From Streptomyces celluloflavus (GTDB lineage Bacteria; Actinomycetota; Actinomycetes; Streptomycetales; Streptomycetaceae), in the NCBI GenBank assembly GCA_000720995.1, contig JOEL01000022.1, positions 36,303 through 100,302 on the forward strand: a stretch of DNA of 64,000 nt, read 5' to 3'. The notes beneath the pieces are model-generated. The model did no database searches and was not told where the DNA came from. It saw only the letters and a list, made by a program, of their open reading frames with translations. Every line of letters starts with the position of its first letter. Within the stretch, counting starts at the first letter, position 1. Below, in pieces: positions 1-64,000 of the stretch. The position numbers were made by a program, and so were the translations under genes.

Positions 1-12
1 ACTCGACCAGGG

Positions 13-831
13 TCAGTGGGGGTCGGAGAGCAGCGCGTTGAGCTCCGGGAAGGCCATGCCTTGGGTGAGGGAGTCGTAGCCGCCGGTGCCGAAGAGATCC
101 TGCGCGGTGCGGCGGGCGGCAGCGTAGGCGACCTGTGCCACGCCCGATCCGAGACTGACGCGGGCCACGCCGAGGACACCGAGCTCGGCAACGGTCGGGG
201 TGCCGGGGCCGGCCATGACGTTCAGCGGTACGGAGATGCCCCTGGCCAGTGCGTCGATGGTGGCGGTGTCGGTGACGCCGGGGACGAAGATGCCGTCCGC
301 GCCCGCATCGACGTACATGCGCGCCCGGGACAAGGTTTCCTTGAGACGGGCGTCCGGGGCACCGAGCCCGGACAGGAAGGTGTCGATTCGGGCGTTGAGG
401 AACAGGTCCGCGCCTGCCCGGTCGGCGGTCTGCCGGGCCGTAGCCAGCCGTGTCGCGAGCTCCGTCGGGGGTCGGGTGCCGTCCTCGATGTTGACGCCGA
501 CGGCGCCCGCCGCGAGCACCCCGGCCACGGTCTCGGCAACGCCGGCGGCATCCGTCCCGTACCCGCCCTCGATATCGGCGGTGACCGGAACCGCGACGGC
601 AGCGACGATTCGGCCGATCACTTCCAGCGCCCGGTCCCGGGTAAGGATGTCGCCGTCTGGAGAACCCAGTGACCAGGCGACGCCGGCACTGGTCGTGGCG
701 ATCGCAGCGGCGCCCGCGGCTTCGATGACGCGGGCGCTCGCGACGTCCCAGGCGTTGGGGAGCGCGAGAGGTTCAGTGGGGGTGTGCAGGGAGCGGAAAA
801 GGCGGGCGTTGTCCGGCTGCGCGATGGTCAT
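13..831 (-). CDS. Isocitrate lyase/PEP mutase family protein
   Basis: A 272-residue protein of the isocitrate lyase/phosphoenolpyruvate mutase superfamily. These are TIM-barrel enzymes that form or cleave C-C or C-P bonds in 2-oxo acids with Mg2+. Supporting motifs are NAWDVASARVIEAAG near the N terminus, ADIEGGYG in the metal-binding region and GVNIEDG after it. The Cys-bearing KKCGH loop of true isocitrate lyase is not seen, so it belongs with the short PEP-mutase-like or carboxyvinyl-phosphonate-type members. I start it at the ATG at 831 because the reading frame upstream (to 1056) has no family features. Substrate unknown. It is transcribed away from everything to its right. Confidence 0.85.
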   Translation of the reverse strand: MTIAQPDNARLFRSLHTPTEPLALPNAWDVASARVIEAAGAAAIATTSAGVAWSLGSPDGDILTRDRALEVIGRIVAAVAVPVTADIEGGYGTDAAGVAETVAGVLAAGAVGVNIEDGTRPPTELATRLATARQTADRAGADLFLNARIDTFLSGLGAPDARLKETLSRARMYVDAGADGIFVPGVTDTATIDALARGISVPLNVMAGPGTPTVAELGVLGVARVSLGSGVAQVAYAAARRTAQDLFGTGGYDSLTQGMAFPELNALLSDPH

Positions 832-1026
832 GCGCACAATCAAACATCGGCTGCTGCCCGCCTTCTGGCAAGAATCCGACTCGGACGTCGACCCCACCCG
901 CGGGCGCCTGGCGCACCGGCACGCATGGCCCTGGCTCCGGAGTCGGCCTCCGAAGGACTTCCAGAGCCGACCACTAAGCTCCAGGCCAGACACCTTGCTC
1001 GCTTCGCGCCGGATGTCCCATGAGAC

Positions 1027-1285
1027 ATGCTGAGCGCGAGGAACATTTTTCGGCACTCACCTTGGCCAGGTCATGAGCGTCGCCGAGGCCGCTGCCGCGA
1101 CCCGGCAGACCACCGGGGGCGTCAAGACTGCGGGAGCACTCCTCGATCTCGCCCGCGCTTACGACATCACCATGCCGCTCACGGAAGTGATGTACGCGCT
1201 GCTGCGCGAGAAAGCTACGCTCGCCGAAGCCGCCGCGGCACTGATGCAGCGGGCTCCGAAGCCGGAGCGGACCGACCAGCTCCGC
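1027..1285 (+). pseudogene. gpsA: gpsA 3' fragment (glycerol-3-phosphate dehydrogenase)
   Basis: Residual C-terminal part of an NAD(P)-dependent glycerol-3-phosphate dehydrogenase. The stretch FGTHLGQVMSVAEAAAATRQ followed by TTGGVKTAGALLDLARAYDI and MPLTEVMYALLRE matches the helical C-terminal domain of GpsA. The Rossmann domain is absent. Upstream, LSARN is in a different frame from TFFGTHLG, so there is a frameshift near 1040. It runs directly into a transposase remnant, which indicates an insertion/deletion event. Not functional. Confidence 0.7.
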
Positions 1286-1500
1286 AACCGCAAGAACCGC
1301 GGCTCCGCCGGTGGCCGCCTGCCGGCCTGCGGCAAGACGGTCCGCAGGCAGAGACGCTCCGTCGAGTGCGGTGTCAACCGCCTCAATAGGCACCGTGCGG
1401 TCGCCGCGATGTACCACCCGGCCCGGTCCCGACGCCACGTCACCCACATCAAGACCATCACGTGTCCGGCCAGGCCATGCGGGATATCCCTCGGAGAGAA
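1286..1500 (+). pseudogene. IS5-type transposase C-terminal remnant
   Basis: The reading continues from the gpsA fragment into RNRGSAGGRLPACGK, RQRRSVECGVNRLNRHRAVA and a degenerate HVTHIKTI tail. This is the layout of the C terminus of IS5-family DDE transposases (GGRPP..., R-x-x-VE-x-x-(I/V)NRLK, RAVATRYDK). The glutamate of the DDE triad is in VECG. The upstream catalytic domain is missing, so this is a remnant. No inverted repeats were found around it. Confidence 0.6.
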
Positions 1501-1604
1501 CGCTGGCCCGGAATAGGGGATTTCGCGACTTTCGGCATGCAGTATTCATCTCGGGCGCCTTGCACCGAGGGGCGTCGTGTGCACCGAGATGGAGGAGTGT
1601 GGGT

Positions 1605-4367
1605 ATGGGCAGTGTGCTTCTCGAACGCGAGGAAGCGCTGGCGGCCGCGGCGAGAGCCGGAGAGTCCGCGCGGTCCGGTGCGGGCCGTTGGCTGGTGTTC
1701 GGTGCGGCGGCGGGGACGGGCCGTACCGCCCTGTTGCGGGAGGTGACGGAGCGGGAGGCGGCGGGCGGGGCGATGCGTGTGCTGCGCGCGGACTGTTCGC
1801 CGGAGGAGTCGGGGTTCCCCTTCGCTCTCGTGCGCCAGCTTTTTCCCGAGGACGGGGAGGTGCCCTTCGCGGACCTGCCGGCGGCCGAGGAGCAGATGGT
1901 CTTCCACCGCCTTGTGACCCGCTTGGCGCGGACCGCCGACCGCCGGTCCTTACTTCTGGCCGTCGACGACCTGCACGATGCCGACATGGCGTCACGCCGT
2001 TGGCTCGGCTACCTGGCCCGTCGGCTGGCGGACCTGCCCGTGCTGCTGGTCCTGACCGAGTGCCGGGAGAAGGGCACCGCCGCGCTGCCCGGTGCGACGG
2101 GCACATCCGTGCTGCTCCGCCCGCTGGGCCCGGAGGCCGTGGCCCGTCTGGTGTCCGCCCGCGGACACGGCGCCGACCGGGCCGAGTTGTGTATCCGGGC
2201 GTGCGCCGGCAATCCGGTGCTGGTGCACGCCCTCCTCGCCGACCTCCGCGAGGGGTCACTGCCCCGCAGCCTGTCCGAGCTGGGCGGAAGCCGCTACCGC
2301 GACGCGATCGTCCATTGGATACGGACCCGGGCGACCCCGTGGTCGCGCCGCCTCTCCCTGGCGCTCGCCGTGGCCGGGAACGGCGCCGCGCTGCTCGGCG
2401 GGGCCCTGCTCCACGAGGCCGCCGGCCTCTGCCCGGACCACCGCGCCGCGTCCGCGGGCGCGTCCGCCCTCCGCCGCCTCTTCGCCCACCCGCTGGCACG
2501 CGAGGCCGCCCTGGCGGCGGCCGATCCGGCCGAACTGGGCGCGCTGCGCGGCCGTATCGCCCGCCTGCTCGACGAGCGCGGCGCGCCCACGGCGGACGTC
2601 GCCGCCCAACTGCTCCACCTCGACCGGCCCGGCGAGGAGTGGATGACGCAGTCCCTGGAGGACGCGGCCGAGGACGCCGTACGCGGCGGCCGGGTCGACG
2701 AGGCCACCGCATTCCTCCGCCACGCCCTCACCGCTCAGCTCGCCCCCGCCCGCCGCGCCGGGCTCACCCTGCGCCTCGGCGCCCTGGAGCTGCCCCACAG
2801 CGCGGATGCCGGCATCCGCAGGCTGCGCGCGGCGCTGGAGCTGCACGCCGACCGTCGTGAACGCGCCGCTGTCGCACCCGCCCTCGGCGCGGCGCTCGTC
2901 GCCCGGGGCCGCACGGACACCGCCATGCGCGTCATGAGCCAAGTGGGCAGCGCCGTGGACGACGGCGAGCTCGACCGCGTGCTGCAGACCACCGCCGCCG
3001 TCATGGCCTCGCACGACGCGGTCGCGTGGCGCAACGCCGTCGCCCGCATGCGGGAACTGGCGGCGACGGCCCCCGCCGCCGTCGAGCCGCTCGCCTACGG
3101 CCTGGTCACCGAGTACGAGGTCGGGACCGGCCGGCTGTCGGCGGCCGAGGCCCTCGGCCGTGTGCTGCCACGGCTGGCCGCACCGGTGGACCCCCGGCTC
3201 CGCGACGGCTGGCTGGGAACCGCGGCCACCTTGCTGCAGTGGGCCGACCGGCTGGACGAGGCACGCGCCCTCGCCGAAGAGGCCCTCCCCGCCTCGCCCG
3301 CGCTCCCGGATCTGACGGACATCGGCCGACAGTGCCTGATCAGCGTACGGGCCGAAGCGGCCCTGTGGGCCGGTGACTTCCGGCGCGTGATCGCCGAGAA
3401 CGCCCCGCTCCTCGCCGCGTGCGCCGGGCAGGGGATCCGCATGCCCCACCTGGTGTCCATGGTGGCACTCGCCCACTGCGAACTCGGCCACCGTGCCCAC
3501 GCCCGGCGGCTGCTGGCCGGCCTCGACGAGGAGAGCGCCGGCAGCTCCTGGGAATGGAACGAACTGCACTGCGCCAGAGCCTTTCTGCACATGGCCGAGG
3601 GCAACTGGCAGGCCGCCCTCGACGACTACCTGTCCTGCGGCCGCGGCCAGAGTGCCCGCGATTTCGTCAGCCCTGTGGCCACCCCCTGGCGCTCCGGCGC
3701 CGCCCTCGCCCTGGTCGGACTCGGACAGCCGGCGAGAGCCCTGGACCTCGCCGAGGAGGAACTGCGCCACGCGCGGACCTGGGGGACACCCCGCACGGTC
3801 AGCCGGGCACTGCGGGCCCGTGCCGCGGCCGTGGGCGGCCGCCGGGGGCTCGAATCGCTGAGCGAGGCCGTGGCCGTGCTGCGGACCGCACCGGCCCCCG
3901 TCGAACTCGTCGAGACCCTCCTCGACCTGGGCCGCGCGCGGATCGACGCCGGGAACAGCCGCAAGGGCCGCGAGGACCTGCACGAGGCCCACGCCCTGGC
4001 ACTGCGCCTGCTGGCCCCCGATCCCGCCGACCCCGCCGGCCACCCGGACGCGCCCGCCACCGGACGCCTGCTCCGCGCCACCGGTAACGCCCTGCGGGCC
4101 AGCGGCGCCCGCGGGACCCGCCGGGACACCACGGGCAGCGCCGCACTCACCCGGGCGGAGCGGCGCATCGTCGAGCTGGCGGCCCAGGGCCAGACGAACG
4201 CCCAGATCGGCGAGGTGCTCCACCTGGCCCGCCGCACCGTGGAGACCCACCTCACCCACGCCTACCGCAAACTCGGCGTGACCCGCCGCACCCAGCTCGC
4301 CTCCCGGCTGACCGGGGCGGGCGCGGCGGCCTCCTCCGGCGCGCGGAGCCTCATCGCATCCGGCTGA
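1605..4367 (+). CDS. LuxR-family LAL regulator with TTA codon
   Basis: A 920-residue large ATP-binding LuxR-type (LAL) transcriptional regulator. The N terminus has a P-loop-like GAAAGTGRTA (residues 33-42; Arg replaces the usual Lys of GKT) and a Walker B-like LLLAVDDLHDAD near 115. A long helical, TPR-like middle follows. The C terminus (about 845-905) is a LuxR helix-turn-helix with LTRAERRIVELAAQG, NAQIGEVLHLARRTVETHL and RKLGV. The start is the ATG at 1605, preceded by GGAGGA at 1591-1596. Codon 116 (1950-1952) is TTA, the rare leucine codon read by the bldA tRNA in Streptomyces, so translation is probably tied to development. Its position just upstream of a co-oriented enzyme set suggests it is the cluster activator. 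The Lys-to-Arg change in the P-loop may weaken ATP hydrolysis; that is inference. Confidence 0.88.
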   Translation: MGSVLLEREEALAAAARAGESARSGAGRWLVFGAAAGTGRTALLREVTEREAAGGAMRVLRADCSPEESGFPFALVRQLFPEDGEVPFADLPAAEEQMVFHRLVTRLARTADRRSLLLAVDDLHDADMASRRWLGYLARRLADLPVLLVLTECREKGTAALPGATGTSVLLRPLGPEAVARLVSARGHGADRAELCIRACAGNPVLVHALLADLREGSLPRSLSELGGSRYRDAIVHWIRTRATPWSRRLSLALAVAGNGAALLGGALLHEAAGLCPDHRAASAGASALRRLFAHPLAREAALAAADPAELGALRGRIARLLDERGAPTADVAAQLLHLDRPGEEWMTQSLEDAAEDAVRGGRVDEATAFLRHALTAQLAPARRAGLTLRLGALELPHSADAGIRRLRAALELHADRRERAAVAPALGAALVARGRTDTAMRVMSQVGSAVDDGELDRVLQTTAAVMASHDAVAWRNAVARMRELAATAPAAVEPLAYGLVTEYEVGTGRLSAAEALGRVLPRLAAPVDPRLRDGWLGTAATLLQWADRLDEARALAEEALPASPALPDLTDIGRQCLISVRAEAALWAGDFRRVIAENAPLLAACAGQGIRMPHLVSMVALAHCELGHRAHARRLLAGLDEESAGSSWEWNELHCARAFLHMAEGNWQAALDDYLSCGRGQSARDFVSPVATPWRSGAALALVGLGQPARALDLAEEELRHARTWGTPRTVSRALRARAAAVGGRRGLESLSEAVAVLRTAPAPVELVETLLDLGRARIDAGNSRKGREDLHEAHALALRLLAPDPADPAGHPDAPATGRLLRATGNALRASGARGTRRDTTGSAALTRAERRIVELAAQGQTNAQIGEVLHLARRTVETHLTHAYRKLGVTRRTQLASRLTGAGAAASSGARSLIASG

Positions 4368-4401
4368 CCAGGGCCGTCGCCCGCGCCGGGCGACCACCGG
4401 G

Positions 4402-4487
4402 ATCGTGGATCTCCACGATGGCCGTCAAGATCCCCCGCACGGCAGGCTGACCTGAGAACACCAGCCGGACCAGGAGCGCCTCCTGGT
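4402..4487. promoter_or_regulatory. Two short inverted repeats upstream of the cluster
   Basis: Between the LAL gene and the next gene are two perfect hairpins. ATCGTGG/CCACGAT has a 4-nt loop (4402-4419). ACCAGGAG/CTCCTGGT has a 3-nt spacer (4469-4476 and 4480-4487). The first may terminate the regulator transcript. The second lies about 60 nt ahead of the next start codon and could be an operator. The rest of 4368-4536 shows nothing else. Confidence 0.35.
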
Positions 4488-4548
4488 TCCGGCCCAGCCG
4501 CAGCAAGTCCGTTCTCACGAGGAATGCACGCCTGGCGTGGGTGGATAT

Positions 4549-6225
4549 ATGTCGGTATCTGATGTTACTTCGCGTCGCACCGTCCCCGGCGGGGGAGTGG
4601 GGGATCCTCATCCGCCGGGCCCGTGCGAAGTGCTGGAGGGCCCGCTCGGCGCCGGTGACCTGCTGGCGGCCGTGCGCGCGGTCCTCGACGGCCACGGCGG
4701 GGCGCCGGCGCGACCCGAGCTGACCGTGCACGGGCCCGGCCAGTACACGGTGCGGGTGGGCGGCGACCGGCTGGACATCCGCAGCCGGCCGCTGTCCGAC
4801 CAGCCGCCCGGCACCCTGGACCCCGTCCTCGACGGGCCGGGGGCCCGCCGGATCGTGCTCACCGCCTCCGGCGCCCCCTCGGAGCGGGCCCGCGACCTGT
4901 TCACCGCGCTGACCGAGGCGATCGGTCGGCGGGCCCGGTGCTACACCGCGGCCGAGGCCGCCGCCATCGCGGCCGGCATGCCGCTGACGGACCGCTATGC
5001 CCGGCCCGAACCGGCGCTCGCCGGATGGGCGTTGATCTTCCGGGACCACTATGTGGAGAACAGCGTCGGCTTCCTGCTGGCCATGGAGCGCGCCGGACTC
5101 GACCCCGAGTGGATCTTCGCGCTGTCCAAGGGCGACCGGACGCAGCACCGCGAGCGGGTGCACTCCTGGTTCCTGCGCCGCGGCTACGCCAGCGACACCC
5201 TGGACAACTCCGTCATCAACGGCACGGCCGGAGCGGCGGAAGCGGCCCGCGCACGGGCGGTGGACGCCCAGGTGGCCGACTTCGTCCGCCGGGCGCACGC
5301 CGCCGGCCGCAAGGTCCTGGTCATCGACGACGGCGGCCTGCTCGCCCAGGGCTACGGCGCCGACGGACCGGGACCGCGGGTGGACGCCGCCATCGAACTG
5401 ACGGTCAGCGGGCTCAAGCGCATCACGGCCGCCCCCGGCGAACTGGCCGTCCCCGTACTGAACATGGCCCGCTCCCAGCTGAAGTCACGGCTGGGCTACA
5501 ACGAGATCGCCGACTCCTGCGTGCGCCGGCTGCGGGCGATCGTGCCCGGCCAGAAATTCATCGGCCGGCACGTCCTGCTGCTGGGCTACGGCACCCTGGG
5601 CGCACGGGCGGCCCGCTCGCTGCGGGCGCTGGGCTGCCGGGTCGCCGTGGTGGACACCGACATCCTGGCGCTGATCACCGCCGCCGAGGACGGCTTCGAG
5701 ACCCACCGCAGCATCGCCGAGGCCCTCGACCGGCAGCGGCCGTTCCTCATCCTCGGCAGCAGCGGCGGCACCGCCGTCACCGCCGAGGACGTGCCGCTGC
5801 TGCCCGACGGCGTGCTGCTGGCCGGCTTCGCCACCAAGGACTTCAGCGTGCTGACCGACGGCTACCCCGGTGCCACCGCGCAGCGCATCCCGCACGTCGG
5901 CGTGCGCTACGACCTGCCGCACGCCACCACCGCCACCGTGCTGGGCGACGGCCGCTCGCTGAACCTCTTCGAGTACGAGGGCATCGCCAACCGCGGCTAC
6001 GACGCCTACCGCGCCGGCACCCTGCTCGCCGCGCTCGCCCTCTGCCGCGATCCGGAGCGGTTCCCGCCCGGCCTCCACCTGGAGCCGGTGGACCGGATCA
6101 TCGACGACGCCGGGCTGTTCGACGCGTACTACACCCAGTACCTGTGCGCGCGGTCCGCCCCGCTGGGCACCGGAGCGTTCGCCGGCACCGCTGAGACCTC
6201 CGGTGAGGACGCCCATGCCCGGTAG
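4549..6225 (+). CDS. S-adenosylhomocysteine hydrolase-like NAD enzyme
   Basis: A 558-residue protein whose C-terminal two-thirds resemble S-adenosylhomocysteine hydrolase, which oxidises a ribose 3'-OH with bound NAD. Matching blocks are DDGGL (260-264), IELTVSGLKRI (about 282-292), VPVLNMARSQLKSR (301-314), the Rossmann motif GYGTLG (346-351) and a late DGRSLNLFEYEG. In genuine SAHH the second block reads EETTTGV and the third ends in K...DN. Here the Lys is kept (K312), but the Asp before the Asn is not evident. The N-terminal 150 residues are unlike SAHH. I infer a dehydrogenase or hydrolase acting on a nucleoside or sugar-like intermediate rather than housekeeping SAHH. The start is the ATG at 4549; a GTG at 4537 is possible. 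It overlaps the next gene by 11 nt, so the two are translationally coupled. Confidence 0.72.
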   Translation: MSVSDVTSRRTVPGGGVGDPHPPGPCEVLEGPLGAGDLLAAVRAVLDGHGGAPARPELTVHGPGQYTVRVGGDRLDIRSRPLSDQPPGTLDPVLDGPGARRIVLTASGAPSERARDLFTALTEAIGRRARCYTAAEAAAIAAGMPLTDRYARPEPALAGWALIFRDHYVENSVGFLLAMERAGLDPEWIFALSKGDRTQHRERVHSWFLRRGYASDTLDNSVINGTAGAAEAARARAVDAQVADFVRRAHAAGRKVLVIDDGGLLAQGYGADGPGPRVDAAIELTVSGLKRITAAPGELAVPVLNMARSQLKSRLGYNEIADSCVRRLRAIVPGQKFIGRHVLLLGYGTLGARAARSLRALGCRVAVVDTDILALITAAEDGFETHRSIAEALDRQRPFLILGSSGGTAVTAEDVPLLPDGVLLAGFATKDFSVLTDGYPGATAQRIPHVGVRYDLPHATTATVLGDGRSLNLFEYEGIANRGYDAYRAGTLLAALALCRDPERFPPGLHLEPVDRIIDDAGLFDAYYTQYLCARSAPLGTGAFAGTAETSGEDAHAR

Positions 6226-7336
6226 GCCGCATGTGTGCGTCGTCGGCCACGGCGTGGCCGGCCGGCTGCACCGCCAACTGCTCGACGCCATGGGCATATC
6301 CGTGTCCGTCGTCGACCCCACCGCCCCCGGCCGCGGCACCCCCTTACCCACCGCCGCCACCGTGGGGGAACTGTCCACGGACCGGCCGGTGGACGTCTGG
6401 TCGGTCTGCACCCCGACCGCCGGCCATGTACAGACCGTGGCCGCCGTCCTCGCCCGCGACCCCGAGGCCCGCATCCTGCTGGAGAAGCCGGCCTGCCGGT
6501 CCTGGGAGGGCCCCGAACTCACCGCGCTGCTCGGCGCGTACGACCGGGCCCGGCTGGTGGTGATGAACCAGTACGCGCACGCCAAGGCCCCCGCCATACT
6601 TGAGGCCGTACGCGCCGAATTCGCCCCCCGGCACCCGGTGGCGGCCATCCGCGTCGCCTTCTGCAAGGACCGCCGCGAGGACATCGCGGCCGGCCGCTTC
6701 GTCGACCTCGACTACGGCGTCTTCGGCTACGAGTGGCTGCACATGCTCGCCGTCCTCGGCGGCTTCCTGCCCGCCCGGGCCTTCGACCACTATCTGCTGG
6801 CCGGGCCCGAGCCACAGGCCGTACGGATCGCCCGTGACCCCCACCTGGTCAGCACCGCGGCCCACGACACCACGACACTGAGCGCGGGTGCCGGCCTCGC
6901 GGGCGAGGTCGAGGTCGAGCTGTACTCCACCATCGTCGGCCCCGACGCCCCGCACGCGGCCCCCGCGCCCTCCTGGGCCCGGCGCACCGCACCCGCCGCC
7001 GACAGCCGGCTGCGGCTGGCCCGGATCGAGGCCGGACCGGTCCTCCTCACCCTGGAACTCGACCCGGTCTTCCTGCCCAACGGCACCCGGCTGCCCCGCA
7101 ACACCCACCGGCTGACCATGGACGGGCCGCACGGTCACCGAGAGTGGCTGATCCCCGACTCTCCGATGGACAACGCGCTGCGGCACGGCATCGCGGCCCT
7201 GCTCGGCCCCGGCCCGCGCCCCGCGCTGGACCTGCGGTCCCTCGACCGCATCGGCCGGCTGGCCGAACTGGCCCGCACCGAACGCCCCGCACCCTCCAGC
7301 CCCCCGACCCCCGCCGCCCTGCCGACCCGACTGTGA
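6215..7336 (+). CDS. Gfo/Idh/MocA-family oxidoreductase
   Basis: A 373-residue NAD(P)-dependent oxidoreductase. The N-terminal Rossmann segment is CVVGHGVAGRLH (8-19), and the family signature EKP is at 90-92 in ILLEKPACRSW. The expected C-terminal beta-sheet domain with a DLDYGVFGYEWLHM substrate-site helix follows. Such enzymes oxidise or reduce a sugar, cyclitol or related hydroxyl. The start is the ATG at 6215 with GAGG at 6205-6208; the gene begins inside the preceding one. Codon 44 (6344-6346) is TTA, the second rare bldA-dependent codon in this cluster. Sequence is only distantly like the second Gfo/Idh protein at 8667, so the two probably act on different intermediates. Confidence 0.78.
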   Translation: MPGRPHVCVVGHGVAGRLHRQLLDAMGISVSVVDPTAPGRGTPLPTAATVGELSTDRPVDVWSVCTPTAGHVQTVAAVLARDPEARILLEKPACRSWEGPELTALLGAYDRARLVVMNQYAHAKAPAILEAVRAEFAPRHPVAAIRVAFCKDRREDIAAGRFVDLDYGVFGYEWLHMLAVLGGFLPARAFDHYLLAGPEPQAVRIARDPHLVSTAAHDTTTLSAGAGLAGEVEVELYSTIVGPDAPHAAPAPSWARRTAPAADSRLRLARIEAGPVLLTLELDPVFLPNGTRLPRNTHRLTMDGPHGHREWLIPDSPMDNALRHGIAALLGPGPRPALDLRSLDRIGRLAELARTERPAPSSPPTPAALPTRL

Positions 7337-7349
7337 GAGTGAACTGCCC

Positions 7350-8657
7350 ATGAGCCGGATCTGCCTCGTCATCCCCAGCAACAAGTTCGACCAGTACTTC
7401 ATCCAGCTCCCCCTGGACGCCGTCACCGCCGCCGGCCAACTGAGGGCGGAGGGCCACACCGTCACCGTGTGGGACCAGCGGCTCCAGGAGGCGCCCGACG
7501 GTGAGGAGTGCGACCTGCTGGTCGTCTTCTCCGCGATCGCCGACCGCGCCCAGTGTTACCCGCTGGAGCTGGACTCCGTACGGGCCGCCGTCGAGCGCGC
7601 CGCGTCCCGCTACCCCACGGCCCGCACCGTCGCGGTCGGCCCGCACGGCACCCACCTGCCCGCCTCCACCCGCGCCGAGCTGGGCGTGGACCACATCGCC
7701 TGCGGCGAGACCGATTCGGCCACCGTCGGCGCGGTCCGCGCCCTGCTGGCCGGCGCCGACGCACCCGTGCTCCCGGGCGCCGCCACCCCGCACAACCTGC
7801 TGGACTCACCCGAGCCCCGCCCCCGTCCCTTCCCCAACCTCCCCCTGGAGGAACTCGCCTTCCCCGCCTACGACCTGGTGCCCACCGCCGACTACACGGC
7901 CGAGGTCATCTCCGGTGGGCTGCCGCTGCCCGGCCCCTGCGGCATGGTGCTCGCCGCCCGCGGCTGCACCTACGGCTGCACCTTCTGTCACCTGCCGTTC
8001 GGCACCAAGATGCGCAACCAGCCGCTGGACCGGGTGGTGCGCGAGATCGAGGCCCAGCAGGCCGCGGGCCTGGAGTTCGTGTTCTTCCTCGACTACGTCT
8101 TCGGCATCAACCGCACCTTCTACGGCGAGCTGTGCGCCCGGCTGGAGGGCCGCGGGGTGGGCTGGGTCGGCCAGACCCGCGCCGAGGTCGTCCTCAAGAA
8201 CGACGTCACCGCCTGGGCGCGGGCCGGCTGCCAGGGCATGTGGCTGGGCGCCGAATCGCCCGCCATCGCCGACACCGGCGTCCACAAGCGGGTCAGCGAG
8301 GCACAGATCGAGGAGGCCGTCCTCAAACTGCGGGACGCCGGCATCACCCCCTTCGCCTTCGTGCTGCTGGGGCTGCCGCAGGACCAGGCGTGCATCTCCG
8401 GCCGCCTGGTCGACTGGGCCGCGAAGCTGCCCGCCTGGTTCGGCATCAACCAGCTCTATCTGCGGCCCGGCACCACCCTCTACGACCAGCTCGCGCCCCA
8501 GTACAACGGCGGGGTGCAGCCCGCCACCTGGCGTGAGGTCCAGGAGGTCACCCGCCGCTACCGCGCCGCCTACCCCACCGACCTGGACCACCAGCAGCGG
8601 CGGCTCACCGAACTCCCCAACTACCTGGGCAACGCCATCGCCCCGGTGACGGGCTGA
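7350..8657 (+). CDS. B12-binding-type radical SAM protein
   Basis: A 435-residue radical SAM enzyme with an N-terminal cobalamin-binding-like domain (about 1-140; MSRICLVIPSNKF then GHTVTVWDQRL). The 4Fe-4S cluster motif is CTYGCTFC with Cys206, Cys210 and Cys213 (CxxxCxxC). The N-terminal domain lacks the DxHxxG lower-ligand motif, as do many base-off class B enzymes. Downstream blocks FFLDYVFGINR, GQTRAEVV and ITPFAFVLLGLP are typical of B12-radical SAM methylases and BchE/cyclase-like members. The likely reaction is methylation or rearrangement at an unactivated carbon; the substrate cannot be read from sequence. It follows the Gfo/Idh gene by 13 nt in the same operon. Confidence 0.85.
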   Translation: MSRICLVIPSNKFDQYFIQLPLDAVTAAGQLRAEGHTVTVWDQRLQEAPDGEECDLLVVFSAIADRAQCYPLELDSVRAAVERAASRYPTARTVAVGPHGTHLPASTRAELGVDHIACGETDSATVGAVRALLAGADAPVLPGAATPHNLLDSPEPRPRPFPNLPLEELAFPAYDLVPTADYTAEVISGGLPLPGPCGMVLAARGCTYGCTFCHLPFGTKMRNQPLDRVVREIEAQQAAGLEFVFFLDYVFGINRTFYGELCARLEGRGVGWVGQTRAEVVLKNDVTAWARAGCQGMWLGAESPAIADTGVHKRVSEAQIEEAVLKLRDAGITPFAFVLLGLPQDQACISGRLVDWAAKLPAWFGINQLYLRPGTTLYDQLAPQYNGGVQPATWREVQEVTRRYRAAYPTDLDHQQRRLTELPNYLGNAIAPVTG

Positions 8658-8666
8658 GGAGGCGCC

Positions 8667-9779
8667 GTGCTGCGCTTCGGCATCCTCGGCTGCGGCTCGA
8701 TCGGTGGCTTCCTCGGCCGCTTGCTGGCCCGGCCTGACGGCCCGCTGCGTGAGCGGGCCACTCTGGTGGCGGTCGCCGGACGGGACCCGGTACAGGCACA
8801 CCGGCTCGCCACCGAACTGGGCTGCGAGGCACTGGCCGTCCCCGAGCTGCTGGCCCGCACGGACATCGACGCCGTCGCCGTGTGCACTCCCTCCGGCACC
8901 CACGCCGAACTGGGCACCGCAGCCCTGCGCGCGGGCAAGCACGTCCTGGTCGAAAAGCCCATCGACGTCACCCTGGAGGCCGCCGACCGGCTGATCGACG
9001 CCGCCCGGCACACCGGCCGCACCCTCGGCGTCATCTCCCAGCACCGCTTCGACCCCGCCGCCGAAGTGGCCAGGGCCGCCATCGAGGACGGCACCCTGGG
9101 CCGGATCACCTCGGTCCTCATCGAGGTTCCCCTGTGGCGGGCGCGGTCCTACTACGCGTCGGGGCAGTGGCGCGGCACCCGCGCCCTGGACGGCGGCGGC
9201 GCCCTGATGAACCAGGCCGTGCACGCCGTCGACCTCGCCCAGTGGCTGGCCGGCCCCGTGGTGGAGGCCGCCGCCCACACCGGCCGGCTCGCCCACGACG
9301 GCATCGAGGTCGAGGACGTGGCCACCGCCAGCCTGAAGTTCGCCGGCGGCGCGCTCGGCGCGCTGCTGGCCACCACCGCCGCCTACCCGGGGCGTACCAC
9401 CCGGGTCGCGGTCAACGGCGAGCGCGGATCGGTCGTCATCGACAACGACGAACTGGCCTACTTCCACGCCGCCCGCGAGGGCGAGCGGCCCGCCGCCTAC
9501 GGCGCGTACGGCGACGGCAACCAGGCCGCCGACCGGTGCCCGCCGCCGCCGGAGCCCCCGCCGCGCGACCGCATCGGCCTGCTCCACCAGCCCCACCGCG
9601 ACCAGCTCGCCGACTTCTGCGACGCGGTCCGCACCGGCCGGCCACCCCTGGTCGACGGCGCCGCGGGACGGCGGGCGGTGGCGGTGGTGCACGCCGTGTA
9701 CACCTCCGCCCGCACCGGGCGCACCGTACGGCTCGACGAGAGCGGCAACCTCACACAGGACAAGGGGAGGACCCCATGA
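8667..9779 (+). CDS. Gfo/Idh/MocA-family oxidoreductase (second)
   Basis: A 370-residue classical Gfo/Idh/MocA dehydrogenase. It has GILGCGSIGG (5-14) for NAD(P) binding, EKP at 96-98 in HVLVEKPIDV, and a catalytic-site helix GGGALMNQAVHAVDL with His186. It resembles UDP-sugar or inositol dehydrogenases in layout. The GTG start at 8667 has a strong GAGGAGG site at 8656-8662, and the stop overlaps the next gene by four nucleotides (ATGA). It likely performs the second of two redox steps on a sugar- or cyclitol-like substrate. Confidence 0.85.
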   Translation: MLRFGILGCGSIGGFLGRLLARPDGPLRERATLVAVAGRDPVQAHRLATELGCEALAVPELLARTDIDAVAVCTPSGTHAELGTAALRAGKHVLVEKPIDVTLEAADRLIDAARHTGRTLGVISQHRFDPAAEVARAAIEDGTLGRITSVLIEVPLWRARSYYASGQWRGTRALDGGGALMNQAVHAVDLAQWLAGPVVEAAAHTGRLAHDGIEVEDVATASLKFAGGALGALLATTAAYPGRTTRVAVNGERGSVVIDNDELAYFHAAREGERPAAYGAYGDGNQAADRCPPPPEPPPRDRIGLLHQPHRDQLADFCDAVRTGRPPLVDGAAGRRAVAVVHAVYTSARTGRTVRLDESGNLTQDKGRTP

Positions 9780-10636
9780 GCGGGACCCTTCGGCACCCGG
9801 CGCCGGACGAGCACAAGGAGGCCCTGGCCCGGCTCTTCGACCGCAGCGCCCCGACGTACGAAAAGGTCGGTGTCTCGCACTTCGACGCCCTCGGCCGCCA
9901 GTTGGTGGCGGAGGCCCGCGTCCGGGAGGGCGAGCGGGTCCTGGACGTGGGGTGCGGCACCGGCGCCGTGCTCGTTCCCGCGGCGCGGGCCGTCGGGCCG
10001 AGCGGCTCGGTGACCGGCATCGACTTGTCCGCGGGCATGGTGGAGCGGTCCCGCGCGGCCATCGCGGAGGAAGGGCTGGGCAACGCCCGCGCCCTCGTCG
10101 CCGACGCCGAGACCGCCCACTGGGAGCCCGGACCGCCCGTCGACGGCACCTTCGACGCGGTACTCGCCGGGATCTCGATGTTCTTCTTCCCCCACCCCAG
10201 GGCCGCGGCCGCCCGCTACCGCCGGCTCCTTGCCGACGGCGGCCGGTTCGCCATCTCTTGGTGGGGCCGCCAGGACGAACGCTGGAACCCGGTCTTCGCC
10301 GCCAGTGCCCCCTACGGCGGCGCTTCCTCCCACCGGCTCCCGCCGGACAGCCCGTTCCGCTCCGTCGAGGACCTGCACGCCATGCTGTCCGAGGAGGGCT
10401 TCAGCTCCGTCGACACCGTGGAGCGGACCTGTGTCACCCGCTTCCGCGGCCCCCACCAGTGGTGGCAGTGGGTGTGGTCCACCGCGGGCCGGCAGTTCTG
10501 GGAGAGCGTGCCCGAGGACGCGATGGCCGACGCGGTCAAGGCGGTCGAGGCCGAGCTGGCCGGACTGCGCGCCCCCGACGGGAGCCTGACCAGCCGGAAC
10601 ACCGTCCGCTTCACCGTCGCCGAGGCCGCTCGGTGA
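9776..10636 (+). CDS. Class I SAM-dependent methyltransferase
   Basis: A 286-residue Rossmann-fold methyltransferase. Motif I is VLDVGCGTGAVL (55-66), the acidic residue of motif II is in TGIDLSAGM, and GTFDAVLAGISMFFFP precedes the post-motif loop. The C-terminal half carries a Trp-rich patch (HQWWQWVW) that may shape a substrate pocket. The ATG at 9776 sits in an ATGA overlap with the upstream gene and is preceded by GGGGAGG. It ends in a GTGA overlap with the next gene. Target atom unknown. Confidence 0.85.
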   Translation: MSGTLRHPAPDEHKEALARLFDRSAPTYEKVGVSHFDALGRQLVAEARVREGERVLDVGCGTGAVLVPAARAVGPSGSVTGIDLSAGMVERSRAAIAEEGLGNARALVADAETAHWEPGPPVDGTFDAVLAGISMFFFPHPRAAAARYRRLLADGGRFAISWWGRQDERWNPVFAASAPYGGASSHRLPPDSPFRSVEDLHAMLSEEGFSSVDTVERTCVTRFRGPHQWWQWVWSTAGRQFWESVPEDAMADAVKAVEAELAGLRAPDGSLTSRNTVRFTVAEAAR

Positions 10637-12255
10637 GCGCCGCCTGCACAGCGCCGCACGAGTCGCGTACGGCGGCACCCGCCGCCCACCCGCTGTTCTC
10701 CCGGGAGTGGCTGCGGCACGCCGAGGCCACGGCCGGGCAGCGGCCCGCGGAAGGCGAGGCCCTCCGGCTCGGCCTGCGCCTGACCGATCCGCCTGCCGGG
10801 GTGGCCGGGCAGATCCTCGTCCTGACGGATCTGGCCACCGGCGCCCTGTGGTTCCGCGCCGGCGAATGGGACGAACGGCCCACCCTCGTCCTGACCCTCC
10901 GGCACGAGGAGGCCGCCGTCCTGCTGTTCGGGGACGCCGAGCGGCGGGTGCGGCTCTTCGAGCACGGACGGCTGGTCCTGGAAGGGGTGTTCCTCTTCAT
11001 CTTCTTCCTGGACCGGCTGCTGCAACAGGACCCGTCCGGGGCGCTGGCCCGGCTGCGCGGGTTCACCGCCGACGCGCCGCAGGCGGCGGGCCCGTGGCCG
11101 GGCGCCGCCGCGGCGGTCACCGCGCCGGACGCCGAGGCCGACGCGGTCCGCGCCGCCACCGAGGCGCTGCCCCGTACGGTGGCCGCCCTGCGCGCCGAAC
11201 TCGGCCGGACCACCCCCGGTGCCCAGCTCCACGTCAGCCACGTCCCGAGCGGCACCACCGTCTCCGCCGCTCTGGGCAGCTGCCGCCCCGGAGTGCCCTT
11301 CACCCGCGCCTCCCTGCCCATCTGGTACTGCTGCTCCAAGACGCTGGGCGCGGTGGCGATCGGCCAGTTGTGGGAGCGGGGCCTGCTGGACCCGGCGGCG
11401 CCGGTCGCACGCTACCTCCCCTGGTACGACGGCGACGGCCGCGAACGGATCACCCTCTACCAACTGCTCACCCACACCTCGGCCGTCCCCATGGGCCTGG
11501 ACCCGCTGCACGGGGCCATGGCCGCCCCGGTCGCGCTCCGCCGTGAGCTGCTGCGGAACATGACGGTCCCGGCGGGGACGCCCCCCGGCGCGCGGATCAA
11601 CTACGGGCCGTGGTGGGCGTGGTTCCTGATCGCCGAGGTCGTCCGCGCCGTGGACGGACGCGACTACGAGCGCTATCTCGCCGAGGAGATCCTGGCGCTC
11701 TGCGGGATGACCGACACCCGCGTGGTGCTCACCCCGCAGGAGTACCGCGCCGAGGCGGACCGGCTGCCACTCATCCACATCACCGGCGGCGGTCTCCCGG
11801 CCCAGCCCACCCACTGGTACGCCACCGCGGCATCCTGCACCCGGCCCATCCCCGGCCTGAACATCCGCGGGCCGATGTCCGACCTGGCGCTGTTCTTCGC
11901 CGCGCTGGCGGACGGCGGCCGGGGGCGCCACGGGCGCATCCTGCTGCCGCAGACCGTCATGGCGCTCACCGCGCACCACCGGGTCGGCCTGGTGGACCCG
12001 TTCGGCAACGCCGACTGGGGGCTGGGCTTCCGCGTCGAGTCCCGCCACCTCGGCGACGCGTGCACGGCCTTCAGCCGCCACGCCTCGCCGCGCACCTTCG
12101 GCCACTACGGGCTGTGGACCTCGGCGGCCTTCGCCGACCCGGACGCCGGCCTGGTGGTCGCGCTGCACCTCAACGGCAAGACCTGGCAGGAAGAGCACCA
12201 GGAACGAATGATCACCATCGGTGACGCCGTCTACCAGGACCTCCGGCTGACCTGA
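10633..12255 (+). CDS. Beta-lactamase-fold protein with Cys at nucleophile position
   Basis: A 540-residue two-part protein. Residues about 15-160 look like an SCP2-type lipid- or ligand-binding domain (TLRHEEAAVLLFGD, HGRLVLEG). Residues about 200-540 follow the class C beta-lactamase/D-Ala-D-Ala carboxypeptidase fold: LYQLLTHTSAVP, INYGPWWAW and FGHYGLW. The active-site tetrad that normally reads SxxK reads CCSK, so Cys233 replaces the acyl-forming Ser and Lys236 is kept. Tyr324 of YxN is kept but Asn is Pro, and HxG is present (His491). This could be a cysteine acyltransferase or amide synthase, or a dead scaffold. The start is the GTG at 10633 in a GTGA overlap. No signal peptide is visible, so it is probably cytoplasmic, unlike true beta-lactamases. 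Confidence 0.78.
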   Translation: MSAACTAPHESRTAAPAAHPLFSREWLRHAEATAGQRPAEGEALRLGLRLTDPPAGVAGQILVLTDLATGALWFRAGEWDERPTLVLTLRHEEAAVLLFGDAERRVRLFEHGRLVLEGVFLFIFFLDRLLQQDPSGALARLRGFTADAPQAAGPWPGAAAAVTAPDAEADAVRAATEALPRTVAALRAELGRTTPGAQLHVSHVPSGTTVSAALGSCRPGVPFTRASLPIWYCCSKTLGAVAIGQLWERGLLDPAAPVARYLPWYDGDGRERITLYQLLTHTSAVPMGLDPLHGAMAAPVALRRELLRNMTVPAGTPPGARINYGPWWAWFLIAEVVRAVDGRDYERYLAEEILALCGMTDTRVVLTPQEYRAEADRLPLIHITGGGLPAQPTHWYATAASCTRPIPGLNIRGPMSDLALFFAALADGGRGRHGRILLPQTVMALTAHHRVGLVDPFGNADWGLGFRVESRHLGDACTAFSRHASPRTFGHYGLWTSAAFADPDAGLVVALHLNGKTWQEEHQERMITIGDAVYQDLRLT

Positions 12256-12313
12256 TGCCCGGGCCCCTTGAAACGCCCGCACACGCCCGCACCACAGGAA
12301 CGGAGAACCGAGC

Positions 12314-13414
12314 ATGACCACCCCGCAACCCGAGGACGCCTTCCCGGCCGACTCACCGCACGCCATCATCGACGTCGCCGTCGCCTTCTGGAAGTCCAAG
12401 GCGCTGCTGAGCGCGGTCGAACTGGGCGTGTTCGAGGAGCTTGCCGTACGCCCCGCCACCCGCGCCGAACTCACCGGGAGGCTGGGGATCGCCGGCCGCG
12501 GCGCCGCCGATTTCCTCGACGCCCTGGTGTCCCTGGGACTGCTGGAGCGCGACGGCGGCGTCTACCGCAACTCCCCGGTCGCCGACCGCCACCTGGACCC
12601 TCGCAAGCCCGCCACCGACATCTCCGGCTACCTCTCCTTCCTCAACGCGGGCTTCGGCTGCTGGGCGGGGCTGACCGACGCGCTGCGCAGCGGCGGCCGA
12701 CTGGACTTCTCCGCGGCGCTGGCCGCCTCGCAGTCCGTGGACCAGGGCGGGGCCGGCGACCCGAAGCTGGTGGGCGCCGACGCCACGGACGACACCTTCG
12801 GCGAGGCGTACGCCGCCCCGGACCAGGTGACCGGATTCCTGCGGGCGATGACCGGCTACAGCATGGGCGCCAACCAGGCCATCGCGGAGCGGTACGACTG
12901 GTCGGGGGCGCGGACGGTCGCCGATGTGGGCTGCGCCGAGGGCTCGCTGCTGGCCCAGGTGCTGTCCCGGAACCCACACCTCCAGGGCATCGGCTTCGAC
13001 CTGCCCGTGGTCGGCCCCGGCTTCGACGCCCACCTCGAACGGGTCGGCCTCACCGACCGGGCGCGCTTCGCCGGCGGCGACTTCTTCACCGACCCGCTGC
13101 CGACCGCCGACGCGATCGTGATGGGACACGTCCTGCACGACTGGGACCTGGACACCAAGAAGACCCTCATCGGCAAGGCGTACGAGGCGCTGCCGGACGA
13201 CGGCCGGCTGCTGATCTACGAGTCGCTGATCGACGACGACCGCCGCGAACGCACCACGGGCCTGCTGATCAGCCTCAACGTCTCCACGGTCTCGGCCGGC
13301 GGACTGGGCTACACCGGTGCCGAGTGCGGCGACTGGATGCGCGCGGCGGGCTTCCGCGACATCGCCGTGAGCCACTTGGACGGCCCGGAGTACCTCGTCG
13401 TCGGCGTCAAGTAG
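12314..13414 (+). CDS. O-methyltransferase (plant COMT-like family)
   Basis: A 366-residue methyltransferase of the family used for O-methylation of aromatic or polyketide products. It has an N-terminal winged-helix dimerisation domain (LSAVELGVFEELA, FLDALVSLGLLERDGG), a SAM site ADVGCAEGS (203-211) and the catalytic-His region GHVLHDWDLDTKK with His275. It starts 58 nt after the previous gene and closes the co-oriented set. Together with the class I enzyme at 9776 it gives the cluster two SAM methyltransferases besides the radical SAM enzyme. Confidence 0.87.
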   Translation: MTTPQPEDAFPADSPHAIIDVAVAFWKSKALLSAVELGVFEELAVRPATRAELTGRLGIAGRGAADFLDALVSLGLLERDGGVYRNSPVADRHLDPRKPATDISGYLSFLNAGFGCWAGLTDALRSGGRLDFSAALAASQSVDQGGAGDPKLVGADATDDTFGEAYAAPDQVTGFLRAMTGYSMGANQAIAERYDWSGARTVADVGCAEGSLLAQVLSRNPHLQGIGFDLPVVGPGFDAHLERVGLTDRARFAGGDFFTDPLPTADAIVMGHVLHDWDLDTKKTLIGKAYEALPDDGRLLIYESLIDDDRRERTTGLLISLNVSTVSAGGLGYTGAECGDWMRAAGFRDIAVSHLDGPEYLVVGVK

Positions 13415-13476
13415 CACCGCGTACCCGGCCGGTGCCCCGTGGCACCGGCCGCGTACCCCACCCCGCACACCTCCCG

Positions 13477-13690
13477 TCACGCCCCCGCGGCGTCCAGCAG
13501 CCGGGCGACCGGCTCGACGGCTTCATCCGGCTCTCGGTCCGTTTCCCCGGGCCTGCTCAGCGAGGTTCGCGTCCTCCCCTGCCCGGTAGCGCGCAGTGCG
13601 ACCGCGATGTGGCTGTATCCGGGGTCTTGTTCCAGCTCCTCGACGACTTCACTGCCGAGCGCGAGGCAATTCAGGGCGATCAGGCCACCA
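13477..13690 (-). pseudogene. Possible gene remnant (unknown)
   Basis: The minus strand encodes LIALNCLALGSEVVEELEQD followed by GYSHIAVALRATGQGRTRTS, ending at 13477. It reads like the C terminus of a small Streptomyces protein, but there is no convincing start or ribosome-binding site. I cannot name a family. The rest of 13415-13915 holds only the hairpin described next. Confidence 0.22.
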
Positions 13691-13745
13691 GCCGGGTCAG
13701 CGGCAATCGAACCTGAGACACCCGACGGCGAACCCACCTGAGCGA

Positions 13746-13792
13746 CAACGGGATGTGAGGCCGGCCAGGCCACCCGATCTCACATCCCGTTG
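13746..13792. terminator. Bidirectional hairpin terminator
   Basis: Perfect 14-bp inverted repeat CAACGGGATGTGAG (13746-13759) and CTCACATCCCGTTG (13779-13792) with a 19-nt loop. It lies between the convergent O-methyltransferase and aldehyde dehydrogenase genes. No U-tract follows, which is common for Streptomyces terminators. Confidence 0.6.
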
Positions 13793-13915
13793 CATCACCC
13801 CATTTCAGGCACCATGCCACCGGCAAAGATCAAATGAGACGGGACAGCACCGCGGCGAGATCGCTGGTCGCCCGGGGTTGTCGATCCAACTCCGCGCACC
13901 GGCAGGACCGAGTGC

Positions 13916-15397
13916 TCATTCGGTGATGAGGTAGCGCGGGGCCTGCGGTCCTTCGATGGTGATCCACTGGAGTTCGGTGAATTCCTCCAGTCCGGCCCGT
14001 CCGCCGGACTTGCCGTAGCCGCTGTTCTTCACCCCGCCGAAGGGGATCTGCGGTTCGTCGTCGAGGGTGGCGCCGTTGATGTGGCACATGCCGGTGTTGA
14101 TGCGCTTGGCCAGGTTCAGGGCGAGGGGGATGTCCCGGGTGAAGATGGCCGAGGTGAGGCCGTAGTCGTTGTCGTTGGCTGCGCGCAGGGCCTCTTCGTG
14201 GCCGTCGACGATGCCGACGGTGACCATGGGGCCGAAGGACTCCTCACGGTAGACGCGCATGCCCGGTGCGACATCGGCCAGCACGGTCGGGGCGAAGCAC
14301 GGGCCGTTGGCCGTTCCGCCCGCCAGTAGGCGTGCGCCCGCTCCGACCGCGTCCTGGATCAGGTCGGTCAGGCGGGATACGGCGTTCCGGCCGACGACGG
14401 GACCGAGCACGGTCTGCGGGTCACGCGGGTCGCCGCAGGTGATGGTGGCGGCCAGGGCGGCGAGACGCCCGGTGAACTCGTCCGCGACGGCGCGGTCGAC
14501 GATGACGCGTTCGGTTGACAGGCAGCCCTGGCCCGAGTTGGCGAACGCGCCGAAGCCCACTGCGCTGACCGCGTGGTCGAGGTCGGCGTCGGCGAGGACG
14601 ATGACCGGTGCCTTGCCGCCGAGTTCGAGGATCGCCGGTTTCAGATGCGAGGCGGCCTTCTCGCCGATGATGCGGCCGACCCGGGTGGAGCCGGTGAAGT
14701 GGACGCGCCGGACGGCCGGGTGGGCGATGAGTGCGTCGACGACGTCGGGGGCGTCCTCGGGTGCGTTGGTGACCAGGTTGAGCACCCCGTCGGGCAGTCC
14801 GGCCTCGGTGAAGCACTCGGCGACCAGGCCATGGGTGCGCGGTGTCTGCTCCGACGCCTTCATCACGACGGTGTTGCCGAGTACCAGCGCCGCCGGGAGC
14901 GAGGCGCCCACCAGCAGCGCCGGGGCGTTCCAGGGAATGATGCCGGCGACCACGCCGACCGGCTTGCGGATCGCGATCGAGGTGCGCCCCGAGGTTTCGG
15001 AGGGGATGACCTGGCCGGTCAGGCCCTCGTGGGCGGCGCTCGCCGCGTAGCGGATCTTCTCGGTGAGGACCTTGACGTTGTAGGCGCCCCAGGCGGCGGG
15101 GCCGCCCATCTCGGCGGTGATCGCCTCGGTCAGTTCCCCGGCCCGCGCTGCCAGCCTCTCGGCCGCTGTCCACAGGGTGCGGCGGCGCTCGCCGGGTGCC
15201 AGCCCCGCCCAGGCGCCGAATGCCTGCTCGGCTGCCTCGACTGCGCGCACGACGTCCGCCGTGCGAGCGGCGGCGGCGCGGGAGGCCACGTGGCCGGTGA
15301 ACGGGTCGTGCACCGCGTAGATCCGGTTGTCCGCTGCCTGCTGCCAGGCGCCGCCGATCAGCAGCCTCTGGATGGGGGTCTCGGTGGTGGAGGTCAT
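13916..15397 (-). CDS. NAD(P)-dependent aldehyde dehydrogenase
   Basis: A 493-residue aldehyde dehydrogenase superfamily enzyme of full length. The catalytic general base Glu258 is in LELGGKAP and the nucleophile Cys292 is in NSGQGCLSTERV. The cofactor loop IIPWNAPALL and FTGSTRVG are present. It resembles salicylaldehyde/vanillin-type dehydrogenases that oxidise aromatic aldehydes. The ATG at 15397 is preceded by GGGAGAG. It lies 70 nt downstream of the flavodoxin gene on the same strand and is probably co-transcribed with it under the divergent TetR. Confidence 0.9.
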   Translation of the reverse strand: MTSTTETPIQRLLIGGAWQQAADNRIYAVHDPFTGHVASRAAAARTADVVRAVEAAEQAFGAWAGLAPGERRRTLWTAAERLAARAGELTEAITAEMGGPAAWGAYNVKVLTEKIRYAASAAHEGLTGQVIPSETSGRTSIAIRKPVGVVAGIIPWNAPALLVGASLPAALVLGNTVVMKASEQTPRTHGLVAECFTEAGLPDGVLNLVTNAPEDAPDVVDALIAHPAVRRVHFTGSTRVGRIIGEKAASHLKPAILELGGKAPVIVLADADLDHAVSAVGFGAFANSGQGCLSTERVIVDRAVADEFTGRLAALAATITCGDPRDPQTVLGPVVGRNAVSRLTDLIQDAVGAGARLLAGGTANGPCFAPTVLADVAPGMRVYREESFGPMVTVGIVDGHEEALRAANDNDYGLTSAIFTRDIPLALNLAKRINTGMCHINGATLDDEPQIPFGGVKNSGYGKSGGRAGLEEFTELQWITIEGPQAPRYLITE

Positions 15398-15467
15398 GTG
15401 CTCTCCCGTCCCGCTCGCCCCGCCCTCAGAGGGCGGAGCGAGCGGTGGTGGTGTGCGGGCGTCGGGG

Positions 15468-16052
15468 TCACCGCCGGGCGGCCAGGCCGTCGCGGTGGAT
15501 GCGGGTCTGTTCGGCGACGCGGCGGCCGAGGTGGCGCGCGGTGCTCAGGTCGGCGTCGTGGACGGCGGCGGTGTCGTTGAAACTCTGCGCACCGGCGCCG
15601 AGGTAGAAGCCGAGCCGGTTGTCGTCCTCGGGGCCGGAGGTGGTGGTGTTCCAGCCCGGCAGCAGGCCCAGGCTCACCCAGAGCATGCCGTGCTGGGCGG
15701 CCAGGACGGCGAAGTACTGCAAGGTGTGCATCTTGTCGCCGCTCATGGAGCCGGAGTTGGTGAATCCGGCGGCGAGCTTGTCGCTCCAGGCGCGGGTCAT
15801 CCAACGCTTGCTGGTGGCTTCGGCGAAGGCGTGGAAGGCTCCGGAGGCGGTGCCCATGTAGGTGGGGGAGCCGAAGATGATGGCGTCGGCGCAATCCAGC
15901 ACCTCCCAGTCCGCATCGCTGAGGGAGGCGACGTCCACGCGGTGGACCTGCGTCCCGGAAACGGAGTGCGCGCCGTCGGCCACGGCCGCGGCGATCTGCG
16001 CCGTGTGGCCGTAGCCGGAGTACGAGGCGATGGCGATCGTGGTGTCGGACAT
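15468..16052 (-). CDS. Flavodoxin-family (WrbA-like) oxidoreductase
   Basis: A 194-residue FMN-binding protein. The phosphate loop SYSGYGHTAQIA (10-21) and the second flavin loop GSPTYMGTASGAFHAF are those of NAD(P)H:quinone oxidoreductase/flavodoxin-type proteins. The region after KLAAGFTNSGS matches the family too. Paired with the aldehyde dehydrogenase, it suggests a detoxification unit for aromatic aldehydes or quinones. It starts at the ATG at 16052, with 280 nt between it and the divergent TetR gene. Confidence 0.85.
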   Translation of the reverse strand: MSDTTIAIASYSGYGHTAQIAAAVADGAHSVSGTQVHRVDVASLSDADWEVLDCADAIIFGSPTYMGTASGAFHAFAEATSKRWMTRAWSDKLAAGFTNSGSMSGDKMHTLQYFAVLAAQHGMLWVSLGLLPGWNTTTSGPEDDNRLGFYLGAGAQSFNDTAAVHDADLSTARHLGRRVAEQTRIHRDGLAARR

Positions 16053-16280
16053 GGTTGCTTCCTCTCATGACGCCGGCGAGTGCTGACGCGGCGTCCTGGA
16101 ATGCCGGCGAGGTGGGCTGACGGTCCGCCCGGGCCGCGAAGGGCTGCGGGACGGGCTCGGGTGGCACGCGTGGCGGATTCGGTACGCGGCCGGAACGAGA
16201 GCCCCCTGGACCCCTGTGCCGGTGCGGGCCCGTGCAGGTGCAGCCCTTGATCGGCGGCCGTCTTGATCGGTGATCCGAGA

Positions 16281-16324
16281 TTATCGTAACGCTGATAAGT
16301 CGCCGATACGCAAGAAGGCGTATC
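16281..16324. promoter_or_regulatory. TetR operator region (two palindromes)
   Basis: Just upstream of the TetR start are TTATC-N8-GATAA (16281-16298) and GATACGC-N6-GCGTATC (16305-16324). The second ends 8 nt before the ATG. This is the expected site of autorepression and of control of the divergent flavodoxin-aldehyde dehydrogenase pair. The remainder of 16053-16280 shows nothing distinctive. Confidence 0.55.
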
Positions 16325-16332
16325 ATCGTTCC

Positions 16333-17037
16333 ATGGATGAGGACAGGCGCGCCGCCAGGTACCAGGTTCTGCAGGTCGCAGCCGAACTGCTGGAGGAGGG
16401 AGGCAGTGAGGCGGTTTCCACGCGGGCCGTCGCCGCCGCGGCAGGGATCACGGCACCGACGCTGTACCGGATGTTCGGGGACAAGGACGGACTCCTCGCC
16501 GAGCTGGCCGTCCACGGATTCGAGAGGTATCTGGCCGAGAAGCGCGAGGCGTTGTCCCGATCCGAGGACCCGGTGGCCGATCTCTACCGGGGCTGGGACC
16601 TGCACGTCGACTTCGGCCTGCGGCACCCCGCGTTCTACCTGCTCATGTACGGAACGGCCCGCCCCGGCCGCAAGCCCCCGGCCGCCGACGAGGCGCACGC
16701 CCTGCTGGTGGGCCTGCTGGACCGGGCCGCCGCCGACGCGCGCCTCCGGGTGCCGGTGGAGGAGGCGAGCCGCGTGGTCCACGCCGCGACAACCGGAGCC
16801 ACCCTGGCGCTGATCGGCGAGGAAGCGTCGCACCGGAATCTGTCGACCTCGACACGGCTGCGGAACATCGTCATCGGGTCCATCACCACCGACCCGCCCG
16901 TCGCCACCGCCACGGACCTGGCATCCCGGGCGCTCGCACTCGACGCCGCGCTGACCCTTGAGGACGGCGCCGCGCCCCCATTGCGTGACGCCGAGACGGC
17001 GCTGCTGCGCGACTGGCTGCACCGCCTCGCCGAGTAG
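16333..17037 (+). CDS. TetR/AcrR-family repressor
   Basis: A 234-residue regulator. The N-terminal helix-turn-helix is STRAVAAAAGITAPTLYRMF followed by GDKDGLL. The C-terminal ligand domain has FGLRHPAFYLLMYG. The start is the ATG at 16333. It is divergent from the flavodoxin-aldehyde dehydrogenase pair with palindromes in the gap, so the simplest model is a local repressor relieved by an aldehyde or quinone. The effector is inference. Confidence 0.88.
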   Translation: MDEDRRAARYQVLQVAAELLEEGGSEAVSTRAVAAAAGITAPTLYRMFGDKDGLLAELAVHGFERYLAEKREALSRSEDPVADLYRGWDLHVDFGLRHPAFYLLMYGTARPGRKPPAADEAHALLVGLLDRAAADARLRVPVEEASRVVHAATTGATLALIGEEASHRNLSTSTRLRNIVIGSITTDPPVATATDLASRALALDAALTLEDGAAPPLRDAETALLRDWLHRLAE

Positions 17038-17117
17038 CGCAGACCGCTGCGGCGTCGGGCGCCGCGACCGACCCCGGTCGTCGCCCGGCCGTGAGCCCGA
17101 TGCCGGGGCCGGCTCGT

Positions 17118-17585
17118 TCAGTCGCGGCTGGTGGCCTGCTTCCCGGACCATGCGGCGGCGTCGGCGCCGTATCGGACCAAGAGGCGCGCGAACTGGATCT
17201 GCTCCTCCGGCGACCAGGCGGCGGTGATCTCCTGGAACGCCTTGCGCTGCTCGGCGGCGAAGCGGTTGCGTTCGGCCTCGCCGTGCTCGGTGAGTTCGAG
17301 CACGGTGCGGCGACCGTCGGACTGGGACGCCGCCCGGCGCAGCAGCCCCTCCTCGATGCAGGCGGCGACGGTCCGGCTGGCCACCGGCTGGGCGACGCCC
17401 ATCGCGGCGGCGAGGCCACCGACGGTCGTCTCGCCCGGCGCATCGGCGATCACATTGAGTACGAGATTGCGGGAGAGGTCCTTGCTCGATGCCGGTGCGC
17501 GTCGTCGCAGGCGTGACAACGCCGGGCCGATCTGATCCAGCACCAGGTCGTCGGGGGTCCGCTCGGAGGAAGACGCGCTACTCAT
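17118..17585 (-). CDS. MarR-family transcriptional regulator
   Basis: A 155-residue winged-helix regulator. The DNA-recognition region GGLAAAMGVAQPVASRTVAA is followed by the wing LLRRAASQSDGRRTVLELTE, with the DGR tip typical of MarR. I place the start at the ATG at 17585 (MSSASSSE), because the longer reading frame crosses the intergenic operator. It is divergent from an amidohydrolase gene and probably controls it and itself. Confidence 0.88.
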   Translation of the reverse strand: MSSASSSERTPDDLVLDQIGPALSRLRRRAPASSKDLSRNLVLNVIADAPGETTVGGLAAAMGVAQPVASRTVAACIEEGLLRRAASQSDGRRTVLELTEHGEAERNRFAAEQRKAFQEITAAWSPEEQIQFARLLVRYGADAAAWSGKQATSRD

Positions 17586-17610
17586 GTACGTGAGTCTAGG
17601 CGCGCCCGCA

Positions 17611-17656
17611 CATTTGCATACCTTCTCGCAAGTGCATAGCATCGGGTATGTAAATG
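17611..17656 (+). promoter_or_regulatory. MarR operator over amidohydrolase promoter
   Basis: CATTTGCATACC (17611-17622) and GGTATGTAAATG (17645-17656) form an inverted repeat with 11 of 12 matches. Inside it lies a plausible plus-strand promoter, TTGCAT (17614-17619), 17-nt spacer, TAGCAT (17637-17642). Binding of the MarR protein here would occlude the promoter. Confidence 0.55.
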
Positions 17657-17685
17657 TGGCGAGCGAGGAAGTGAGACGGACTGCT

Positions 17686-18900
17686 ATGGCACTCACCGCG
17701 ATCACCAACGCCCGGGTCTTCGACGGGGAGAAGACCCTCGGCGTGCGGACCGTGGTCATCGACGGCGCAAGGATCGCTCGCGTCGGTGGCGATGCTCCCC
17801 CGGACAGCGAGATCGTCGACGGAGGCGGCGCCACCTTGCTGCCGGGACTGATTGACGCCCATGTTCACTCCGCCCCGGGCTCCCTGGCGCTCGCCCTGCG
17901 GTTCGGGGTGACGACCGAACTGGAGATGCAGGGGATGAACACCCGGGAGAACCGGGGGCTCATCACCGACGACGACACCGTGGCCGATGTGCGTTCCGCC
18001 GGCTTCGCCATCACCCCGCCCGGTGGCCACCCGAGCGAGCTGATGCCCGAAGGCTTCCGGCCGAAGTGGGACCTCCCCCCGGTGATGCCCCTGATGCCGT
18101 TCTCCACGACTCCCGAGGAAGCGGCCGCCTTCGTCCCCCAACTCCTCGCCCGGGGCTCCGACTTCATCAAGTTCATGATTGACGACGGCAGCGTGGAGGG
18201 ACACCCCGGGCTGCCCTCGCTCGACCAGGCCACCGTGAACGCCGGTGTGGCGGAAGCCAAGAAGTACGGTGCCCTCACCGTGGCTCACGCGCTGACCGTG
18301 GAGGCCACCAGAATGGCCGCCGAAGCCGGTATCGACGGCGTCGCCCACGTGTTCATGGACCAGCCACATGCCGACGAGATCATCGGTCTCATCAAGGACG
18401 CGGGCACGTTCGTCATTCCCTGCATCAGCCTCAATGCCTCGATGATGGGGATCACCGGCAGCGCACTCGCCGACGACCCCCGGGTCGCCGCACGCCTCGA
18501 CAGCAAGTGGGACCGGACCCTGCGCTCCAGCTACAACCGCTACCCGCAGGGCAAACTCGACGACGTGTACGACACCGTGCGCGCTCTGGACACTGCCGGC
18601 ATCGACGTGCTGGCCGGCACCGACGTCTCCATGCCCGAGACGTTCTTCGGGGGCCTGGCGCACGGAGCGAGCCTGCACCACGAACTGCAGTACCTCGTGG
18701 CAGCCGGCCTCACACCCTCACGAGCCCTGCGAGCAGCCACAGCGACCACAGCCCGCCGCTTCCGCCTCAGCGACCGGGGCCGCATCGCCGAGGGACTCCG
18801 CGCCGACCTCCTGCTGGTCGACGGCGACCCGACCGAAAACATCAGCGACACCCTCAACACCCGCGCCATCTGGCGCCGCGGCACCCGCCTGGCGGAATGA
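17686..18900 (+). CDS. Amidohydrolase-family metal-dependent hydrolase
   Basis: A 404-residue amidohydrolase superfamily protein. It begins with the beta-sandwich strand ITNARVFDGEKTLGVR, has the metal site DAHVHS, the metal-bridging Lys candidate in FIKFMIDDGS, LTVAHALT (His), FMDQPH and the late VLAGTDVS Asp. The C-terminal DRGRIAEGLRADLLLVDGDP is typical. It probably hydrolyses a cyclic amide or prolidase-type substrate. The start at the ATG at 17686 follows GAGGAAGTGAGACGGA. It is under the divergent MarR gene. Confidence 0.87.
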   Translation: MALTAITNARVFDGEKTLGVRTVVIDGARIARVGGDAPPDSEIVDGGGATLLPGLIDAHVHSAPGSLALALRFGVTTELEMQGMNTRENRGLITDDDTVADVRSAGFAITPPGGHPSELMPEGFRPKWDLPPVMPLMPFSTTPEEAAAFVPQLLARGSDFIKFMIDDGSVEGHPGLPSLDQATVNAGVAEAKKYGALTVAHALTVEATRMAAEAGIDGVAHVFMDQPHADEIIGLIKDAGTFVIPCISLNASMMGITGSALADDPRVAARLDSKWDRTLRSSYNRYPQGKLDDVYDTVRALDTAGIDVLAGTDVSMPETFFGGLAHGASLHHELQYLVAAGLTPSRALRAATATTARRFRLSDRGRIAEGLRADLLLVDGDPTENISDTLNTRAIWRRGTRLAE

Positions 18901-19346
18901 CAGCAGTCCGTCAGGCGGTGGATGCGGGCGAGGGGCGTGAGTGACCCGCTATGCGTTCGATGCTGCTCCAGGCAGTAGCGGGCCAGGCCGGCGCGCAGGG
19001 CCAGGTGTTCGCGCATGCCGGCACCGATGCGCTCGCCGACCGCAGACTCCCCTTCTACTGCCGACGGTTCCGTCCGGACGCAGCGCCCGTCGGGGACTCA
19101 ACGGGCGGCGCCTACGGCTTGTGGGGGAGGGCGCCTTGGCAACGCGGAAGGAACAAGAAAAGGAGCAACAGAAGCAGGGCGACGAGGACAGCAAGGTGTG
19201 CCGCTGCGGGTGGTGTCGGTAGCACCCGCCTTCGACGGCGCGGTGTGAGCGAGGGCACCCGGCAGTCTGGCGCCGAGCGGCTCGGTAGCCCGATATGACC
19301 CCAGGCGCTGCCGCCCTCCGCCGGGGAGCGACGAAACGCCATCGGC
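18901..19346. other. Gene-poor stretch with remnants
   Basis: No convincing full gene. The minus strand encodes GERIGAGMREHLALRAGLAR near 18950-19040, a possible fragment I cannot assign. A short cysteine-containing reading frame at 19136-19222 is listed separately. The stretch leads into Tn3-type debris. Confidence 0.3.
19136..19222 (+). CDS. Possible 28-residue Cys-rich peptide
   Basis: TTG start 5 nt after GGGGAGG; the peptide has a Lys/Glu/Gln-rich first half and ends KVCRCGWCR. Its base composition is poorer in G+C than its surroundings. It could be a metal-binding peptide or a chance frame in debris. No modification enzymes are adjacent, so a RiPP precursor is only a remote possibility. 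Confidence 0.22.
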   Translation: MATRKEQEKEQQKQGDEDSKVCRCGWCR

Positions 19347-19400
19347 GATCGAACTGTCGGCCCGGCGCCGCCCCTCCCCGTGGGGCGGAGCCGGGCCGAT
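19347..19400. repeat. Shared hairpin element, copy 1
   Basis: GATCGAACTGTCGG at 19347-19360 leads into a strong hairpin, TCGGCCCGGC...(19357-19374) pairing with ...GCCGGGCCGA (19382-19399) with one G/A mismatch and a 7-nt loop. A related copy with the same leading sequence lies at 40585-40639. Each follows the 3' end of a Tn3-type transposase remnant on the minus strand, so the element is probably a transposon-borne terminator or transposon end. Confidence 0.6.
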
Positions 19401-19405
19401 CACGG

Positions 19406-19591
19406 CTACAGCCCGGCTCCGGACTCGTCCACGGCCAAGGTCCGCAGGGGACGGTGGCCCTGCTCGTCGAGCCGGGCGAGTTCACGGTCATGGCCGACGG
19501 TGATGGAGCCGTAGTGGTTGACCACCGAGCCGCGGGCCGGGGAGATGTGCGCCAGGACCTCGGCGCCCACCTCTCGGCCGGCGCCGCGCAT
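19406..19591 (-). pseudogene. Tn3-type transposase C-terminal remnant
   Basis: The minus-strand frame reads LRGAGREVGAEVLAHISPAR, then VVNHYGS and HRPLRTL before the stop. This resembles the end of Tn3-family transposases (DEDVARLSPL..HINLLGRYSF...LRPLRDP). Comparison with the clearer copy at 40.7-41.2 kb and the shared downstream hairpin support this. The bulk of the gene is missing. Confidence 0.5.
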
Positions 19592-19596
19592 GCTGG

Positions 19597-20590
19597 TCAG
19601 CTTCCGTCCTGGCTGCGGGTGATCGTGTCGGTGCGGGCGTCGACGCCGACCCCGCGGACGGCCTGGGGTGGCCCGTCAGCGAGGCGGGTCTGCGCCAGCT
19701 TGAGAATGATGCGTCCGAGGGCGTCTTGTTCCTCGCGGCGTCCGGCGAGCCAGACGTTGTCCTCACCCATCGGCTCTCCGGTCCGGGCCGTGAACGCGTT
19801 CTGCCGTTCCTCGATGAGCTGGGCGGTGCGTTGTTGCTGGGCGGTGAGTTCAGGCAGGAAGGTGGCATCTGTGGCGAACTTTTCGCAGGTCAGGCAGGCA
19901 TTTGCCGTCGAGCATGCCTGGCGGGACGGCCGCAGACACAGTCCGTTGGGCAGGATCCGGTCGGTGCACTTGTCCAGCTCCAGCATGTCGTAGAGGTCGC
20001 GCGAATCGGTGGCCGGCTCCCGGGCATCGGCGGTGATCTTCCGGTAGCGAAGGAACTCCCGCTCGTGGGTCTCGGCGAGGGTCTGCGCGTAGTGCATCAG
20101 CATGGCCGGTGAGAGGTGGCCGAAGCAGCGCTGGACGACGTGCAGCGGGACACCAGCGTTGAGCAGGCTGGTGGCCTTGGTGTGCCGGAACCGGTGGGTG
20201 CGGTTGAAGTCCACCAGCTGCTCGGCGCCGTCGCGGATATCAAGGCGGCGGGCGAACTCGGACAGAGTCTGGCGGATGCGCTCAACGGGATACGGCTTGT
20301 CGGCGTTCCGGTTCATCTTGTGGGCCAGGAAGAGGTACTTGGGGCCCGCACCCGCCGCCCAGCGGGGCCTGAGGTGGGTGTCGGCCCACTGCTGCTGGGC
20401 GGGGATGATGGCGACGACCTCGGCGTCGACGAGGATGGTGTCCGGTGCCTGATCGATCTTCGTCTGCCGGCAGCGCAGTTCGGCGACTTCGCGAAGGAGA
20501 TGAAGTGAAGACCCGCCGCTGGGCTCCATCTCCACCCACCGTGCCGAGTTCGTTGCCGAGTCCTTGAGGTCTCCCGCTCGGGCAACCGGT
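19597..20590 (-). pseudogene. Tyrosine recombinase, 5'-truncated (Tn554-like)
   Basis: C-terminal catalytic part of a tyrosine-type recombinase. It has HRFRHTKATSLLNAG (His-x-x-Arg box), VVQRCFGHLSP (second His) and MHYAQTLAETHEREFLRY with the catalytic Tyr. A Cys-bearing tail (CLRPSRQACSTANACLTCEK) matches the large recombinases of Tn554-like three-gene units. The N-terminal half is lost: from about 20590 upward the frame runs antisense to an IS3 remnant. The DUF6262-like partner remnant at 57 kb may come from another copy of such a unit. Not expected to be functional. Confidence 0.72.
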
Positions 20591-20594
20591 GGCT

Positions 20595-21150
20595 TGCCGG
20601 TGCCGGCGTACGGGTCGCGCGCCAGACCGACGATGACGCCCTGGCTGCGGAGATCCGTGAGACCCACACCGATCACAAGGGCGTCTACGGAGTGCGGCGC
20701 CGGGTGCTCGGCTGGTCGATGGCCCCGCACATGTGGGCCGAACTGGTCATCGACGCACTGGAGATGGCGGTGGCGACCCGCGGCGGCGGTACGGACGGGG
20801 GTGATCTTCCACGCGGACCGCGGCGCACAAAGCACCCCCGCCGTGTTCGCGCAGGTCTGCGACGGTTTCAAGACTGGCAGGAGCATGGGCCGGGTCGGCT
20901 CAAGCTATGACAACGTCCTCGCCGAGAGTTTCTGACAGGACCTCAAGAGAGAAACGATGCGCCAGAGGCTGTTCTCGACGATGTGCCAGGTGAGGCTGGA
21001 GATCTTCCCGTGGCTGACGTACTACAACGCCCGCCGACACCGCAGCGCCCTCAACCACCTCTCGTCCGCCGAGTTCGAACAGCAACACCAGAGCGAACGC
21101 AGACTCACCCCCGGAGCAGGAAACCCCGTGCACATGCTCCGGGGGCCACC
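20595..21150 (+). pseudogene. IS3-family transposase remnant
   Basis: Fragments of an IS3 OrfB integrase core, spread over frames: TDDDALAAEIRETHTDHKGV and YGVRR, then HADRGAQSTPAVFAQVCDGF, GRSMGRVGSSYDNVLAESF and KRETMRQRLF, WLTYYNARRHRSALNHLS. A TGA at 20933-20935 replaces the expected Trp after AESF. The region between the HTH-like part and HADRGAQ is deleted. It interrupts the tyrosine recombinase on the opposite strand. Confidence 0.75.
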
Positions 21151-21166
21151 TCACCAGTCCCCGGAC

Positions 21167-21886
21167 CTACTTGAGCAGCAGTTCGCTCAGCTCTGTTGGC
21201 ATGGTGATCATGCAGTCGTGCCCGGTAGGCAGTTCCCACACCCGTGCCGGAGAACCATTGGGCTGTATCGCGGGGACGGGCCGGCGCGTGATGCCTTCCG
21301 GCTCCACGCCGACGCAGTGGATGTGCGTACGCGGAATCACGTTCACGGCCGGGTTGTCCAGCCGGACCGGTTGCTGCAGGCAGAGCGCCGGCTGGTCAGA
21401 GACCATGGCGCGCAGCCACGCGACGTCTGCCGGGTCGGTGACCCCGAACAGACCGAAGGGCGGAGGCATCTCGGGCAGCGGCGGAACGCGCCAGGCACTG
21501 TCGGACTTCGCAGCCAGGTCAATCAGGTTCTGCGTCATGGGCTGGACGTCGACGGCGGTCTCACCGTGCTCCGGGACCATCGCATCCAGGTACACCAGGT
21601 GTGCGATCCGTTCCGGGACCTCGTTGGCCACGGACGAGATAACCAGTCCCGCGTAGCTGTGACCCACGAGTACCACCTCGGTCAGGTCCTCCTCGTGGAT
21701 CAGCCTGACGACGTCCTCGACGTGCGTATCGAGCCCCACCTCGGGACTGAGCAGGTGCGCCTTGTCGCCGTAGCCGGTCAGTGACGGTGTGAACACGCGA
21801 TGTCCGGCGGACTCCAGCAGCGGGACCACGCGCTCCCAGCACCGGCCGTTGTGCCAAGCGCCGTGGACCAGCAGGAATATTGACAT
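21167..21886 (-). CDS. Alpha/beta hydrolase
   Basis: A 239-residue alpha/beta-hydrolase. The oxyanion strand LLVHGAWHNG (5-14), nucleophile elbow GHSYAG with Ser77 and C-terminal catalytic His in PTGHDCM are visible. It is close to EstC/methylesterase-type enzymes. I start it at the ATG at 21886; the upstream in-frame extension lacks family features. It is divergent from the HxlR regulator, which likely controls it. Confidence 0.87.
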   Translation of the reverse strand: MSIFLLVHGAWHNGRCWERVVPLLESAGHRVFTPSLTGYGDKAHLLSPEVGLDTHVEDVVRLIHEEDLTEVVLVGHSYAGLVISSVANEVPERIAHLVYLDAMVPEHGETAVDVQPMTQNLIDLAAKSDSAWRVPPLPEMPPPFGLFGVTDPADVAWLRAMVSDQPALCLQQPVRLDNPAVNVIPRTHIHCVGVEPEGITRRPVPAIQPNGSPARVWELPTGHDCMITMPTELSELLLK

Positions 21887-22044
21887 GATGGGAACGGTCT
21901 TCCTCTTCGGGGAGTGGAGGCGCGGGAACATAGCGGTTCCTATTCGTGCCTCGGTACTCTTTGGGAACTGAAGTCATCGTGGAGCACCTGCCACGCCTTG
22001 AGCAATAGGGCACATTTCGGTGCCCCGGTTCCCTGGAGGTAACT

Positions 22045-22437
22045 ATGACCACAGCTGGCAGCGAGTCGCGGTCGGCGCAGCAGGAGGACCCGTGCAGGAC
22101 CCGCGAAGTGCTTGACATCGTCGGGGACAAATGGTCATTGCTGGTCGTACGCAACCTCAGCCAGGGACCGCGCCGCTTCACCGAACTCAAGCGAGCCATC
22201 GACGGCATCAGCCAGCGCATGCTCACCGTCACCCTGCGCAGCCTGGAACGCGACGGAATCCTCACGCGGACTGTCCGCAACGTCATGCCGCCGCACGTCA
22301 GCTACGAACTCACGCCGATGGGCAAAACCCTCCGCCAAGCCACCGCGCCCCTGCTGGAGTGGAGCACCATTCACCTGGCACACATCGACGCGGCCCGCGC
22401 CACGTACGACGCCCGCCCCGACACGTCGCCCGCATAG
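22045..22437 (+). CDS. HxlR-family winged-helix regulator
   Basis: A 130-residue HxlR/DUF24 regulator. It has the family's conserved CxxxxVLxIxGxKWxLLVxR pattern (CRTREVLDIVGDKWSLLVVR) and helix-turn-helix RFTELKRAIDGISQRMLTVT. A Cys near the N terminus may sense oxidants or electrophiles, as in several relatives. GGAGG precedes the ATG. The stop codon's G (22437) is the first base of an inserted IS, so the C terminus (after about residue 120) may have been altered by the insertion. Confidence 0.88.
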   Translation: MTTAGSESRSAQQEDPCRTREVLDIVGDKWSLLVVRNLSQGPRRFTELKRAIDGISQRMLTVTLRSLERDGILTRTVRNVMPPHVSYELTPMGKTLRQATAPLLEWSTIHLAHIDAARATYDARPDTSPA

Positions 22438-23445
22438 GAGTTTTCTGAAGATGTAGTGCTGTTCCGGCCCGGGATCTTGTGGTTCGAGGCCAGAGTCGTA
22501 GGCATGCTGGGGAGGCAGCCGAAGGAGTCGGTCGGGCCTGATCTGCGGCTCTCGTGCCGGGAGTTGATGTCCGGGAGCGTGTTCGGGTTCCTGGCCGAGC
22601 GCCGGGATGAGCTGTTTCCGGAAGAGCTGTTCGCGGATTTGTATCCGTCACGGAACGGGCGGCCGTCAGTGCCGCCGCGGGTGCTGGCGTGTGCGACGGT
22701 GTTGCAGGTGCTGGAGAAGCGGACTGATCACGACGCGGTGGCCGCGCTGCGGTGTGACCTGTGCTGGAAGGCGGCGTGTGGGCGGGGCCTGTACGACACC
22801 GCCTTCGATCCGTCGCTGTTCATCTGCTTCCGGCGCAGTCTGGCCCTCTCGGGAGACCGGGACCGGATCTTCACACGAGTGCGGGAGATCATCACGCAGA
22901 CCGGTCTGCTCGAGGGCCGCCGTTGATGGGCGCTGGACTCGACGGTCTTCGAAGACGCGGTCGTCACCCAGGACACCGTCGCCCAGCTGATCGCCGCGAT
23001 CCGCCGGGTGATCCGCGAGGTCCCCGGCGCCGCAGAGACTGCGGCCGCGCACTGCACCGGACACAACTACAGCGATCTGGGGAGGCCCAGGATCGCCTGG
23101 GGCGACGAAGCGGCACGGGGAGCGGCTGGTGAATGCCCTGGTTACGGACACGGTGCAGCTGCTGGGCCGTCAGCCCGATGGCAGGACGAATACCGCCACT
23201 GGCGCCCGCCGGTCGAGCGCGGCATCGCCTGGCGCACCCGTCACAGCTGCAGACTCCGCTACCGAGGCGTCCTGAAGAACGGCGCCTGGCTTCACACCCG
23301 GACCGCCGCCCTCAACCTCCGCCGAATGGTCAACCTCGGACTCGACGTCACCGACGGCGCTTGGATGATCAATCCAGCCACCGCATGGGCAGCAGGACCG
23401 CCCAACCTCGGCCCGCACCGCCCCACAAGATCTTCAGAAAACTCC
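22437..23445. mobile_element. Internally deleted IS1182-type element
   Basis: Perfect 16-bp terminal inverted repeats: GGAGTTTTCTGAAGAT (22437-22452) and ATCTTCAGAAAACTCC (23430-23445). The element is about 1.0 kb, shorter than full IS1182-family elements of about 1.6 kb, and carries a disrupted transposase. No clear target duplication flanks it. It abuts the stop codon of the HxlR gene. Confidence 0.8.
22504..23430 (+). pseudogene. IS1182-family transposase (stop and deletion)
   Basis: The N-terminal domain is intact to about 22923: RNGRPSVPPRVLACATVLQV and LRCDLCWKAACG. A TGA at 22924-22926 separates EGRR from WALDSTVFEDAV. After GRPRIAWGDEAARG the central catalytic section is missing. The C-terminal part YRGVLKNGAWLHTRTAALNL, RRMVNLGL resumes in another frame. 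It cannot make an active transposase, but its ends could be mobilised in trans. Confidence 0.8.
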
Positions 23446-23611
23446 CAGCGGGCCCGATTCGTTCCATGACGCCCCTGCAGTGGTCGTGCTTGCATGACCG
23501 GCGTCGTGCGTATGGGTGCACGCGGCTCGGGGCGGTACGTCAAGGGAGTGCGTGCGCGAGGGGTGACGGAGCACGGCTTCGCCATCTGGTGCCGTACATT
23601 GCTCTAGACTT

Positions 23612-23635
23612 CGACTTGAAGAATTCTTCAAGTCG
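23612..23635. promoter_or_regulatory. 24-bp perfect palindrome, ArsR operator
   Basis: A fully symmetric 24-bp sequence centred on GAATTC (core TTGAAGAATTCTTCAA) sits about 40 nt upstream of the small gene at 23676 that leads the ArsR operon. Its A+T-rich core stands out. It is the natural binding site for the ArsR protein encoded at 23861. Confidence 0.65.
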
Positions 23636-23675
23636 CTACTTGCTGTGACAGTCAAGTCATTGGGGGCAGGTTCGG

Positions 23676-23864
23676 GTGGGTGGGTTCGCTGAGGCGTTGC
23701 GGGAGCGTGTGAGGGTGGCGCGGGCCGCTGTGGAGGCGGCGCGCGAGGCGGGGGATGCGTTCTCCGTGGCTGTGGCGGAGGACGAGCTGGATGATGCGCT
23801 GCGGCTGGCGCGCAACAGCGGCGTCGATCCGGATGCCGGGCCGGAAGGCAGGGGCCGGGCGTGA
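23676..23864 (+). CDS. Small helical protein ahead of ArsR
   Basis: A 62-residue, probably all-helical protein (LRERVRVARAAVEAAREAGD, VAVAEDELDDALRLARNSG). I do not recognise a named family, but its layout, start close to the operator and GTGA overlap with arsR indicate a real leader gene of the operon. Its role is unknown; an accessory to the regulator is possible. Confidence 0.55.
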   Translation: MGGFAEALRERVRVARAAVEAAREAGDAFSVAVAEDELDDALRLARNSGVDPDAGPEGRGRA

Positions 23865-24226
23865 TTACTGCGCAGGTTCCGCTGTATCAGGCGAAGGCCG
23901 AGTTCTTCAGGATGCTGGGACATCCGGTACGTATCAGGGTGCTGGAGTTGTTGCAGGACGGGCCGATGGCGGTGAAGGACCTGCTGGAGGCGATCGTGAT
24001 CGAGCCGTCGAGTCTTTCGCAGCAGTTGGCGGTGCTGCGCCGCTCCGGCATCGTGACTTCCACCCGTGAGGGCTCCACCGTCACGTACGCGCTGGCCGGC
24101 GGGGACGTGGCGGACCTTCTGGGTGCGGCGCGGCGGATTCTCGCCGAGCTGCTGGCTGGTCAGGAGGATCTGCTGGCGCAGTTGCGGGGGCCCGGTGTCT
24201 CGGGTGCTTCGAAGGAGTCTTCGTGA
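23861..24226 (+). CDS. ArsR-family regulator (paralog 1)
   Basis: A 121-residue winged-helix ArsR/SmtB-type regulator: MLGHPVRIRVLELLQDGPMA, SLSQQLAVLRRSGIVTSTRE, GSTVTYAL. The ELCVCDL metal site is absent, so sensing is not the classical arsenic/cadmium type. It is close to the proteins at 44644 and 56444. The GTG start overlaps the upstream stop, and its own stop overlaps the next start (GTGA), giving tight coupling. Confidence 0.88.
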   Translation: MITAQVPLYQAKAEFFRMLGHPVRIRVLELLQDGPMAVKDLLEAIVIEPSSLSQQLAVLRRSGIVTSTREGSTVTYALAGGDVADLLGAARRILAELLAGQEDLLAQLRGPGVSGASKESS

Positions 24227-24708
24227 TCCACGCGGGATGGTTTCCTCCGTGGCGGCGCCCACTGCCGACGGCCGAGCATGAGCACACGCCGCCTCAGGTA
24301 CGACGGCAGTTGATCACCGTACCCGTTCAGAGCGGGGCGGTACGGACAGCGCGGCTTGAGGTGAGCGACGCACTGACCAAGTTCGGGATCGCGGCCGATT
24401 CTTCGCTTGCGGGTGCGGCCCTGTTGGTGGCCAGCGAGCTGGTCACCAATGTCGTGCGGCATGCGGCGGAATCCTCGCCGACGGCGGGGGTCGGTGTGAC
24501 GGTGGGGGACGGACAGCTGGTGATCGATGTGACCGACCAAAGCGCGCGTCTCCCGGCTCTTGAGGGGAACGCGATGGGCGATGGCCTGCGGACCGTGGCG
24601 GAGCTGGCCGCTCACTATGACGGCAAGGTGCATGTCGAGCGCGCGCGGGACGGCCGCGGCAAAATGATCCTGGTCCATTTCATGCTTCCCGACTCCGACG
24701 GCGGGTGA
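24223..24708 (+). CDS. HATPase_c-type anti-sigma-like kinase
   Basis: A 161-residue GHKL ATPase domain protein like RsbW/SpoIIAB-type serine kinases. The N box is ASELVTNVVRHA, and the G1-like motif is DVTDQSARLP, degenerate relative to DxGxG. No sensor domain. Such proteins bind sigma factors or phosphorylate STAS antagonists. Coupled to arsR by a GTGA overlap. A paralog at 53852 lies in the SulP operon. Confidence 0.82.
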   Translation: MIHAGWFPPWRRPLPTAEHEHTPPQVRRQLITVPVQSGAVRTARLEVSDALTKFGIAADSSLAGAALLVASELVTNVVRHAAESSPTAGVGVTVGDGQLVIDVTDQSARLPALEGNAMGDGLRTVAELAAHYDGKVHVERARDGRGKMILVHFMLPDSDGG

Positions 24709-24711
24709 GCC

Positions 24712-24912
24712 ATGACAGAGCCAGGTCCCGCATCGGCGCGCTTTGAGATCACTTACCTGCAAGGCGGCAGTGACCATCCGGCACACACAGCGGAGATCGG
24801 CGAGATCAACATGCTCGTCGAGTGGGCTGGGCAGACGGGCGTGCCGGTCCGTATCCGTCCCCGCTCCGCAGCTGACGCAGGTGTCCGAAGGGGTGGGGAG
24901 GGCAGCCGGTGA
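24712..24912 (+). CDS. Hypothetical 66-residue protein
   Basis: A small soluble protein (FEITYLQGGSDHPAHTAEIG then MLVEWAGQTGVPVRIRPRS) of unknown family. It starts 3 nt after the HATPase stop and overlaps the next gene by GTGA, so it belongs to the same transcription unit. Confidence 0.5.
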   Translation: MTEPGPASARFEITYLQGGSDHPAHTAEIGEINMLVEWAGQTGVPVRIRPRSAADAGVRRGGEGSR

Positions 24913-25079
24913 GTGACGACGATGTCGTCGACAAGACCGCGCCCGGCTCCAGCACTCTGGAGGAGAAGCACAAGGAGCGGGGGGTGTCCTGGCAGGTGTT
25001 CATCTACATCGCCGGCAGCCACCTGCTGCTGGGCTTCATGGCGCTGCTGTTCTACCTGGGCAGCCACTCGGGCAACTAG
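24909..25079 (+). CDS. DUF6126-type small membrane protein
   Basis: A 56-residue protein: a charged N-terminal half (LEEKHKERG) and one membrane helix, VFIYIAGSHLLLGFMALLFY. This matches the short DUF6126 proteins common in Streptomyces. The GTG at 24909 overlaps the preceding stop. It may anchor or inform the regulators encoded upstream; function unknown. Confidence 0.6.
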   Translation: MSDDDVVDKTAPGSSTLEEKHKERGVSWQVFIYIAGSHLLLGFMALLFYLGSHSGN

Positions 25080-25122
25080 CGCACGAGTCCGATGCTTGTG
25101 TGGGGAGCGAAGGGGGCCGCGC

Positions 25123-25378
25123 GTGATCACCGTGGTGGGACGTGCGGATCTCAGTGTCCGGACGCCGAAGCTGCTGGAGCACGAGCTGCGCGGAGCCCTG
25201 GAGCGTCCGGCACCGCTGGGGACGGCGCTCGTGCTGCGCGTCGGCTACGGGGTAGCGGTGGCGGCCGCGCGCGGCTGCGAAGGTCAGGGTGCCTCTGGTG
25301 GTGGTGCTGCCTTCGCCACGGGCTCTGGGCGCGCTGCTCCCGGAGCGCGACAGGGTGGCCGCCGGCGAAACGCTGTCA
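25123..25378 (+). pseudogene. Truncated SLOG-like protein remnant
   Basis: Starts at a GTG with ITVVGRADLSVRTPKLLEHE, the beginning of a Rossmann/SLOG-like nucleotide-binding protein seen after such operons. After AAARGCE the frame shifts to VPLVVVLPSPRALGALLPER and then ends against the convergent propeller gene. Probably a decayed last gene of the ArsR operon. Confidence 0.45.
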
Positions 25379-27634
25379 GCGCGTACCCACATCCAGCGTC
25401 CAGTAGTGCTGGATTTCGGTGCTGCCCGGCGGTCGGACCTGGTGGTAGTAACCCACGCCGGCTTCCAGGGACGCGCAATTGAGGATGAGGTTGCGGTGCA
25501 ACCAGTGCCATGTCGAGTCCCTCTGCATCCAGTACTCCACTGCCTGAGCAGGACTGGGGGCAGGATCGGGCTGCCCCCACTGGAAGTAGACGTTTTCCCC
25601 AGGGGTGTGGTAGCCCGCGAGGTCCATGGGTTCGCCACTTTCCCATACCAGTTTCCCGTCAGGCCCTCGATGCATGTTCGAGTCCTGCTGGACTTGGTCG
25701 CTGGGAACGGTGGACAGGTAACTGCTGTGGTCGTACGCGATGTTCCTGAGCTGCTGGGAGAACTGGAAGGGGTTGGGACAGCCGCTCAACTTCGCTTCTC
25801 CCAGCGGATCCGGCTCAAGAAGGGGATACAACTCCGGGTGTGTCCGTGCGCGGTTGACCAGATCGAAGAGCTCTTGCTCCAGCGGATCCGGCGTGGGGCT
25901 GGCACCCGAGGTGATCTGTCCGATCCTGCCGCTGAAATACTCGGTGAACCACAGGTTCCCATCCGGTCCGGACGCGATACCGAACGGGTGGCCGTCCGCG
26001 GTGGGCAGTGGGTATTCGGTGACGGATCCCGTTGAAGTGATCCGCCCGATCCGGTTGCCGGTGGATTCGGTGAACCACAGGTTTCCGTCGGCCCCGGACG
26101 CGATGGCGTACGGGGAACTGCCCGGGTTGGGCAGTGGGTATTCGGTGACGGATCCCGTCGAAGTGATCCGCCCGATCCGGTTGCCCCTGGACTCCGTGAA
26201 CCACAGGTTCCCGTCCGGGGCGGCCACGATGCCGGTCGGCCCGCTGTCGGGGGTCGGCAGGGGGAATTCGGTGACGGACCCCGCTGGCGTGATCTGCCCG
26301 ATCTTGCCACCCCAGTACTCGGTGAACCACAGGTTTCCGCCCGGCCCCGCCACGATCCCCAGCGGGCGACAGCCCCCGGTGGGCACGGTGAATTCGGTGA
26401 TGGTCCCGGCCGGGGTGATGCGCCCGACCTTGCCGTCCCAGTACTCGGTGAACCACAGATTGCCGTCGGGCCCGGCCGCGATGCCGAATGGGAAGGCGTT
26501 CGAATGGGGCACGGTGAATTCGGAGATGTTCCCGGCCGGGGTGATTCGCCCGACTGCACCGCCGTAGTACTCGGTGAACCACAGATTGCCGTCGGGCCCG
26601 GCCGTGATGCCGAACGGGAGGCTGACCGCGGTGGGCAGGGGGAATTCGGTGACGGATCCCGTCGAAGTGATCTGCCCGATCCGGCTGCCGGTGGACTCGG
26701 TGAACCACACATTGCCGTCCGGCCCGGCCGCGATCCCGAGCGGATGGCTGTTCAGTACGGGCAAGGGGTATTCGGCGATGGACCCGCCCGGGGTGACCTG
26801 CCCGATCACGCCGTTGTCGTATTCGGTGAACCACAGGTTCCCGTCCGGCCCCGCCACGATCCCGGAGGGCTGGCTGCCCGCAGTGAGCACGGGGTGTTCG
26901 GTGATCTCCCCGCCCAAGGTGATCCGTCCGATCTGGTTGCCGGCGCCCTCGACGAACCACAGGTTGCCGTCCGGCCCGGCCGCGATGTCCCACGGGGAGC
27001 TGTTCGAGCTGGGGATGGGGTGTTCTGTGATGTTCCCGCCCGGGGTGATCCGTCCGATCTGGTTACCGTTGGACTCGACGAACCACAGGTTGCCGTCCGG
27101 CCCGGCCGTGATCCCCGTCGGCCCGCTGCCCGCGTCGGTCAGCGGGTGTTCGGTGATGGACCCGTCCGCGGTGATCTGCCCGATCACACCGTTGTTGTAC
27201 TCGGTGAACCACAGATTGCCGTCCGGCCCGGCCGTGATGCCCCACGGGAAGCTGTTCGGGCTGGGGATGCGGTAATCGGTGATGGTTCCGTCCGGGGTGA
27301 TCCGCCCTATCATGCCGCTGTCGTATTCGGTGAACCACACGTTCCCGTCCGGGCCGGCCGTGATCCCCGTCGGCCCGCCGTCCGGGGTGGGCAGGGGATA
27401 TTCGGTGATGGCTCCACCCGGGGTGATCTGCCCGACCAACCCCCTGTCGTACTCGGTGAACCACAGATTGCCGTCGGGCCCGGCCACAACGTCCCAGGGG
27501 TAGGGGGAGCTACCCGGGGCGGACAGGGTGTATTCGGTGACGATCCCGGGGAGGGCCGCGGCCGACGCGCCTGCCTGGAGGGAATTCCGCAGACGACCTC
27601 GACGAAGGCCATGCGGGGTGAAGGGTGTGGGCAT
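25376..27634 (-). CDS. Vgb-like beta-propeller fused to CAP domain
   Basis: A 752-residue protein. Residues about 30-575 are 13 tandem repeats of 42 residues with consensus GPDGNLWFTEYxxGxIGxIT, the repeat of streptogramin B lyase (Vgb)/NHL-type propellers. Thirteen to fourteen blades suggest two propellers. Residues about 580-752 are a CAP/SCP-like domain: LEQELFDLVNRARTHPELYP, GENVYF and HWLHRNLILN with His residues typical of the fold. No classical signal peptide is evident, which is odd for a CAP protein. The Vgb lyase catalytic role is not assured; such propellers also bind ligands or proteins. It may act with the adjacent giant-protein operon, from which it is separated by Tn3 debris. 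Confidence 0.75.
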   Translation of the reverse strand: MPTPFTPHGLRRGRLRNSLQAGASAAALPGIVTEYTLSAPGSSPYPWDVVAGPDGNLWFTEYDRGLVGQITPGGAITEYPLPTPDGGPTGITAGPDGNVWFTEYDSGMIGRITPDGTITDYRIPSPNSFPWGITAGPDGNLWFTEYNNGVIGQITADGSITEHPLTDAGSGPTGITAGPDGNLWFVESNGNQIGRITPGGNITEHPIPSSNSSPWDIAAGPDGNLWFVEGAGNQIGRITLGGEITEHPVLTAGSQPSGIVAGPDGNLWFTEYDNGVIGQVTPGGSIAEYPLPVLNSHPLGIAAGPDGNVWFTESTGSRIGQITSTGSVTEFPLPTAVSLPFGITAGPDGNLWFTEYYGGAVGRITPAGNISEFTVPHSNAFPFGIAAGPDGNLWFTEYWDGKVGRITPAGTITEFTVPTGGCRPLGIVAGPGGNLWFTEYWGGKIGQITPAGSVTEFPLPTPDSGPTGIVAAPDGNLWFTESRGNRIGRITSTGSVTEYPLPNPGSSPYAIASGADGNLWFTESTGNRIGRITSTGSVTEYPLPTADGHPFGIASGPDGNLWFTEYFSGRIGQITSGASPTPDPLEQELFDLVNRARTHPELYPLLEPDPLGEAKLSGCPNPFQFSQQLRNIAYDHSSYLSTVPSDQVQQDSNMHRGPDGKLVWESGEPMDLAGYHTPGENVYFQWGQPDPAPSPAQAVEYWMQRDSTWHWLHRNLILNCASLEAGVGYYHQVRPPGSTEIQHYWTLDVGTR
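25895..27545. repeat. Thirteen 126-bp tandem coding repeats
   Basis: The propeller repeats are also visible in DNA as imperfect 126-bp units (for example the recurring GGTGAACCACAG and GTCCGGCCCGG on the plus strand). High identity between some neighbouring units points to expansion by recombination; blade number may vary between strains. Confidence 0.8.
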
Positions 27635-27904
27635 GGAAAAACCTCATCCGCTTCCAACGCGGCAACAGCCCCACTACAGGGGCGTCGCCGCGGAGTGGTG
27701 GTCGAGCCCGGCTCGGTGCTGAACGGCGGCGCCGACCTGGGATGAGCCGTTCGTGGCCGCATCCCTTGCACGCACCGTGTGCGGCGAGCACGGCTGGGGT
27801 TCGACACCCGTACTGCTTCCACTTTCAGCCTGTTACCCCGTGTGGGTGATCGCAACTTGCGCGGTCCCCGCCCTGCAGACGTTGAGGCCGGACCTGGCCG
27901 CGGC

Positions 27905-28250
27905 GCCGTCGAACTGCCAATCATCGCCGAGGGCCTGCGCCACCACGACATCCAGCTCGAATTCCTCTCCGGGCCCCCTCCATGGCGTCTACGACCCGTC
28001 CGGTCATGGCGCTGCCTTGTTCGAGCCCCGCGAAGGCCAGGCATCCGCTCGCGAGCGCGGCCGACACGGTGGGCGCCGCAAGGCCGTCGACGACGACATG
28101 GCCGCCTACGCCGGGTCCTTTGCGGCCAACAACGTCCCCGACCCGCAGATCGCCCTGCCTTGGGTAAGAACAAGGGCGAACACCCCATGGTCGCCGCCGT
28201 CTATTGCTTCCTCACCGAGGACGCCGACAGCGCCGAGAGAGCCCGATCAC
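27905..28250 (+). pseudogene. Tn3-type serine resolvase remnant
   Basis: Pieces of a resolvase/invertase in shifting frames: IAEGLRHHDIQLEFLSGP, GPLHGVYDPSGHGAALF, then EGQASARERGRHGGRRKAVD, DMAAYAG and KNKGEHPMVAAVYCFL. These match the segment from the catalytic domain's end to the C-terminal helix-turn-helix. A deletion removes the AGMAESEREYIREK helix. Upstream, 27640-27900 holds nothing I can assign. Confidence 0.62.
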
Positions 28251-28329
28251 CCGTCAGGGCTTCCACATCCACTCATTGCCCCTTTGGCCCGCATCTGGGT
28301 CACACGCTCCCCGTCCGTCGTGGCCCTAC

Positions 28330-28625
28330 GTGAGTGGACAACGGACAGACGCAAACCCCCGACACAACCTGTTCGGCCTGGGCACGAACATGGGGATCAA
28401 ACGCGTCGCGGTGACCGGCAAGCAGGGCGAGAGCGAGGCGACGCTGCGCAAGGTGCGGCACCTGCTCGTCAACCGCGCCAACATGCGGGCGGCCGTGCGG
28501 AAGCTGGTGAACGCCACCTTCGCCGTCCGGGATGAGATGTGGTGGGGCACCGCGCCGCGTGCGCCTCCGACAGCCGCAAGTTCGGCGCCTGGTCCTCCAA
28601 CCTGATGACCGAGGGGCACCAGCGC
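28330..28625 (+). pseudogene. Tn3-type transposase internal remnant
   Basis: MGIKRVAVTGKQGESEATLR, VRHLLVNRANMRAA, LVNATFAVRDEMWWG then, after a one-base shift, TACASDSRKFGAWSSNLMTE. This is the conserved core around the second catalytic Asp of Tn3-family transposases. The sequence breaks off where HxRYGG would follow. It separates the propeller gene from the giant-protein operon. Confidence 0.68.
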
Positions 28626-28670
28626 CGTCGCCCCGCAGAGCCTGCCCAGCACTGACATGACGGGGAACCT

Positions 28671-29846
28671 TCAGACGCGGACGGGAGGCTCCTGCGGGCC
28701 CAGCGGGTACCAGAACCACTGGGCCGCGCCATAGGATTTGCCCCCTCTGTCCTTGTTCGGCCATTCCGCCATGCATCGGATGGTGTCATCTGTTTTGAAC
28801 GGCTGGGTTGCCGATCCGGCATCGAAGTCGCGACCGTTACTGGTCAGGTACACGGTGGCGGCCTGGACTTCGCGGTACAAGTGGCGTACCGACGCCGAAG
28901 CGGTTGGTCCGTCGGGGAGATCGAAAACTCTCATTTTGAGGACGACGAACCCCGGGCCCTGGACCCGGAATTCGGCCTCCCAGTCGCGCACCTCACCATC
29001 GGGACTCCTCGTCGACTCGAGAAGCAGCACCTCGTCCTGGATGAGCCCTTCCAGCGGGCCACGGAAGGTGGTGCGCCCGGCGATGTCGAGGTGGCCGATC
29101 TCCAGGTCGGGCCGTTCGACCATCACGGCGGTGGTCAGGGTGTGTGTCAGCGTCTGACCGCCGGCGGTCACCGTCGCTTGCAGCATGAAGCCGGTGGGGG
29201 TGGTCAGTGGTTCGGGGGTGGTCCACTCCCGGACGCTCGAAACGTCCTGGGAGGAGTTGCGGGCCCAGAACATCGTGTAGGCGGCGTCCGTGCTTCCGTC
29301 CCATTTCAGGACCGCGTGCTCGCCGTTGGCAACCATGACCTTGGTCGGGCGGAAGTTGCGGAACACGAACTCCGCCGGGAACTTCATCACCGAAGCCACG
29401 GTCGTTTTCGGGGTGAAGGATTCTTTGGTCAGGGAGGTCTCTTCGATGATCTCGATGCCCGCCTCGCCGACCGTTTCATTCACCTCGATCTGTGAGATGA
29501 CCAGAGTGACAGCGCGCTCAATGATCTGCACCGGCGGCCGTTCCGGCACGAACTCGAACACCTGCCAGGTGTCGTCGGCGAACCCGGGGCGTGCGGTCCA
29601 GTCGCTCGCGCCGACGACGGCCGAGGTGAGCTGCGCGCCGTTCTCGGTGAGCGCCGTGGCGCCCGCGCCGATCGGGATCCGGACGGTGACACTCTTGCAG
29701 TAGGCCGAGCCTGAGTTCCCGGGGCCGAGCGTGATGTCCAGCCGGCCCATGACCGGGTCCTTGTCCGTGGACACCGTCAGAGGCTCGGGGTCCGGCTCGA
29801 TCGCGTAGCCGAGCAGCGAGTCGGCGGCCAGTACGGTCATTCCCAT
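28671..29846 (-). CDS. Unknown protein, last gene of giant operon
   Basis: A 391-residue protein of unknown family, predicted to be beta-rich: LDITLGPGNSGSAYCKSVTV, VTLVISQIEVNETVGEAGIE, and LILQ-type hydrophobic alternation throughout. No signal peptide or membrane helix is visible. The first segment (MGRLDITLGPGNSGSAYC) looks like an immunoglobulin-like sandwich. The start at 29846 has AAGGGA upstream, and it begins 14 nt after the previous stop in the operon. Function unknown. Confidence 0.7.
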   Translation of the reverse strand: MGMTVLAADSLLGYAIEPDPEPLTVSTDKDPVMGRLDITLGPGNSGSAYCKSVTVRIPIGAGATALTENGAQLTSAVVGASDWTARPGFADDTWQVFEFVPERPPVQIIERAVTLVISQIEVNETVGEAGIEIIEETSLTKESFTPKTTVASVMKFPAEFVFRNFRPTKVMVANGEHAVLKWDGSTDAAYTMFWARNSSQDVSSVREWTTPEPLTTPTGFMLQATVTAGGQTLTHTLTTAVMVERPDLEIGHLDIAGRTTFRGPLEGLIQDEVLLLESTRSPDGEVRDWEAEFRVQGPGFVVLKMRVFDLPDGPTASASVRHLYREVQAATVYLTSNGRDFDAGSATQPFKTDDTIRCMAEWPNKDRGGKSYGAAQWFWYPLGPQEPPVRV

Positions 29847-29860
29847 GGAGGAGGGTCCCT

Positions 29861-32800
29861 TCAGTCTCGGGGCTTCAGTTGCAGATATCCGGCGCGCGCC
29901 TCGGCGACCGGCTCACCCGGATACGCGTACGTGTCCGCCATCGCGATCGGGAACTCCAGCCACTCCGGCACGTCCTCGCCCCGGTCCCGGGGCTCGGCCC
30001 AGGTCCAGTCGCCATGCCACGCCGCCGGGTGCGGCATGACGATCGAGTCCTCTTCGAGCCCTGATCCCGGTCCCGGCCCCCGCGCGAACGCCGCCTCGTC
30101 CTCCGACGTCGGCGGCCGGGCCACCGCGAGCAGCGGGTGGAGCCGGAACGATGCCCGGATCCGTGCCAGCGAGGCGTGGACGAAGTCCGCGTCCAGGGCG
30201 AGGCGGGCGACCGGCAGGATGTCGGTCGTGGCGTGCACGGCGGCGTGTGGGTCCATCAGGACGGTGAGGTGGTGCGTGACGGCGGCCTCGCCGGGGAGCG
30301 TGCCCGGCAGTGCCAGGCCGCTGCCGGTGCCGACCGGTTGCAGATAGGAGTGCGCGTCGGTCGGCTGCTCGGTGAACAAGGTCGTATAGCTGACCGCGCC
30401 GTCCGGGCCGGAGGCTGAGGCGAAGTAGCCGATCAGGCCGTCGGTCAGCCGCTCGGCCGAACCCAGCCGGACCGGCCACCGGTAGCCGTCGCGGCCCGGG
30501 TAGTCCTGGCCGGAGGCGGTGTCCACCGAGGCGGTTCCGGTGACCACGCCGTCCGAGGGCGGGATCGGTGCGGTGCTCCAGCCCGGGTCGGTCAGTGGCA
30601 GGCCCTGCAGGTCGATCGCCAGGTCGGCGGCGACCAGTGCCACCGGACTGCCGATGAGCCGGGACGGGACCGCGTCGTCCTGGGCCGACGGGTCCACGAT
30701 GCCGTCCAGCGCCCCGTCGATCGTCTCCAGCAGCGCCGCGAACGCCAGGTGCGGCGAAGTCTGGCCGCGCAGCCCCGCGATGAAGCCGGCCAGGCGCGGG
30801 TAAGCGGCGGTGAACCCGGGCGACGCCGGGTCGGGGAAGGGCGAGTGGGGGAGCGGGTTCCACGCGATTTCCCGGGTGGTGTTGAGGCCCCGCATCTCGC
30901 CCAGCGGCGAGCCGTCCGATGCGTAGACCATCAGCGTCTCGTCCAGCCGGTTGGCCAGTAGCCACCCGGCGACCGGCGTGGCGGGCGTTCCGGCGTCCCG
31001 CGCCGTCGGGGCGGCGGGAGAGGAAGAGACGGTGCCGTCCAGGGCGGGCGCGGCGGCCAGCCGTACCCGTGCCGGCTGCAGCAGGCGTGGCGGCAGCTGG
31101 ATGAACCGCCGCGCGCCGATCGGGTCCGGATACAGCGGTTTGCGCGCGTCGGGCAGGACGCTGAGAGCGCGGATGGGTGAGAAGCGCTCGTAATTGTTCT
31201 GTGCGCCGTTGGTGAGGTCCACGACCCGCCCGAAGCGGTCGATGATCCGCAGGTCGTAGAAGAAGAACTGCCCGGCGCGGACTGGCTGGAAGGTGTCGTC
31301 GGCGGGACCGGTGCCGCTGTGGCCGCTCGGTGCGGGCCATGAGGCCGCGTCGCCGAGCAGCGGTTCCAGGGCGGACGGGACCGGGATCCGGGACCGCAGC
31401 GGCCGGGCCACGCCGCTCCGCGTCAGCAGCCAGTCGTGGAATCCGTCCAGGGTCTGCGACAGCATGTCCAGGTCGGCTGCGTCTTCGCGGAGTTGGCGCA
31501 CGCCCATCGCCTCGGCGTCCGGATACGTCTGCAGGTACCGGTCCAGCTGCCGTTCCACCGCGTAGCGCACGGTCGGTGCCAGAAAGGACCGGCCCCTGAA
31601 GATCCGCCGCAGTGACGACGAAGCGTCCTGGGCGGTCGATCCGGTGCCCTTCCACGTGTACGCGTTCCCGTCGAACTCCCAGTGCTCGGTGCCCTCGGTC
31701 CGGAACGGAGTGGGGACATACCGCACGTCCCACTGGAGATACATCGGCAGCCAAGGCTGCTTCCAGAACGCCGTGTACTGCGCCAGGCTCCCGGTGATGT
31801 TGAGGTCGGGGTGTGCGATCGCGTTGTGCAGGGCGGTCGGGCCGGGGGCGGCGGCCGGTGTCCACGCCGCCTTGTCCAGCAGCGCGAACTCCGCGAGCAG
31901 CGAGGCGATCAGTGGCGGGAACCCGTCGAGCCGCGGCGCCGGGGGGTTCGTCGGTACCTCCTCGAACGAGCTGCCGATCTTGAGCGAGCGCAGCAGGTCT
32001 CCGGCGAGCCGCACCGGCAGCGGCTCGTCGCGCGCCAGCGGCTCGGTGATGTTGGCGCCCTCGATGACGACGACCGGGTCGGCCGGTGTGTAGTAGTTCT
32101 CCGACATCTCGCGCTGGAGCGCCATCCCCTCCGGAACGTCGACGTCCGGCCGGGCGACGAACTCCGCGATCGCCGCTTCCAGTTCCTCGGGCGTATCGCC
32201 GCGCGGCAGGCCCTGCGCGAGCGCCGCCACCTTCTCGTACTGCGCCTTGGTGAGCTTGGCGATGGACGGCTTGCCGTCCGGGCTCGCCGCCGGGTCGAGC
32301 TGCGCGTCGGCGGCCGCGTCGAAACCCGGCGCGTGCGCACCCTCGCGCGTCGCCCGGTTCCGGAGGAACCACAGCGTCCAGGTCCGCCATTGCAGGCTCC
32401 GGAGCTTCGGCAGCTCGGTGTCGTAGGCGGCCTGCTGCGTGCCGAGCCGTACCAGCCACTGCGGATCGGTCGCCCGTGCGGCGCGGCGTGCGGCGGCGCT
32501 GCCCTCGGCGTCGTCGCCGAACCCGTCCCCGCGCCGCTCCACCAGCCGCCACGCGTAGCCGGCCTCGTGCCCCGCGAACCAGGTGCTGCGCAGCGCCTCG
32601 TCCAGCTCGTGGTCCCCGCCGGGGGAATCGAAGGAGTCGATGGTGCCGTGATAGAGGGCCGACAGCAGGTCCCCGGCCTCGGCCGAGCGGGTCTGGAGCG
32701 TGGTCAGTGCGGCGGCGGCGTCGCCGATGCTGTGCCCGACGGCGACCTTGAGGGGGTCGTTGACGGGGTCGGGCTTGTCCGACGGCGGCTGGTAGTTCCG

Positions 32801-33697
32801 CTGCCTCCAGGTGACGCCCAGCGCGGTGCCGGCATACAGCGTGTTGCGGAGAGCATCTGGGACAGTGCCGGGCAGAGCCCACCCGAGCGCTTCCAGCACG
32901 GCCTCGGGATCGGTGCGGTCCGGCGGCAGCAGGCCGGGGATGGTGAGCGCCCGCGCCAGGATGTCGGCGGGTTGCTCGGAGTACCAGCCGACGGCCAGGT
33001 AGGACAGCCGGTTGTCCGGCGGGTAGGTGTCGATCGTGCCGTCTTTGAGGTCTTCGAGGTCGTCGTGGAAGGAGAAGACGCCCTCGTGGTACGGCTCGTA
33101 GGCGGCGAAGGCCGGCAGTCCGGGCCCGACCGCGGTCAGGAACGGCTCGCGCCGCCCCGGATCGGTCCACGGCTCGTCCGTGACATCGGTGACCAGGCTG
33201 AGGAAGGTGGTCTGCGCCGACTCCGGATCCCGGAACCGCGGCACCTTCAGCTCGGCCAAGTCGTCCCGGTCGGGGTAGTCGCTCTCCAGGTAGTCGCTGT
33301 GCACGAGCCAGCCCTTGGCATGCACCGTGTTCCGGTCCGCCGGCGTCCGCTGTCCCCTGGGATCGAAGTACCGCACGATCAGCCACCGATTCGGCACCAG
33401 CGGGAACGATGTCACCTCGGTCTTCTCGTCGTAGTGCCCGGTGGCGAGTGCTTCGGGGAACTGCCACTGCAGACGGACCCCGAACGGCACCTGCTCCTCG
33501 GCGCCCTGCCCGGCCGGCGGTTCCGGCGGGGTGCCTTCCGCCAGCATCAGCTCGTAGTCCGTGCGCCAGCGGGAGAACGGCCCGCCGGCGGAGTTCACCA
33601 TGTCGTTGGAGACCAGGGCGTGGAGCCGGATCGGGACGATCAGGTCGGTCGTGCCGCCCAACTCCGTGCCCGCGGCGGGTTCGATGGCTTCGGTCAT
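29861..33697 (-). CDS. Unknown 1278-residue protein, giant operon
   Basis: A very large protein with no recognised domain. It starts MTEAIEPAAG and then has TDLIVPIRLHALVSND, FPLVPNRWLIVRYFD and MYLQWDVRYVPTPF. Overall it is acidic and Trp/Tyr/Pro-rich, alternating helical and strand-like stretches, without signal peptide, membrane helices or nucleotide motifs. The phrase FGVRLQWQFPEAL and the repeated LLxxRFxQLPPRLLQPA-type lines suggest structural or assembly roles; that is inference. I start it at the ATG at 33697, one nucleotide beyond the previous stop, because the GTG at 33715 lies in the ribosome-binding site GAAGGAGG. Confidence 0.75.
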   Translation of the reverse strand: MTEAIEPAAGTELGGTTDLIVPIRLHALVSNDMVNSAGGPFSRWRTDYELMLAEGTPPEPPAGQGAEEQVPFGVRLQWQFPEALATGHYDEKTEVTSFPLVPNRWLIVRYFDPRGQRTPADRNTVHAKGWLVHSDYLESDYPDRDDLAELKVPRFRDPESAQTTFLSLVTDVTDEPWTDPGRREPFLTAVGPGLPAFAAYEPYHEGVFSFHDDLEDLKDGTIDTYPPDNRLSYLAVGWYSEQPADILARALTIPGLLPPDRTDPEAVLEALGWALPGTVPDALRNTLYAGTALGVTWRQRNYQPPSDKPDPVNDPLKVAVGHSIGDAAAALTTLQTRSAEAGDLLSALYHGTIDSFDSPGGDHELDEALRSTWFAGHEAGYAWRLVERRGDGFGDDAEGSAAARRAARATDPQWLVRLGTQQAAYDTELPKLRSLQWRTWTLWFLRNRATREGAHAPGFDAAADAQLDPAASPDGKPSIAKLTKAQYEKVAALAQGLPRGDTPEELEAAIAEFVARPDVDVPEGMALQREMSENYYTPADPVVVIEGANITEPLARDEPLPVRLAGDLLRSLKIGSSFEEVPTNPPAPRLDGFPPLIASLLAEFALLDKAAWTPAAAPGPTALHNAIAHPDLNITGSLAQYTAFWKQPWLPMYLQWDVRYVPTPFRTEGTEHWEFDGNAYTWKGTGSTAQDASSSLRRIFRGRSFLAPTVRYAVERQLDRYLQTYPDAEAMGVRQLREDAADLDMLSQTLDGFHDWLLTRSGVARPLRSRIPVPSALEPLLGDAASWPAPSGHSGTGPADDTFQPVRAGQFFFYDLRIIDRFGRVVDLTNGAQNNYERFSPIRALSVLPDARKPLYPDPIGARRFIQLPPRLLQPARVRLAAAPALDGTVSSSPAAPTARDAGTPATPVAGWLLANRLDETLMVYASDGSPLGEMRGLNTTREIAWNPLPHSPFPDPASPGFTAAYPRLAGFIAGLRGQTSPHLAFAALLETIDGALDGIVDPSAQDDAVPSRLIGSPVALVAADLAIDLQGLPLTDPGWSTAPIPPSDGVVTGTASVDTASGQDYPGRDGYRWPVRLGSAERLTDGLIGYFASASGPDGAVSYTTLFTEQPTDAHSYLQPVGTGSGLALPGTLPGEAAVTHHLTVLMDPHAAVHATTDILPVARLALDADFVHASLARIRASFRLHPLLAVARPPTSEDEAAFARGPGPGSGLEEDSIVMPHPAAWHGDWTWAEPRDRGEDVPEWLEFPIAMADTYAYPGEPVAEARAGYLQLKPRD

Positions 33698-33698
33698 C

Positions 33699-35975
33699 TC
33701 AGCGGCCTCCTTCACGAGTGCTGCCGGGCATCAGCAGCTGCTCCAGCGGCGCGTTGACGAGTTGCACGGCGAGCTGTGCCGGATGCAGGTCGGACAGCGA
33801 GTGCGCCTGCGCGAGCGGCTTGATCAAGCCATCGTCTCCTTCGAGGCGGAGGACGTCAGCGATGCCGCCTTCCTGCGGCGGGCGGAGATACTCGGAGAAC
33901 ACCGTGTCCGAGCCGGTGGGGGGATACTCGCCGGGCAACGTGGCGCCCAGCGGCGGGTCTTGGCCGGCCCTGAGCTGTCGGAGTCCGATCACCTCGCGTC
34001 CGGCGGAGTCGGTGTCGATGCCGAAGTGGATGCCCTCACTCGGTTCGCGGATGAGCACGTGGTCAGGGACGTCGTCATACAGGCACAGCAGAATGTCCGA
34101 GGCCACCGGCTCACGCCGGATCTCCGTCAGCTCCCGCGTCCCCTTCTTGGCGACGACGATCATGTCCGGCCACGCGGGCACCAGGTCCGAGCGCATCAGC
34201 AGCCCGGCCACCGGGTAGCCGGAGCGGTCCCCGGACCGCGTCGCGGTCCGCAGAGACCGGTCGCAGCGCTGGTCGAGGGAGGTGTGCACGGCCACGTCGC
34301 GAGCCCCGGCCAGCAGCGCGTCGAGCCACACCGGGTCGACGCGGAACAGGCGCAGCGACTCCTCGGGCAGCATCCGGAAGTCCGGCATCAGAGAGGAGAA
34401 CGGCACCGAGCGCAGGGTCCTGAGTTCGGTGAGCCGGTCGGCCAGTGCCCCGGCCCGGTGGCTCGCGACCGACAGCAGTGCCGCGGCCCGGGAGTCGTCG
34501 TCGAGCGAGGCGCGGGCGTCGGCCCGGCTCAGCCGGGCGAGCGGAACGGGCCCGGGCACCGCCTCCTGTGGAAGCTGCGGCGCGCCGAGCGCGTCGGTCA
34601 GCGTCCGGCCGCCGCGGTTCGCGGCCAGGCGGGCCAGGGCACTGAGACCGAACCGGGTCCCGTCGGCCGACGAGACGTCGACCGCGGAGCGCACCGGGTC
34701 GTTCGCCACGGCCATCATCCGCACCGCCGTGTTCGCCAGCTCCCGCCGCGCCCGCGTCACCTCCTTCCCGTAGGACGGGTCGGCCAGCGCCACGGTCCGG
34801 CCGAGCGTCCAGGCGGCGGCATAGGAGACGTCGAAGACGCCATAGGTACGGTCGTAGACGAGAGCGAAGTCGGCGGTGGTGTGCGCGCTGGAGGTGTCCA
34901 ACGCCGGGATCTCCTGCGCCGTCAACGGCGTGAAGGGCCCGCGATACCACGCGTAGGTGTGCTCGCCGGTGATCGGCCGGTGCGGCACCGGCACGTACCC
35001 CAGGTGCAGCCGCTCCAGCGCGTACGCCTCCGCCGCGCTCGGCGAGCCGGGGGCGTTCGCCGGACGCGGCATCCGCAGTGCCAGGTTCTCCGCATCGGTG
35101 TTGCCCGGCGCCACGAGGTTCGCCAGGATCCCGGGCGCGTCGAACGCCGCCGCCGGATCGTTCCGGAACGACCACGACCACAGTGACACCAGCCGGACAC
35201 GTTCGACCTTTGGCGGCAGCTCGCCGTCCAGATGCTTGTCGAAGCCCTCCAACGACACCAGATGGACCGCGTAGTCGCCTTCGCCGCGCGGGAACCGGTT
35301 GGCGGTGACCACGCTGAATGTTCCCTTGATCAGGATCTCGCCGTCCGCCATCAGCTTCGGCTCGTCGACGTCGCGGACGTGCGCCAGGTAGTAGAGCTCT
35401 TGCCTGTGCGGCGCAACGGCCGTGAACACCGGCGCCGGGACGTCGATGGTCCGGCAGTTGCCCGCCGGCGCGGGCTCGTCGAGACCGGTCAGCGCCGGAC
35501 CGAGCACCGTCTCATCGTCCTCGGCGAGCAGTTCCTCCACCGTCCGCTCCGTCGTCAGGGCCAAGCCCTCGGGGTCGTCGGGCAGTTCCCCGGCCCTGAA
35601 CAGCATCAACGCCAGCCACGGCGCGCGCCGCTCCGCCCGTGACCACTTCGGCTCCCGCTCCCACGGCAGGTACGCGCGGGTGAGGGTGATGTGCGGCAGC
35701 ACGAGCCCGAAGTCGCCGTCCGCACCGCGCGCCGGATAGACCGCCTGCACGGTCGCGCCATCGAGCATGAACTGCGGCGCGCGGATCTCGAACTCTTCGG
35801 TGGCGTGGGGCAGCGGATCGCTGCTGTCGACCGGGGTCGTGCCCTCCATGAGGGTGTGTTCGACCTCGATCGTGTACTTCCCGGCGGTCGCGGCCGGGCT
35901 CATGTGGTCGATGAAGGTGACGTCCAGCAGCTCTTGTGAGGCGCGGGTGCCGGCGGTGAAGGGTCGGGTGGCCAC
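33699..35975 (-). CDS. Unknown 758-residue protein, giant operon
   Basis: A 758-residue protein of unknown family, starting MATRPFTAGTRASQELLDVT. It has ITLTRAYLPWEREPKWSRAE, APWLALMLFRAGELPDD and ETHTYAWYRGPFTPL-like segments, all suggesting a folded cytoplasmic protein. No secretion signal or transmembrane helix is seen. The GTG start at 35975 is 4 nt after the DUF6603 stop, and its own stop is 1 nt from the next start, so the four proteins are made together. It could be a partner or shell component for the DUF6603 protein; this is inference. Confidence 0.75.
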   Translation of the reverse strand: MATRPFTAGTRASQELLDVTFIDHMSPAATAGKYTIEVEHTLMEGTTPVDSSDPLPHATEEFEIRAPQFMLDGATVQAVYPARGADGDFGLVLPHITLTRAYLPWEREPKWSRAERRAPWLALMLFRAGELPDDPEGLALTTERTVEELLAEDDETVLGPALTGLDEPAPAGNCRTIDVPAPVFTAVAPHRQELYYLAHVRDVDEPKLMADGEILIKGTFSVVTANRFPRGEGDYAVHLVSLEGFDKHLDGELPPKVERVRLVSLWSWSFRNDPAAAFDAPGILANLVAPGNTDAENLALRMPRPANAPGSPSAAEAYALERLHLGYVPVPHRPITGEHTYAWYRGPFTPLTAQEIPALDTSSAHTTADFALVYDRTYGVFDVSYAAAWTLGRTVALADPSYGKEVTRARRELANTAVRMMAVANDPVRSAVDVSSADGTRFGLSALARLAANRGGRTLTDALGAPQLPQEAVPGPVPLARLSRADARASLDDDSRAAALLSVASHRAGALADRLTELRTLRSVPFSSLMPDFRMLPEESLRLFRVDPVWLDALLAGARDVAVHTSLDQRCDRSLRTATRSGDRSGYPVAGLLMRSDLVPAWPDMIVVAKKGTRELTEIRREPVASDILLCLYDDVPDHVLIREPSEGIHFGIDTDSAGREVIGLRQLRAGQDPPLGATLPGEYPPTGSDTVFSEYLRPPQEGGIADVLRLEGDDGLIKPLAQAHSLSDLHPAQLAVQLVNAPLEQLLMPGSTREGGR

Positions 35976-35979
35976 GGTG

Positions 35980-38900
35980 TCAGCTCGCCATCGTCGTCGG
36001 GAGCACCAGCGGTGCGTCGGTCAGGGTGGTCTGCGCGCGGGCCGCGTACGTGTCGAGCGCGCCGTCGGCCTGCGCGTAACCCCAGCGCCCCAACGCGTCG
36101 TGGACGGCTGTCCGTCTGGCCGTCACGCCGCTCGTGGCCAGGGTGTCGGCGATCAGACGCGGGCTGGCCGGGTCGGCGGCGGGGACCGGCCCGGTGGGGG
36201 CCGCCTCGCGCAGCGGCATCCGGCCTTCCGGCAGCGCCTCCACGCCGAGCGCCTCGGTGCTGATCGGCCCGATCTCGTCCCCGGCCGAGGGATCGGGGAC
36301 CTCGATGCGCAGGCCGACGAGGTGGCCGGGGAGCAGGCCCTCGTCCAAGCCCGGCTCGCCCGGCGCGCCCCACAGCGCACTCGGCACGTCACGCCTGATC
36401 TGGGTGATCGTCCAGCCGTACTGCTGCCAGGAGAACTCGCTGTCGTTGCGTTTGATGGTGACCCGGTGTTCGGAGGTCAGGTCCCGCTTTCCCATGGGGC
36501 GGATGTCGACGGTTTCGCCGTCTTCACCGAACGAGACGTTGTTGACGTAGGTCTGCGACGCGGGCAGCGCCGAGGTGGTCTCCACGATGAACCCGGCGGC
36601 GGTGATGGCGGTCGGCGCGTGCGCGGTGGTGCGGGCCGCGAGCTCGGCGGGGTCGAGGTCCGGCAGCAGCCCGGCGAGCGGGGTGATGGCCAGCGGATCG
36701 GGCAGCTGTTGGCGGAACTCCCGCCAGTCCTGCGGCGGCAGCGCGGGCCGGGAGGCTCCGAACCCGAAGCTGAAGCTGACGAACCAGACCTTGACGCCGG
36801 CCCGGCCGCCCAGCGGCGGGGTCCACAGGTCGATGCCCACGCCCACTTCGATGGAGACCCGGACCTTCACGAACCAGACCTTGATCGTGAAGGCGACGCC
36901 GATGCGGACGCCGACGTTCACTTCCAGGTAGAAGGGGTTCCACTGGATCAGGGCGTCGACATACGCGGTGAACCAGGCGGACAGCAAGCCCTTCTCATAG
37001 CGGGCCTCCAAGCGGCCACCGGCCATGATCGCATTCGGGGTGAGCGCGGTGTACACCTGAGAACTGACACGGATGTTGTTGTCCGGCGACCAGATGAAGC
37101 CCATGCGGGCCGGCTGCGGATAGTGCGCGGGGACCTTGTAGGAAGGGTGGTACCCGCCGGCGGTGATGGCGAAATCACCCCGGCTCGGACCGCCGGTCCA
37201 GACGTAGACGGCGATGCCGCCGGTCAGACGCGCGGACTCGTGGAAGAGGAACGAGCCGTCGGCGACGGCGATATCCATCGACAGCAGACCCTCGCGGCCC
37301 TCGTAGCCGAGCCGGAGGTCGATGTTGAGCCGGGCCTGGACCTTGCGGCCTGGCCGGGCGTTCTTGGGGAACGTCACCGTGGTGCGGCCCAGCAGCATCA
37401 CGGCCAGCTCGTTGCCGAACGCGACCACGGCCAGGGCACGGGACTGGATGAACTTGAACGAGGTGAACTGGACGCCGACCGCGCCCCAGTAGCTGCCGGA
37501 CACCGGCCGCACCCACGCATCCGGGCCCATCAGCAGCTCCAGGATCTCCTGCGGCGACGGCGACCCGGAGCCGGTCAGGCGTCGGACGAGCGGGAACTCT
37601 CCGACCTCGTCGACCGCCGGCAGCCGCACGTCACTGTTGACACCGAAGCCGCCGGACAGCCCGGTGACGGTGAACGCCGGCGGTCCGAACAGGGCCACGT
37701 CGCCGACACCGCCGGCCTCGCCGAACAGGAAGACCGAGGACCAGCCGTCACGGCTGCGGGCGTAGGTGCCCAGCGCAGCCATGGCGAAGAACGTCCCCTC
37801 GACCGCGGCCGAGCCACCGAGCAGCACGGCAAAGCCGGGGTCGGGCCGGTTCTCGAACGCGCCGGCGATGCTGAGCGGTGGCTTGTCCATGCGCAGGGCC
37901 GCTCCGGACAGCACCGGCCGGGCCTCGGGCGCGGCGAAGTCGGCGTCGACGGCGATGCCCAGGCCCAGCAAGGCGAACTCGACCGGGCCGACCCGGAGGG
38001 TCGCGTCGAAGGCGAGGAAAACACGCTGATCGGTGTAGCCGACGGCGATCCGCTTCAGGCGCAGTGGGCCGATGGCGAGATCGAGGTCGCGGCCGGCGTC
38101 GAACGACTGGGTCCGTCGGGCGGGGAGGTTGCCGCCGCCCCGGCGGTTCCAGATCTCCAGGACCAGGGGCGGCTGCTCGTCCCCGCCGAAGGTATAGGCA
38201 AGGGTCAAGCAGAGCCCTGCGATGGGGGCTTGCTCAGGGAAAGCGGGCATCACGGCGGAAACTACGCCGTCCGGGGCCACCGGGACCGGGGCTTCCAGGC
38301 CGGTCGGGAACGCCACCGTGTCGACCCGCCCGTATGCCGCCGCGCTGAACTCGCCCACTTCCGCCAGCAGTTGGTTCGCCGCTACGGCGACTGCTCCGTC
38401 CCAGCCCGCCGAGGTGAGTGCGAATCCGACGCCTTCCATCGCCACGTCGCGGTCCGCCGGGATCAGGTCCCCGACCATCGGCAGCTGCGTGGCCGCGGCG
38501 CGGAGCCCCAACCGGGCCGCCACGCCGAACGCACGGTCCACCGACGCGAACGCCCACGACGTGAATCCGGCCGCCGCCGCGAGTGCCGCTCGCCGGGCAC
38601 CGGGCTCGTACCACAGCGTCAGGGAGTCCAGCCGGGGCAGCAGCGCGGCCGGAGTGCCGGCCGGGCCGCTGAGCCCCAGTGCCGACAGCAGGTCCAGGCC
38701 CTCGACCGGCTCGTTGCCGGCGTCCCACCGCGCCGCCAGCCACTTCCCGGCCTCGTCCCGCGCAGCCTGCACGGTGAAGCTCATCGTCCGGGTCGGCAGC
38801 GTCAGCTCCAGCGTCCCGGAGACGGCCGTCTCGCCGCTGCTCAAGGCGATCCGCAGCTCCAGTGCCGCACTCTTCTCGCCCAGGACGACGGTGCTGTGCA

Positions 38901-40278
38901 GCACCACGGTGACGTTCGCCTGGTCATCGAACTCGACGAGCAGCTCTTCGATGGCCAGGTCCGCGACGAACGCCGGTGGGGCGATCCCCACTGCGGCGAA
39001 CACGTCCGCGGGCCGGATGCCGGATCCCTGAGCCTGGAACGACCAGCCGACGCCCGTCCAGGCTCCGGTGACGTCCAGTGTTCCCGTATCGCCGATCCGC
39101 CACTGCGCGCTCACCTCGCCCGCGGTCTCGCCGCCGAAGTTCGAGACGGTCAGCGTCACACCGGTCAGCTCGATCCGGTCACCGCCGACGCGCCAGGCGT
39201 TCCGCAACGTGGCGGAAAAGCTGTAGCCGCGGGCCGGCGACGGGTTCAGGTCGCCTTCAACTGTCAGCGCGCTGACCATCGCGTCGGCGGGGACACCCAT
39301 CCCCGGCGGCAGCGAGGCGGTCAGCGCGGCCAGCGGGAAAGGCTCGGTGAGCGTCCCGCTCAGAGCCTTGCCCGGGTAGCCGACGTGCACCTCCACGAGC
39401 ACGTCGGCCCCCAGCCGCACCCGCCCACCGACACCGACCACCAGCACCGGGGACCCGCTCAGCGGATTCTCGACCTGGAACTGCGCAGCCAGGTCCTCGA
39501 TCCTCAGCACGCCGGGGATCGCATCCCACTCGGTCCCGAGCGAGACCGTCATGCTCGCGTCCAGCCAGTCGTACTCCACGGCTTGCCCACGCGAGTACCG
39601 CGCGGTCTGCCGCGGTACGAACGCGATTGCCAGCCCGGTCAAGGCGAGCGCGACGGCACCGGGCACATCCGGCGGCAGCTGGAAGTCACCGGGCCGCAGG
39701 TTCGCGAAGTCCAGCAGGTCGTCCAGGCTCTCCAGCGGCACGTCAGGGAACGTGCCGGTGACGAACCACTGCCGGCCCGAGCCCAGCGGCACGTATCCCC
39801 ACACGTAGGGCTTCGGATCGGCCCCGGAGTCCGGGAAGTTCAGGTCCACCCCGAACCCGAGCCGGCCCTGCGCCCCGCCGCCGGCTTTCGGCTCGGCCCC
39901 GAACACCACATGCAGTGCGCCGAGCCCGACGCGTTCCAGAGCGGCCGGGATCTCCTTCACCTCGTCCGGCAGCCCCTCGCCCTCGGGTAGCCGAACGTCC
40001 ACCCGCACTCCGGCAACGTACGCCCACGCTTCGTCCGGCAGGAAGCACACGGTGGCTGCGGAGGTCACCCGCGAGGCCAGCCGGATCGTGCCGGCCACGG
40101 ACAGCCGTTCCACGTCCGCGGCGACGTCGCTGACGAGGTCGATCACACCGTCCGGAAGGAAGCGCCGGAAGAGATCGAGGACGTCCGGGATGCCGAGGTC
40201 GACCGGCCCGACCTGGAATGAGCCCTCGCCCTGGGCGATCTCCAGGGCCTTGCGAAGATCGCTGACGGAAAGCGGCAT
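35980..40278 (-). CDS. DUF6603-domain giant protein
   Basis: A 1432-residue protein heading the operon. Around residues 1000-1140 it shows the hallmark of DUF6603: LTGGIAVYVWTGG, GDFAITAGGYHPSYKVPAHY, YTALTPNAIMAGGRLEARYE and AWFTAYVDALIQWNPFYLEV. DUF6603 proteins occur in bacteria and fungi and have no established function. Most of the chain consists of repeated amphipathic beta strands (VGPVEFALLGLGIAVDADF, AMAALGTYARSRDGWSSVFL), which could form a long beta-sheet groove or barrel. No signal peptide is visible. The start is the ATG at 40278. Confidence 0.8.
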   Translation of the reverse strand: MPLSVSDLRKALEIAQGEGSFQVGPVDLGIPDVLDLFRRFLPDGVIDLVSDVAADVERLSVAGTIRLASRVTSAATVCFLPDEAWAYVAGVRVDVRLPEGEGLPDEVKEIPAALERVGLGALHVVFGAEPKAGGGAQGRLGFGVDLNFPDSGADPKPYVWGYVPLGSGRQWFVTGTFPDVPLESLDDLLDFANLRPGDFQLPPDVPGAVALALTGLAIAFVPRQTARYSRGQAVEYDWLDASMTVSLGTEWDAIPGVLRIEDLAAQFQVENPLSGSPVLVVGVGGRVRLGADVLVEVHVGYPGKALSGTLTEPFPLAALTASLPPGMGVPADAMVSALTVEGDLNPSPARGYSFSATLRNAWRVGGDRIELTGVTLTVSNFGGETAGEVSAQWRIGDTGTLDVTGAWTGVGWSFQAQGSGIRPADVFAAVGIAPPAFVADLAIEELLVEFDDQANVTVVLHSTVVLGEKSAALELRIALSSGETAVSGTLELTLPTRTMSFTVQAARDEAGKWLAARWDAGNEPVEGLDLLSALGLSGPAGTPAALLPRLDSLTLWYEPGARRAALAAAAGFTSWAFASVDRAFGVAARLGLRAAATQLPMVGDLIPADRDVAMEGVGFALTSAGWDGAVAVAANQLLAEVGEFSAAAYGRVDTVAFPTGLEAPVPVAPDGVVSAVMPAFPEQAPIAGLCLTLAYTFGGDEQPPLVLEIWNRRGGGNLPARRTQSFDAGRDLDLAIGPLRLKRIAVGYTDQRVFLAFDATLRVGPVEFALLGLGIAVDADFAAPEARPVLSGAALRMDKPPLSIAGAFENRPDPGFAVLLGGSAAVEGTFFAMAALGTYARSRDGWSSVFLFGEAGGVGDVALFGPPAFTVTGLSGGFGVNSDVRLPAVDEVGEFPLVRRLTGSGSPSPQEILELLMGPDAWVRPVSGSYWGAVGVQFTSFKFIQSRALAVVAFGNELAVMLLGRTTVTFPKNARPGRKVQARLNIDLRLGYEGREGLLSMDIAVADGSFLFHESARLTGGIAVYVWTGGPSRGDFAITAGGYHPSYKVPAHYPQPARMGFIWSPDNNIRVSSQVYTALTPNAIMAGGRLEARYEKGLLSAWFTAYVDALIQWNPFYLEVNVGVRIGVAFTIKVWFVKVRVSIEVGVGIDLWTPPLGGRAGVKVWFVSFSFGFGASRPALPPQDWREFRQQLPDPLAITPLAGLLPDLDPAELAARTTAHAPTAITAAGFIVETTSALPASQTYVNNVSFGEDGETVDIRPMGKRDLTSEHRVTIKRNDSEFSWQQYGWTITQIRRDVPSALWGAPGEPGLDEGLLPGHLVGLRIEVPDPSAGDEIGPISTEALGVEALPEGRMPLREAAPTGPVPAADPASPRLIADTLATSGVTARRTAVHDALGRWGYAQADGALDTYAARAQTTLTDAPLVLPTTMAS

Positions 40279-40584
40279 GACTGCATCAATCCCTTGTCAT
40301 GGCAGATAGCAGGGATCACCGTGGAGTGATGGAGTGTGATCGAAAGATGACCGTGCGATCCTGGAACCTAGCGCCGCTCTTTCGATGAGAGGGCGCCAAT
40401 CTCCCAGCATGGCGCAAAAGCGTCGTTGGCGGTCTGTAGCGCGAGATATCACGCGCGTCCACCGGGTCGACGGCCGAGCGGGTCCCTCTATGAGAGCTGC
40501 GATTCTCCCCGCATGACCGGCAGGGGCCTATCTTCGCTGAGCTGTACAAACTCTCCCAGGACCGGTGGGAAATCCGGCTACGGT
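40279..40584. other. Upstream region of giant operon
   Basis: No gene. ATCCCT (40289-40294) and AGGGAT (40311-40316) form a small inverted repeat close to the operon start and may be regulatory. I see no clear promoter hexamers. The stretch ends at the shared hairpin element. Confidence 0.3.
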
Positions 40585-40640
40585 GATCGAACTGTCGGCC
40601 CTGGCGCTGCCTTTCCCTGTGGGACGGCGCCGGGGCCGAT
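40585..40640. repeat. Shared hairpin element, copy 2
   Basis: GATCGAACTGTCGG (40585-40598) followed by a hairpin in which TCGGCCCTGGCGCTGCC (40595-40611) pairs, with wobbles, to GGGACGGCGCCGGGGCCGA (40621-40639). Same lead sequence, spacing and orientation as 19347-19400. It again follows a Tn3-type transposase 3' end. Confidence 0.6.
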
Positions 40641-40656
40641 ATGGCATCCGGGGCTT

Positions 40657-41240
40657 TCACTCGTCCCCGTCGTCATCGTCATCGAGCTCGGCGGTGGCCG
40701 GGTCGCGCAGCGGGCGCAGGTTCCGGCGCGAGGTGGAGGGGGCGAAGCTGTAGCGGCCCAGGACGTTGAGGCTCTTGAACTTCAACGGGGAGAGGCGGGT
40801 GACATCCTCATCGCTGATCTCGTGGCCCTCGGCACGCAGCTGGGCGACCGCGGCGTCGAGTACTTCGTCGTCCAGAGCGCAACTGCGTTCAAAACCAGCC
40901 CGAACGACCCGAGTTGATCTTCCATGCCATCCCGGTATGCCAGGTGGATCGTGCCGTGCTTGCCGTGGCAGATGTCCCGGGCAAGGGTGTGGCGGGGCTC
41001 CCGGACGCTGAGCTGCTTGCCCATCTGCCGCCGGTAGGTGTCATCGACCGGGTCGACGACCTGGAGCAGGTGCAGGGTCTTGGCGATGCGCCCGCATTCG
41101 GCGAACGCCTGCCCCAACGGGGCCGGCTTGCCCGCGCGGCCGAACATCCGCAGCAGGTCCCGGTCCTCACAACGGAGGGCCGCGTCACGCTGATCGACGG
41201 GCTGCTGGCCGCCGCCGTCCTCCTCGGCCTCCTCCTCAAC
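40657..41240 (-). pseudogene. Tn3-type transposase C-terminal remnant
   Basis: Reads LLRMFGRAGKPAPLGQAFAE, CGRIAKTLHLLQVVDPVDDT, YRRQMGKQLSVREPRHTLAR, GTIHLAYRDGMEDQLGSFGL and VLNAVALWTTKY. A frameshift follows, then GHEISDEDVTRLSPLKF, LNVLGRYSF and NLRPLRDP with stop at 40657. This is the C-terminal third of a Tn3-family transposase, including the region of the final catalytic Glu. The 5' part is lost near 41,200. Confidence 0.75.
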
Positions 41241-41337
41241 ACTGTCCTCGGCTGGTGGTGGGCCGACCCGGGGGCCGGCTACCCACTGGTCTGCTGCACA
41301 ATCCGCGAAGTACGGGAGATCTTCTCCTCCGAATATC

Positions 41338-41379
41338 GAACACCGAACACCGAACGCCGAACGCCGAACGCCGAACACC
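41338..41379. repeat. Six heptamer tandem repeats
   Basis: Six consecutive copies of CGAACAC/CGAACGC (41338-41379). Seven is not a multiple of three, so this is not coding periodicity. It sits just beyond the broken 5' end of the transposase remnant. Confidence 0.8.
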
Positions 41380-41565
41380 GACCGGCGGCCTGAACGTCGC
41401 GCTGACTCTCTTGCCCCTGGTGACAACTCCCTTAAAGGAAGGTCTTCCTTGGGTTCGGTTTTCCGAGGGTTCTTCGGCGGGAAATCGGGTGCCCAGTGAT
41501 GTCATAGGCTCCGGATTGAAGCTTCACTTTGTGGGGGATCTCGCGGATCGAAGAGTTGACTTACG

Positions 41566-41800
41566 GTGAGTGGTGGGGTTGGTCGGACGCGGTGCATGCG
41601 TTGGAGGCCGGGCGGTTCCTCTGAGCCGCCGACGACTGGGTTCGAGGTGGTGTACGTGGCCCTTGACGGGTCGGAGTTGCGACGCCCTTTGGCGGACCCG
41701 ATGGCGGTGCGGTTCGAGGACGTTGTGCCGGTACGGAGTTAGTCCCGTACCGGGGGCAGCGGAACCTGCCGGGCGTGTGGCGGTCCTCCACGTGTCACTT
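41566..41800 (+). pseudogene. TnsA-like endonuclease N-terminal remnant
   Basis: GTG at 41566 opens a frame with FEVVYVALDGSELRRPLADP and VRFEDVVPVRS then a stop. After a frameshift, YRGQRNLPGVWRSSTC follows. This matches the N terminus of TnsA-like transposase subunits found in Streptomyces (variable strand, then FPSYRGQRNFPG.W). The catalytic domain is gone. Region 41381-41565 shows only a small AAGGAAG/CTTCCTT hairpin. Confidence 0.42.
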
Positions 41801-41855
41801 TCTCCACCCTGGGCTGCCGCTTGCAGTCCCGCCACCGGGCGCACTGCGCATACGG

Positions 41856-41887
41856 CGAAGGCCCCGGCGGCGCCGCCGGGGCCTTCG
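41856..41887. terminator. 32-bp perfect palindrome terminator
   Basis: A fully self-complementary 32-bp sequence (arms CGAAGGCCCCGGCGGC / GCCGCCGGGGCCTTCG) with no loop bases. It lies between the TnsA-like remnant and the two small genes, and would stop read-through into them. Confidence 0.65.
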
Positions 41888-41986
41888 GACGTTATGCCGA
41901 GCGGCGCTTTCGGACGCCATTTGTCAGATCGGAATAGGTTTCACCGTTTCGACTGAAGGAGATTTCCCTGCCACCGCGGAAATGGG

Positions 41987-42286
41987 ATGCTCCTCTTCAT
42001 GGCAGTCACACACCGCTCAGGGCCCAGAGCAAGTCAGCAAGCGGGTAAGCCCGCCTTCTGGAACTTGTGGTACCCCGACCAGCCGGTCGTGCAGGCGAAC
42101 ACCTTCAACCGGTTCGAAGTCGCCCTCGTCAATTTCAGTGACAATGGCACCCGTATCGAAGTCTCCGAGCACAAGTCTGCGTTCAATCTCGACCGGTCCG
42201 ACGGGATTTCGCATTCGTGGGACGTGACGGTGCAGGTGACGGCGGGTGCGGCCGACTTTATCTTCAACTCAATCCAGGTCGACTAA
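41987..42286 (+). CDS. Unknown 99-residue beta-rich protein
   Basis: A small protein with NTFNRFEVALVNFSDNGTRI, ISHSWDVTVQVTAGAADFIF at its core and an Asp end; likely an immunoglobulin-like or sandwich fold. Start ATG at 41987 or the in-frame ATG at 41999; GAAGGAG lies somewhat far upstream (41955-41961). G+C content is clearly lower than its neighbours. It is followed after 16 nt by a second small gene, and the pair is insulated by terminators on both sides. No family recognised. Confidence 0.5.
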   Translation: MLLFMAVTHRSGPRASQQAGKPAFWNLWYPDQPVVQANTFNRFEVALVNFSDNGTRIEVSEHKSAFNLDRSDGISHSWDVTVQVTAGAADFIFNSIQVD

Positions 42287-42302
42287 TGAAAGGCTGGCGC
42301 TG

Positions 42303-42527
42303 ATGCGCGTCCACGTAGCCTACGAGCGGGACGGCAGTATCGTCGCGCTCGCGGAAATCGAAGAGAATCCGACCGGCGGTGTCGCCTGCCGGCCTCTCCC
42401 CGGAGACGGCCAGACCGTGGCCGAGGCAGACGTGCCCGGGGAATTCACCGACCTTCCCCTGTCCCAGCTGCTCAGTAGTCTCCGCGTGTCAGAGGGGTCG
42501 GAGGGCGTGCTGCTCATCGCCACATAG
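42303..42527 (+). CDS. Unknown 74-residue protein
   Basis: Second gene of the small pair: MRVHVAYERDGSIVALAEIE, then VPGEFTDLPLSQLLSSLRVS. GAAAGG precedes the ATG at 42303. Probably folded and cytoplasmic, unknown function. Like its partner, its codon use is less extreme in G+C than the chromosome. Confidence 0.5.
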   Translation: MRVHVAYERDGSIVALAEIEENPTGGVACRPLPGDGQTVAEADVPGEFTDLPLSQLLSSLRVSEGSEGVLLIAT

Positions 42528-42586
42528 TGCGTGAAAGGATGAACAGCCCCCGACCCGGTAACACTGTTGGGAAAGGGCGCTGATCT

Positions 42587-42619
42587 TGCGTCCCGCCGCT
42601 CTTTAGGTGGCGGGACGCA
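42587..42619 (+). terminator. Hairpin terminator after small gene pair
   Basis: TGCGTCCCGCC (42587-42597) pairs perfectly with GGCGGGACGCA (42609-42619), loop of 11 nt, followed by GTGTTTC. It is 60 nt downstream of the second small gene. Confidence 0.65.
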
Positions 42620-42782
42620 GTGTTTCAATGCGCGAAGTGTAGGGATGGCCTTGTGGGATTGGTCTTCGCGAGTTGGGTTGTCAGCTGCTCCACACGCGCG
42701 GGACACGGACGACGGCCGGTCAACGCGCTCACAGCGCGGCCTGAGGACTCATTGCGGCCCCATCCCGGGGTTGAATCGTGAC

Positions 42783-42885
42783 TTACTGGTCGATTCGGAA
42801 TGTGGTGCGCAGTCGTCTCAAGCCGATGATGGAGCAGGCGAGTTCGAGAAGTCCCTGGTGGAGGAATGCACGTATCTCGTAGCGG
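42783..42885 (-). pseudogene. IS5-type transposase C-terminal remnant
   Basis: The minus strand reads TRYEIRAFLHQGLLELACSI then IGLRRLRTTFRI and a stop at 42783. This is the C terminus of a Streptomyces IS5-group transposase (RYE.RAD.H.GLL.LACSIICLRRL). Only about 35 codons remain. 42620-42782 shows nothing recognisable. Confidence 0.6.
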
Positions 42886-43180
42886 GTACGCAGCTCCTCA
42901 CCCGCCACGTCCGGTCCTTCGCGACCGTGCTCACCGGCCGCGAAGGTGAGCGTCTGCCGGACTGGCTCGACGCCGTCCGGCAGGACGACCTGCCCAGCTT
43001 CCACACTCTGGCCGCCGGCATCGGCCGAGACCGCAACGCCGTCATCGCCGGACTCACCCTGCACTGGAACTCCGGAGCCGTCGAACGCCATGTCAACCGG
43101 ATCAAGATGCTCAAAGCGCCAGATGTTCGGCCGGGCAGTCTCCGCCCTCCTGCGGAGACGAGTCCTACTCGCACCATGAC
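42868..43180 (+). pseudogene. ISL3-family transposase C-terminal remnant
   Basis: HVRSFATVLTGREGERLPDW, DDLPSFHTLAAGIGRDRNAV and IAGLTLHWNSGAVERHVNRI, then KMLK with the expected RQMFGRA continuing in another frame. WNSG-VE-HVNRIKMLKR is the diagnostic ISL3 C terminus. The upstream two-thirds are missing. Confidence 0.72.
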
Positions 43181-43193
43181 GGGAATATCTGTT

Positions 43194-43688
43194 TCATAGG
43201 CCGAGCCGGACCGGCTGGGATGGAACACCGGAGGTGAGCAGTGCCCTCAAAGGAGTCGCGAGATCGCGCGGTGAAAACAGGTCGGCACCGGAGTAGGACG
43301 CGATCTCACACAGGTGCCACCACTTCAGGCCGCTGATGTTCTCTGCGGCAAGCTGGTCGTCGGACAACGTCCTGCCCGGTGTGAATGTGGCAGTGCGTAC
43401 GAGGAAGTAGTCGTTGATGACGCCGTCGTAGCCCGCGGCATGTCCAGGGGCCACGACCTTCTGGTGCCAGACGTGCGGCGGATCGGTGATGACGGCAAGA
43501 CCGACCTCTTCCAGCAGTTCGCGACGCAGCGCGGCAAGCGGTGTCTCGTCCGGCTCGATCCCTCCGCCGGGAGCTGCCCACACCACCGTTCCTGCGGGCT
43601 CTGGAACAGCGAACCGGCAGAGAAGAATGCGCTCGTCTTCGTCGAGGATGATCGCGCGGACTGAATGACGCAGGTTCACAGACGGCAT
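43194..43688 (-). CDS. NUDIX hydrolase
   Basis: A 164-residue Nudix protein. The Nudix box runs from Gly42 to Leu64 with E48, REL at 56-58 and EEVG at 60-63, complete for Mg2+-dependent hydrolysis of a nucleoside diphosphate linked to X. The N-terminal strand SVRAIILDEDERILLCRFAV is typical. Substrate cannot be deduced. The gene appears intact among remnants. 43689-43996 downstream on the right holds nothing I can assign. Confidence 0.87.
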   Translation of the reverse strand: MPSVNLRHSVRAIILDEDERILLCRFAVPEPAGTVVWAAPGGGIEPDETPLAALRRELLEEVGLAVITDPPHVWHQKVVAPGHAAGYDGVINDYFLVRTATFTPGRTLSDDQLAAENISGLKWWHLCEIASYSGADLFSPRDLATPLRALLTSGVPSQPVRLGL

Positions 43689-43996
43689 TCGGACACGCTA
43701 GCTGCCCGCGACAAGTCCGGTGCGATCGAAGAGTCAGCCCACGCCCAGTAGCTCACCGTCACCGACCATGGAAGTTGAGCCAGAACCGAAACTCGTGAAC
43801 CCTTTGATCCGCCCGAGTGCGTAGGTGCTGCCTCCCAGACCCGCGATCAAGTGCTGTCGAACTCATGAGCAAAGCCACAAGCCAATTGCACGGATACCAG
43901 AGCCTGTTGGTTCCTTGGGTCGACATCTGCCCGGAGCGGGTTGTCTGCATGGGCCCCGATGCCGTCTCCGGTTGCTGGCTGGTCCGAGAAGTTGGG

Positions 43997-44530
43997 TTAG
44001 AGGTCGTTGCCGGCGTAGGAGAGGTTGAAGTTTTCATTGGTCAGGGGGAATTCGGGGACGATGGTGTCGGTGAAGGCGAGGGGTAGTGCGGGTCAGTTGA
44101 AGAAGGAGGGGGCGACGGGTTTCACGCGGGTCAGAGTGTGGTCGGCGGCGGTTTCGAGGCGGGTGGTGATGGTGCCGCGCCAGCCTTCGACGATGCCGAC
44201 GCCGGAGGCGGGGGGCGGGTTCGCGGCTGGGGGAGTGTTGGCCAGGTGGTGTGGAGGCCGGGGTGCGGGCCGTTGGTGAGATGGTCACCAAAGCCACATC
44301 CGCGTGCCGCGCCGATGCCACCATCCGGGCCCCGTAACGCTCCGCGTCATACACCGGGCCGAACGCCGCCGCGATCTCGATCTCGCAGCCGTTGCAGGAC
44401 CCCGCATCCACGCACCGCACCTGTGCCGAGCCGCCCAACTCGGCCGCGCCCGCAGGGGGATCGGCCTGCGGGCGCGGCGCAGGAGGCTCGGCGATTCTTC
44501 AGTCTCACGGATCTTGCGCAGCAGACTCAT
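43997..44530 (-). pseudogene. Fused remnants of NiFe-hydrogenase small and large subunits
   Basis: The 5' part (ATG at 44530, MSLLRKIRET, then after a frameshift [20 protein letters not shown] and [17 protein letters not shown]) is the start of a NuoB/HyfI-like small subunit, with the CNGCE cluster ligands. From about 44280 it joins the 3' end of a hydrogenase/NuoD-like large subunit: [28 protein letters not shown], stop in place of Trp, then IVPEFPL and NLSYAGNDL at 43997. A deletion has fused the two genes. Confidence 0.62.
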
Positions 44531-44643
44531 CACGGGCTCCTACGCGTCAGCGAACTCGGTAGCGCACGATGCGGGATGCGGCCGCCTCCCGCCGTTGACC
44601 AGAGCGCAGGATCCCGGCGAAAGGCAGCCGCCGTACAGCGGCC

Positions 44644-45006
44644 CTACGACGGTGCGCGGCCCGGCGGCTTCCCCTGCGGCGTGCTGGCCCGCAGGTCCGC
44701 CAGCAGCTCGGCCTGCTCGGCCAGCACCTTGGAGAGAATCGCCCGCGCCACGCTCAGCAGCTGGGCTACCTCAGGGCTGGTCAACGAGTAATAGACGGTC
44801 GACCCCTCCTTGCGGGTCACGACCAAATTCGCGCGCCGCAACACCGCGAGCTGCTGGGACAGGTGAGCCGGCTCGATGCCCACCTGCGGCAGCATCTCCG
44901 CCACCGCGTGCTCCCGCTCGCTCAGCAGTTCCAGCACCCGGATCCGCACCGGGTGCCCGAGCGTCTTGAAGAACTCCGCCTTGAGCTGATACAGCGGCGC
45001 GCTCAC
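44644..45006 (-). CDS. ArsR-family regulator (paralog 2)
   Basis: A 120-residue winged-helix regulator: APLYQLKAEFFKTLGHPVRI, HLSQQLAVLRRANLVVTRKE, GSTVYYSL. I prefer the GTG at 45006, which has GGGAGG eight nucleotides upstream and aligns with the starts of the other two copies; an ATG at 45069 would add 21 residues. Lacks the classical metal site. Divergent from the STAS gene with a palindrome in between. Confidence 0.86.
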   Translation of the reverse strand: MSAPLYQLKAEFFKTLGHPVRIRVLELLSEREHAVAEMLPQVGIEPAHLSQQLAVLRRANLVVTRKEGSTVYYSLTSPEVAQLLSVARAILSKVLAEQAELLADLRASTPQGKPPGRAPS

Positions 45007-45139
45007 CTCGCCGGCCTCCCTCTGCCGGGCCCGGTCCCCGACGGCCGTGTCCGCCGATTCCGCGCGCATCGCATCCGCCCCATTCTGTCTGCCATGCGGC
45101 CATCCTCACCCAGCACATCCAAGGTGATGACCTTCCTAA

Positions 45140-45155
45140 TTGCTAACATTAGCAA
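45140..45155. promoter_or_regulatory. ArsR operator TTGCTAA-N2-TTAGCAA
   Basis: A 7+7 inverted repeat between the divergent arsR and STAS genes, unusually A+T-rich. It would let the ArsR protein control both directions. GGAGGGAG follows at 45169-45178. Confidence 0.6.
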
Positions 45156-45277
45156 CTCGTCACGTCCGAAGGAGGGAGATTTGTGCGGATCACACCCCTG
45201 CGCGGCTCCGCCGCCGCGCCGCGACCGCGCTCCGGCTCCCGGTCCGACACGCCACCCACCAAAGGTCAGGTACCGGC

Positions 45278-45655
45278 ATGAGTCTGGACTGGCAGTACGC
45301 CACCGAACGCGGTGTCACCGTCGTGACGCTGACCGGGCACCTCGGCGGCGAGAGCCTCGCCCGCTTCACCGGCGCCGTCAGCTGGCTGCTGGGGCACGGC
45401 ACCGGACCGATCTTGGTGGACCTGACCAGGCTGTTCTCCTGGAGCGCCGAGGGTGAAGCCACGGTCATGGACGCCGTGCGGCGCCTGGGCCCCGCCCGGC
45501 AGCCCCTCGCACTGTGCGGCATCGGCGAGCTTCCCACCTCCCTCATCACCGCCACCTCCCTCCCGCCGGCCTGCTATGCCGACCGTGAGGCGGCCATGTC
45601 TGCTCTGGCGGCCCGGCCCGGCGAACAGCCCAAGACATCGGACGGGTGCTCGTGA
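45278..45655 (+). CDS. STAS-domain protein
   Basis: A 125-residue STAS domain protein, the fold of anti-sigma-factor antagonists and SulP tails: MSLDWQYATERGVTVVTLTG, GPILVDLTRLFSWSAEGEAT. The segment LTRLFSWSAEG corresponds to the phosphorylatable Ser loop (normally DxSxxxF/LDSxG). A close relative is encoded at 53401. Start ATG at 45278. The stop overlaps the next gene (GTGA). Confidence 0.78.
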   Translation: MSLDWQYATERGVTVVTLTGHLGGESLARFTGAVSWLLGHGTGPILVDLTRLFSWSAEGEATVMDAVRRLGPARQPLALCGIGELPTSLITATSLPPACYADREAAMSALAARPGEQPKTSDGCS

Positions 45656-46409
45656 AGGGTGATGCCTTCTCGCAGGCGGACAGCGGGGTGCGCTTCGAGT
45701 GGGGCGCCGCAGGGGCCACCCACCTCGCCGCCGATGCCGCCTGCCTGGTGGTGGTCGACGTGCTCTCGTTCTCCGCAGCGGTCACCGTTGCCGTCGAGAA
45801 AGGCACACGCGTCACCCCCCACCCCCGGCCCGGCGACAGCGCGGCCCTCTTCACCGAGCAGAAGGATGCGCGCCTGGCCATCGAGCGCCATGAGGTGACC
45901 CAGGAGACTCCCTGGTCGCTTTCCCCCGCAGCCTTGCGCGAAGCGCCGCCCGCACCCCGCCTTGTCCTGCCCTCACCAGGCGGATCCGCCATCGCGGCGG
46001 CGGCGCCGCTCTGCCGGTCATCGCCTGGTGCCTGCGCAACGCCACCGTCGTCGCCTACTGGCTCGCCCGCTATGGCTACGGATCCCCAGAGCGCCCGATC
46101 GCCGTGATCGCTACGGGCGAATTCTGGCCCGGCGGCACCCTGCGCCCGGCGGTGGAGGATCTTCTCGGCGCCGACGCCATCATCTCCGAACTGCACTGGC
46201 ACGACGCCCGGCCGCTGTCCGCCGAAGCCGCTGCCGCACGCGTCTGCTTCGAGGAAGTCCGCGACGTCGCCCAGGCCGTCACGGATTCCTCATCCGGCAG
46301 GGGACTGGCCGCCGCCGGCTTCGCGCAGGGCATCGCTATCGCCGCCGAGCGCGACACCTCCCGCGTCGTGCACTTGCTCAGCGGCGGCGCCTTCACCGCA
46401 ACACGCTGA
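45652..46409 (+). pseudogene. ComB-like phosphosulfolactate phosphatase, frameshifted
   Basis: A 2-phosphosulfolactate phosphatase (ComB, PF04029-like) spread over two frames. First frame: VRFEWGAAGATHLAADAACL, VVVDVLSFSAAVTVAVEKG, LVLPSPGGSAIA. Second frame: LPVIAWCLRNATVVAYWLAR, VIATGEFWPGGTLRPAVEDL, GRGLAAAGFAQGIAIAAE. The shift lies in the GCG-rich stretch around 45990-46010. Either the gene is inactive or one base was misread. In actinobacteria such proteins are not tied to coenzyme M. It is translationally coupled to the STAS gene (GTGA at 45652). Confidence 0.72.
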
Positions 46410-46468
46410 CCGCCCACCCGGCCGGGGCCAGGCAGTCGGCATCCCAGGCCCGGCCACCGAAAACCTGA

Positions 46469-46500
46469 GTGCCTGCGTACGCAAGAGCCCGCGCAGGCAC
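46469..46500 (+). terminator. Hairpin after comB-like gene
   Basis: GTGCCTGCG (46469-46477) and CGCAGGCAC (46492-46500), perfect 9-bp stem with a 14-nt loop, 60 nt beyond the comB-like stop and upstream of the phnA-like gene. Confidence 0.5.
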
Positions 46501-46569
46501 GGGAACAGTCTTTCGCGTCGGGATTCGACCGGCACGAATGAACCAACACGAATGAATCAAGGAAGTGGA

Positions 46570-46785
46570 ATGAGCGACACCAAAGACAGCAACGGCACCG
46601 TGCTGGCGGACGGAGATTCCGTGACGCTGATCAAGGACCTGAAGGTGAAGGGCACCTCCGAGACGCTGAAGCGCGGAACCCTGGTGAAGAACATCCGCCT
46701 TACCGGCAAGCCCGACGAGATCGAATGCAACACGAAAAAGGTCAAGGGCCTGGTGCTGAAGACCGCATTCCTGAAGAAGGCGTGA
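46570..46785 (+). CDS. PhnA/YjdM-like domain protein
   Basis: A 71-residue protein consisting only of the C-terminal domain of PhnA/YjdM: KDSNGTVLADGDSVTLIKDL, KRGTLVKNIRLT, ECNTKKVKGLVLKTAFLKKA. The zinc-ribbon half present in E. coli is absent, as in many actinobacterial versions. Despite the historical name it has no proven role in phosphonate use. Start ATG at 46570 follows AAGGAAGTGG. Rich in Lys for a high-GC genome. Confidence 0.85.
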   Translation: MSDTKDSNGTVLADGDSVTLIKDLKVKGTSETLKRGTLVKNIRLTGKPDEIECNTKKVKGLVLKTAFLKKA

Positions 46786-46884
46786 CCGACCCCGCCGCGA
46801 ACAGCCAGAGGACGAACGGCAGCCGGTGCACCACATCGGCGCGCGGTGAAGGGTCCTGGTGAGGCGTAAGGCGCGCGTCGCCGC

Positions 46885-46910
46885 GGCGGGCGGCCTGCGG
46901 GCCGCCCGCC
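46885..46910 (+). terminator. GC-rich hairpin terminator
   Basis: GGCGGGCGGCC (46885-46895), TGCG loop, GGCCGCCCGCC (46900-46910): perfect 11-bp stem 100 nt after the phnA-like gene. Confidence 0.6.
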
Positions 46911-47011
46911 ACCGCCAGGTGCACAGCGCCTCGACAAGAGGGGTGGGACTGGTAGGCGCGTATGTTGAGATGTCGCGTATGCAGCGGATGAGTCCGGCTA
47001 CTGATTACTGA

Positions 47012-47340
47012 TTACTGACTGCAGACGGTCACGGTGGTCCAGCGCGGATCGATGTGGCCCAGCCATGCGTCCTGATCGTCGGCCAGTGGTTGCTCCAGGG
47101 GAAGGGGGAGGAGCCGGCCGGCGAAGGTGAGGCCGGCGTCGTCTCCGTCACCGTTGACCTGGTGGTCCCACGCATCGGAGGTGTCTGCTGATGCCTGGAG
47201 GAAGAAGAAGCTGGTTCGTTGTGGCTGACCCGTGTCGGGATGGGGCTTGTCCTCCAGGGCGATTTTCCGGGCCACGGTGGCTGCCAGCAGACCGGTCTCC
47301 TCGGCGACCTCTCGAAGGACCGCTTCTTTCAGTCCTTGTG
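47012..47340 (-). pseudogene. Nudix hydrolase 3' fragment
   Basis: The minus strand carries EAVLREVAEETGLLAATVAR, the second half of a Nudix box, followed by PHPDTGQPQRTSFFFLQASA, GDGDDAGLTF and DDQDAWLGHIDP, ending at 47012. The first half of the box (GGxxExGE) is missing, replaced by unrelated sequence, so it is broken. Confidence 0.62.
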
Positions 47341-47640
47341 GCAAAGCGGTGCAGAAGCCGACGGCGCTCGGAGTCTTCGATGGTGGCGAGTCGTTCCCTG
47401 AACCAGCGCTGGAAGAGCATGAGTTGACGGTCGACGCGCGGAAGGACGCCACTGTCCATCAGCAGGTCGCGCAGGTGGGCGACCGTTCGCCAGGGTGTCC
47501 GCTGGTGGAGCCTTTCGTGGGTGAGCGGGATGTCGCCGTTGGCCAGGCCCTGAAGGAGACGGACGACGTCGGGGTTGCGGAGCCGGATAAGTCGGCTTCT
47601 GGGCCGATCCATCTCCAGCAGGGCCGTGACCAGGGGCAAG
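47338..47640 (-). pseudogene. Recombinase-associated gene fragment
   Basis: MPLVTALLEMDRPRSRLIRL, PDVVRLLQGLANGDIPLTHE, RTPWRTVAHLRDLLMDSGVL and RQLMLFQRWF. This looks like the N-terminal portion of a Streptomyces recombinase-type protein often left behind by mobile elements, but I am not sure of the family. It fuses into the Nudix fragment after LLHRFAT. Confidence 0.38.
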
Positions 47641-48712
47641 AGTGCGGGCGCAACGTCTCCGGTGCCCTCGTTGAGGAGACGGGTGAGTGAGCCTTCGCCA
47701 CCTTGAAGTCCCAGGTCAGACTGCTGGTGTGATCGATCCTCGGGATACTCGTGCTGGTCGTGGGCGGGAGTCCACGGAGGAGATCATCCGTCAGCGGAAC
47801 TTCGAGGTTCGTCAGGACGAGCAGGCCGCACAGGAGTTGGGTGGCGCGGGCGGTCCACGCGGTTCCTGGGCGACGAGCAATCCGATCAGCTCGTCGCGCC
47901 AGCGGCGGACGGTGGACTCGGACACCGCGTTGCCGCCGGCCACATCGGCCAGACGCTGATCGTGACGCAGCACAGCCAGAACGATCACCGCGATCTTCCC
48001 CGGCGGCAGGATCCGCCACCGGGACCCCAGCGGCGATCGACGAGTCTGACCAGCTTGCTGTGTAGCGGGTCCAACTTGGCCCGCGCGCTGATGTCCACCC
48101 CCGCCACCTCGCCGACCTCGCGGACCATGACCGGTCCAGCGGCCCGCCGGACTGTGGCGATGACCTGCTCCGGTGGGCCGACGAGAACGTGGTCCGCGGT
48201 CAGCGCGGCTCGGGAGCCGTGCAGGTCCGCGGGTTTCACCGATCCGTTCCTGATGCAGTCGGCCGTGCGGGGCGCCGAGCAGTTCTTCGTGACGACCGGA
48301 TGACGTGGCCGGCCCGTACGACGGGCGAGGAGCTGCCGGTGTGCGCCTTCGACGCGGAGGACCTGCCGGAGTCGATCGGGTTCCTGGTGTGGTCCGAGAA
48401 CCACAGCGCCCACGCGACGACACTCGGACGGTCCCGTGCCGTTCTGTCCGTTTCTACCGGCCCCCAACTACCGCAAGCTGATGCGGGAGAACCAGCGCAT
48501 CGTCGCCGAGACCGACGCACGGCTACGGTCCAAGATCTGGCGGGAGTGGAAGCGCAGGGGGCGGAGGGCAAGGCCCCGATGGAGGCGAAGCGGGGGTGCC
48601 TGCGGTAGACCCGCGCATCGGGCAGCCGGCCGCCGGTCGTCCCGGTCACCGTGCATCGGTCGGCCGTCCCGGGCACGGTCCGCCGGCCACCGGCCGGGGC
48701 CTCGGCCGGTGA
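47641..48712. other. Decayed region, several fragments
   Basis: No intact gene. On the minus strand: PPGKIAVIVLAVLRHDQRLA, DVAGGNAVSESTVRRWRDEL (about 47870-48010), the N-terminal helix-turn-helix of an IS transposase; and MVREVGEVAGVDISARAKLD (about 48040-48140), a helix-turn-helix-like remnant. On the plus strand: NYRKLMRENQRIVAETDARL, SKIWREW near 48470-48560, unassigned. Reading frames are broken throughout. Confidence 0.45.
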
Positions 48713-49342
48713 TCAGGTGTCGTGGCCGAGGTAGGCGGTGACCAGTTTCGGGATGTCGTCGGCCAACGTGTCCCATGGCATGGCGATTGCCTCCGCCACG
48801 TCGGGCGAGGTGGCGACGCGCCACTCCAGGAGGGACTGCACGGCGCGCAGGACGAGCAGGATGTGGCCGCGTGTGATGTGCGGAGGCCGGTCGGGAAGCG
48901 CCATGAAGACATCACACCGCTCCTGCGCCAGCTGGTCGAGTCGCTGCTGAGCGGCTTCCCGCAGTGCGGGGATGGCGGCCGCGTACACGACGAACTCGCG
49001 GACGAGGCAGGCGTGGCCCCGGAACAGGGCGGCCAGTTGTTCCGCATACAGGGAGACGGCCCGGAAAAAGTCCGGCTGCTGCGCCGCGGCGGGCAGGAAC
49101 TGCTCCCGCTGGGTCCGGACGACCTCGTCGAGCCAGCGCTGCTGGGCCGAGACGAGCAGGTCCTCCTTGTTGGCGAAGCGCTGGTAGACGGTGCCCACGG
49201 CCACGCCGGCGCGCGCGGCCACCGCGGTGAGGGTGAATCCGGCGATGCCTTCCTCCGCGATCAGCTGCTGAGCGGCTTCCAGGATCCGTTCCATCGCCGC
49301 TTGGCTGCGTTTTTGCCGGGGAGGGCCGGGGCGCGTGGTCAT
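48713..49342 (-). CDS. TetR/AcrR-family regulator
   Basis: A 209-residue TetR protein: KRSQAAMERILEAAQQLIAE, FTLTAVAARAGVAVGTVYQR, FANKEDLL, then an all-helical ligand domain. Start ATG at 49342 (MTTRPG); the longer frame would run through the operator. Divergent from the first XapX-hydrolase module, which it probably represses. Confidence 0.87.
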   Translation of the reverse strand: MTTRPGPPRQKRSQAAMERILEAAQQLIAEEGIAGFTLTAVAARAGVAVGTVYQRFANKEDLLVSAQQRWLDEVVRTQREQFLPAAAQQPDFFRAVSLYAEQLAALFRGHACLVREFVVYAAAIPALREAAQQRLDQLAQERCDVFMALPDRPPHITRGHILLVLRAVQSLLEWRVATSPDVAEAIAMPWDTLADDIPKLVTAYLGHDT

Positions 49343-49367
49343 GAGGCCATCCTCACACAAGCAGAAG

Positions 49368-49387
49368 TGAATATGCATTCATATTCA
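49368..49387. promoter_or_regulatory. TetR operator TGAATATG-N4-CATATTCA
   Basis: Perfect 8-bp arms with spacer CATT, about 26 nt upstream of the tetR start and 62 nt before the first XapX gene. It is an A+T-rich island in the intergenic gap. Confidence 0.65.
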
Positions 49388-49448
49388 TGTTACGGTCGAA
49401 CCAGACGGTGGCCATGACAGCGCCACCTGCTCGAACCAGGAGGTCGCG

Positions 49449-49601
49449 GTGCTCACCTACATCGCTATCGCCGGAGCCGGTCTTGTCGTCGGCGCGATGT
49501 ACGCGCTGCTGCGCGTGCGCTCACCCGCTCCACCGTTGATCGCTCTGACCGGGCTGGCGGGAATGCTGATCGGCTACGGAATCCCGGGAGCCCTGACATG
49601 A
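49449..49601 (+). CDS. XapX-domain membrane peptide
   Basis: A 50-residue XapX (DUF1427) protein: two membrane-embedded segments, YIAIAGAGLVVGAMYALLRV and LIALTGLAGMLIGYGIPG, around the signature RSPAPP. The GTG at 49449 has GGAGG upstream (49437-49442). It overlaps the next XapX gene by ATGA. XapX proteins are thought to be small membrane subunits; function unproven. Confidence 0.78.
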   Translation: MLTYIAIAGAGLVVGAMYALLRVRSPAPPLIALTGLAGMLIGYGIPGALT

Positions 49602-49888
49602 CCGGCATCCGCGCGACAGCCGGGCGCTACGCCCTGTCCCTGGGCGCGGGCATCGCCGCCGGACTGCTGTATTGGCTCATGGGCGTGCGCTCACCGGCCC
49701 CGCCGTGGCCGGCGCTGCTCGGCCTGCTCGCCATCGTGGCGGGCGAGAGCGGGGTGCGCGGTCTGCTGACGCGGATGCGCTCTGCACGCACCCGGCCAGA
49801 GCTCCACCCCGGTCCTGACCACGCGGGCCGCGGGACGCCGGCTGCACCGGCCGCCGCACCTGACCCCGCGATGACACACGGAAAGTGA
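49598..49888 (+). CDS. XapX-domain membrane protein, longer form
   Basis: A 96-residue XapX relative: YALSLGAGIAAGLLYWLMGV, RSPAPPWPALLGLLAIVAGE, then a polar C-terminal tail rich in Ala, Pro and Arg. It pairs with the 50-residue form just upstream, suggesting a heteromeric membrane unit. Overlapped with neighbours at both ends, so made with the hydrolase. Confidence 0.75.
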   Translation: MTGIRATAGRYALSLGAGIAAGLLYWLMGVRSPAPPWPALLGLLAIVAGESGVRGLLTRMRSARTRPELHPGPDHAGRGTPAAPAAAPDPAMTHGK

Positions 49889-49896
49889 GAACAGAA

Positions 49897-50580
49897 ATGC
49901 CTTTCACCGGCCTTGACGCCCTGCTCGACCCGACCCCGCTACCGCTGGAGACCGGTTTCGAACGTGATGCGGACGGGGTCCTCCATATCGCCTGCCGTAC
50001 CGACCTGCACGGCGTCAGCGGCGAGATGTTCGAGTGGTGGTTCCGCTCCCGTCCCCTCACCCAGCAGTACATCTGGTGGCACCCGATCGACCACGTCGCC
50101 AGCAATTGGGTTGAAGGAGTCGAGGGAGAGCTGCCCGGCTCGATTCACCTCGCCGAGGAGCGCTTCGGGAATCTGCCCGCACAGCAGGTCGCCGTCCAGT
50201 TCCGTGACCCGGAGGAGTTCTTCACCCCCGCTGCCTACCGGCAGGCGCGCAGCGAGGGCCGGATCACCGGCGCGGTCTGCGGCCGCATCGGCAACGGCTT
50301 CGATGCCGAACGCGACGAGGACGGGCGGGTCCTGGGTAACCGGCTCATGCACCTGTGCCGCGACACGCCTTGGGGCAGCGCTCTGCGCAGCAACTTCTAC
50401 TTCGGCGTGGACCTCGTCGGCAAGCTGACGCCGCAGCAGATGGCCGAGACCTTCACGGACGAGTTCGGTCGCGAAGTGCTGCGGCACTGCTACAACGAGT
50501 TCACCTTCCTGTCGCGGTTCCTGCCCTCCCTCTACGTGGGCGAGCACCGCGACACCATCCCGGTCCCCGAACCCTGGTGA
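49897..50580 (+). CDS. DAPG hydrolase/phloretin hydrolase family protein
   Basis: A 227-residue protein of the DAPG hydrolase (PhlG) family, Zn-dependent enzymes that cleave C-C bonds of acylphloroglucinols. Visible features are VSGEMFEWWF, YIWWHPIDHV (candidate metal His residues), HLCRDTPWGSALRSNFYFG and the C-terminal HCYNEFTFLSRFLPSLY with the His/Glu pair typical of the family. Start ATG at 49897 (MPFTG); the GTG at 49885 is an alternative. Co-transcribed with two XapX genes. Natural substrate unknown. Confidence 0.8.
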   Translation: MPFTGLDALLDPTPLPLETGFERDADGVLHIACRTDLHGVSGEMFEWWFRSRPLTQQYIWWHPIDHVASNWVEGVEGELPGSIHLAEERFGNLPAQQVAVQFRDPEEFFTPAAYRQARSEGRITGAVCGRIGNGFDAERDEDGRVLGNRLMHLCRDTPWGSALRSNFYFGVDLVGKLTPQQMAETFTDEFGREVLRHCYNEFTFLSRFLPSLYVGEHRDTIPVPEPW

Positions 50581-50622
50581 CCTGACCCGGACCCTGGTGC
50601 CCACCCCGGGCCCTGGTGATCT

Positions 50623-50659
50623 CTCCCGGAGACAGTCCGACATGCGCTGTCTCCGGGAG
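50623..50659 (+). terminator. Hairpin terminator, first module
   Basis: CTCCCGGAGACAG (50623-50635) and CTGTCTCCGGGAG (50647-50659): perfect 13-bp stem, 11-nt loop, 43 nt after the hydrolase stop. Confidence 0.75.
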
Positions 50660-51097
50660 GTTCGCCGTTGCTCTCGGTCTTGTCCGCACGTCGCCGACCG
50701 GTCCGGCGGCCACAGGTCGCGGATCGCCGGGTGCTGCATGACGATGTTGCCTGTCGCGCCTTACGAATCGCCGACCGGTGTCACGTCCCCCATCGAGCGC
50801 CGGCCGGCGACGGCCCGCAAGGGCTGCACAGCATCTGCAAGGCTGCGTCAGCCGCCAGGCGTCCACCCGCACGCACATGGCGAGTCGGCCCGCACGTAGG
50901 CATCCGATCGGGGCCGCAGCCTCGTAGGAGATGCCCTCCCCTTCACTCCGTCACCCGTGCCGGCATGCGCCTGGACCGGGCATGGAAGAGACTATCGGCG
51001 CAAAGAGTAGGAAAACAGGCGCAAATTGTCCTTTGTGGCTGGTCGGTCCCTCCACATCGCCGGTGGTGCACGGCGTCGTGATCGCAGGAGGTGAAGG
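50660..51097. other. Intergenic region between the two modules
   Basis: No gene seen. A relatively A+T-rich patch around 50985-51040 is the likely promoter of the second module. I found no palindrome matching the TetR operator at 49368, so the second module may be regulated differently. Confidence 0.35.
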
Positions 51098-51250
51098 GTG
51101 CTCTCGTACGCCCAGGCGCTGGGCGCCGGAATCGGCCTCGGAATCATGTACGCGCTGATCAGGGTGGACTCCCCGGCGCCCCCTCCGGTCGCCCTGACCG
51201 GACTGGCCGGCATGCTGATCGGCTTCGGCGTTCTCGAAGCATTCGCATGA
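51098..51250 (+). CDS. XapX-domain membrane peptide (module 2)
   Basis: A 50-residue XapX protein, counterpart of 49449-49601: YAQALGAGIGLGIMYALIRV, DSPAPPPVALTGLAGMLIGF. The GTG at 51098 follows AGGAGG at good distance. It overlaps the next gene by ATGA, as in module 1. Confidence 0.78.
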   Translation: MLSYAQALGAGIGLGIMYALIRVDSPAPPPVALTGLAGMLIGFGVLEAFA

Positions 51251-51510
51251 GCCGCGCCGTCGTCCGCTACGCGCTCTCCCTCGGTGCCGGCATCCTCGCC
51301 GGATTCCTGTGCTGGCTCATGGGCGTGCCCACCCCGGCCCCGCCGTGGATCGCGCTGGTCGGACTGCTCGGCATCGTCATCGGCGAATCCGGAGGACGTC
51401 TGCTTCTCACCCGGCTGCGCCGCCGCTCCGCCACTTCGTCCGGCGCCCCTGCTCCGGACAGCGACGAGTCCGCACGCCACGTCAACGACCGAAAGAGCAG
51501 AAGGGCATAG
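51247..51510 (+). CDS. XapX-domain membrane protein (module 2)
   Basis: An 87-residue counterpart of 49598-49888: YALSLGAGILAGFLCWLMGV, PTPAPPWIALVGLLGIVIGE, then a basic/Ser-rich tail. The near-identical first segment in both modules indicates duplication. Confidence 0.76.
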   Translation: MSRAVVRYALSLGAGILAGFLCWLMGVPTPAPPWIALVGLLGIVIGESGGRLLLTRLRRRSATSSGAPAPDSDESARHVNDRKSRRA

Positions 51511-51512
51511 TC

Positions 51513-52316
51513 ATGCTTCCCGTGACCTACTACCCGGTCGCCACCCAGGAACTGTTCCGGCACAACAGTGAACGGATCAAGGGCAAGCCGTACGCCAAGT
51601 ATTTCAACGGCGACCTGTGGCTTCACGACGACGTGATGCCCTTCATCCAGCGCGCCATGCCCTCCGACGCGGCCCTCACCAGCTCGCCCGAGGACCTCAA
51701 CACCCTGCTGGACACCGGCTACCACCAGGTCGAGACCGGCTTCTGCGTGACCGATGACGGCCACCCGTACGTCACCAGCCTCACCCGCTTCCCCGGCTGC
51801 ACACCGGAGATGTTCACCTGGTGGTTCTGGTGGCATTCCGTCGAGCCCGAGCGCTACTCACTGTGGTATCCCTACAACCACCAGCAGGCCATCCCTCGCG
51901 ACCAGGACGTCCTCACCCGCCCCGGTGTCGCTGACATCGATCGCTACATCGGCAACACGCACGACATCATCGAGTACATCGGCCCCATGCGCTCGGAGCT
52001 CACCATCCAGTTCCGCCACCCTTCCGAACTGGGCTTCGACACCAGCCGCTTCGCCCGGTCCGACGTCAGCGCCCACGCGTGCGGCGAGCTCAGCATGAAC
52101 AACGGCGTCATGCTCCACCTCGTCCGTACCACGGCCGACGGTTTCGAACTGCGCAGCCGATACATCTTCGACCGCGGCAAGACCTACAGCACCGACGAGG
52201 AACGTGCCGAGGCGCTCGGCTTCGCCTACGAGATGCTCTTGCACGACCAGACCGAATTCACCCACCTGTCCACCTTCCTGGCGTCCATCCACCAGGAATT
52301 CGGCAACCAGGGATGA
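51513..52316 (+). CDS. DAPG hydrolase-family protein (module 2)
   Basis: A 267-residue relative of the hydrolase at 49897, with a longer N terminus: TPEMFTWWFWWHSVEPERYS, LWYPYNHQQAIP, HLVRTTADGFELRSRYIF and HDQTEFTHLSTFL. The family frame (E-M-F-x-WWF, Tyr-Pro-x-x-His, final His...Glu...His) is retained, but overall identity to module 1 is low, so the two enzymes probably have different substrates. Start ATG at 51513, 2 nt after the XapX stop. Confidence 0.77.
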   Translation: MLPVTYYPVATQELFRHNSERIKGKPYAKYFNGDLWLHDDVMPFIQRAMPSDAALTSSPEDLNTLLDTGYHQVETGFCVTDDGHPYVTSLTRFPGCTPEMFTWWFWWHSVEPERYSLWYPYNHQQAIPRDQDVLTRPGVADIDRYIGNTHDIIEYIGPMRSELTIQFRHPSELGFDTSRFARSDVSAHACGELSMNNGVMLHLVRTTADGFELRSRYIFDRGKTYSTDEERAEALGFAYEMLLHDQTEFTHLSTFLASIHQEFGNQG

Positions 52317-52318
52317 GT

Positions 52319-52338
52319 CGCCCGGGACAGTCCGGGCG
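52319..52338 (+). terminator. Hairpin terminator, second module
   Basis: CGCCCGG (52319-52325), 6-nt loop, CCGGGCG (52332-52338), beginning 3 nt after the hydrolase stop codon. Confidence 0.55.
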
Positions 52339-52459
52339 GCCCGCCGGACGAAGGGTGCCGCCGTCCTCACCCGTCGGCCGGAGGCCCCGGGGGGAGGTCC
52401 CGTCACGTCCGACGTCATGTCCGATTTCCACCAGCCCGGGTCTCCGGTCCGGCGCAGAC

Positions 52460-52868
52460 CGGACGGCGTGCTGGGCCGCTGCCCGGGCAACACCGCCAGG
52501 CCGAACTCCGCGCCCGAAGCGGCCATCACCGTGTCGATGGTGTTCCTCGCCGGTTCGTCGGCAAGCGCGAGCACCTTCTTGCCGAGCTCCCGCAGCCCGG
52601 CGAGTTGCTCATGCAGAGTCGTGAGCTTCACCCGACGGGACGGGCTGAGGTTCGGGAGCTCACCCCACTTGACCGCTGCCCCTTGGGCAGGGCCAGGTCG
52701 TCGGCCTGCTTGATGTAGACGCGCTACCTCACTGTCGGCAAGGACGTGCGGCTCGGTGCGGGCCTCCTCCAGTGTCTCCAGGTGCTCCCGTACGTCGATC
52801 GCCCAGCGCCGGGTGTAGTCGACGAAGAACTCCAGCTTGCTGATGGGGTGCCAGATCTGCTCGGGCAT
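52460..52868 (-). pseudogene. Unknown gene remnant
   Basis: The minus strand reads MPEQIWHPISKLEFFVDYTR, REHLETLEEARTEPHVLADS, EVARLHQA, then after an apparent frameshift near 52690 KLTTLHEQLAGLRELGKKVL, NTIDTVMAASGAEFGLA. It looks like a helical Streptomyces protein of unknown function that has lost its frame and C terminus. No family named. Confidence 0.35.
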
Positions 52869-52892
52869 CGCGCGATCTCGCTCGTACGACAA

Positions 52893-53400
52893 GTAGACCC
52901 GGCGGCCCTAGGTCCAGGACGCAGACCTCCATCGGGCTTCCGCACAAGGCCCCACGATCGTGTGTCCGACCTGCTACGCAAACCGAGATTGCCTCGAACC
53001 AACCGGGCACGGCGGATCTTGCCGCCGATCTGGGCAGTCACGCTCGTACCCGTCACAGCTACGGAACGTACTGGCCGCCCCTGGCAAGACGGCCGATCGC
53101 TCGCCATCACGACCAACCATCAGGAGGCGACGCTCGTCGCTCGGACTCCAGAGCAACGGCACCCCCTGTCGCCACCGCTGGAGGACGCAACGCTTTACGT
53201 TCGCAGTGAATGATTGATTGCCCACGCCACCCCGCAGAGTTGTATGCACCGCGATTGATGACCCGAGGCCAGTACCCCGAGGCCCAGCAGCATGCGCTGC
53301 CCGTGGTCGGCTGCGCGAAGGAGTGCACTGGCAAGGCGGCCGAGGAGATTCTGGAGGCAACTCTCCGCAGTGACCGACCACGAGTATCTCGTCCACCCGC
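52893..53400. other. Non-coding or decayed stretch
   Basis: No reading frame here has coding-like third-position bias together with a start and recognisable motifs. I see no palindromes or promoters worth listing. It separates the hydrolase modules from the SulP operon, whose last gene ends at 53401. Confidence 0.35.
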
Positions 53401-53802
53401 CTACGACGCGCCGCCGGGCCAGGCGGTGGTCCGCCATTCCTGGCGCGCCTCTGTCCCGTCCGTCTGTGCCCCGTGTGCGGCCAGTGCGGCATCGAGGTCC
53501 GGGTGCACCGGCACGAGGGGACACCTCCCGTCGGGGACGAGTGAGCCGTCGGCGGGGATCGCGGCGAGCTCCAAGGTGCGGTGGTGGGTGGCCAGTTGGC
53601 GGGCGGCGTCGGCGATGGCCCGCTGGCCGTCCGCCGACCAGCCGCTCAGCGCGGTCAGGTCGAGAACCACGGGGCCGGTGCCGCGGGCCAGTGCCCAGCC
53701 GACAGCGCCGCCGAAGCGGGCCAGGGCCTGCTCGCCGAGCGATCCGGCCAGCGACAGGACGCTCAGGCCGTCGCGGGTGGTGTAGCGCCACTGGAGTGTC
53801 AT
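53401..53802 (-). CDS. STAS-domain protein (paralog)
   Basis: A 133-residue STAS protein resembling that at 45278: MTLQWRYTTRDGLSVLSLAG, GEQALARFGGAVGWALARGT, VVLDLTALSGWSADGQRAIA. Start ATG at 53802; the longer frame is antisense-like and lacks support. Last gene of the arsR-sulP operon, 49 nt after the HATPase gene. A kinase-antagonist pair with that HATPase is plausible. Confidence 0.8.
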   Translation of the reverse strand: MTLQWRYTTRDGLSVLSLAGSLGEQALARFGGAVGWALARGTGPVVLDLTALSGWSADGQRAIADAARQLATHHRTLELAAIPADGSLVPDGRCPLVPVHPDLDAALAAHGAQTDGTEARQEWRTTAWPGGAS

Positions 53803-53851
53803 GGCGGTGGGGCCTTCCTCGGTGCAGGGGCAAGGAGAGCGCGTGAGGGGC

Positions 53852-54268
53852 TCACAGCGGCAGAGTGATCCATACGCTCTTGCCGCCGCCGTCGGCGTCG
53901 GGCCGCACGGTCCAGGTGCCGCCCCAGTTGGCGGTGACTTCGGCGACGGTGGCCAGTCCGCCGGGGCTTTGCGGGAAGCAGAGCGGGTCGAGCTGACGGG
54001 GATGGCGGTCGTGGACCGCGAACGCAAGGGTATCGCCGCCCGCGGCGTAGATGGCCGTGAGCTGGGGCGAGACCGGAGCGGCGTGCTGGACGCTGTTGGT
54101 GACCAGCTCGCTCAGCACCAGCAGGGCCGGCCCCACCGACCGGTGGCCGGGGTTGATGCCCCACGCCGCATAGGTCATCTCCGCCTCCCGGCGCGCGAGC
54201 GGCACCGAAGCGGGAATGGCCGGGCAGGTCAGCACACGCCGGTGGGGCAACGTCACATGCTGGATCAC
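53852..54268 (-). CDS. HATPase_c-type anti-sigma-like protein
   Basis: A 138-residue GHKL ATPase-like protein: LARREAEMTYAAWGI, VGPALLVLSELVTNSVQHAA (N box), FAVHDRHPRQLDP in place of the DxGxG motif, PGGLATVAEVTANWGGTWTV. It overlaps the preceding PPOX gene by ATGA. Paralog of 24223. Expected partner: the STAS protein encoded next. Confidence 0.83.
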   Translation of the reverse strand: MIQHVTLPHRRVLTCPAIPASVPLARREAEMTYAAWGINPGHRSVGPALLVLSELVTNSVQHAAPVSPQLTAIYAAGGDTLAFAVHDRHPRQLDPLCFPQSPGGLATVAEVTANWGGTWTVRPDADGGGKSVWITLPL

Positions 54269-54711
54269 CGTGTCTGCCGCCGGCCTGCCCCGCGGGCCGG
54301 TACGGCAGCGCTGCTCCCGTGCCCGAAGCGGTAGCCGGTCACCGTCTGCGGATGAATACGCAGGACCGCATCGTGCGGGCCGTGCACCCAGCCGGGCAGG
54401 GTGCGGCGGTAGTGGGCGTCCTCGTCCCCGTCGGTGACGACTTCGGCCGGACCGGCGGCGGTCACCGCCCAGCCGGTCCCGGCGACCGGATGGATCCGGT
54501 CCGCGTGGTAGGTGACGGTGATCCGGCCGCAGAAGGCGGCGGCCGGGGCCGGTGCGCGGACGATGAGCCGCCCGTACTCCAGGACGTGGGAGGCGGGCCG
54601 CAGTGCGGTGGCGTCACGCTGTTCGTACACCAGCCGCCCCTGCGAGGCGCCTTCCAGAAGGTAGAGGGCCTCCTCGCCGGAGACATCGATCATGCGGCGG
54701 GGGGTGGTCAT
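54265..54711 (-). CDS. PPOX-class flavin-binding protein
   Basis: A 148-residue pyridoxamine 5'-phosphate oxidase-like split-barrel protein: EEALYLLEGASQGRLVYEQR, LRPASHVLEYGRLIVR, VTYHADRI, GWAVTAAGPAEVVTDGDE. Such small members bind FMN, F420 or heme. It overlaps sulP (54708-54711) and the HATPase gene, so it is firmly in the operon. Confidence 0.8.
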   Translation of the reverse strand: MTTPRRMIDVSGEEALYLLEGASQGRLVYEQRDATALRPASHVLEYGRLIVRAPAPAAAFCGRITVTYHADRIHPVAGTGWAVTAAGPAEVVTDGDEDAHYRRTLPGWVHGPHDAVLRIHPQTVTGYRFGHGSSAAVPARGAGRRQTR

Positions 54712-56447
54712 CGGGAGGTCTCCTCGGTGATCACGGTGTTGAGGGTGCGGCGCTGGGCAGGGGCGGGCAGGAGGCCGGCACGCTGCACATGCGCACGGGC
54801 GCCCTGGATGGCCTCAGGTGTGGTCGGGTACTCACGCCCCTCCCGCTGCAACAACTCCAACACGCCTACGGATTCCAGGACTTGCCGCTGACCGGGCCGT
54901 ATCCCGGAGGCCAGCACGATGATGCCGCGCCGGTTCAGCTTCTCCACCGCGTCCCTCAGGACCAGGGCGCCGGTGGCGTCGATCGTGGTCACCCGCGACA
55001 TGCGCAGGATCACCACACGTACGTCGGCGACCTCGGAGAGTTCGAGGAGGAAGCGGTGGGCGCCGGCGAAGAACAGCGGCCCGTCCAGGCGGTAGGCGAC
55101 GATGTGCTCGGCCAGCAGCGCATGTTCTTCGTCGCTGTGCTCGCCGGGCAGGTCGGGGCGGAAGTCCACCTGGTCCATCCGGGCCTGCTTGGCGACCGCC
55201 CGCAGGGCGAGGGCTCCGGCCACCAACAGGCCGATGATCACCGCGTACACCAGATCCAGCGCCAGCGTCGCCACGGCGGTCAGCACCAGGACCACGGCGT
55301 CGGAGCGCGTCGCCCTGGCCATGGCCCGCAGCGATCCGACCTCGACCATGCGGATGGCGGTGGCCAGCAGGACCCCGGCCAGCGCGGCCAGCGGGATACG
55401 GGAGACCAGTGGCGCGGCGGCGAACACGATCACCGCGAGTACGGCGGCGTGGACGAGGGCGGCGAGCCGCGAGCCGGCGCCGGAGCGGACGTTGACCGCC
55501 GTACGGGCGATGGCGCCGGTCGCCGGGACGCCGCCGAACAGCGGTGCCGCGAGATTGGCCAGGCCCTGCCCGAACAGCTCCTTGTCCGGATCGTGTTTCT
55601 GCCCCACCGTCATACCGTCCGCCACCGACGCGGACAGCAGCGACTCCAGCGCCGCGAGTGCCGCCACCGCCACCGCAGGGGCGATCAGGGAGCCCAGCGC
55701 GGCCGGGTCGAGGAAGGAGAGGGAGGGCGCGGGCAGCCCGGAGGGCAACGCGCCGATCGGCGCGGCCGCGTCCAAAGAGAAGACCAGTGCCACGACGGTC
55801 GCGGCGATCACCGCGACGATCGAGAACGGGATCCCGGGCCGCCACCGCGCCCCGGCCAGCATCACCACGGCCACACCGACGGCGAGCCCCACGGCCGTCC
55901 AGTTCGGATGGCCCACGAACGCCTCGATGGCACGCCACGCGACCACCAGGACCTTGTCGCCCTCCGGCTTGGCCACGCCCAGCGCGTTCGGGATCTGCTG
56001 CAACCCGATCACACAGGCGATGCCGAGGGTGAAGCCCTCCACCACTGGCGCGGGTACGTACTGCATGTAGCGGCCGGCGCGCGCCACGGCGAGCAGAATC
56101 AGCATCACCCCGGCGATCAGGCCGACGGTGAGCACCCCGCCCGGCCCGTAACGGGCGACGATCGGCACCAGCACCACCGTCATGGCCCCCGTCGGCCCGG
56201 AGACCTGGAGGTTGGAACCGCCGAACAGCGCGGCGAGCGCGCCGGCCACGACGGCCGTCGCGAGGCCGGCTTCGGCGCCGAGCCCGGAGGAGACGCCGAA
56301 CCCGAGCGCGAGCGGCAGTGCCACGATCGCCACGGTGAGCCCGGCGAGCAGATCGCGGCGCGGATTGCGGCTCATGACGGCGAAGTCGGCGCGGGCGGGC
56401 AACAGGGAACGCACCCGGCCCCAGGCCCCGGCAAGCAAGGTGCTCAC
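54708..56447 (-). CDS. SulP-family anion permease with STAS domain
   Basis: A 579-residue SulP/SLC26-type transporter. The membrane part (about 30-430) has LLAGLTVAIVALPLALGFGV, the conserved SGPTGAMTVVLVP, GSRLAALVHAAVLAVIVFAA and about 12 helices. The C-terminal STAS domain (about 440-550) has IVAYRLDGPLFFAGAHRFLL and RMSRVTTIDATGALVLRDAV. Substrates of relatives include sulfate, bicarbonate and dicarboxylates. It overlaps arsR upstream and PPOX downstream, so ArsR likely controls it. Confidence 0.9.
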   Translation of the reverse strand: MSTLLAGAWGRVRSLLPARADFAVMSRNPRRDLLAGLTVAIVALPLALGFGVSSGLGAEAGLATAVVAGALAALFGGSNLQVSGPTGAMTVVLVPIVARYGPGGVLTVGLIAGVMLILLAVARAGRYMQYVPAPVVEGFTLGIACVIGLQQIPNALGVAKPEGDKVLVVAWRAIEAFVGHPNWTAVGLAVGVAVVMLAGARWRPGIPFSIVAVIAATVVALVFSLDAAAPIGALPSGLPAPSLSFLDPAALGSLIAPAVAVAALAALESLLSASVADGMTVGQKHDPDKELFGQGLANLAAPLFGGVPATGAIARTAVNVRSGAGSRLAALVHAAVLAVIVFAAAPLVSRIPLAALAGVLLATAIRMVEVGSLRAMARATRSDAVVLVLTAVATLALDLVYAVIIGLLVAGALALRAVAKQARMDQVDFRPDLPGEHSDEEHALLAEHIVAYRLDGPLFFAGAHRFLLELSEVADVRVVILRMSRVTTIDATGALVLRDAVEKLNRRGIIVLASGIRPGQRQVLESVGVLELLQREGREYPTTPEAIQGARAHVQRAGLLPAPAQRRTLNTVITEETSR

Positions 56448-56785
56448 TGGGCAGAGACCTCGGCTTCCCGCAGCTCCGTCAGGAGCTCGTGCTGCCCGGC
56501 GAGCATCTCGGTCAGAATCCGCCGCGCCGCCCGCATCAGCTCCGCCACGTCCCCGCCGGCCAGCGCGTAGACCACCGTCGCCCCCTCACGGACGGCGGTC
56601 ACGATCCCTGAGCGGCGCAGCACCGCCAGCTGCTGGGACAACGCCGACGGCTCCACCTCGATGGCCGCCAGCAGATCCCGCACCGGCATCGGCCCGCTCT
56701 GCAAGAGCTCGAGCACCCGGATACGCACGGGATGCCCCAGCATCCGGAAGAACTCGGCCTTGGCCTGATACAGCGGAACCGCCAC
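56444..56785 (-). CDS. ArsR-family regulator (paralog 3)
   Basis: A 113-residue winged-helix regulator nearly matching 23861: MAVPLYQAKAEFFRMLGHPV, SALSQQLAVLRRSGIVTAVR, GATVVYALAGGDVAELMRAA. First gene of the operon; its stop overlaps the sulP start. The metal-binding motif of ArsR is absent. Confidence 0.88.
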   Translation of the reverse strand: MAVPLYQAKAEFFRMLGHPVRIRVLELLQSGPMPVRDLLAAIEVEPSALSQQLAVLRRSGIVTAVREGATVVYALAGGDVAELMRAARRILTEMLAGQHELLTELREAEVSAQ

Positions 56786-56830
56786 GAAACCCTCGATCGC
56801 TCAACAGCCCGGCCCCTGGCCGCGCACAGC

Positions 56831-56868
56831 TTGGTGTCATGCCCGCTGGCTACTGCGGGCATGACCAA
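56831..56868. promoter_or_regulatory. Strong hairpin upstream of arsR-sulP operon
   Basis: GTCATGCCCGC (56836-56846) pairs perfectly with GCGGGCATGAC (56855-56865); TTGG/CCAA extend it past a one-base bulge. Located 46-83 nt upstream of the ArsR start, it may be a 5'-leader structure or a terminator for transcription coming from the right. Confidence 0.55.
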
Positions 56869-56882
56869 TACAGCATGTAGGC

Positions 56883-56902
56883 AATTGCATAATTTCGCAA
56901 TT
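56883..56902. promoter_or_regulatory. ArsR operator AATTGC-N8-GCAATT
   Basis: A+T-rich inverted repeat upstream of the third arsR gene (56883-56888 and 56897-56902). Comparable palindromes precede the other two arsR genes, although the core sequences differ. Confidence 0.5.
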
Positions 56903-56989
56903 CACTCACCTGGGCGTCGAGCCGAACCCGCCATTGCGGCGTGCGGTGCGCAGATGTCCCCTTGCCTGGGTCCGGTCGGAGCCATCGGG

Positions 56990-57424
56990 GTCCGCGCTGA
57001 GGCCGCACAGCAACGCCGCCTGGACCGCATCGAGCGCGTCCCGGCCGTGCCGGATTCCCTGGAGCGCGACGGCGGAGCCGTGACCGACGCCGGCGTGGGA
57101 GCTCGGGCCGGTGTCTCCCGGGCCTTCCTCTACGACAACGCCCAGGTCCCGCTGCTGCCGGGCTGCGGGATCTCGCGAACGAACAGCCCGCCACCGGGCG
57201 ACCGGCCCCGCCCGACCACCGGCGAATCCCCGCGGGTGGTGCGAGTGCTGCGGGACGCCAACCGGAAACTGCATGAGGGGAACGAACGGCTCCGCAATGA
57301 ACTCGCGGTCGCGCCCGGACGACTCCTCGGCTTTCGCCGAGGCATCCCAACCCATGTCACTGACACTGTCATCCACACAAACGGCCGGCTCAGCGAGCGT
57401 TGCAAACGCGAAAGATCCAGATAA
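56990..57424 (+). pseudogene. DUF6262-like transposon gene remnant
   Basis: VRAEAAQQRRLDRIERVPAV, LERDGGAVTDAGVGARAGVS, RAFLYDNAQ, then VVRVLRDANRKLHEGNERLR, NELAVAPGRL. This is the third gene of Tn554-like recombinase units (a helix-turn-helix with a coiled coil). No good start codon is present, and several conserved positions are altered (VPAVPDS for VRAALAR; PLLPGCGI), so it is likely decayed. 57425-57633 holds nothing. Confidence 0.55.
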
Positions 57425-57633
57425 GGCATTGTTCGCCGGTCAGGAATGCCACCGGCTCCGCTCCTCCGCTGTTTCTCCCGGTGCTGTGACGGCACTCACT
57501 GCAAGTCAGATGATCAGCGGACGTAGTGGTGGGGCCGCTGGTGGGAAGCCGGGCCCGGCCACGTGGTGTCGCGGCCGAGCCATGGGTCAGGTGTCTTGTT
57601 ATCGCTGGTCGGCGGTCCGGGGTCGGCTCGGTG

Positions 57634-57942
57634 TCACGCCTCGCCGGATGGTGGCACCGTGACGAGCCGGGCGCGGCGTTCGCCGTCCAGGACGCGTAGC
57701 GCTCGCGTCAAGGTCGCGGAGTGCAGTTCGCCCTCGCCCCGGTCGTGCATCAGCGTCAGTGCGTCCCGCAGTCCGGCGGCCTTGCCGACCAGTGCCTGGG
57801 CGGCGCGCAGGCCGCCGTAGGTGTCGCCGCAGCGGGCGGGGTTGATCCGGCCCAGTAGGTCCAGTACCTCCAGGTAGCGGTCGATGAGTTCACCTTCGGC
57901 CCGGGTCAGCGCGGGTAGCGGTGGCAACTCGGGTGGGAGCAC
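57634..57942 (-). CDS. Small conserved protein downstream of clpP
   Basis: A 102-residue helical protein: LTRAEGELIDRYLEVLDLLG, YGGLRAAQALVGKAAGLRDA, LTLMHDRGEG. It begins at a GTG 6 nt after the clpP stop and is almost certainly co-transcribed with it. I do not recognise a characterised family; an accessory to the ClpP variant is a reasonable guess. Confidence 0.6.
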   Translation of the reverse strand: MLPPELPPLPALTRAEGELIDRYLEVLDLLGRINPARCGDTYGGLRAAQALVGKAAGLRDALTLMHDRGEGELHSATLTRALRVLDGERRARLVTVPPSGEA

Positions 57943-57948
57943 CCCGGC

Positions 57949-58584
57949 TCACCGTGCGCCGTGCGGGGCGGCGGGCCGCTTGCGGCTGCGGGTGAGGCCG
58001 TCGATCAGGCCGTACTCCTGTGCGGCGCGGGCGTCGAAGATCTTGTCGCGTTCGATGTCGGCGGCGATCCGTTCCCGGGGCTGTCCGGTGTGCCGGGCCA
58101 GCATCTCCTCCAACGTGGCGCGGGTGCGCAGCAGTTCGTCCGCGTGGATCTGGAGGTCGGTGGTCTGGCCGTGTACCGGCGCGTCCAGTGACGGCTGGTG
58201 GATCAGGACCCGGGCGCCGGGCAGGGCGAGGCGCTTGCCGGGGGTGCCGGCGGCCAGCAGTACCGCGGCGGCGGAGGCGGCCTGTCCCAGGCAGATCGTC
58301 TCGACGTCGCAGGACACGTAGCGCATCGTGTCGTACAGAGCGGTCATCGCGGTGAAGGAGCCGCCGGGGGAGTTGATGTAGAGCGAGATGTCCTGCTCCG
58401 GGGCGGCGTGTTCGAGATACATGAACTGCGCCATCACATCGTTGGCGCAGGTGTCGTCGATCGGGGTGCCGAGGAAGATGATGCGCTCGCTGAGCAGCTT
58501 GGAATACGGGTCCATGGTGTGCGTCCCGTGGGAAGTGCGCTCGGTGAACGACGGAAGCACATAGCGGGCCGTGGGTCGCGACAT
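57949..58584 (-). CDS. clpP: ATP-dependent Clp protease proteolytic subunit
   Basis: A 211-residue ClpP serine peptidase. The catalytic triad is complete: Ser104 in GQAASAAA, His129 in VLIHQPSL, Asp180 in IERDKIFDA. The oxyanion NSPGGSFTA segment is present. The start at 58584 (MSRPTARY) has AGAGGAG upstream. It is an extra copy rather than the clpP1P2-clpX housekeeping locus, judging by its neighbours. It is divergent from a YefM-type antitoxin gene with a shared operator. Confidence 0.92.
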
Positions 58585-58606
58585 GGCAGCTCCTCTTACG
58601 CAGAAA

Positions 58607-58623
58607 ATGTACAGGTTGTACAT
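58607..58623. promoter_or_regulatory. YefM-type operator ATGTACA-N3-TGTACAT
   Basis: Perfect 7-bp arms between the divergent clpP and antitoxin genes. TGTACA is the established core of YefM operators in E. coli. A TAGAAT -10-like box lies at 58629-58634, 7 nt before the antitoxin ATG, consistent with a leaderless or near-leaderless transcript. Confidence 0.7.
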
Positions 58624-58640
58624 CTCGTTAGAATGGGAGC

Positions 58641-58955
58641 ATGACCTACGAAATTCCGGTGACGCAAGCGCGGGCAGAGCTCGCGGATCTGATCAACCGC
58701 GTCGTCTACGGCGGTGAACGGGTCGTCGTCACGCGCCACGGCAAGCCGCTGGCCGCGCTGGTGTCCGCCGCTGACCTGCAGCGACTCGAAGAACTCGGGC
58801 AGCGGGCGGCGGCCGCGGAGGAGCCGCAGGTGATCAGTACGGTCTCCACGCTGCGGCCGCTGTCGTCCGCTGAAGGCGAACGGCAGCGGTTCGGTATCGC
58901 GGCAGAACACCGCGACCCGGCCGCCGGGGATCGGCGGCCGGGTCGCGAGAGCTGA
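58641..58955 (+). CDS. Phd/YefM-family antitoxin, no adjacent toxin
   Basis: A 104-residue protein. Its first 65 residues are a Phd/YefM DNA-binding domain: [40 protein letters not shown]. The C-terminal third, where a toxin-binding segment belongs, is low-complexity, and its last codons coincide with a terminator hairpin. No RelE/Doc/PIN toxin gene follows: the next gene is convergent. It may now act purely as a repressor of itself and of clpP. Confidence 0.85.
58911..58947. terminator. Bidirectional terminator overlapping antitoxin end
   Basis: Perfect 15-bp stem: CGCGACCCGGCCGCC (58911-58925) and GGCGGCCGGGTCGCG (58933-58947), 7-nt loop. It lies inside the last 45 nt of the antitoxin frame and just before the convergent M28 peptidase stop (58977). 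Confidence 0.7.
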
Positions 58956-58976
58956 CCGTGCGGTGGTGCGGGAGGG

Positions 58977-60452
<1,476 letters not shown>

Positions 60453-60755
60453 ATGCAACTGACCCCGCATGAACAGGAACGCCTGATGATTCATGTGGCG
60501 GCAGACGTGGCCGAGAAGCGTCGGTCCCGCGGGTTGAAGCTGAACCATCCCGAATCCATCGCCCTGCTGACGGCCCACATCCTCGAAGGCGCACGGGACG
60601 GCCGTACGGTCGCCGAGCTCATGTCCTCCGGACGCACGGTGCTCCGCCGTGACGACGTCATGGAAGGCGTCCCCGAGATGATCCACGACGTGCAGGTCGA
60701 GGCCACGTTCCCCGACGGCACCAAGCTCGTCACCGTTCACGAACCCATCAACTGA
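60453..60755 (+). CDS. ureA: Urease subunit gamma
   Basis: A 100-residue gamma subunit of normal length: [58 protein letters not shown], and [20 protein letters not shown]. Start ATG at 60453 with GAGGTGGAA upstream; the upstream in-frame extension is not part of the family. First gene of the urease operon, which hydrolyses urea to ammonia and carbamate. Confidence 0.95.
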
Positions 60756-60772
60756 CCACGGGAGAGCAGAAG

Positions 60773-61084
60773 ATGATCCCGGGACAGATCCTCTACGCCG
60801 ACGAGCCGGTGCGCCTCAACGAAGGCAGCCCGGTCACGCGCATGACAGTCCTCAACGCCGCCGACCGCCCCGTCCAGGTCGGCTCGCACTACCACTTCGC
60901 CGAGGCCAATCCCGGTCTCGAATTCGACCGCGCGGCCGCGCACGGCAAGCGGCTCAACGTCGCGGCCGGCTCCGCCGTGCGCTTCGAGCCGGGCATCCCC
61001 ACCGAGGTCGAACTTGTCCCCATCAGCGGCAAGCGCATCGTCGCGGGGCTGCGTGGCGAGACCGGAGGTCCCCTCGATGGCTGA
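60773..61084 (+). CDS. ureB: Urease subunit beta
   Basis: A 103-residue beta subunit: [53 protein letters not shown]. Seventeen nucleotides after ureA; its end overlaps ureC by 8 nt, ensuring balanced synthesis. Confidence 0.95.
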
Positions 61085-62798
61085 TCTGACGCGCCAGGAG
61101 TACGCCGACCTCTTCGGCCCGACCGCCGGTGACCGCATCCGGCTCGCCGACACCGATGTCGTCATCGAGATCACCGAGGACCGCTCGGGCGGGCCCGGCC
61201 GGGCCGGCGACGAAGCCGTCTTCGGCGGCGGCAAGGTGATCCGCGAATCGATGGGCCAGTCGCGCACCACCCGCGCCGAGGGCGCCCCCGACACCGTGAT
61301 CACCGGTGCCGTCGTGCTCGACCACTGGGGCATCGTCAAGGCCGACGTGGGGATCCGCGACGGCCGGATCACCGCCCTGGGCAAGGCCGGCAACCCCGAG
61401 ACGATGGACGGTGTCCACCCCGACCTCGTCATCGGCCCCGAAACCGAGGTCATCGCCGGCAACGGCAAGATCCTCACCGCCGGCGCCATCGACACCCACG
61501 TCCACTTCATCTGCCCCCAGCAGGTGGACGAGGCCCTCGCCTCGGGCGTCACCACACTCGTCGGCGGCGGCACCGGACCGGCCGAGGGCAGCAAGGCCAC
61601 CACCATCACCCCCGGCGCCTGGCACATCGCCCGGCTCTTCGAGTCGATGGACTCGCTGCCGGTCAACGTCGGCCTGCTCGGCAAGGGCAACACCATGTCG
61701 ACCGCGTCGATGCGCGACCAGCTGCGGGCCGGCATCCTCGGCTTCAAGATCCATGAGGACTGGGGCGCGACCCCTGCCGTACTCGACGCCTGCCTGGGCA
61801 TCTGCGAGGAGAGCGGCGCCCAGCTCGCGATCCACACCGACACCCTCAACGAGGCCGGATTCCTCGGCGACACCCTCGCCGCCATCGCCGGCCGCTCCAT
61901 CCACGCGTTCCACGTCGAGGGCGCCGGCGGCGGCCACGCCCCCGACATGATCGCGATGGTCTCCGAGCCGAACGTGCTGCCCGCGTCGACCAACCCCACG
62001 CGGCCGCACACCGTCAACACCGTCGAGGAACACCTCGACATGCTGATGGTCTGCCACCACCTCAACCCCGCCGTCCCGGAGGACCTCGCCTTCGCCGAGT
62101 CCCGGATCCGGCCCTCCACCATCGCCGCCGAGGACATCCTGCACGACCTCGGCGCCATCTCGATCATGTCCTCCGACGCCCAGGCCATGGGCCGGATCGG
62201 CGAGGTCGTGATGCGTACGTGGCAGACCGCGCACGTGATGAAGCGCCGCCGCGGCACCCTCCCCGGCGACGGCGGCGCGGACAACAACCGGGCCCGCAGG
62301 TACGTCGCGAAGTACACCATCAACCCGGCCGTCGCCCAGGGCATCGACCACCTCGTCGGCTCGGTCGAGGACGGCAAGCTGGCCGACCTCGTCCTGTGGG
62401 ACCCGGCGTTCTTCGGCGTCAAGCCGCTGCTCGTCATCAAGGGCGGCCAGATCGCGTACGCGCAGGTGGGCGACGCCAACGCGTCCATCCCCACCCCGCA
62501 GCCGATCCTGCCCCGCCCGATGTTCGGCGCCACCGGCAAGGCCCCGGGCAGCAACTCCGTCAACTTCGTCTCCCAGCAGGCCCTGGAGGACGGTCTCCCC
62601 GAGCGGCTGCCCCTGGCGAAGTCCTTCGAGGCCATCCGCAGCACCCGCGGTGTCACCAAGGCGGACATGCGCAACAACGACGCGCTGCCGCGGGTCCACG
62701 TCGACCCCGACACCTTCACGGTGACCATCGACGGCGACGTGGTCGAACCCGCGCCCGCCGCCGAACTGCCCATGGCCCAGCGGTACTTCCTCTTCTGA
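61077..62798 (+). CDS. ureC: Urease subunit alpha (catalytic)
   Basis: The 573-residue catalytic subunit. Nickel ligands and active-site residues are visible: [12 protein letters not shown] (His-x-His), Lys224 in [11 protein letters not shown], the residue carbamylated to bridge the two nickels, [19 protein letters not shown] and MVCHHLNP on the mobile flap. Start ATG at 61077 ([20 protein letters not shown]), as in the family; frame upstream overlaps ureB. Confidence 0.96.
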
Positions 62799-62831
62799 TG
62801 CACCGCCGATGAACAACCCGGAGTACCACCG

Positions 62832-63506
62832 ATGAGCCGCGCAGCGTTGCTCGTCCTCGCCGACGGCCGGTTCCCCGCCGGTGGGCACGCCCACTCGGGC
62901 GGTGCCGAACCGGCCGTCACCGCGGGACGCATCAAGGACGCAGCCACCCTGGAGAACTTCTGCCGCGGACGGCTGCACACCGCGGGCCTGGTCGCCGCCG
63001 GACTGGCCGCCGCGGCCGCCGCCGGCTGCGATCCGCTGCTCCTGGACGACGCCGCCGACGCCCGTACCCCTGTACCGGCGCTGCGGCAGGTGGCCAGACG
63101 GCTCGGCCGGCAGATGATGCGGGCCGCCCGCGCCGCCTGGCCGAGCGACGCGCTCGACGCGCTCGCCGCGGCCCGTCCGCGCGGCGCCCACCAGCCCGTC
63201 GTCCTCGGCCTCGCCGCCCGGTCCGCGGGCCTGACCGCCCTCGACGCCGCGTACGCCGTGGCCTACGAGAACATCAGCGGCCCGGCCACCGCGGCCGTCC
63301 GGCTGCTGAGCCTGGACCCCTTCGACGCCACCGCCGTCCTCGCGCACCTCGCCGCCGACCTCGACCAGGTCGCCGTCCAGGGCACCGAGGCCGCCCTGCG
63401 CGTCCCCACCGAGGGAGTCGATGTGCTGCCCGCGGCCTCCGCGCCGCTGCTCGACATCACCGCCGAACAGCACGCCGCCTGGCCGGTACGGCTCTTCGCC
63501 TCCTGA
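62832..63506 (+). CDS. ureF: Urease accessory protein UreF
   Basis: A 224-residue helical Ure[21 protein letters not shown] near the N terminus, the diagnostic (S/D)-x-x-FP-x-G-x-x-x-HSxG pattern, then [19 protein letters not shown]. It regulates UreG GTPase activity during nickel insertion and connects UreG to UreD/H and the apo-urease. Confidence 0.92.
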
Positions 63507-63550
63507 CCCCCGCCGCGCACCCCGCGGCCGCCCGAACCACCGGAGTGACC

Positions 63551-64000
<450 letters not shown>

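What the first reader, a model, noticed from the sequence alone, without database searches (positions are those of the whole stretch)
28671..40278. Four-gene operon of giant proteins headed by DUF6603: candidate undescribed system
Seen: four minus-strand genes of 1432, 758, 1278 and 391 codons separated by 4, 1 and 14 nt, with no stop or frameshift over 11.6 kb in a region otherwise full of wreckage, so selection is maintaining them. Known: DUF6603 occurs in bacteria and fungi without an assigned function. Inferred: stoichiometric co-production and the strand-rich DUF6603 chain suggest a large assembly or groove-like complex in the cytoplasm, since none of the four proteins shows a signal peptide or membrane helix.
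Basis: partly seen in the sequence, partly recalled or inferred. Interest (0 to 1): 0.85.

Follow-up and report, generated by a model that had tools for sequence, protein, structure and literature searches.

The report
Undescribed four-gene module with swappable fibres
Four neighbouring bacterial genes of unknown function turn out to be a widely shared unit whose last gene looks like a binding fibre with exchangeable tips, so the unit may build a protein particle that recognises chosen targets; this has not been tested in the laboratory.

Summary
Four minus-strand genes (1432, 758, 1278, 391 codons; gaps 4, 1, 14 nt) lie at 28671-40278, the first with DUF6603. They form a conserved module: of 67 loci examined, 51 carry all four genes. 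Gene 3 occurs in 45 of 297 Streptomycetaceae genomes, 44 of which also hold DUF6603. Genes 1-3 also occur on a Paenibacillus plasmid; a sister module with other partners occurs in Streptomyces and a haloarchaeon.

The new clue is gene 4: a constant N-terminus (~256 residues), repeat shaft and variable tip. In 116 of 147 pairs with similar N-termini the tails share under 30% identity. Homology to S. monomycini stops inside gene 4, near codon 256. Tandem copies reach five.

Best reading (inferred): genes 1-3 form the body of a cytoplasm-made particle and gene 4 its exchangeable receptor-binding fibres. Effector-like neighbours (M91, ADP-ribosyltransferase-like) occur in a few loci. No function is shown; structure predictions failed (pLDDT 40 and 29). 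No held paper names DUF6603. Tested features of contractile injection systems and umbrella toxins are not met.

The parts
35980..40278 (-). Gene 1, 1432 aa, DUF6603 protein
   Evidence: family in 65 of 297 Streptomycetaceae genomes
36652..38082 (-). DUF6603 domain of gene 1 (residues 733-1209)
   Evidence: PF20248, E 2.3e-132; same place
33699..35975 (-). Gene 2, 758 aa, no described family; distantly related to the second gene of type B modules
   Evidence: no match; alignment A2 of 29 rows; profile comparison with the type B gene: probability 94.7, E 5.7e-8
29861..33697 (-). Gene 3, 1278 aa (1284 aa if the GTG at 33715 is used), no described family
   Evidence: no match, only two PHROG matches at E 0.3-0.4; family in 45 of 297 genomes; 4 of 29 relatives carry an F5/8 type C domain
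28671..29846 (-). Gene 4, 391 aa, fibre-like protein
29079..29846 (-). Constant N-terminal part of gene 4 (residues 1-256)
   Evidence: conserved region of the gene-4 family; DNA homology with L002 ends at 29077
28671..29078 (-). Variable tail of gene 4
   Evidence: no significant likeness to the L002 tail (6 identities in 26 aligned residues)
28695..28973 (-). Tip domain, very diverged, shared with 52 other gene-4 proteins
   Evidence: tip profile hit E 1.2e-13; 53 of 78 tails carry it
40279..40423 (-). Upstream stretch conserved with S. monomycini, probably the promoter region (inference)
   Evidence: end of the 89% identical block, aligned; no sigma-70-like site found

Best explanation
The four genes encode a protein particle made in the cytoplasm. 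The DUF6603 protein and the products of genes 2 and 3 form its body. Gene 4 makes a fibre that joins the body by its constant N-terminal part and shows an exchangeable tip to a target surface. Changing or adding gene-4 copies would change the target. The particle would be released by lysis or an unknown route, and some lineages may load effector proteins from neighbouring genes. Shown: the conserved module, the constant/variable split of gene 4, tip exchange, and tandem copies. Inferred: physical assembly, fibre role, release, target binding and cargo.
For: Fixed order DUF6603-gene2-gene3-gene4, all four in 51 of 67 loci. 44 of 45 gene-3 genomes also have DUF6603, the exception being a 36-residue fragment. 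DUF6603 proteins of type A (with gene 3) and type B (other partners) lie on the two sides of one branch with support 100, 56 and 15 rows, so partners track the DUF6603 lineage. Gene 4: 147 pairs with N-terminal identity of 55% or more, of which 116 have tail identity under 30%, e.g. 97% N-terminus with 5% tail in the same locus (L058); the converse, 75% tip identity over 115 residues with 34% N-terminal identity (L058/L079). Window/L002 homology ends within gene 4. Of 65 gene-4 proteins scanned, one or two each match PLAT (8e-16), F5/8 type C (9.5e-13), haemagglutinin repeat (7.6e-6), FapA (5e-4), adenovirus shaft (0.0025) and a tail-fibre PHROG (2e-4). Up to five tandem gene-4 copies (L058). 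Hemopexin-repeat genes sit between gene-4 copies in L043 and L056. M91 'effector' genes: between genes 3 and 4 in L068 (E 2.9e-5, 24.9 bits against a cut-off of 25) and about 3 kb beyond the module in L049 (E 2.0e-6, above cut-off); an ADP-ribosyltransferase-like gene 3.6 kb upstream in L069.
Against: No assembly, secretion, binding or toxicity is shown. Profile searches of solved structures found no relative of genes 1-4, and both structure predictions are unusable. The window's own locus has no obvious cargo gene. The effector-like gene cluster occurs in 5 of 54 type A loci, is backed by Pfam in only 3 of them, and stands on the opposite strand in 2 (L050, L056). Matches of gene-4 shafts to fibre families come from one or two of 65 proteins and are mostly weak. 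Divergent gene-4 relatives occur alone: 15 of the 60 gene-4 genomes lack DUF6603; 17 of 18 such loci fetched fall in two clusters without obvious shared neighbours, and none of the 18 hits the tip profile. One gene-4 protein found a single marginal phage match (E 0.003), another none.
Confidence: 0.45

Rival explanations
1. The module builds an adhesive or structural complex of the producing cell itself (surface attachment, hyphal contacts or biofilm), with gene 4 as a variable adhesin; no delivery of toxins.
For: Ligand- or surface-binding domains (PLAT, F5/8 type C, hemopexin) in or beside single gene-4 copies; effector-like genes in only 5 of 54 loci; solitary relatives with shafts and no tip-profile hit.
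Against: No signal peptide or membrane anchor is visible in any of the four window proteins; strong turnover of tips is more typical of target recognition under changing targets (inference).
Confidence: 0.25
2. An intracellular beta-rich scaffold or storage/lipid-handling assembly; gene-4 shafts would resemble bactofilin-like polymers.
For: No export signal; one of 65 gene-4 members (E 0.0035) and two of ten solitary relatives (sub-cut-off) match Bactofilin.
Against: Exchange of whole tips between lineages and tandem tip variants have no evident role inside the cell; PLAT and F5/8 type C domains usually bind surfaces or ligands (recalled).
Confidence: 0.15
3. A remnant or derivative of a phage tail or contractile injection system.
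For: Fibre-like gene 4; a tail-fibre PHROG matched by 2 of 65 members and a baseplate-wedge family by 1.
Against: Genes 1-3 have no PHROG match above chance; no phage record matches gene 1; one-pattern scans of viral contigs found no gene 1 or gene 2 relative; sheath genes lie elsewhere in the same genomes (nearest 43 kb, a sub-cut-off match, next 158 kb, among 53 module places). Gene 3 was not searched in phages or viral contigs.
Confidence: 0.07
4. A defence or conflict system protecting the host from phages or plasmids.
For: Patchy distribution, plasmid copies, and a clustered upstream gene in 11 of 54 loci, one of which was scanned and is a metallo-beta-lactamase-fold protein.
Against: No PADLOC match; exchangeable fibre tips are not a feature of the defence systems I know (recalled).
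Confidence: 0.05

Closest known systems
Umbrella toxin particles of Streptomyces (Umb)
   Same: Streptomyces multi-protein system; there, large particles with several diversified lectins and polymorphic toxins (PMC11062931: abstract and section 4 read; PMC13274773: start of abstract in a listing). Here, diversified gene-4 tips are analogous.
   Different: UmbC has a TAT signal and ALF repeats; none of the four window proteins has a Pfam match besides DUF6603, and none shows an export signal.
Extracellular contractile injection systems and their tail fibres
   Same: Modular fibres with constant N-terminal anchor, repeat shaft and exchangeable tip (PMC12923769: passages and section 6 read).
   Different: No sheath gene next to the modules; genes 1-3 match no described family apart from DUF6603; DUF6519 (eBAP5) is not among the Pfam families matched by 65 gene-4 members. 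eBAP1-4 could not be compared here.
Tc toxin complexes
   Same: Large multi-subunit protein toxins (recalled).
   Different: No Pfam match of genes 1-4 to Tc families.
DUF6603 family (PF20248)
   Same: Gene 1 is a clear member.
   Different: The family has no described function; no held paper contains DUF6603 or PF20248.

Membership tests
DUF6603 (PF20248) | match above the curated cut-off | tested here: met
   442.6 bits against a cut-off of 27
Extracellular contractile injection system | sheath gene in the locus | tested here: not met
   PF04984 found in 38 of 44 module genomes, but of 53 module places only 19 share a contig with a sheath match, nearest 43 kb (sub-cut-off match), next 158 kb; in draft genomes a neighbour on another contig cannot be excluded
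Extracellular contractile injection system | known baseplate-anchor domain on the fibre (eBAP1-5) | tested here: inconclusive
   DUF6519/eBAP5 not among Pfam matches of 65 gene-4 members; eBAP1-4 models not at hand
Umbrella toxin | UmbC with ALF repeats | tested here: not met
   no such match in genes 1-4 at E up to 1; definition from PMC11062931 section 4; that Pfam holds an ALF model is recalled
Umbrella toxin | TAT export signal on UmbC | tested here: not met
   first 40 residues of all four proteins read by eye; no prediction program was run
Tc toxin | TcA/TcB/TcC domains | tested here: not met
   no Pfam match besides DUF6603 in genes 1-4; domain list recalled
Phage tail or prophage | homologues of the core in phages or viral contigs | tested here: not met
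   gene 1: no phage record and no viral contig (one pattern); gene 2: no viral contig (one pattern); gene 3 not searched there
Phage-type tail fibre (gene 4 only) | constant anchor, repeat shaft, exchangeable tip | tested here: met
   sequence architecture only, over the family; the window's own shaft is short
Phage-type tail fibre (gene 4 only) | trimeric fibre fold and receptor binding | tested here: inconclusive
   structure model pLDDT 40, single chain; binding not testable here
Known anti-phage defence systems | PADLOC model match | tested here: not met
   no match of genes 1-4

The most novel reading that the evidence does not exclude
A new class of non-contractile, cytoplasm-made targeting particle: a DUF6603-based body that carries swappable fibres, spread among Streptomyces, other actinobacteria and Paenibacillus, with a sister form in haloarchaea, and in some lineages armed with effector proteins such as M91 proteases or ADP-ribosyltransferases.
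Probability: 0.3. Interest if true: 0.92.

Novelty: categorically new. Interest (0 to 1): 0.78.

Why it matters
Three of the four protein families have no entry in the libraries searched and no relative found among solved structures, yet gene 3 of the module is in about 15% (45 of 297) of the Streptomycetaceae genomes sampled, and genes 1-3 reach another phylum. If it is a targeted particle, it adds a delivery or binding machine to a group famed for small-molecule antibiotics, and its natural tip exchange would show how targets are changed. It also gives DUF6603 a first testable role.

Tried and rejected
Family searches of genes 2-4 in Pfam, NCBIfam, PHROGs and PADLOC found nothing above chance. 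A RidA-like hit of gene 1 residues 567-672 among solved structures (E 2e-4) was judged compositional; it was not tested further, since the gene 1 profile begins after that stretch. Profile searches of solved structures for genes 1-4 gave only E-values of 0.25 or more. The tip profile matched best two designed Ig-like proteins (E 1.2e-4 and 3.2e-4) and everything else at E 0.076 or more, in line with a beta sandwich but naming no relative. Scans of viral contigs with one pattern each for genes 1 and 2 and of phages for gene 1 found nothing. Structure prediction of gene 4 and of 698 C-terminal residues of gene 1, each with a two-row alignment, gave pLDDT 40 and 29; no fold search was made on them.

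An apparent gene 3-gene 4 fusion in L037 was rejected: the open frame runs through a stretch of N. A gene 1-gene 3 fused frame in L093 is taken as a deletion remnant. The CATRA and CHAT genes near L006 and the baseplate-V genes near L007 were set aside because they were not seen to recur among the flanking clusters (which did not include L007). The window has no tRNA gene that could mark an island. The idea that gene 4 occurs only in the module was rejected. A gene-2 search over the family failed, so gene 2's independence from DUF6603 was tested only phylum-wide and in the loci. The gene caller used on fetched loci is a heuristic of my own and can miss or misplace genes.
Full report
OBSERVATION. 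The coding signal is real: GC at codon position 3 is 0.85-0.91 against 0.49-0.53 at position 2. Between the window and Streptomyces monomycini (L002, found) a block at 29077-40423 is 89% identical, and YN00 dN/dS is 0.144, 0.098 and 0.078 for genes 1-3 (NG86 0.36, 0.31, 0.27). For gene 4 only NG86 ran (0.64, tail included); YN00 failed. ORF length alone would not be enough, because an antisense ORF of 1407 aa overlaps gene 1.

IDENTITY. Gene 1 holds DUF6603 at residues 733-1209. Genes 2-4 match no family above chance in Pfam, NCBIfam, PHROGs or PADLOC. The genome (8.68 Mb, 193 contigs) holds one DUF6603 match, one DNA copy of gene 2, one gene-3 match and one gene-4 match.

THE MODULE RECURS. 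Of 67 loci examined (window, L002-L007, and 60 regions of at most 20 kb around DUF6603 matches in Streptomycetaceae genomes), 51 have all four genes, 2 have genes 1-3, 4 have genes 1-2, 1 has genes 1, 3 and 4, and 9 have only DUF6603. The 60 regions were chosen from 82 matches; one match is the window itself, and fragments and some other matches were left out. In the sample of 297 genomes DUF6603 is in 65, gene 3 in 45 and the gene-4 N-terminus in 60. Of the 45 gene-3 genomes 44 have DUF6603; the exception, G144, is a 36-residue fragment. 50 of 53 gene-3 loci lie within 12 kb downstream of a DUF6603 match on the same strand; the others are G107 (gene 3 lies upstream), G207 (different contigs) and G144. 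Phylum-wide, DUF6603 is in 9 of 296 and gene 2 in 4 of 296 genomes, the four being among the nine. Plasmids of Streptomyces, Embleya and Paenibacillus polymyxa carry the module or genes 1-3. A Paenibacillus sonchi plasmid has genes 2 and 3 without a DUF6603 match.

A SISTER MODULE. DUF6603 proteins of 12 of the 67 loci, and of the plasmid loci L108-L110, form type B. In these 15 loci the called genes include a giant protein cluster (about 1200-2300 aa) in 14 and a gene-2-like cluster in 9. The latter is distantly related to gene 2 (profile comparison probability 94.7, E 5.7e-8); the former shows no relation to gene 3. L108 is from a haloarchaeon plasmid. In a tree of 71 DUF6603 regions, types A (56) and B (15) fall on the two sides of one branch with support 100 (quick method, several long branches). 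So each DUF6603 lineage keeps its partner set.

GENE 4 IS FIBRE-LIKE. The profile finds 94 ORFs in 52 loci; 78 pass the length filter used for tails. The family has a constant N-terminal part, in many members short repeats, then tips. In the window and L002, DNA homology stops at 29077, at about codon 256 of gene 4; before that 188 of 252 aligned residues are identical, after it 6 of 26. Among 73 gene-4 proteins with a tail of at least 60 residues, 147 pairs have N-terminal identity of 55% or more, and in 116 of these under 30% of the shorter tail is identical; in the other 31 the tails are more alike, as ordinary relatives would be. Conversely a tip is shared at 75% identity over 115 residues by proteins with 34% N-terminal identity (L058/L079); of 12 tip-sharing pairs, two have N-terminal identity of 34%, one of 50% and nine of 78% or more. 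53 of 78 tails hold one diverged tip superfamily, including the window's (E 1.2e-13). Other domains are rare: F5/8 type C and PLAT in one member each of 65. Matches to haemagglutinin repeats, FapA, adenovirus shaft, Bactofilin, a baseplate wedge and a tail-fibre PHROG come from one or two members each and are mostly weak. Tandem copies reach five (L058). Solitary divergent relatives exist: 15 of the 60 gene-4 genomes lack DUF6603. 18 solitary loci were fetched; 17 fall in two clusters without obvious shared neighbours, none hits the tip profile, and the five read show shafts.

NEIGHBOURS. In 54 type A loci, 11 have a same-strand gene just upstream that clusters together; the one scanned (L063) is a metallo-beta-lactamase-fold protein. 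A cluster in 5 loci contains effector-like genes: M91 in L068, between genes 3 and 4 (24.9 bits against a cut-off of 25), and in L049 (28.7 bits); a Pertussis_S1-like ADP-ribosyltransferase in L069 (E 4e-6; Scabin-like 0.009, sub-cut-off); L050 and L056 were grouped by BLAST only and lie on the opposite strand. Hemopexin-repeat genes lie between gene-4 copies in L043 and L056; the gene in that place in L066 has only sub-cut-off propeller matches. Of the 20 proteins scanned, six were ordinary enzymes, a regulator or a transposase and five had no match (one of these a gene-4 piece). Only these 20 of the flanking genes were scanned. The window's own neighbour at 25376-27634 is a virginiamycin-B-lyase-like propeller with a CAP domain, outside the block shared with L002.

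MECHANISM. The simplest reading is a body of genes 1-3 bearing gene-4 fibres. The steps shown are the module, co-inheritance, constant/variable split and tip exchange. The steps inferred are assembly, surface display of tips, release without a signal peptide, and delivery. The adhesin rival is the hardest to exclude.

COMPARISON. Contractile systems: sheath genes exist in 38 of 44 module genomes, but not near the modules. Umbrella toxins: ALF repeats and TAT signal (PMC11062931 section 4) were not found in the four proteins. Fibres of contractile systems share the modular plan (PMC12923769, section 6). No held paper contains DUF6603 or PF20248; three topic searches served comparison only, and papers outside the held library were not searched. 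Novelty is given as categorically new because, apart from DUF6603 itself and the fibre-like plan of gene 4, no tested membership was met, not because the function is known.

Noticed in passing
window 25376-27634: 752-aa protein with virginiamycin-B-lyase-like propeller repeats and a C-terminal CAP domain, same strand as the module.
   Followed up: partly
window 40782-41426: Short minus-strand fragment upstream of the module whose end looks, from memory, like the C-terminus of a Tn3-type transposase; not searched.
   Followed up: no
window 35767-39990: Antisense ORF of 1407 aa overlapping gene 1, most likely a high-GC artefact.
   Followed up: partly
L108 9823-24501: Type B DUF6603 module on a plasmid of the haloarchaeon Natrinema gelatinilyticum.
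   Followed up: partly
L110 1-20606: Streptomyces longwoodensis plasmid: type B module beside a peptidoglycan-binding protein, an FG-GAP protein and an RHS gene.
   Followed up: no
L111-L128: Solitary relatives of gene 4 in two clusters without obvious shared neighbours; the five read have repeat shafts.
   Followed up: partly
L059, L063, L064, L065, L083, L085: Short proteins of about 160 residues holding only the first domain of gene 4, near the end of gene 3 and before a full gene 4.
   Followed up: no
L057 14222-16951 and L047 8893-10200: An amidase_2 gene and a LysM gene directly downstream of the core genes in single loci.
   Followed up: no
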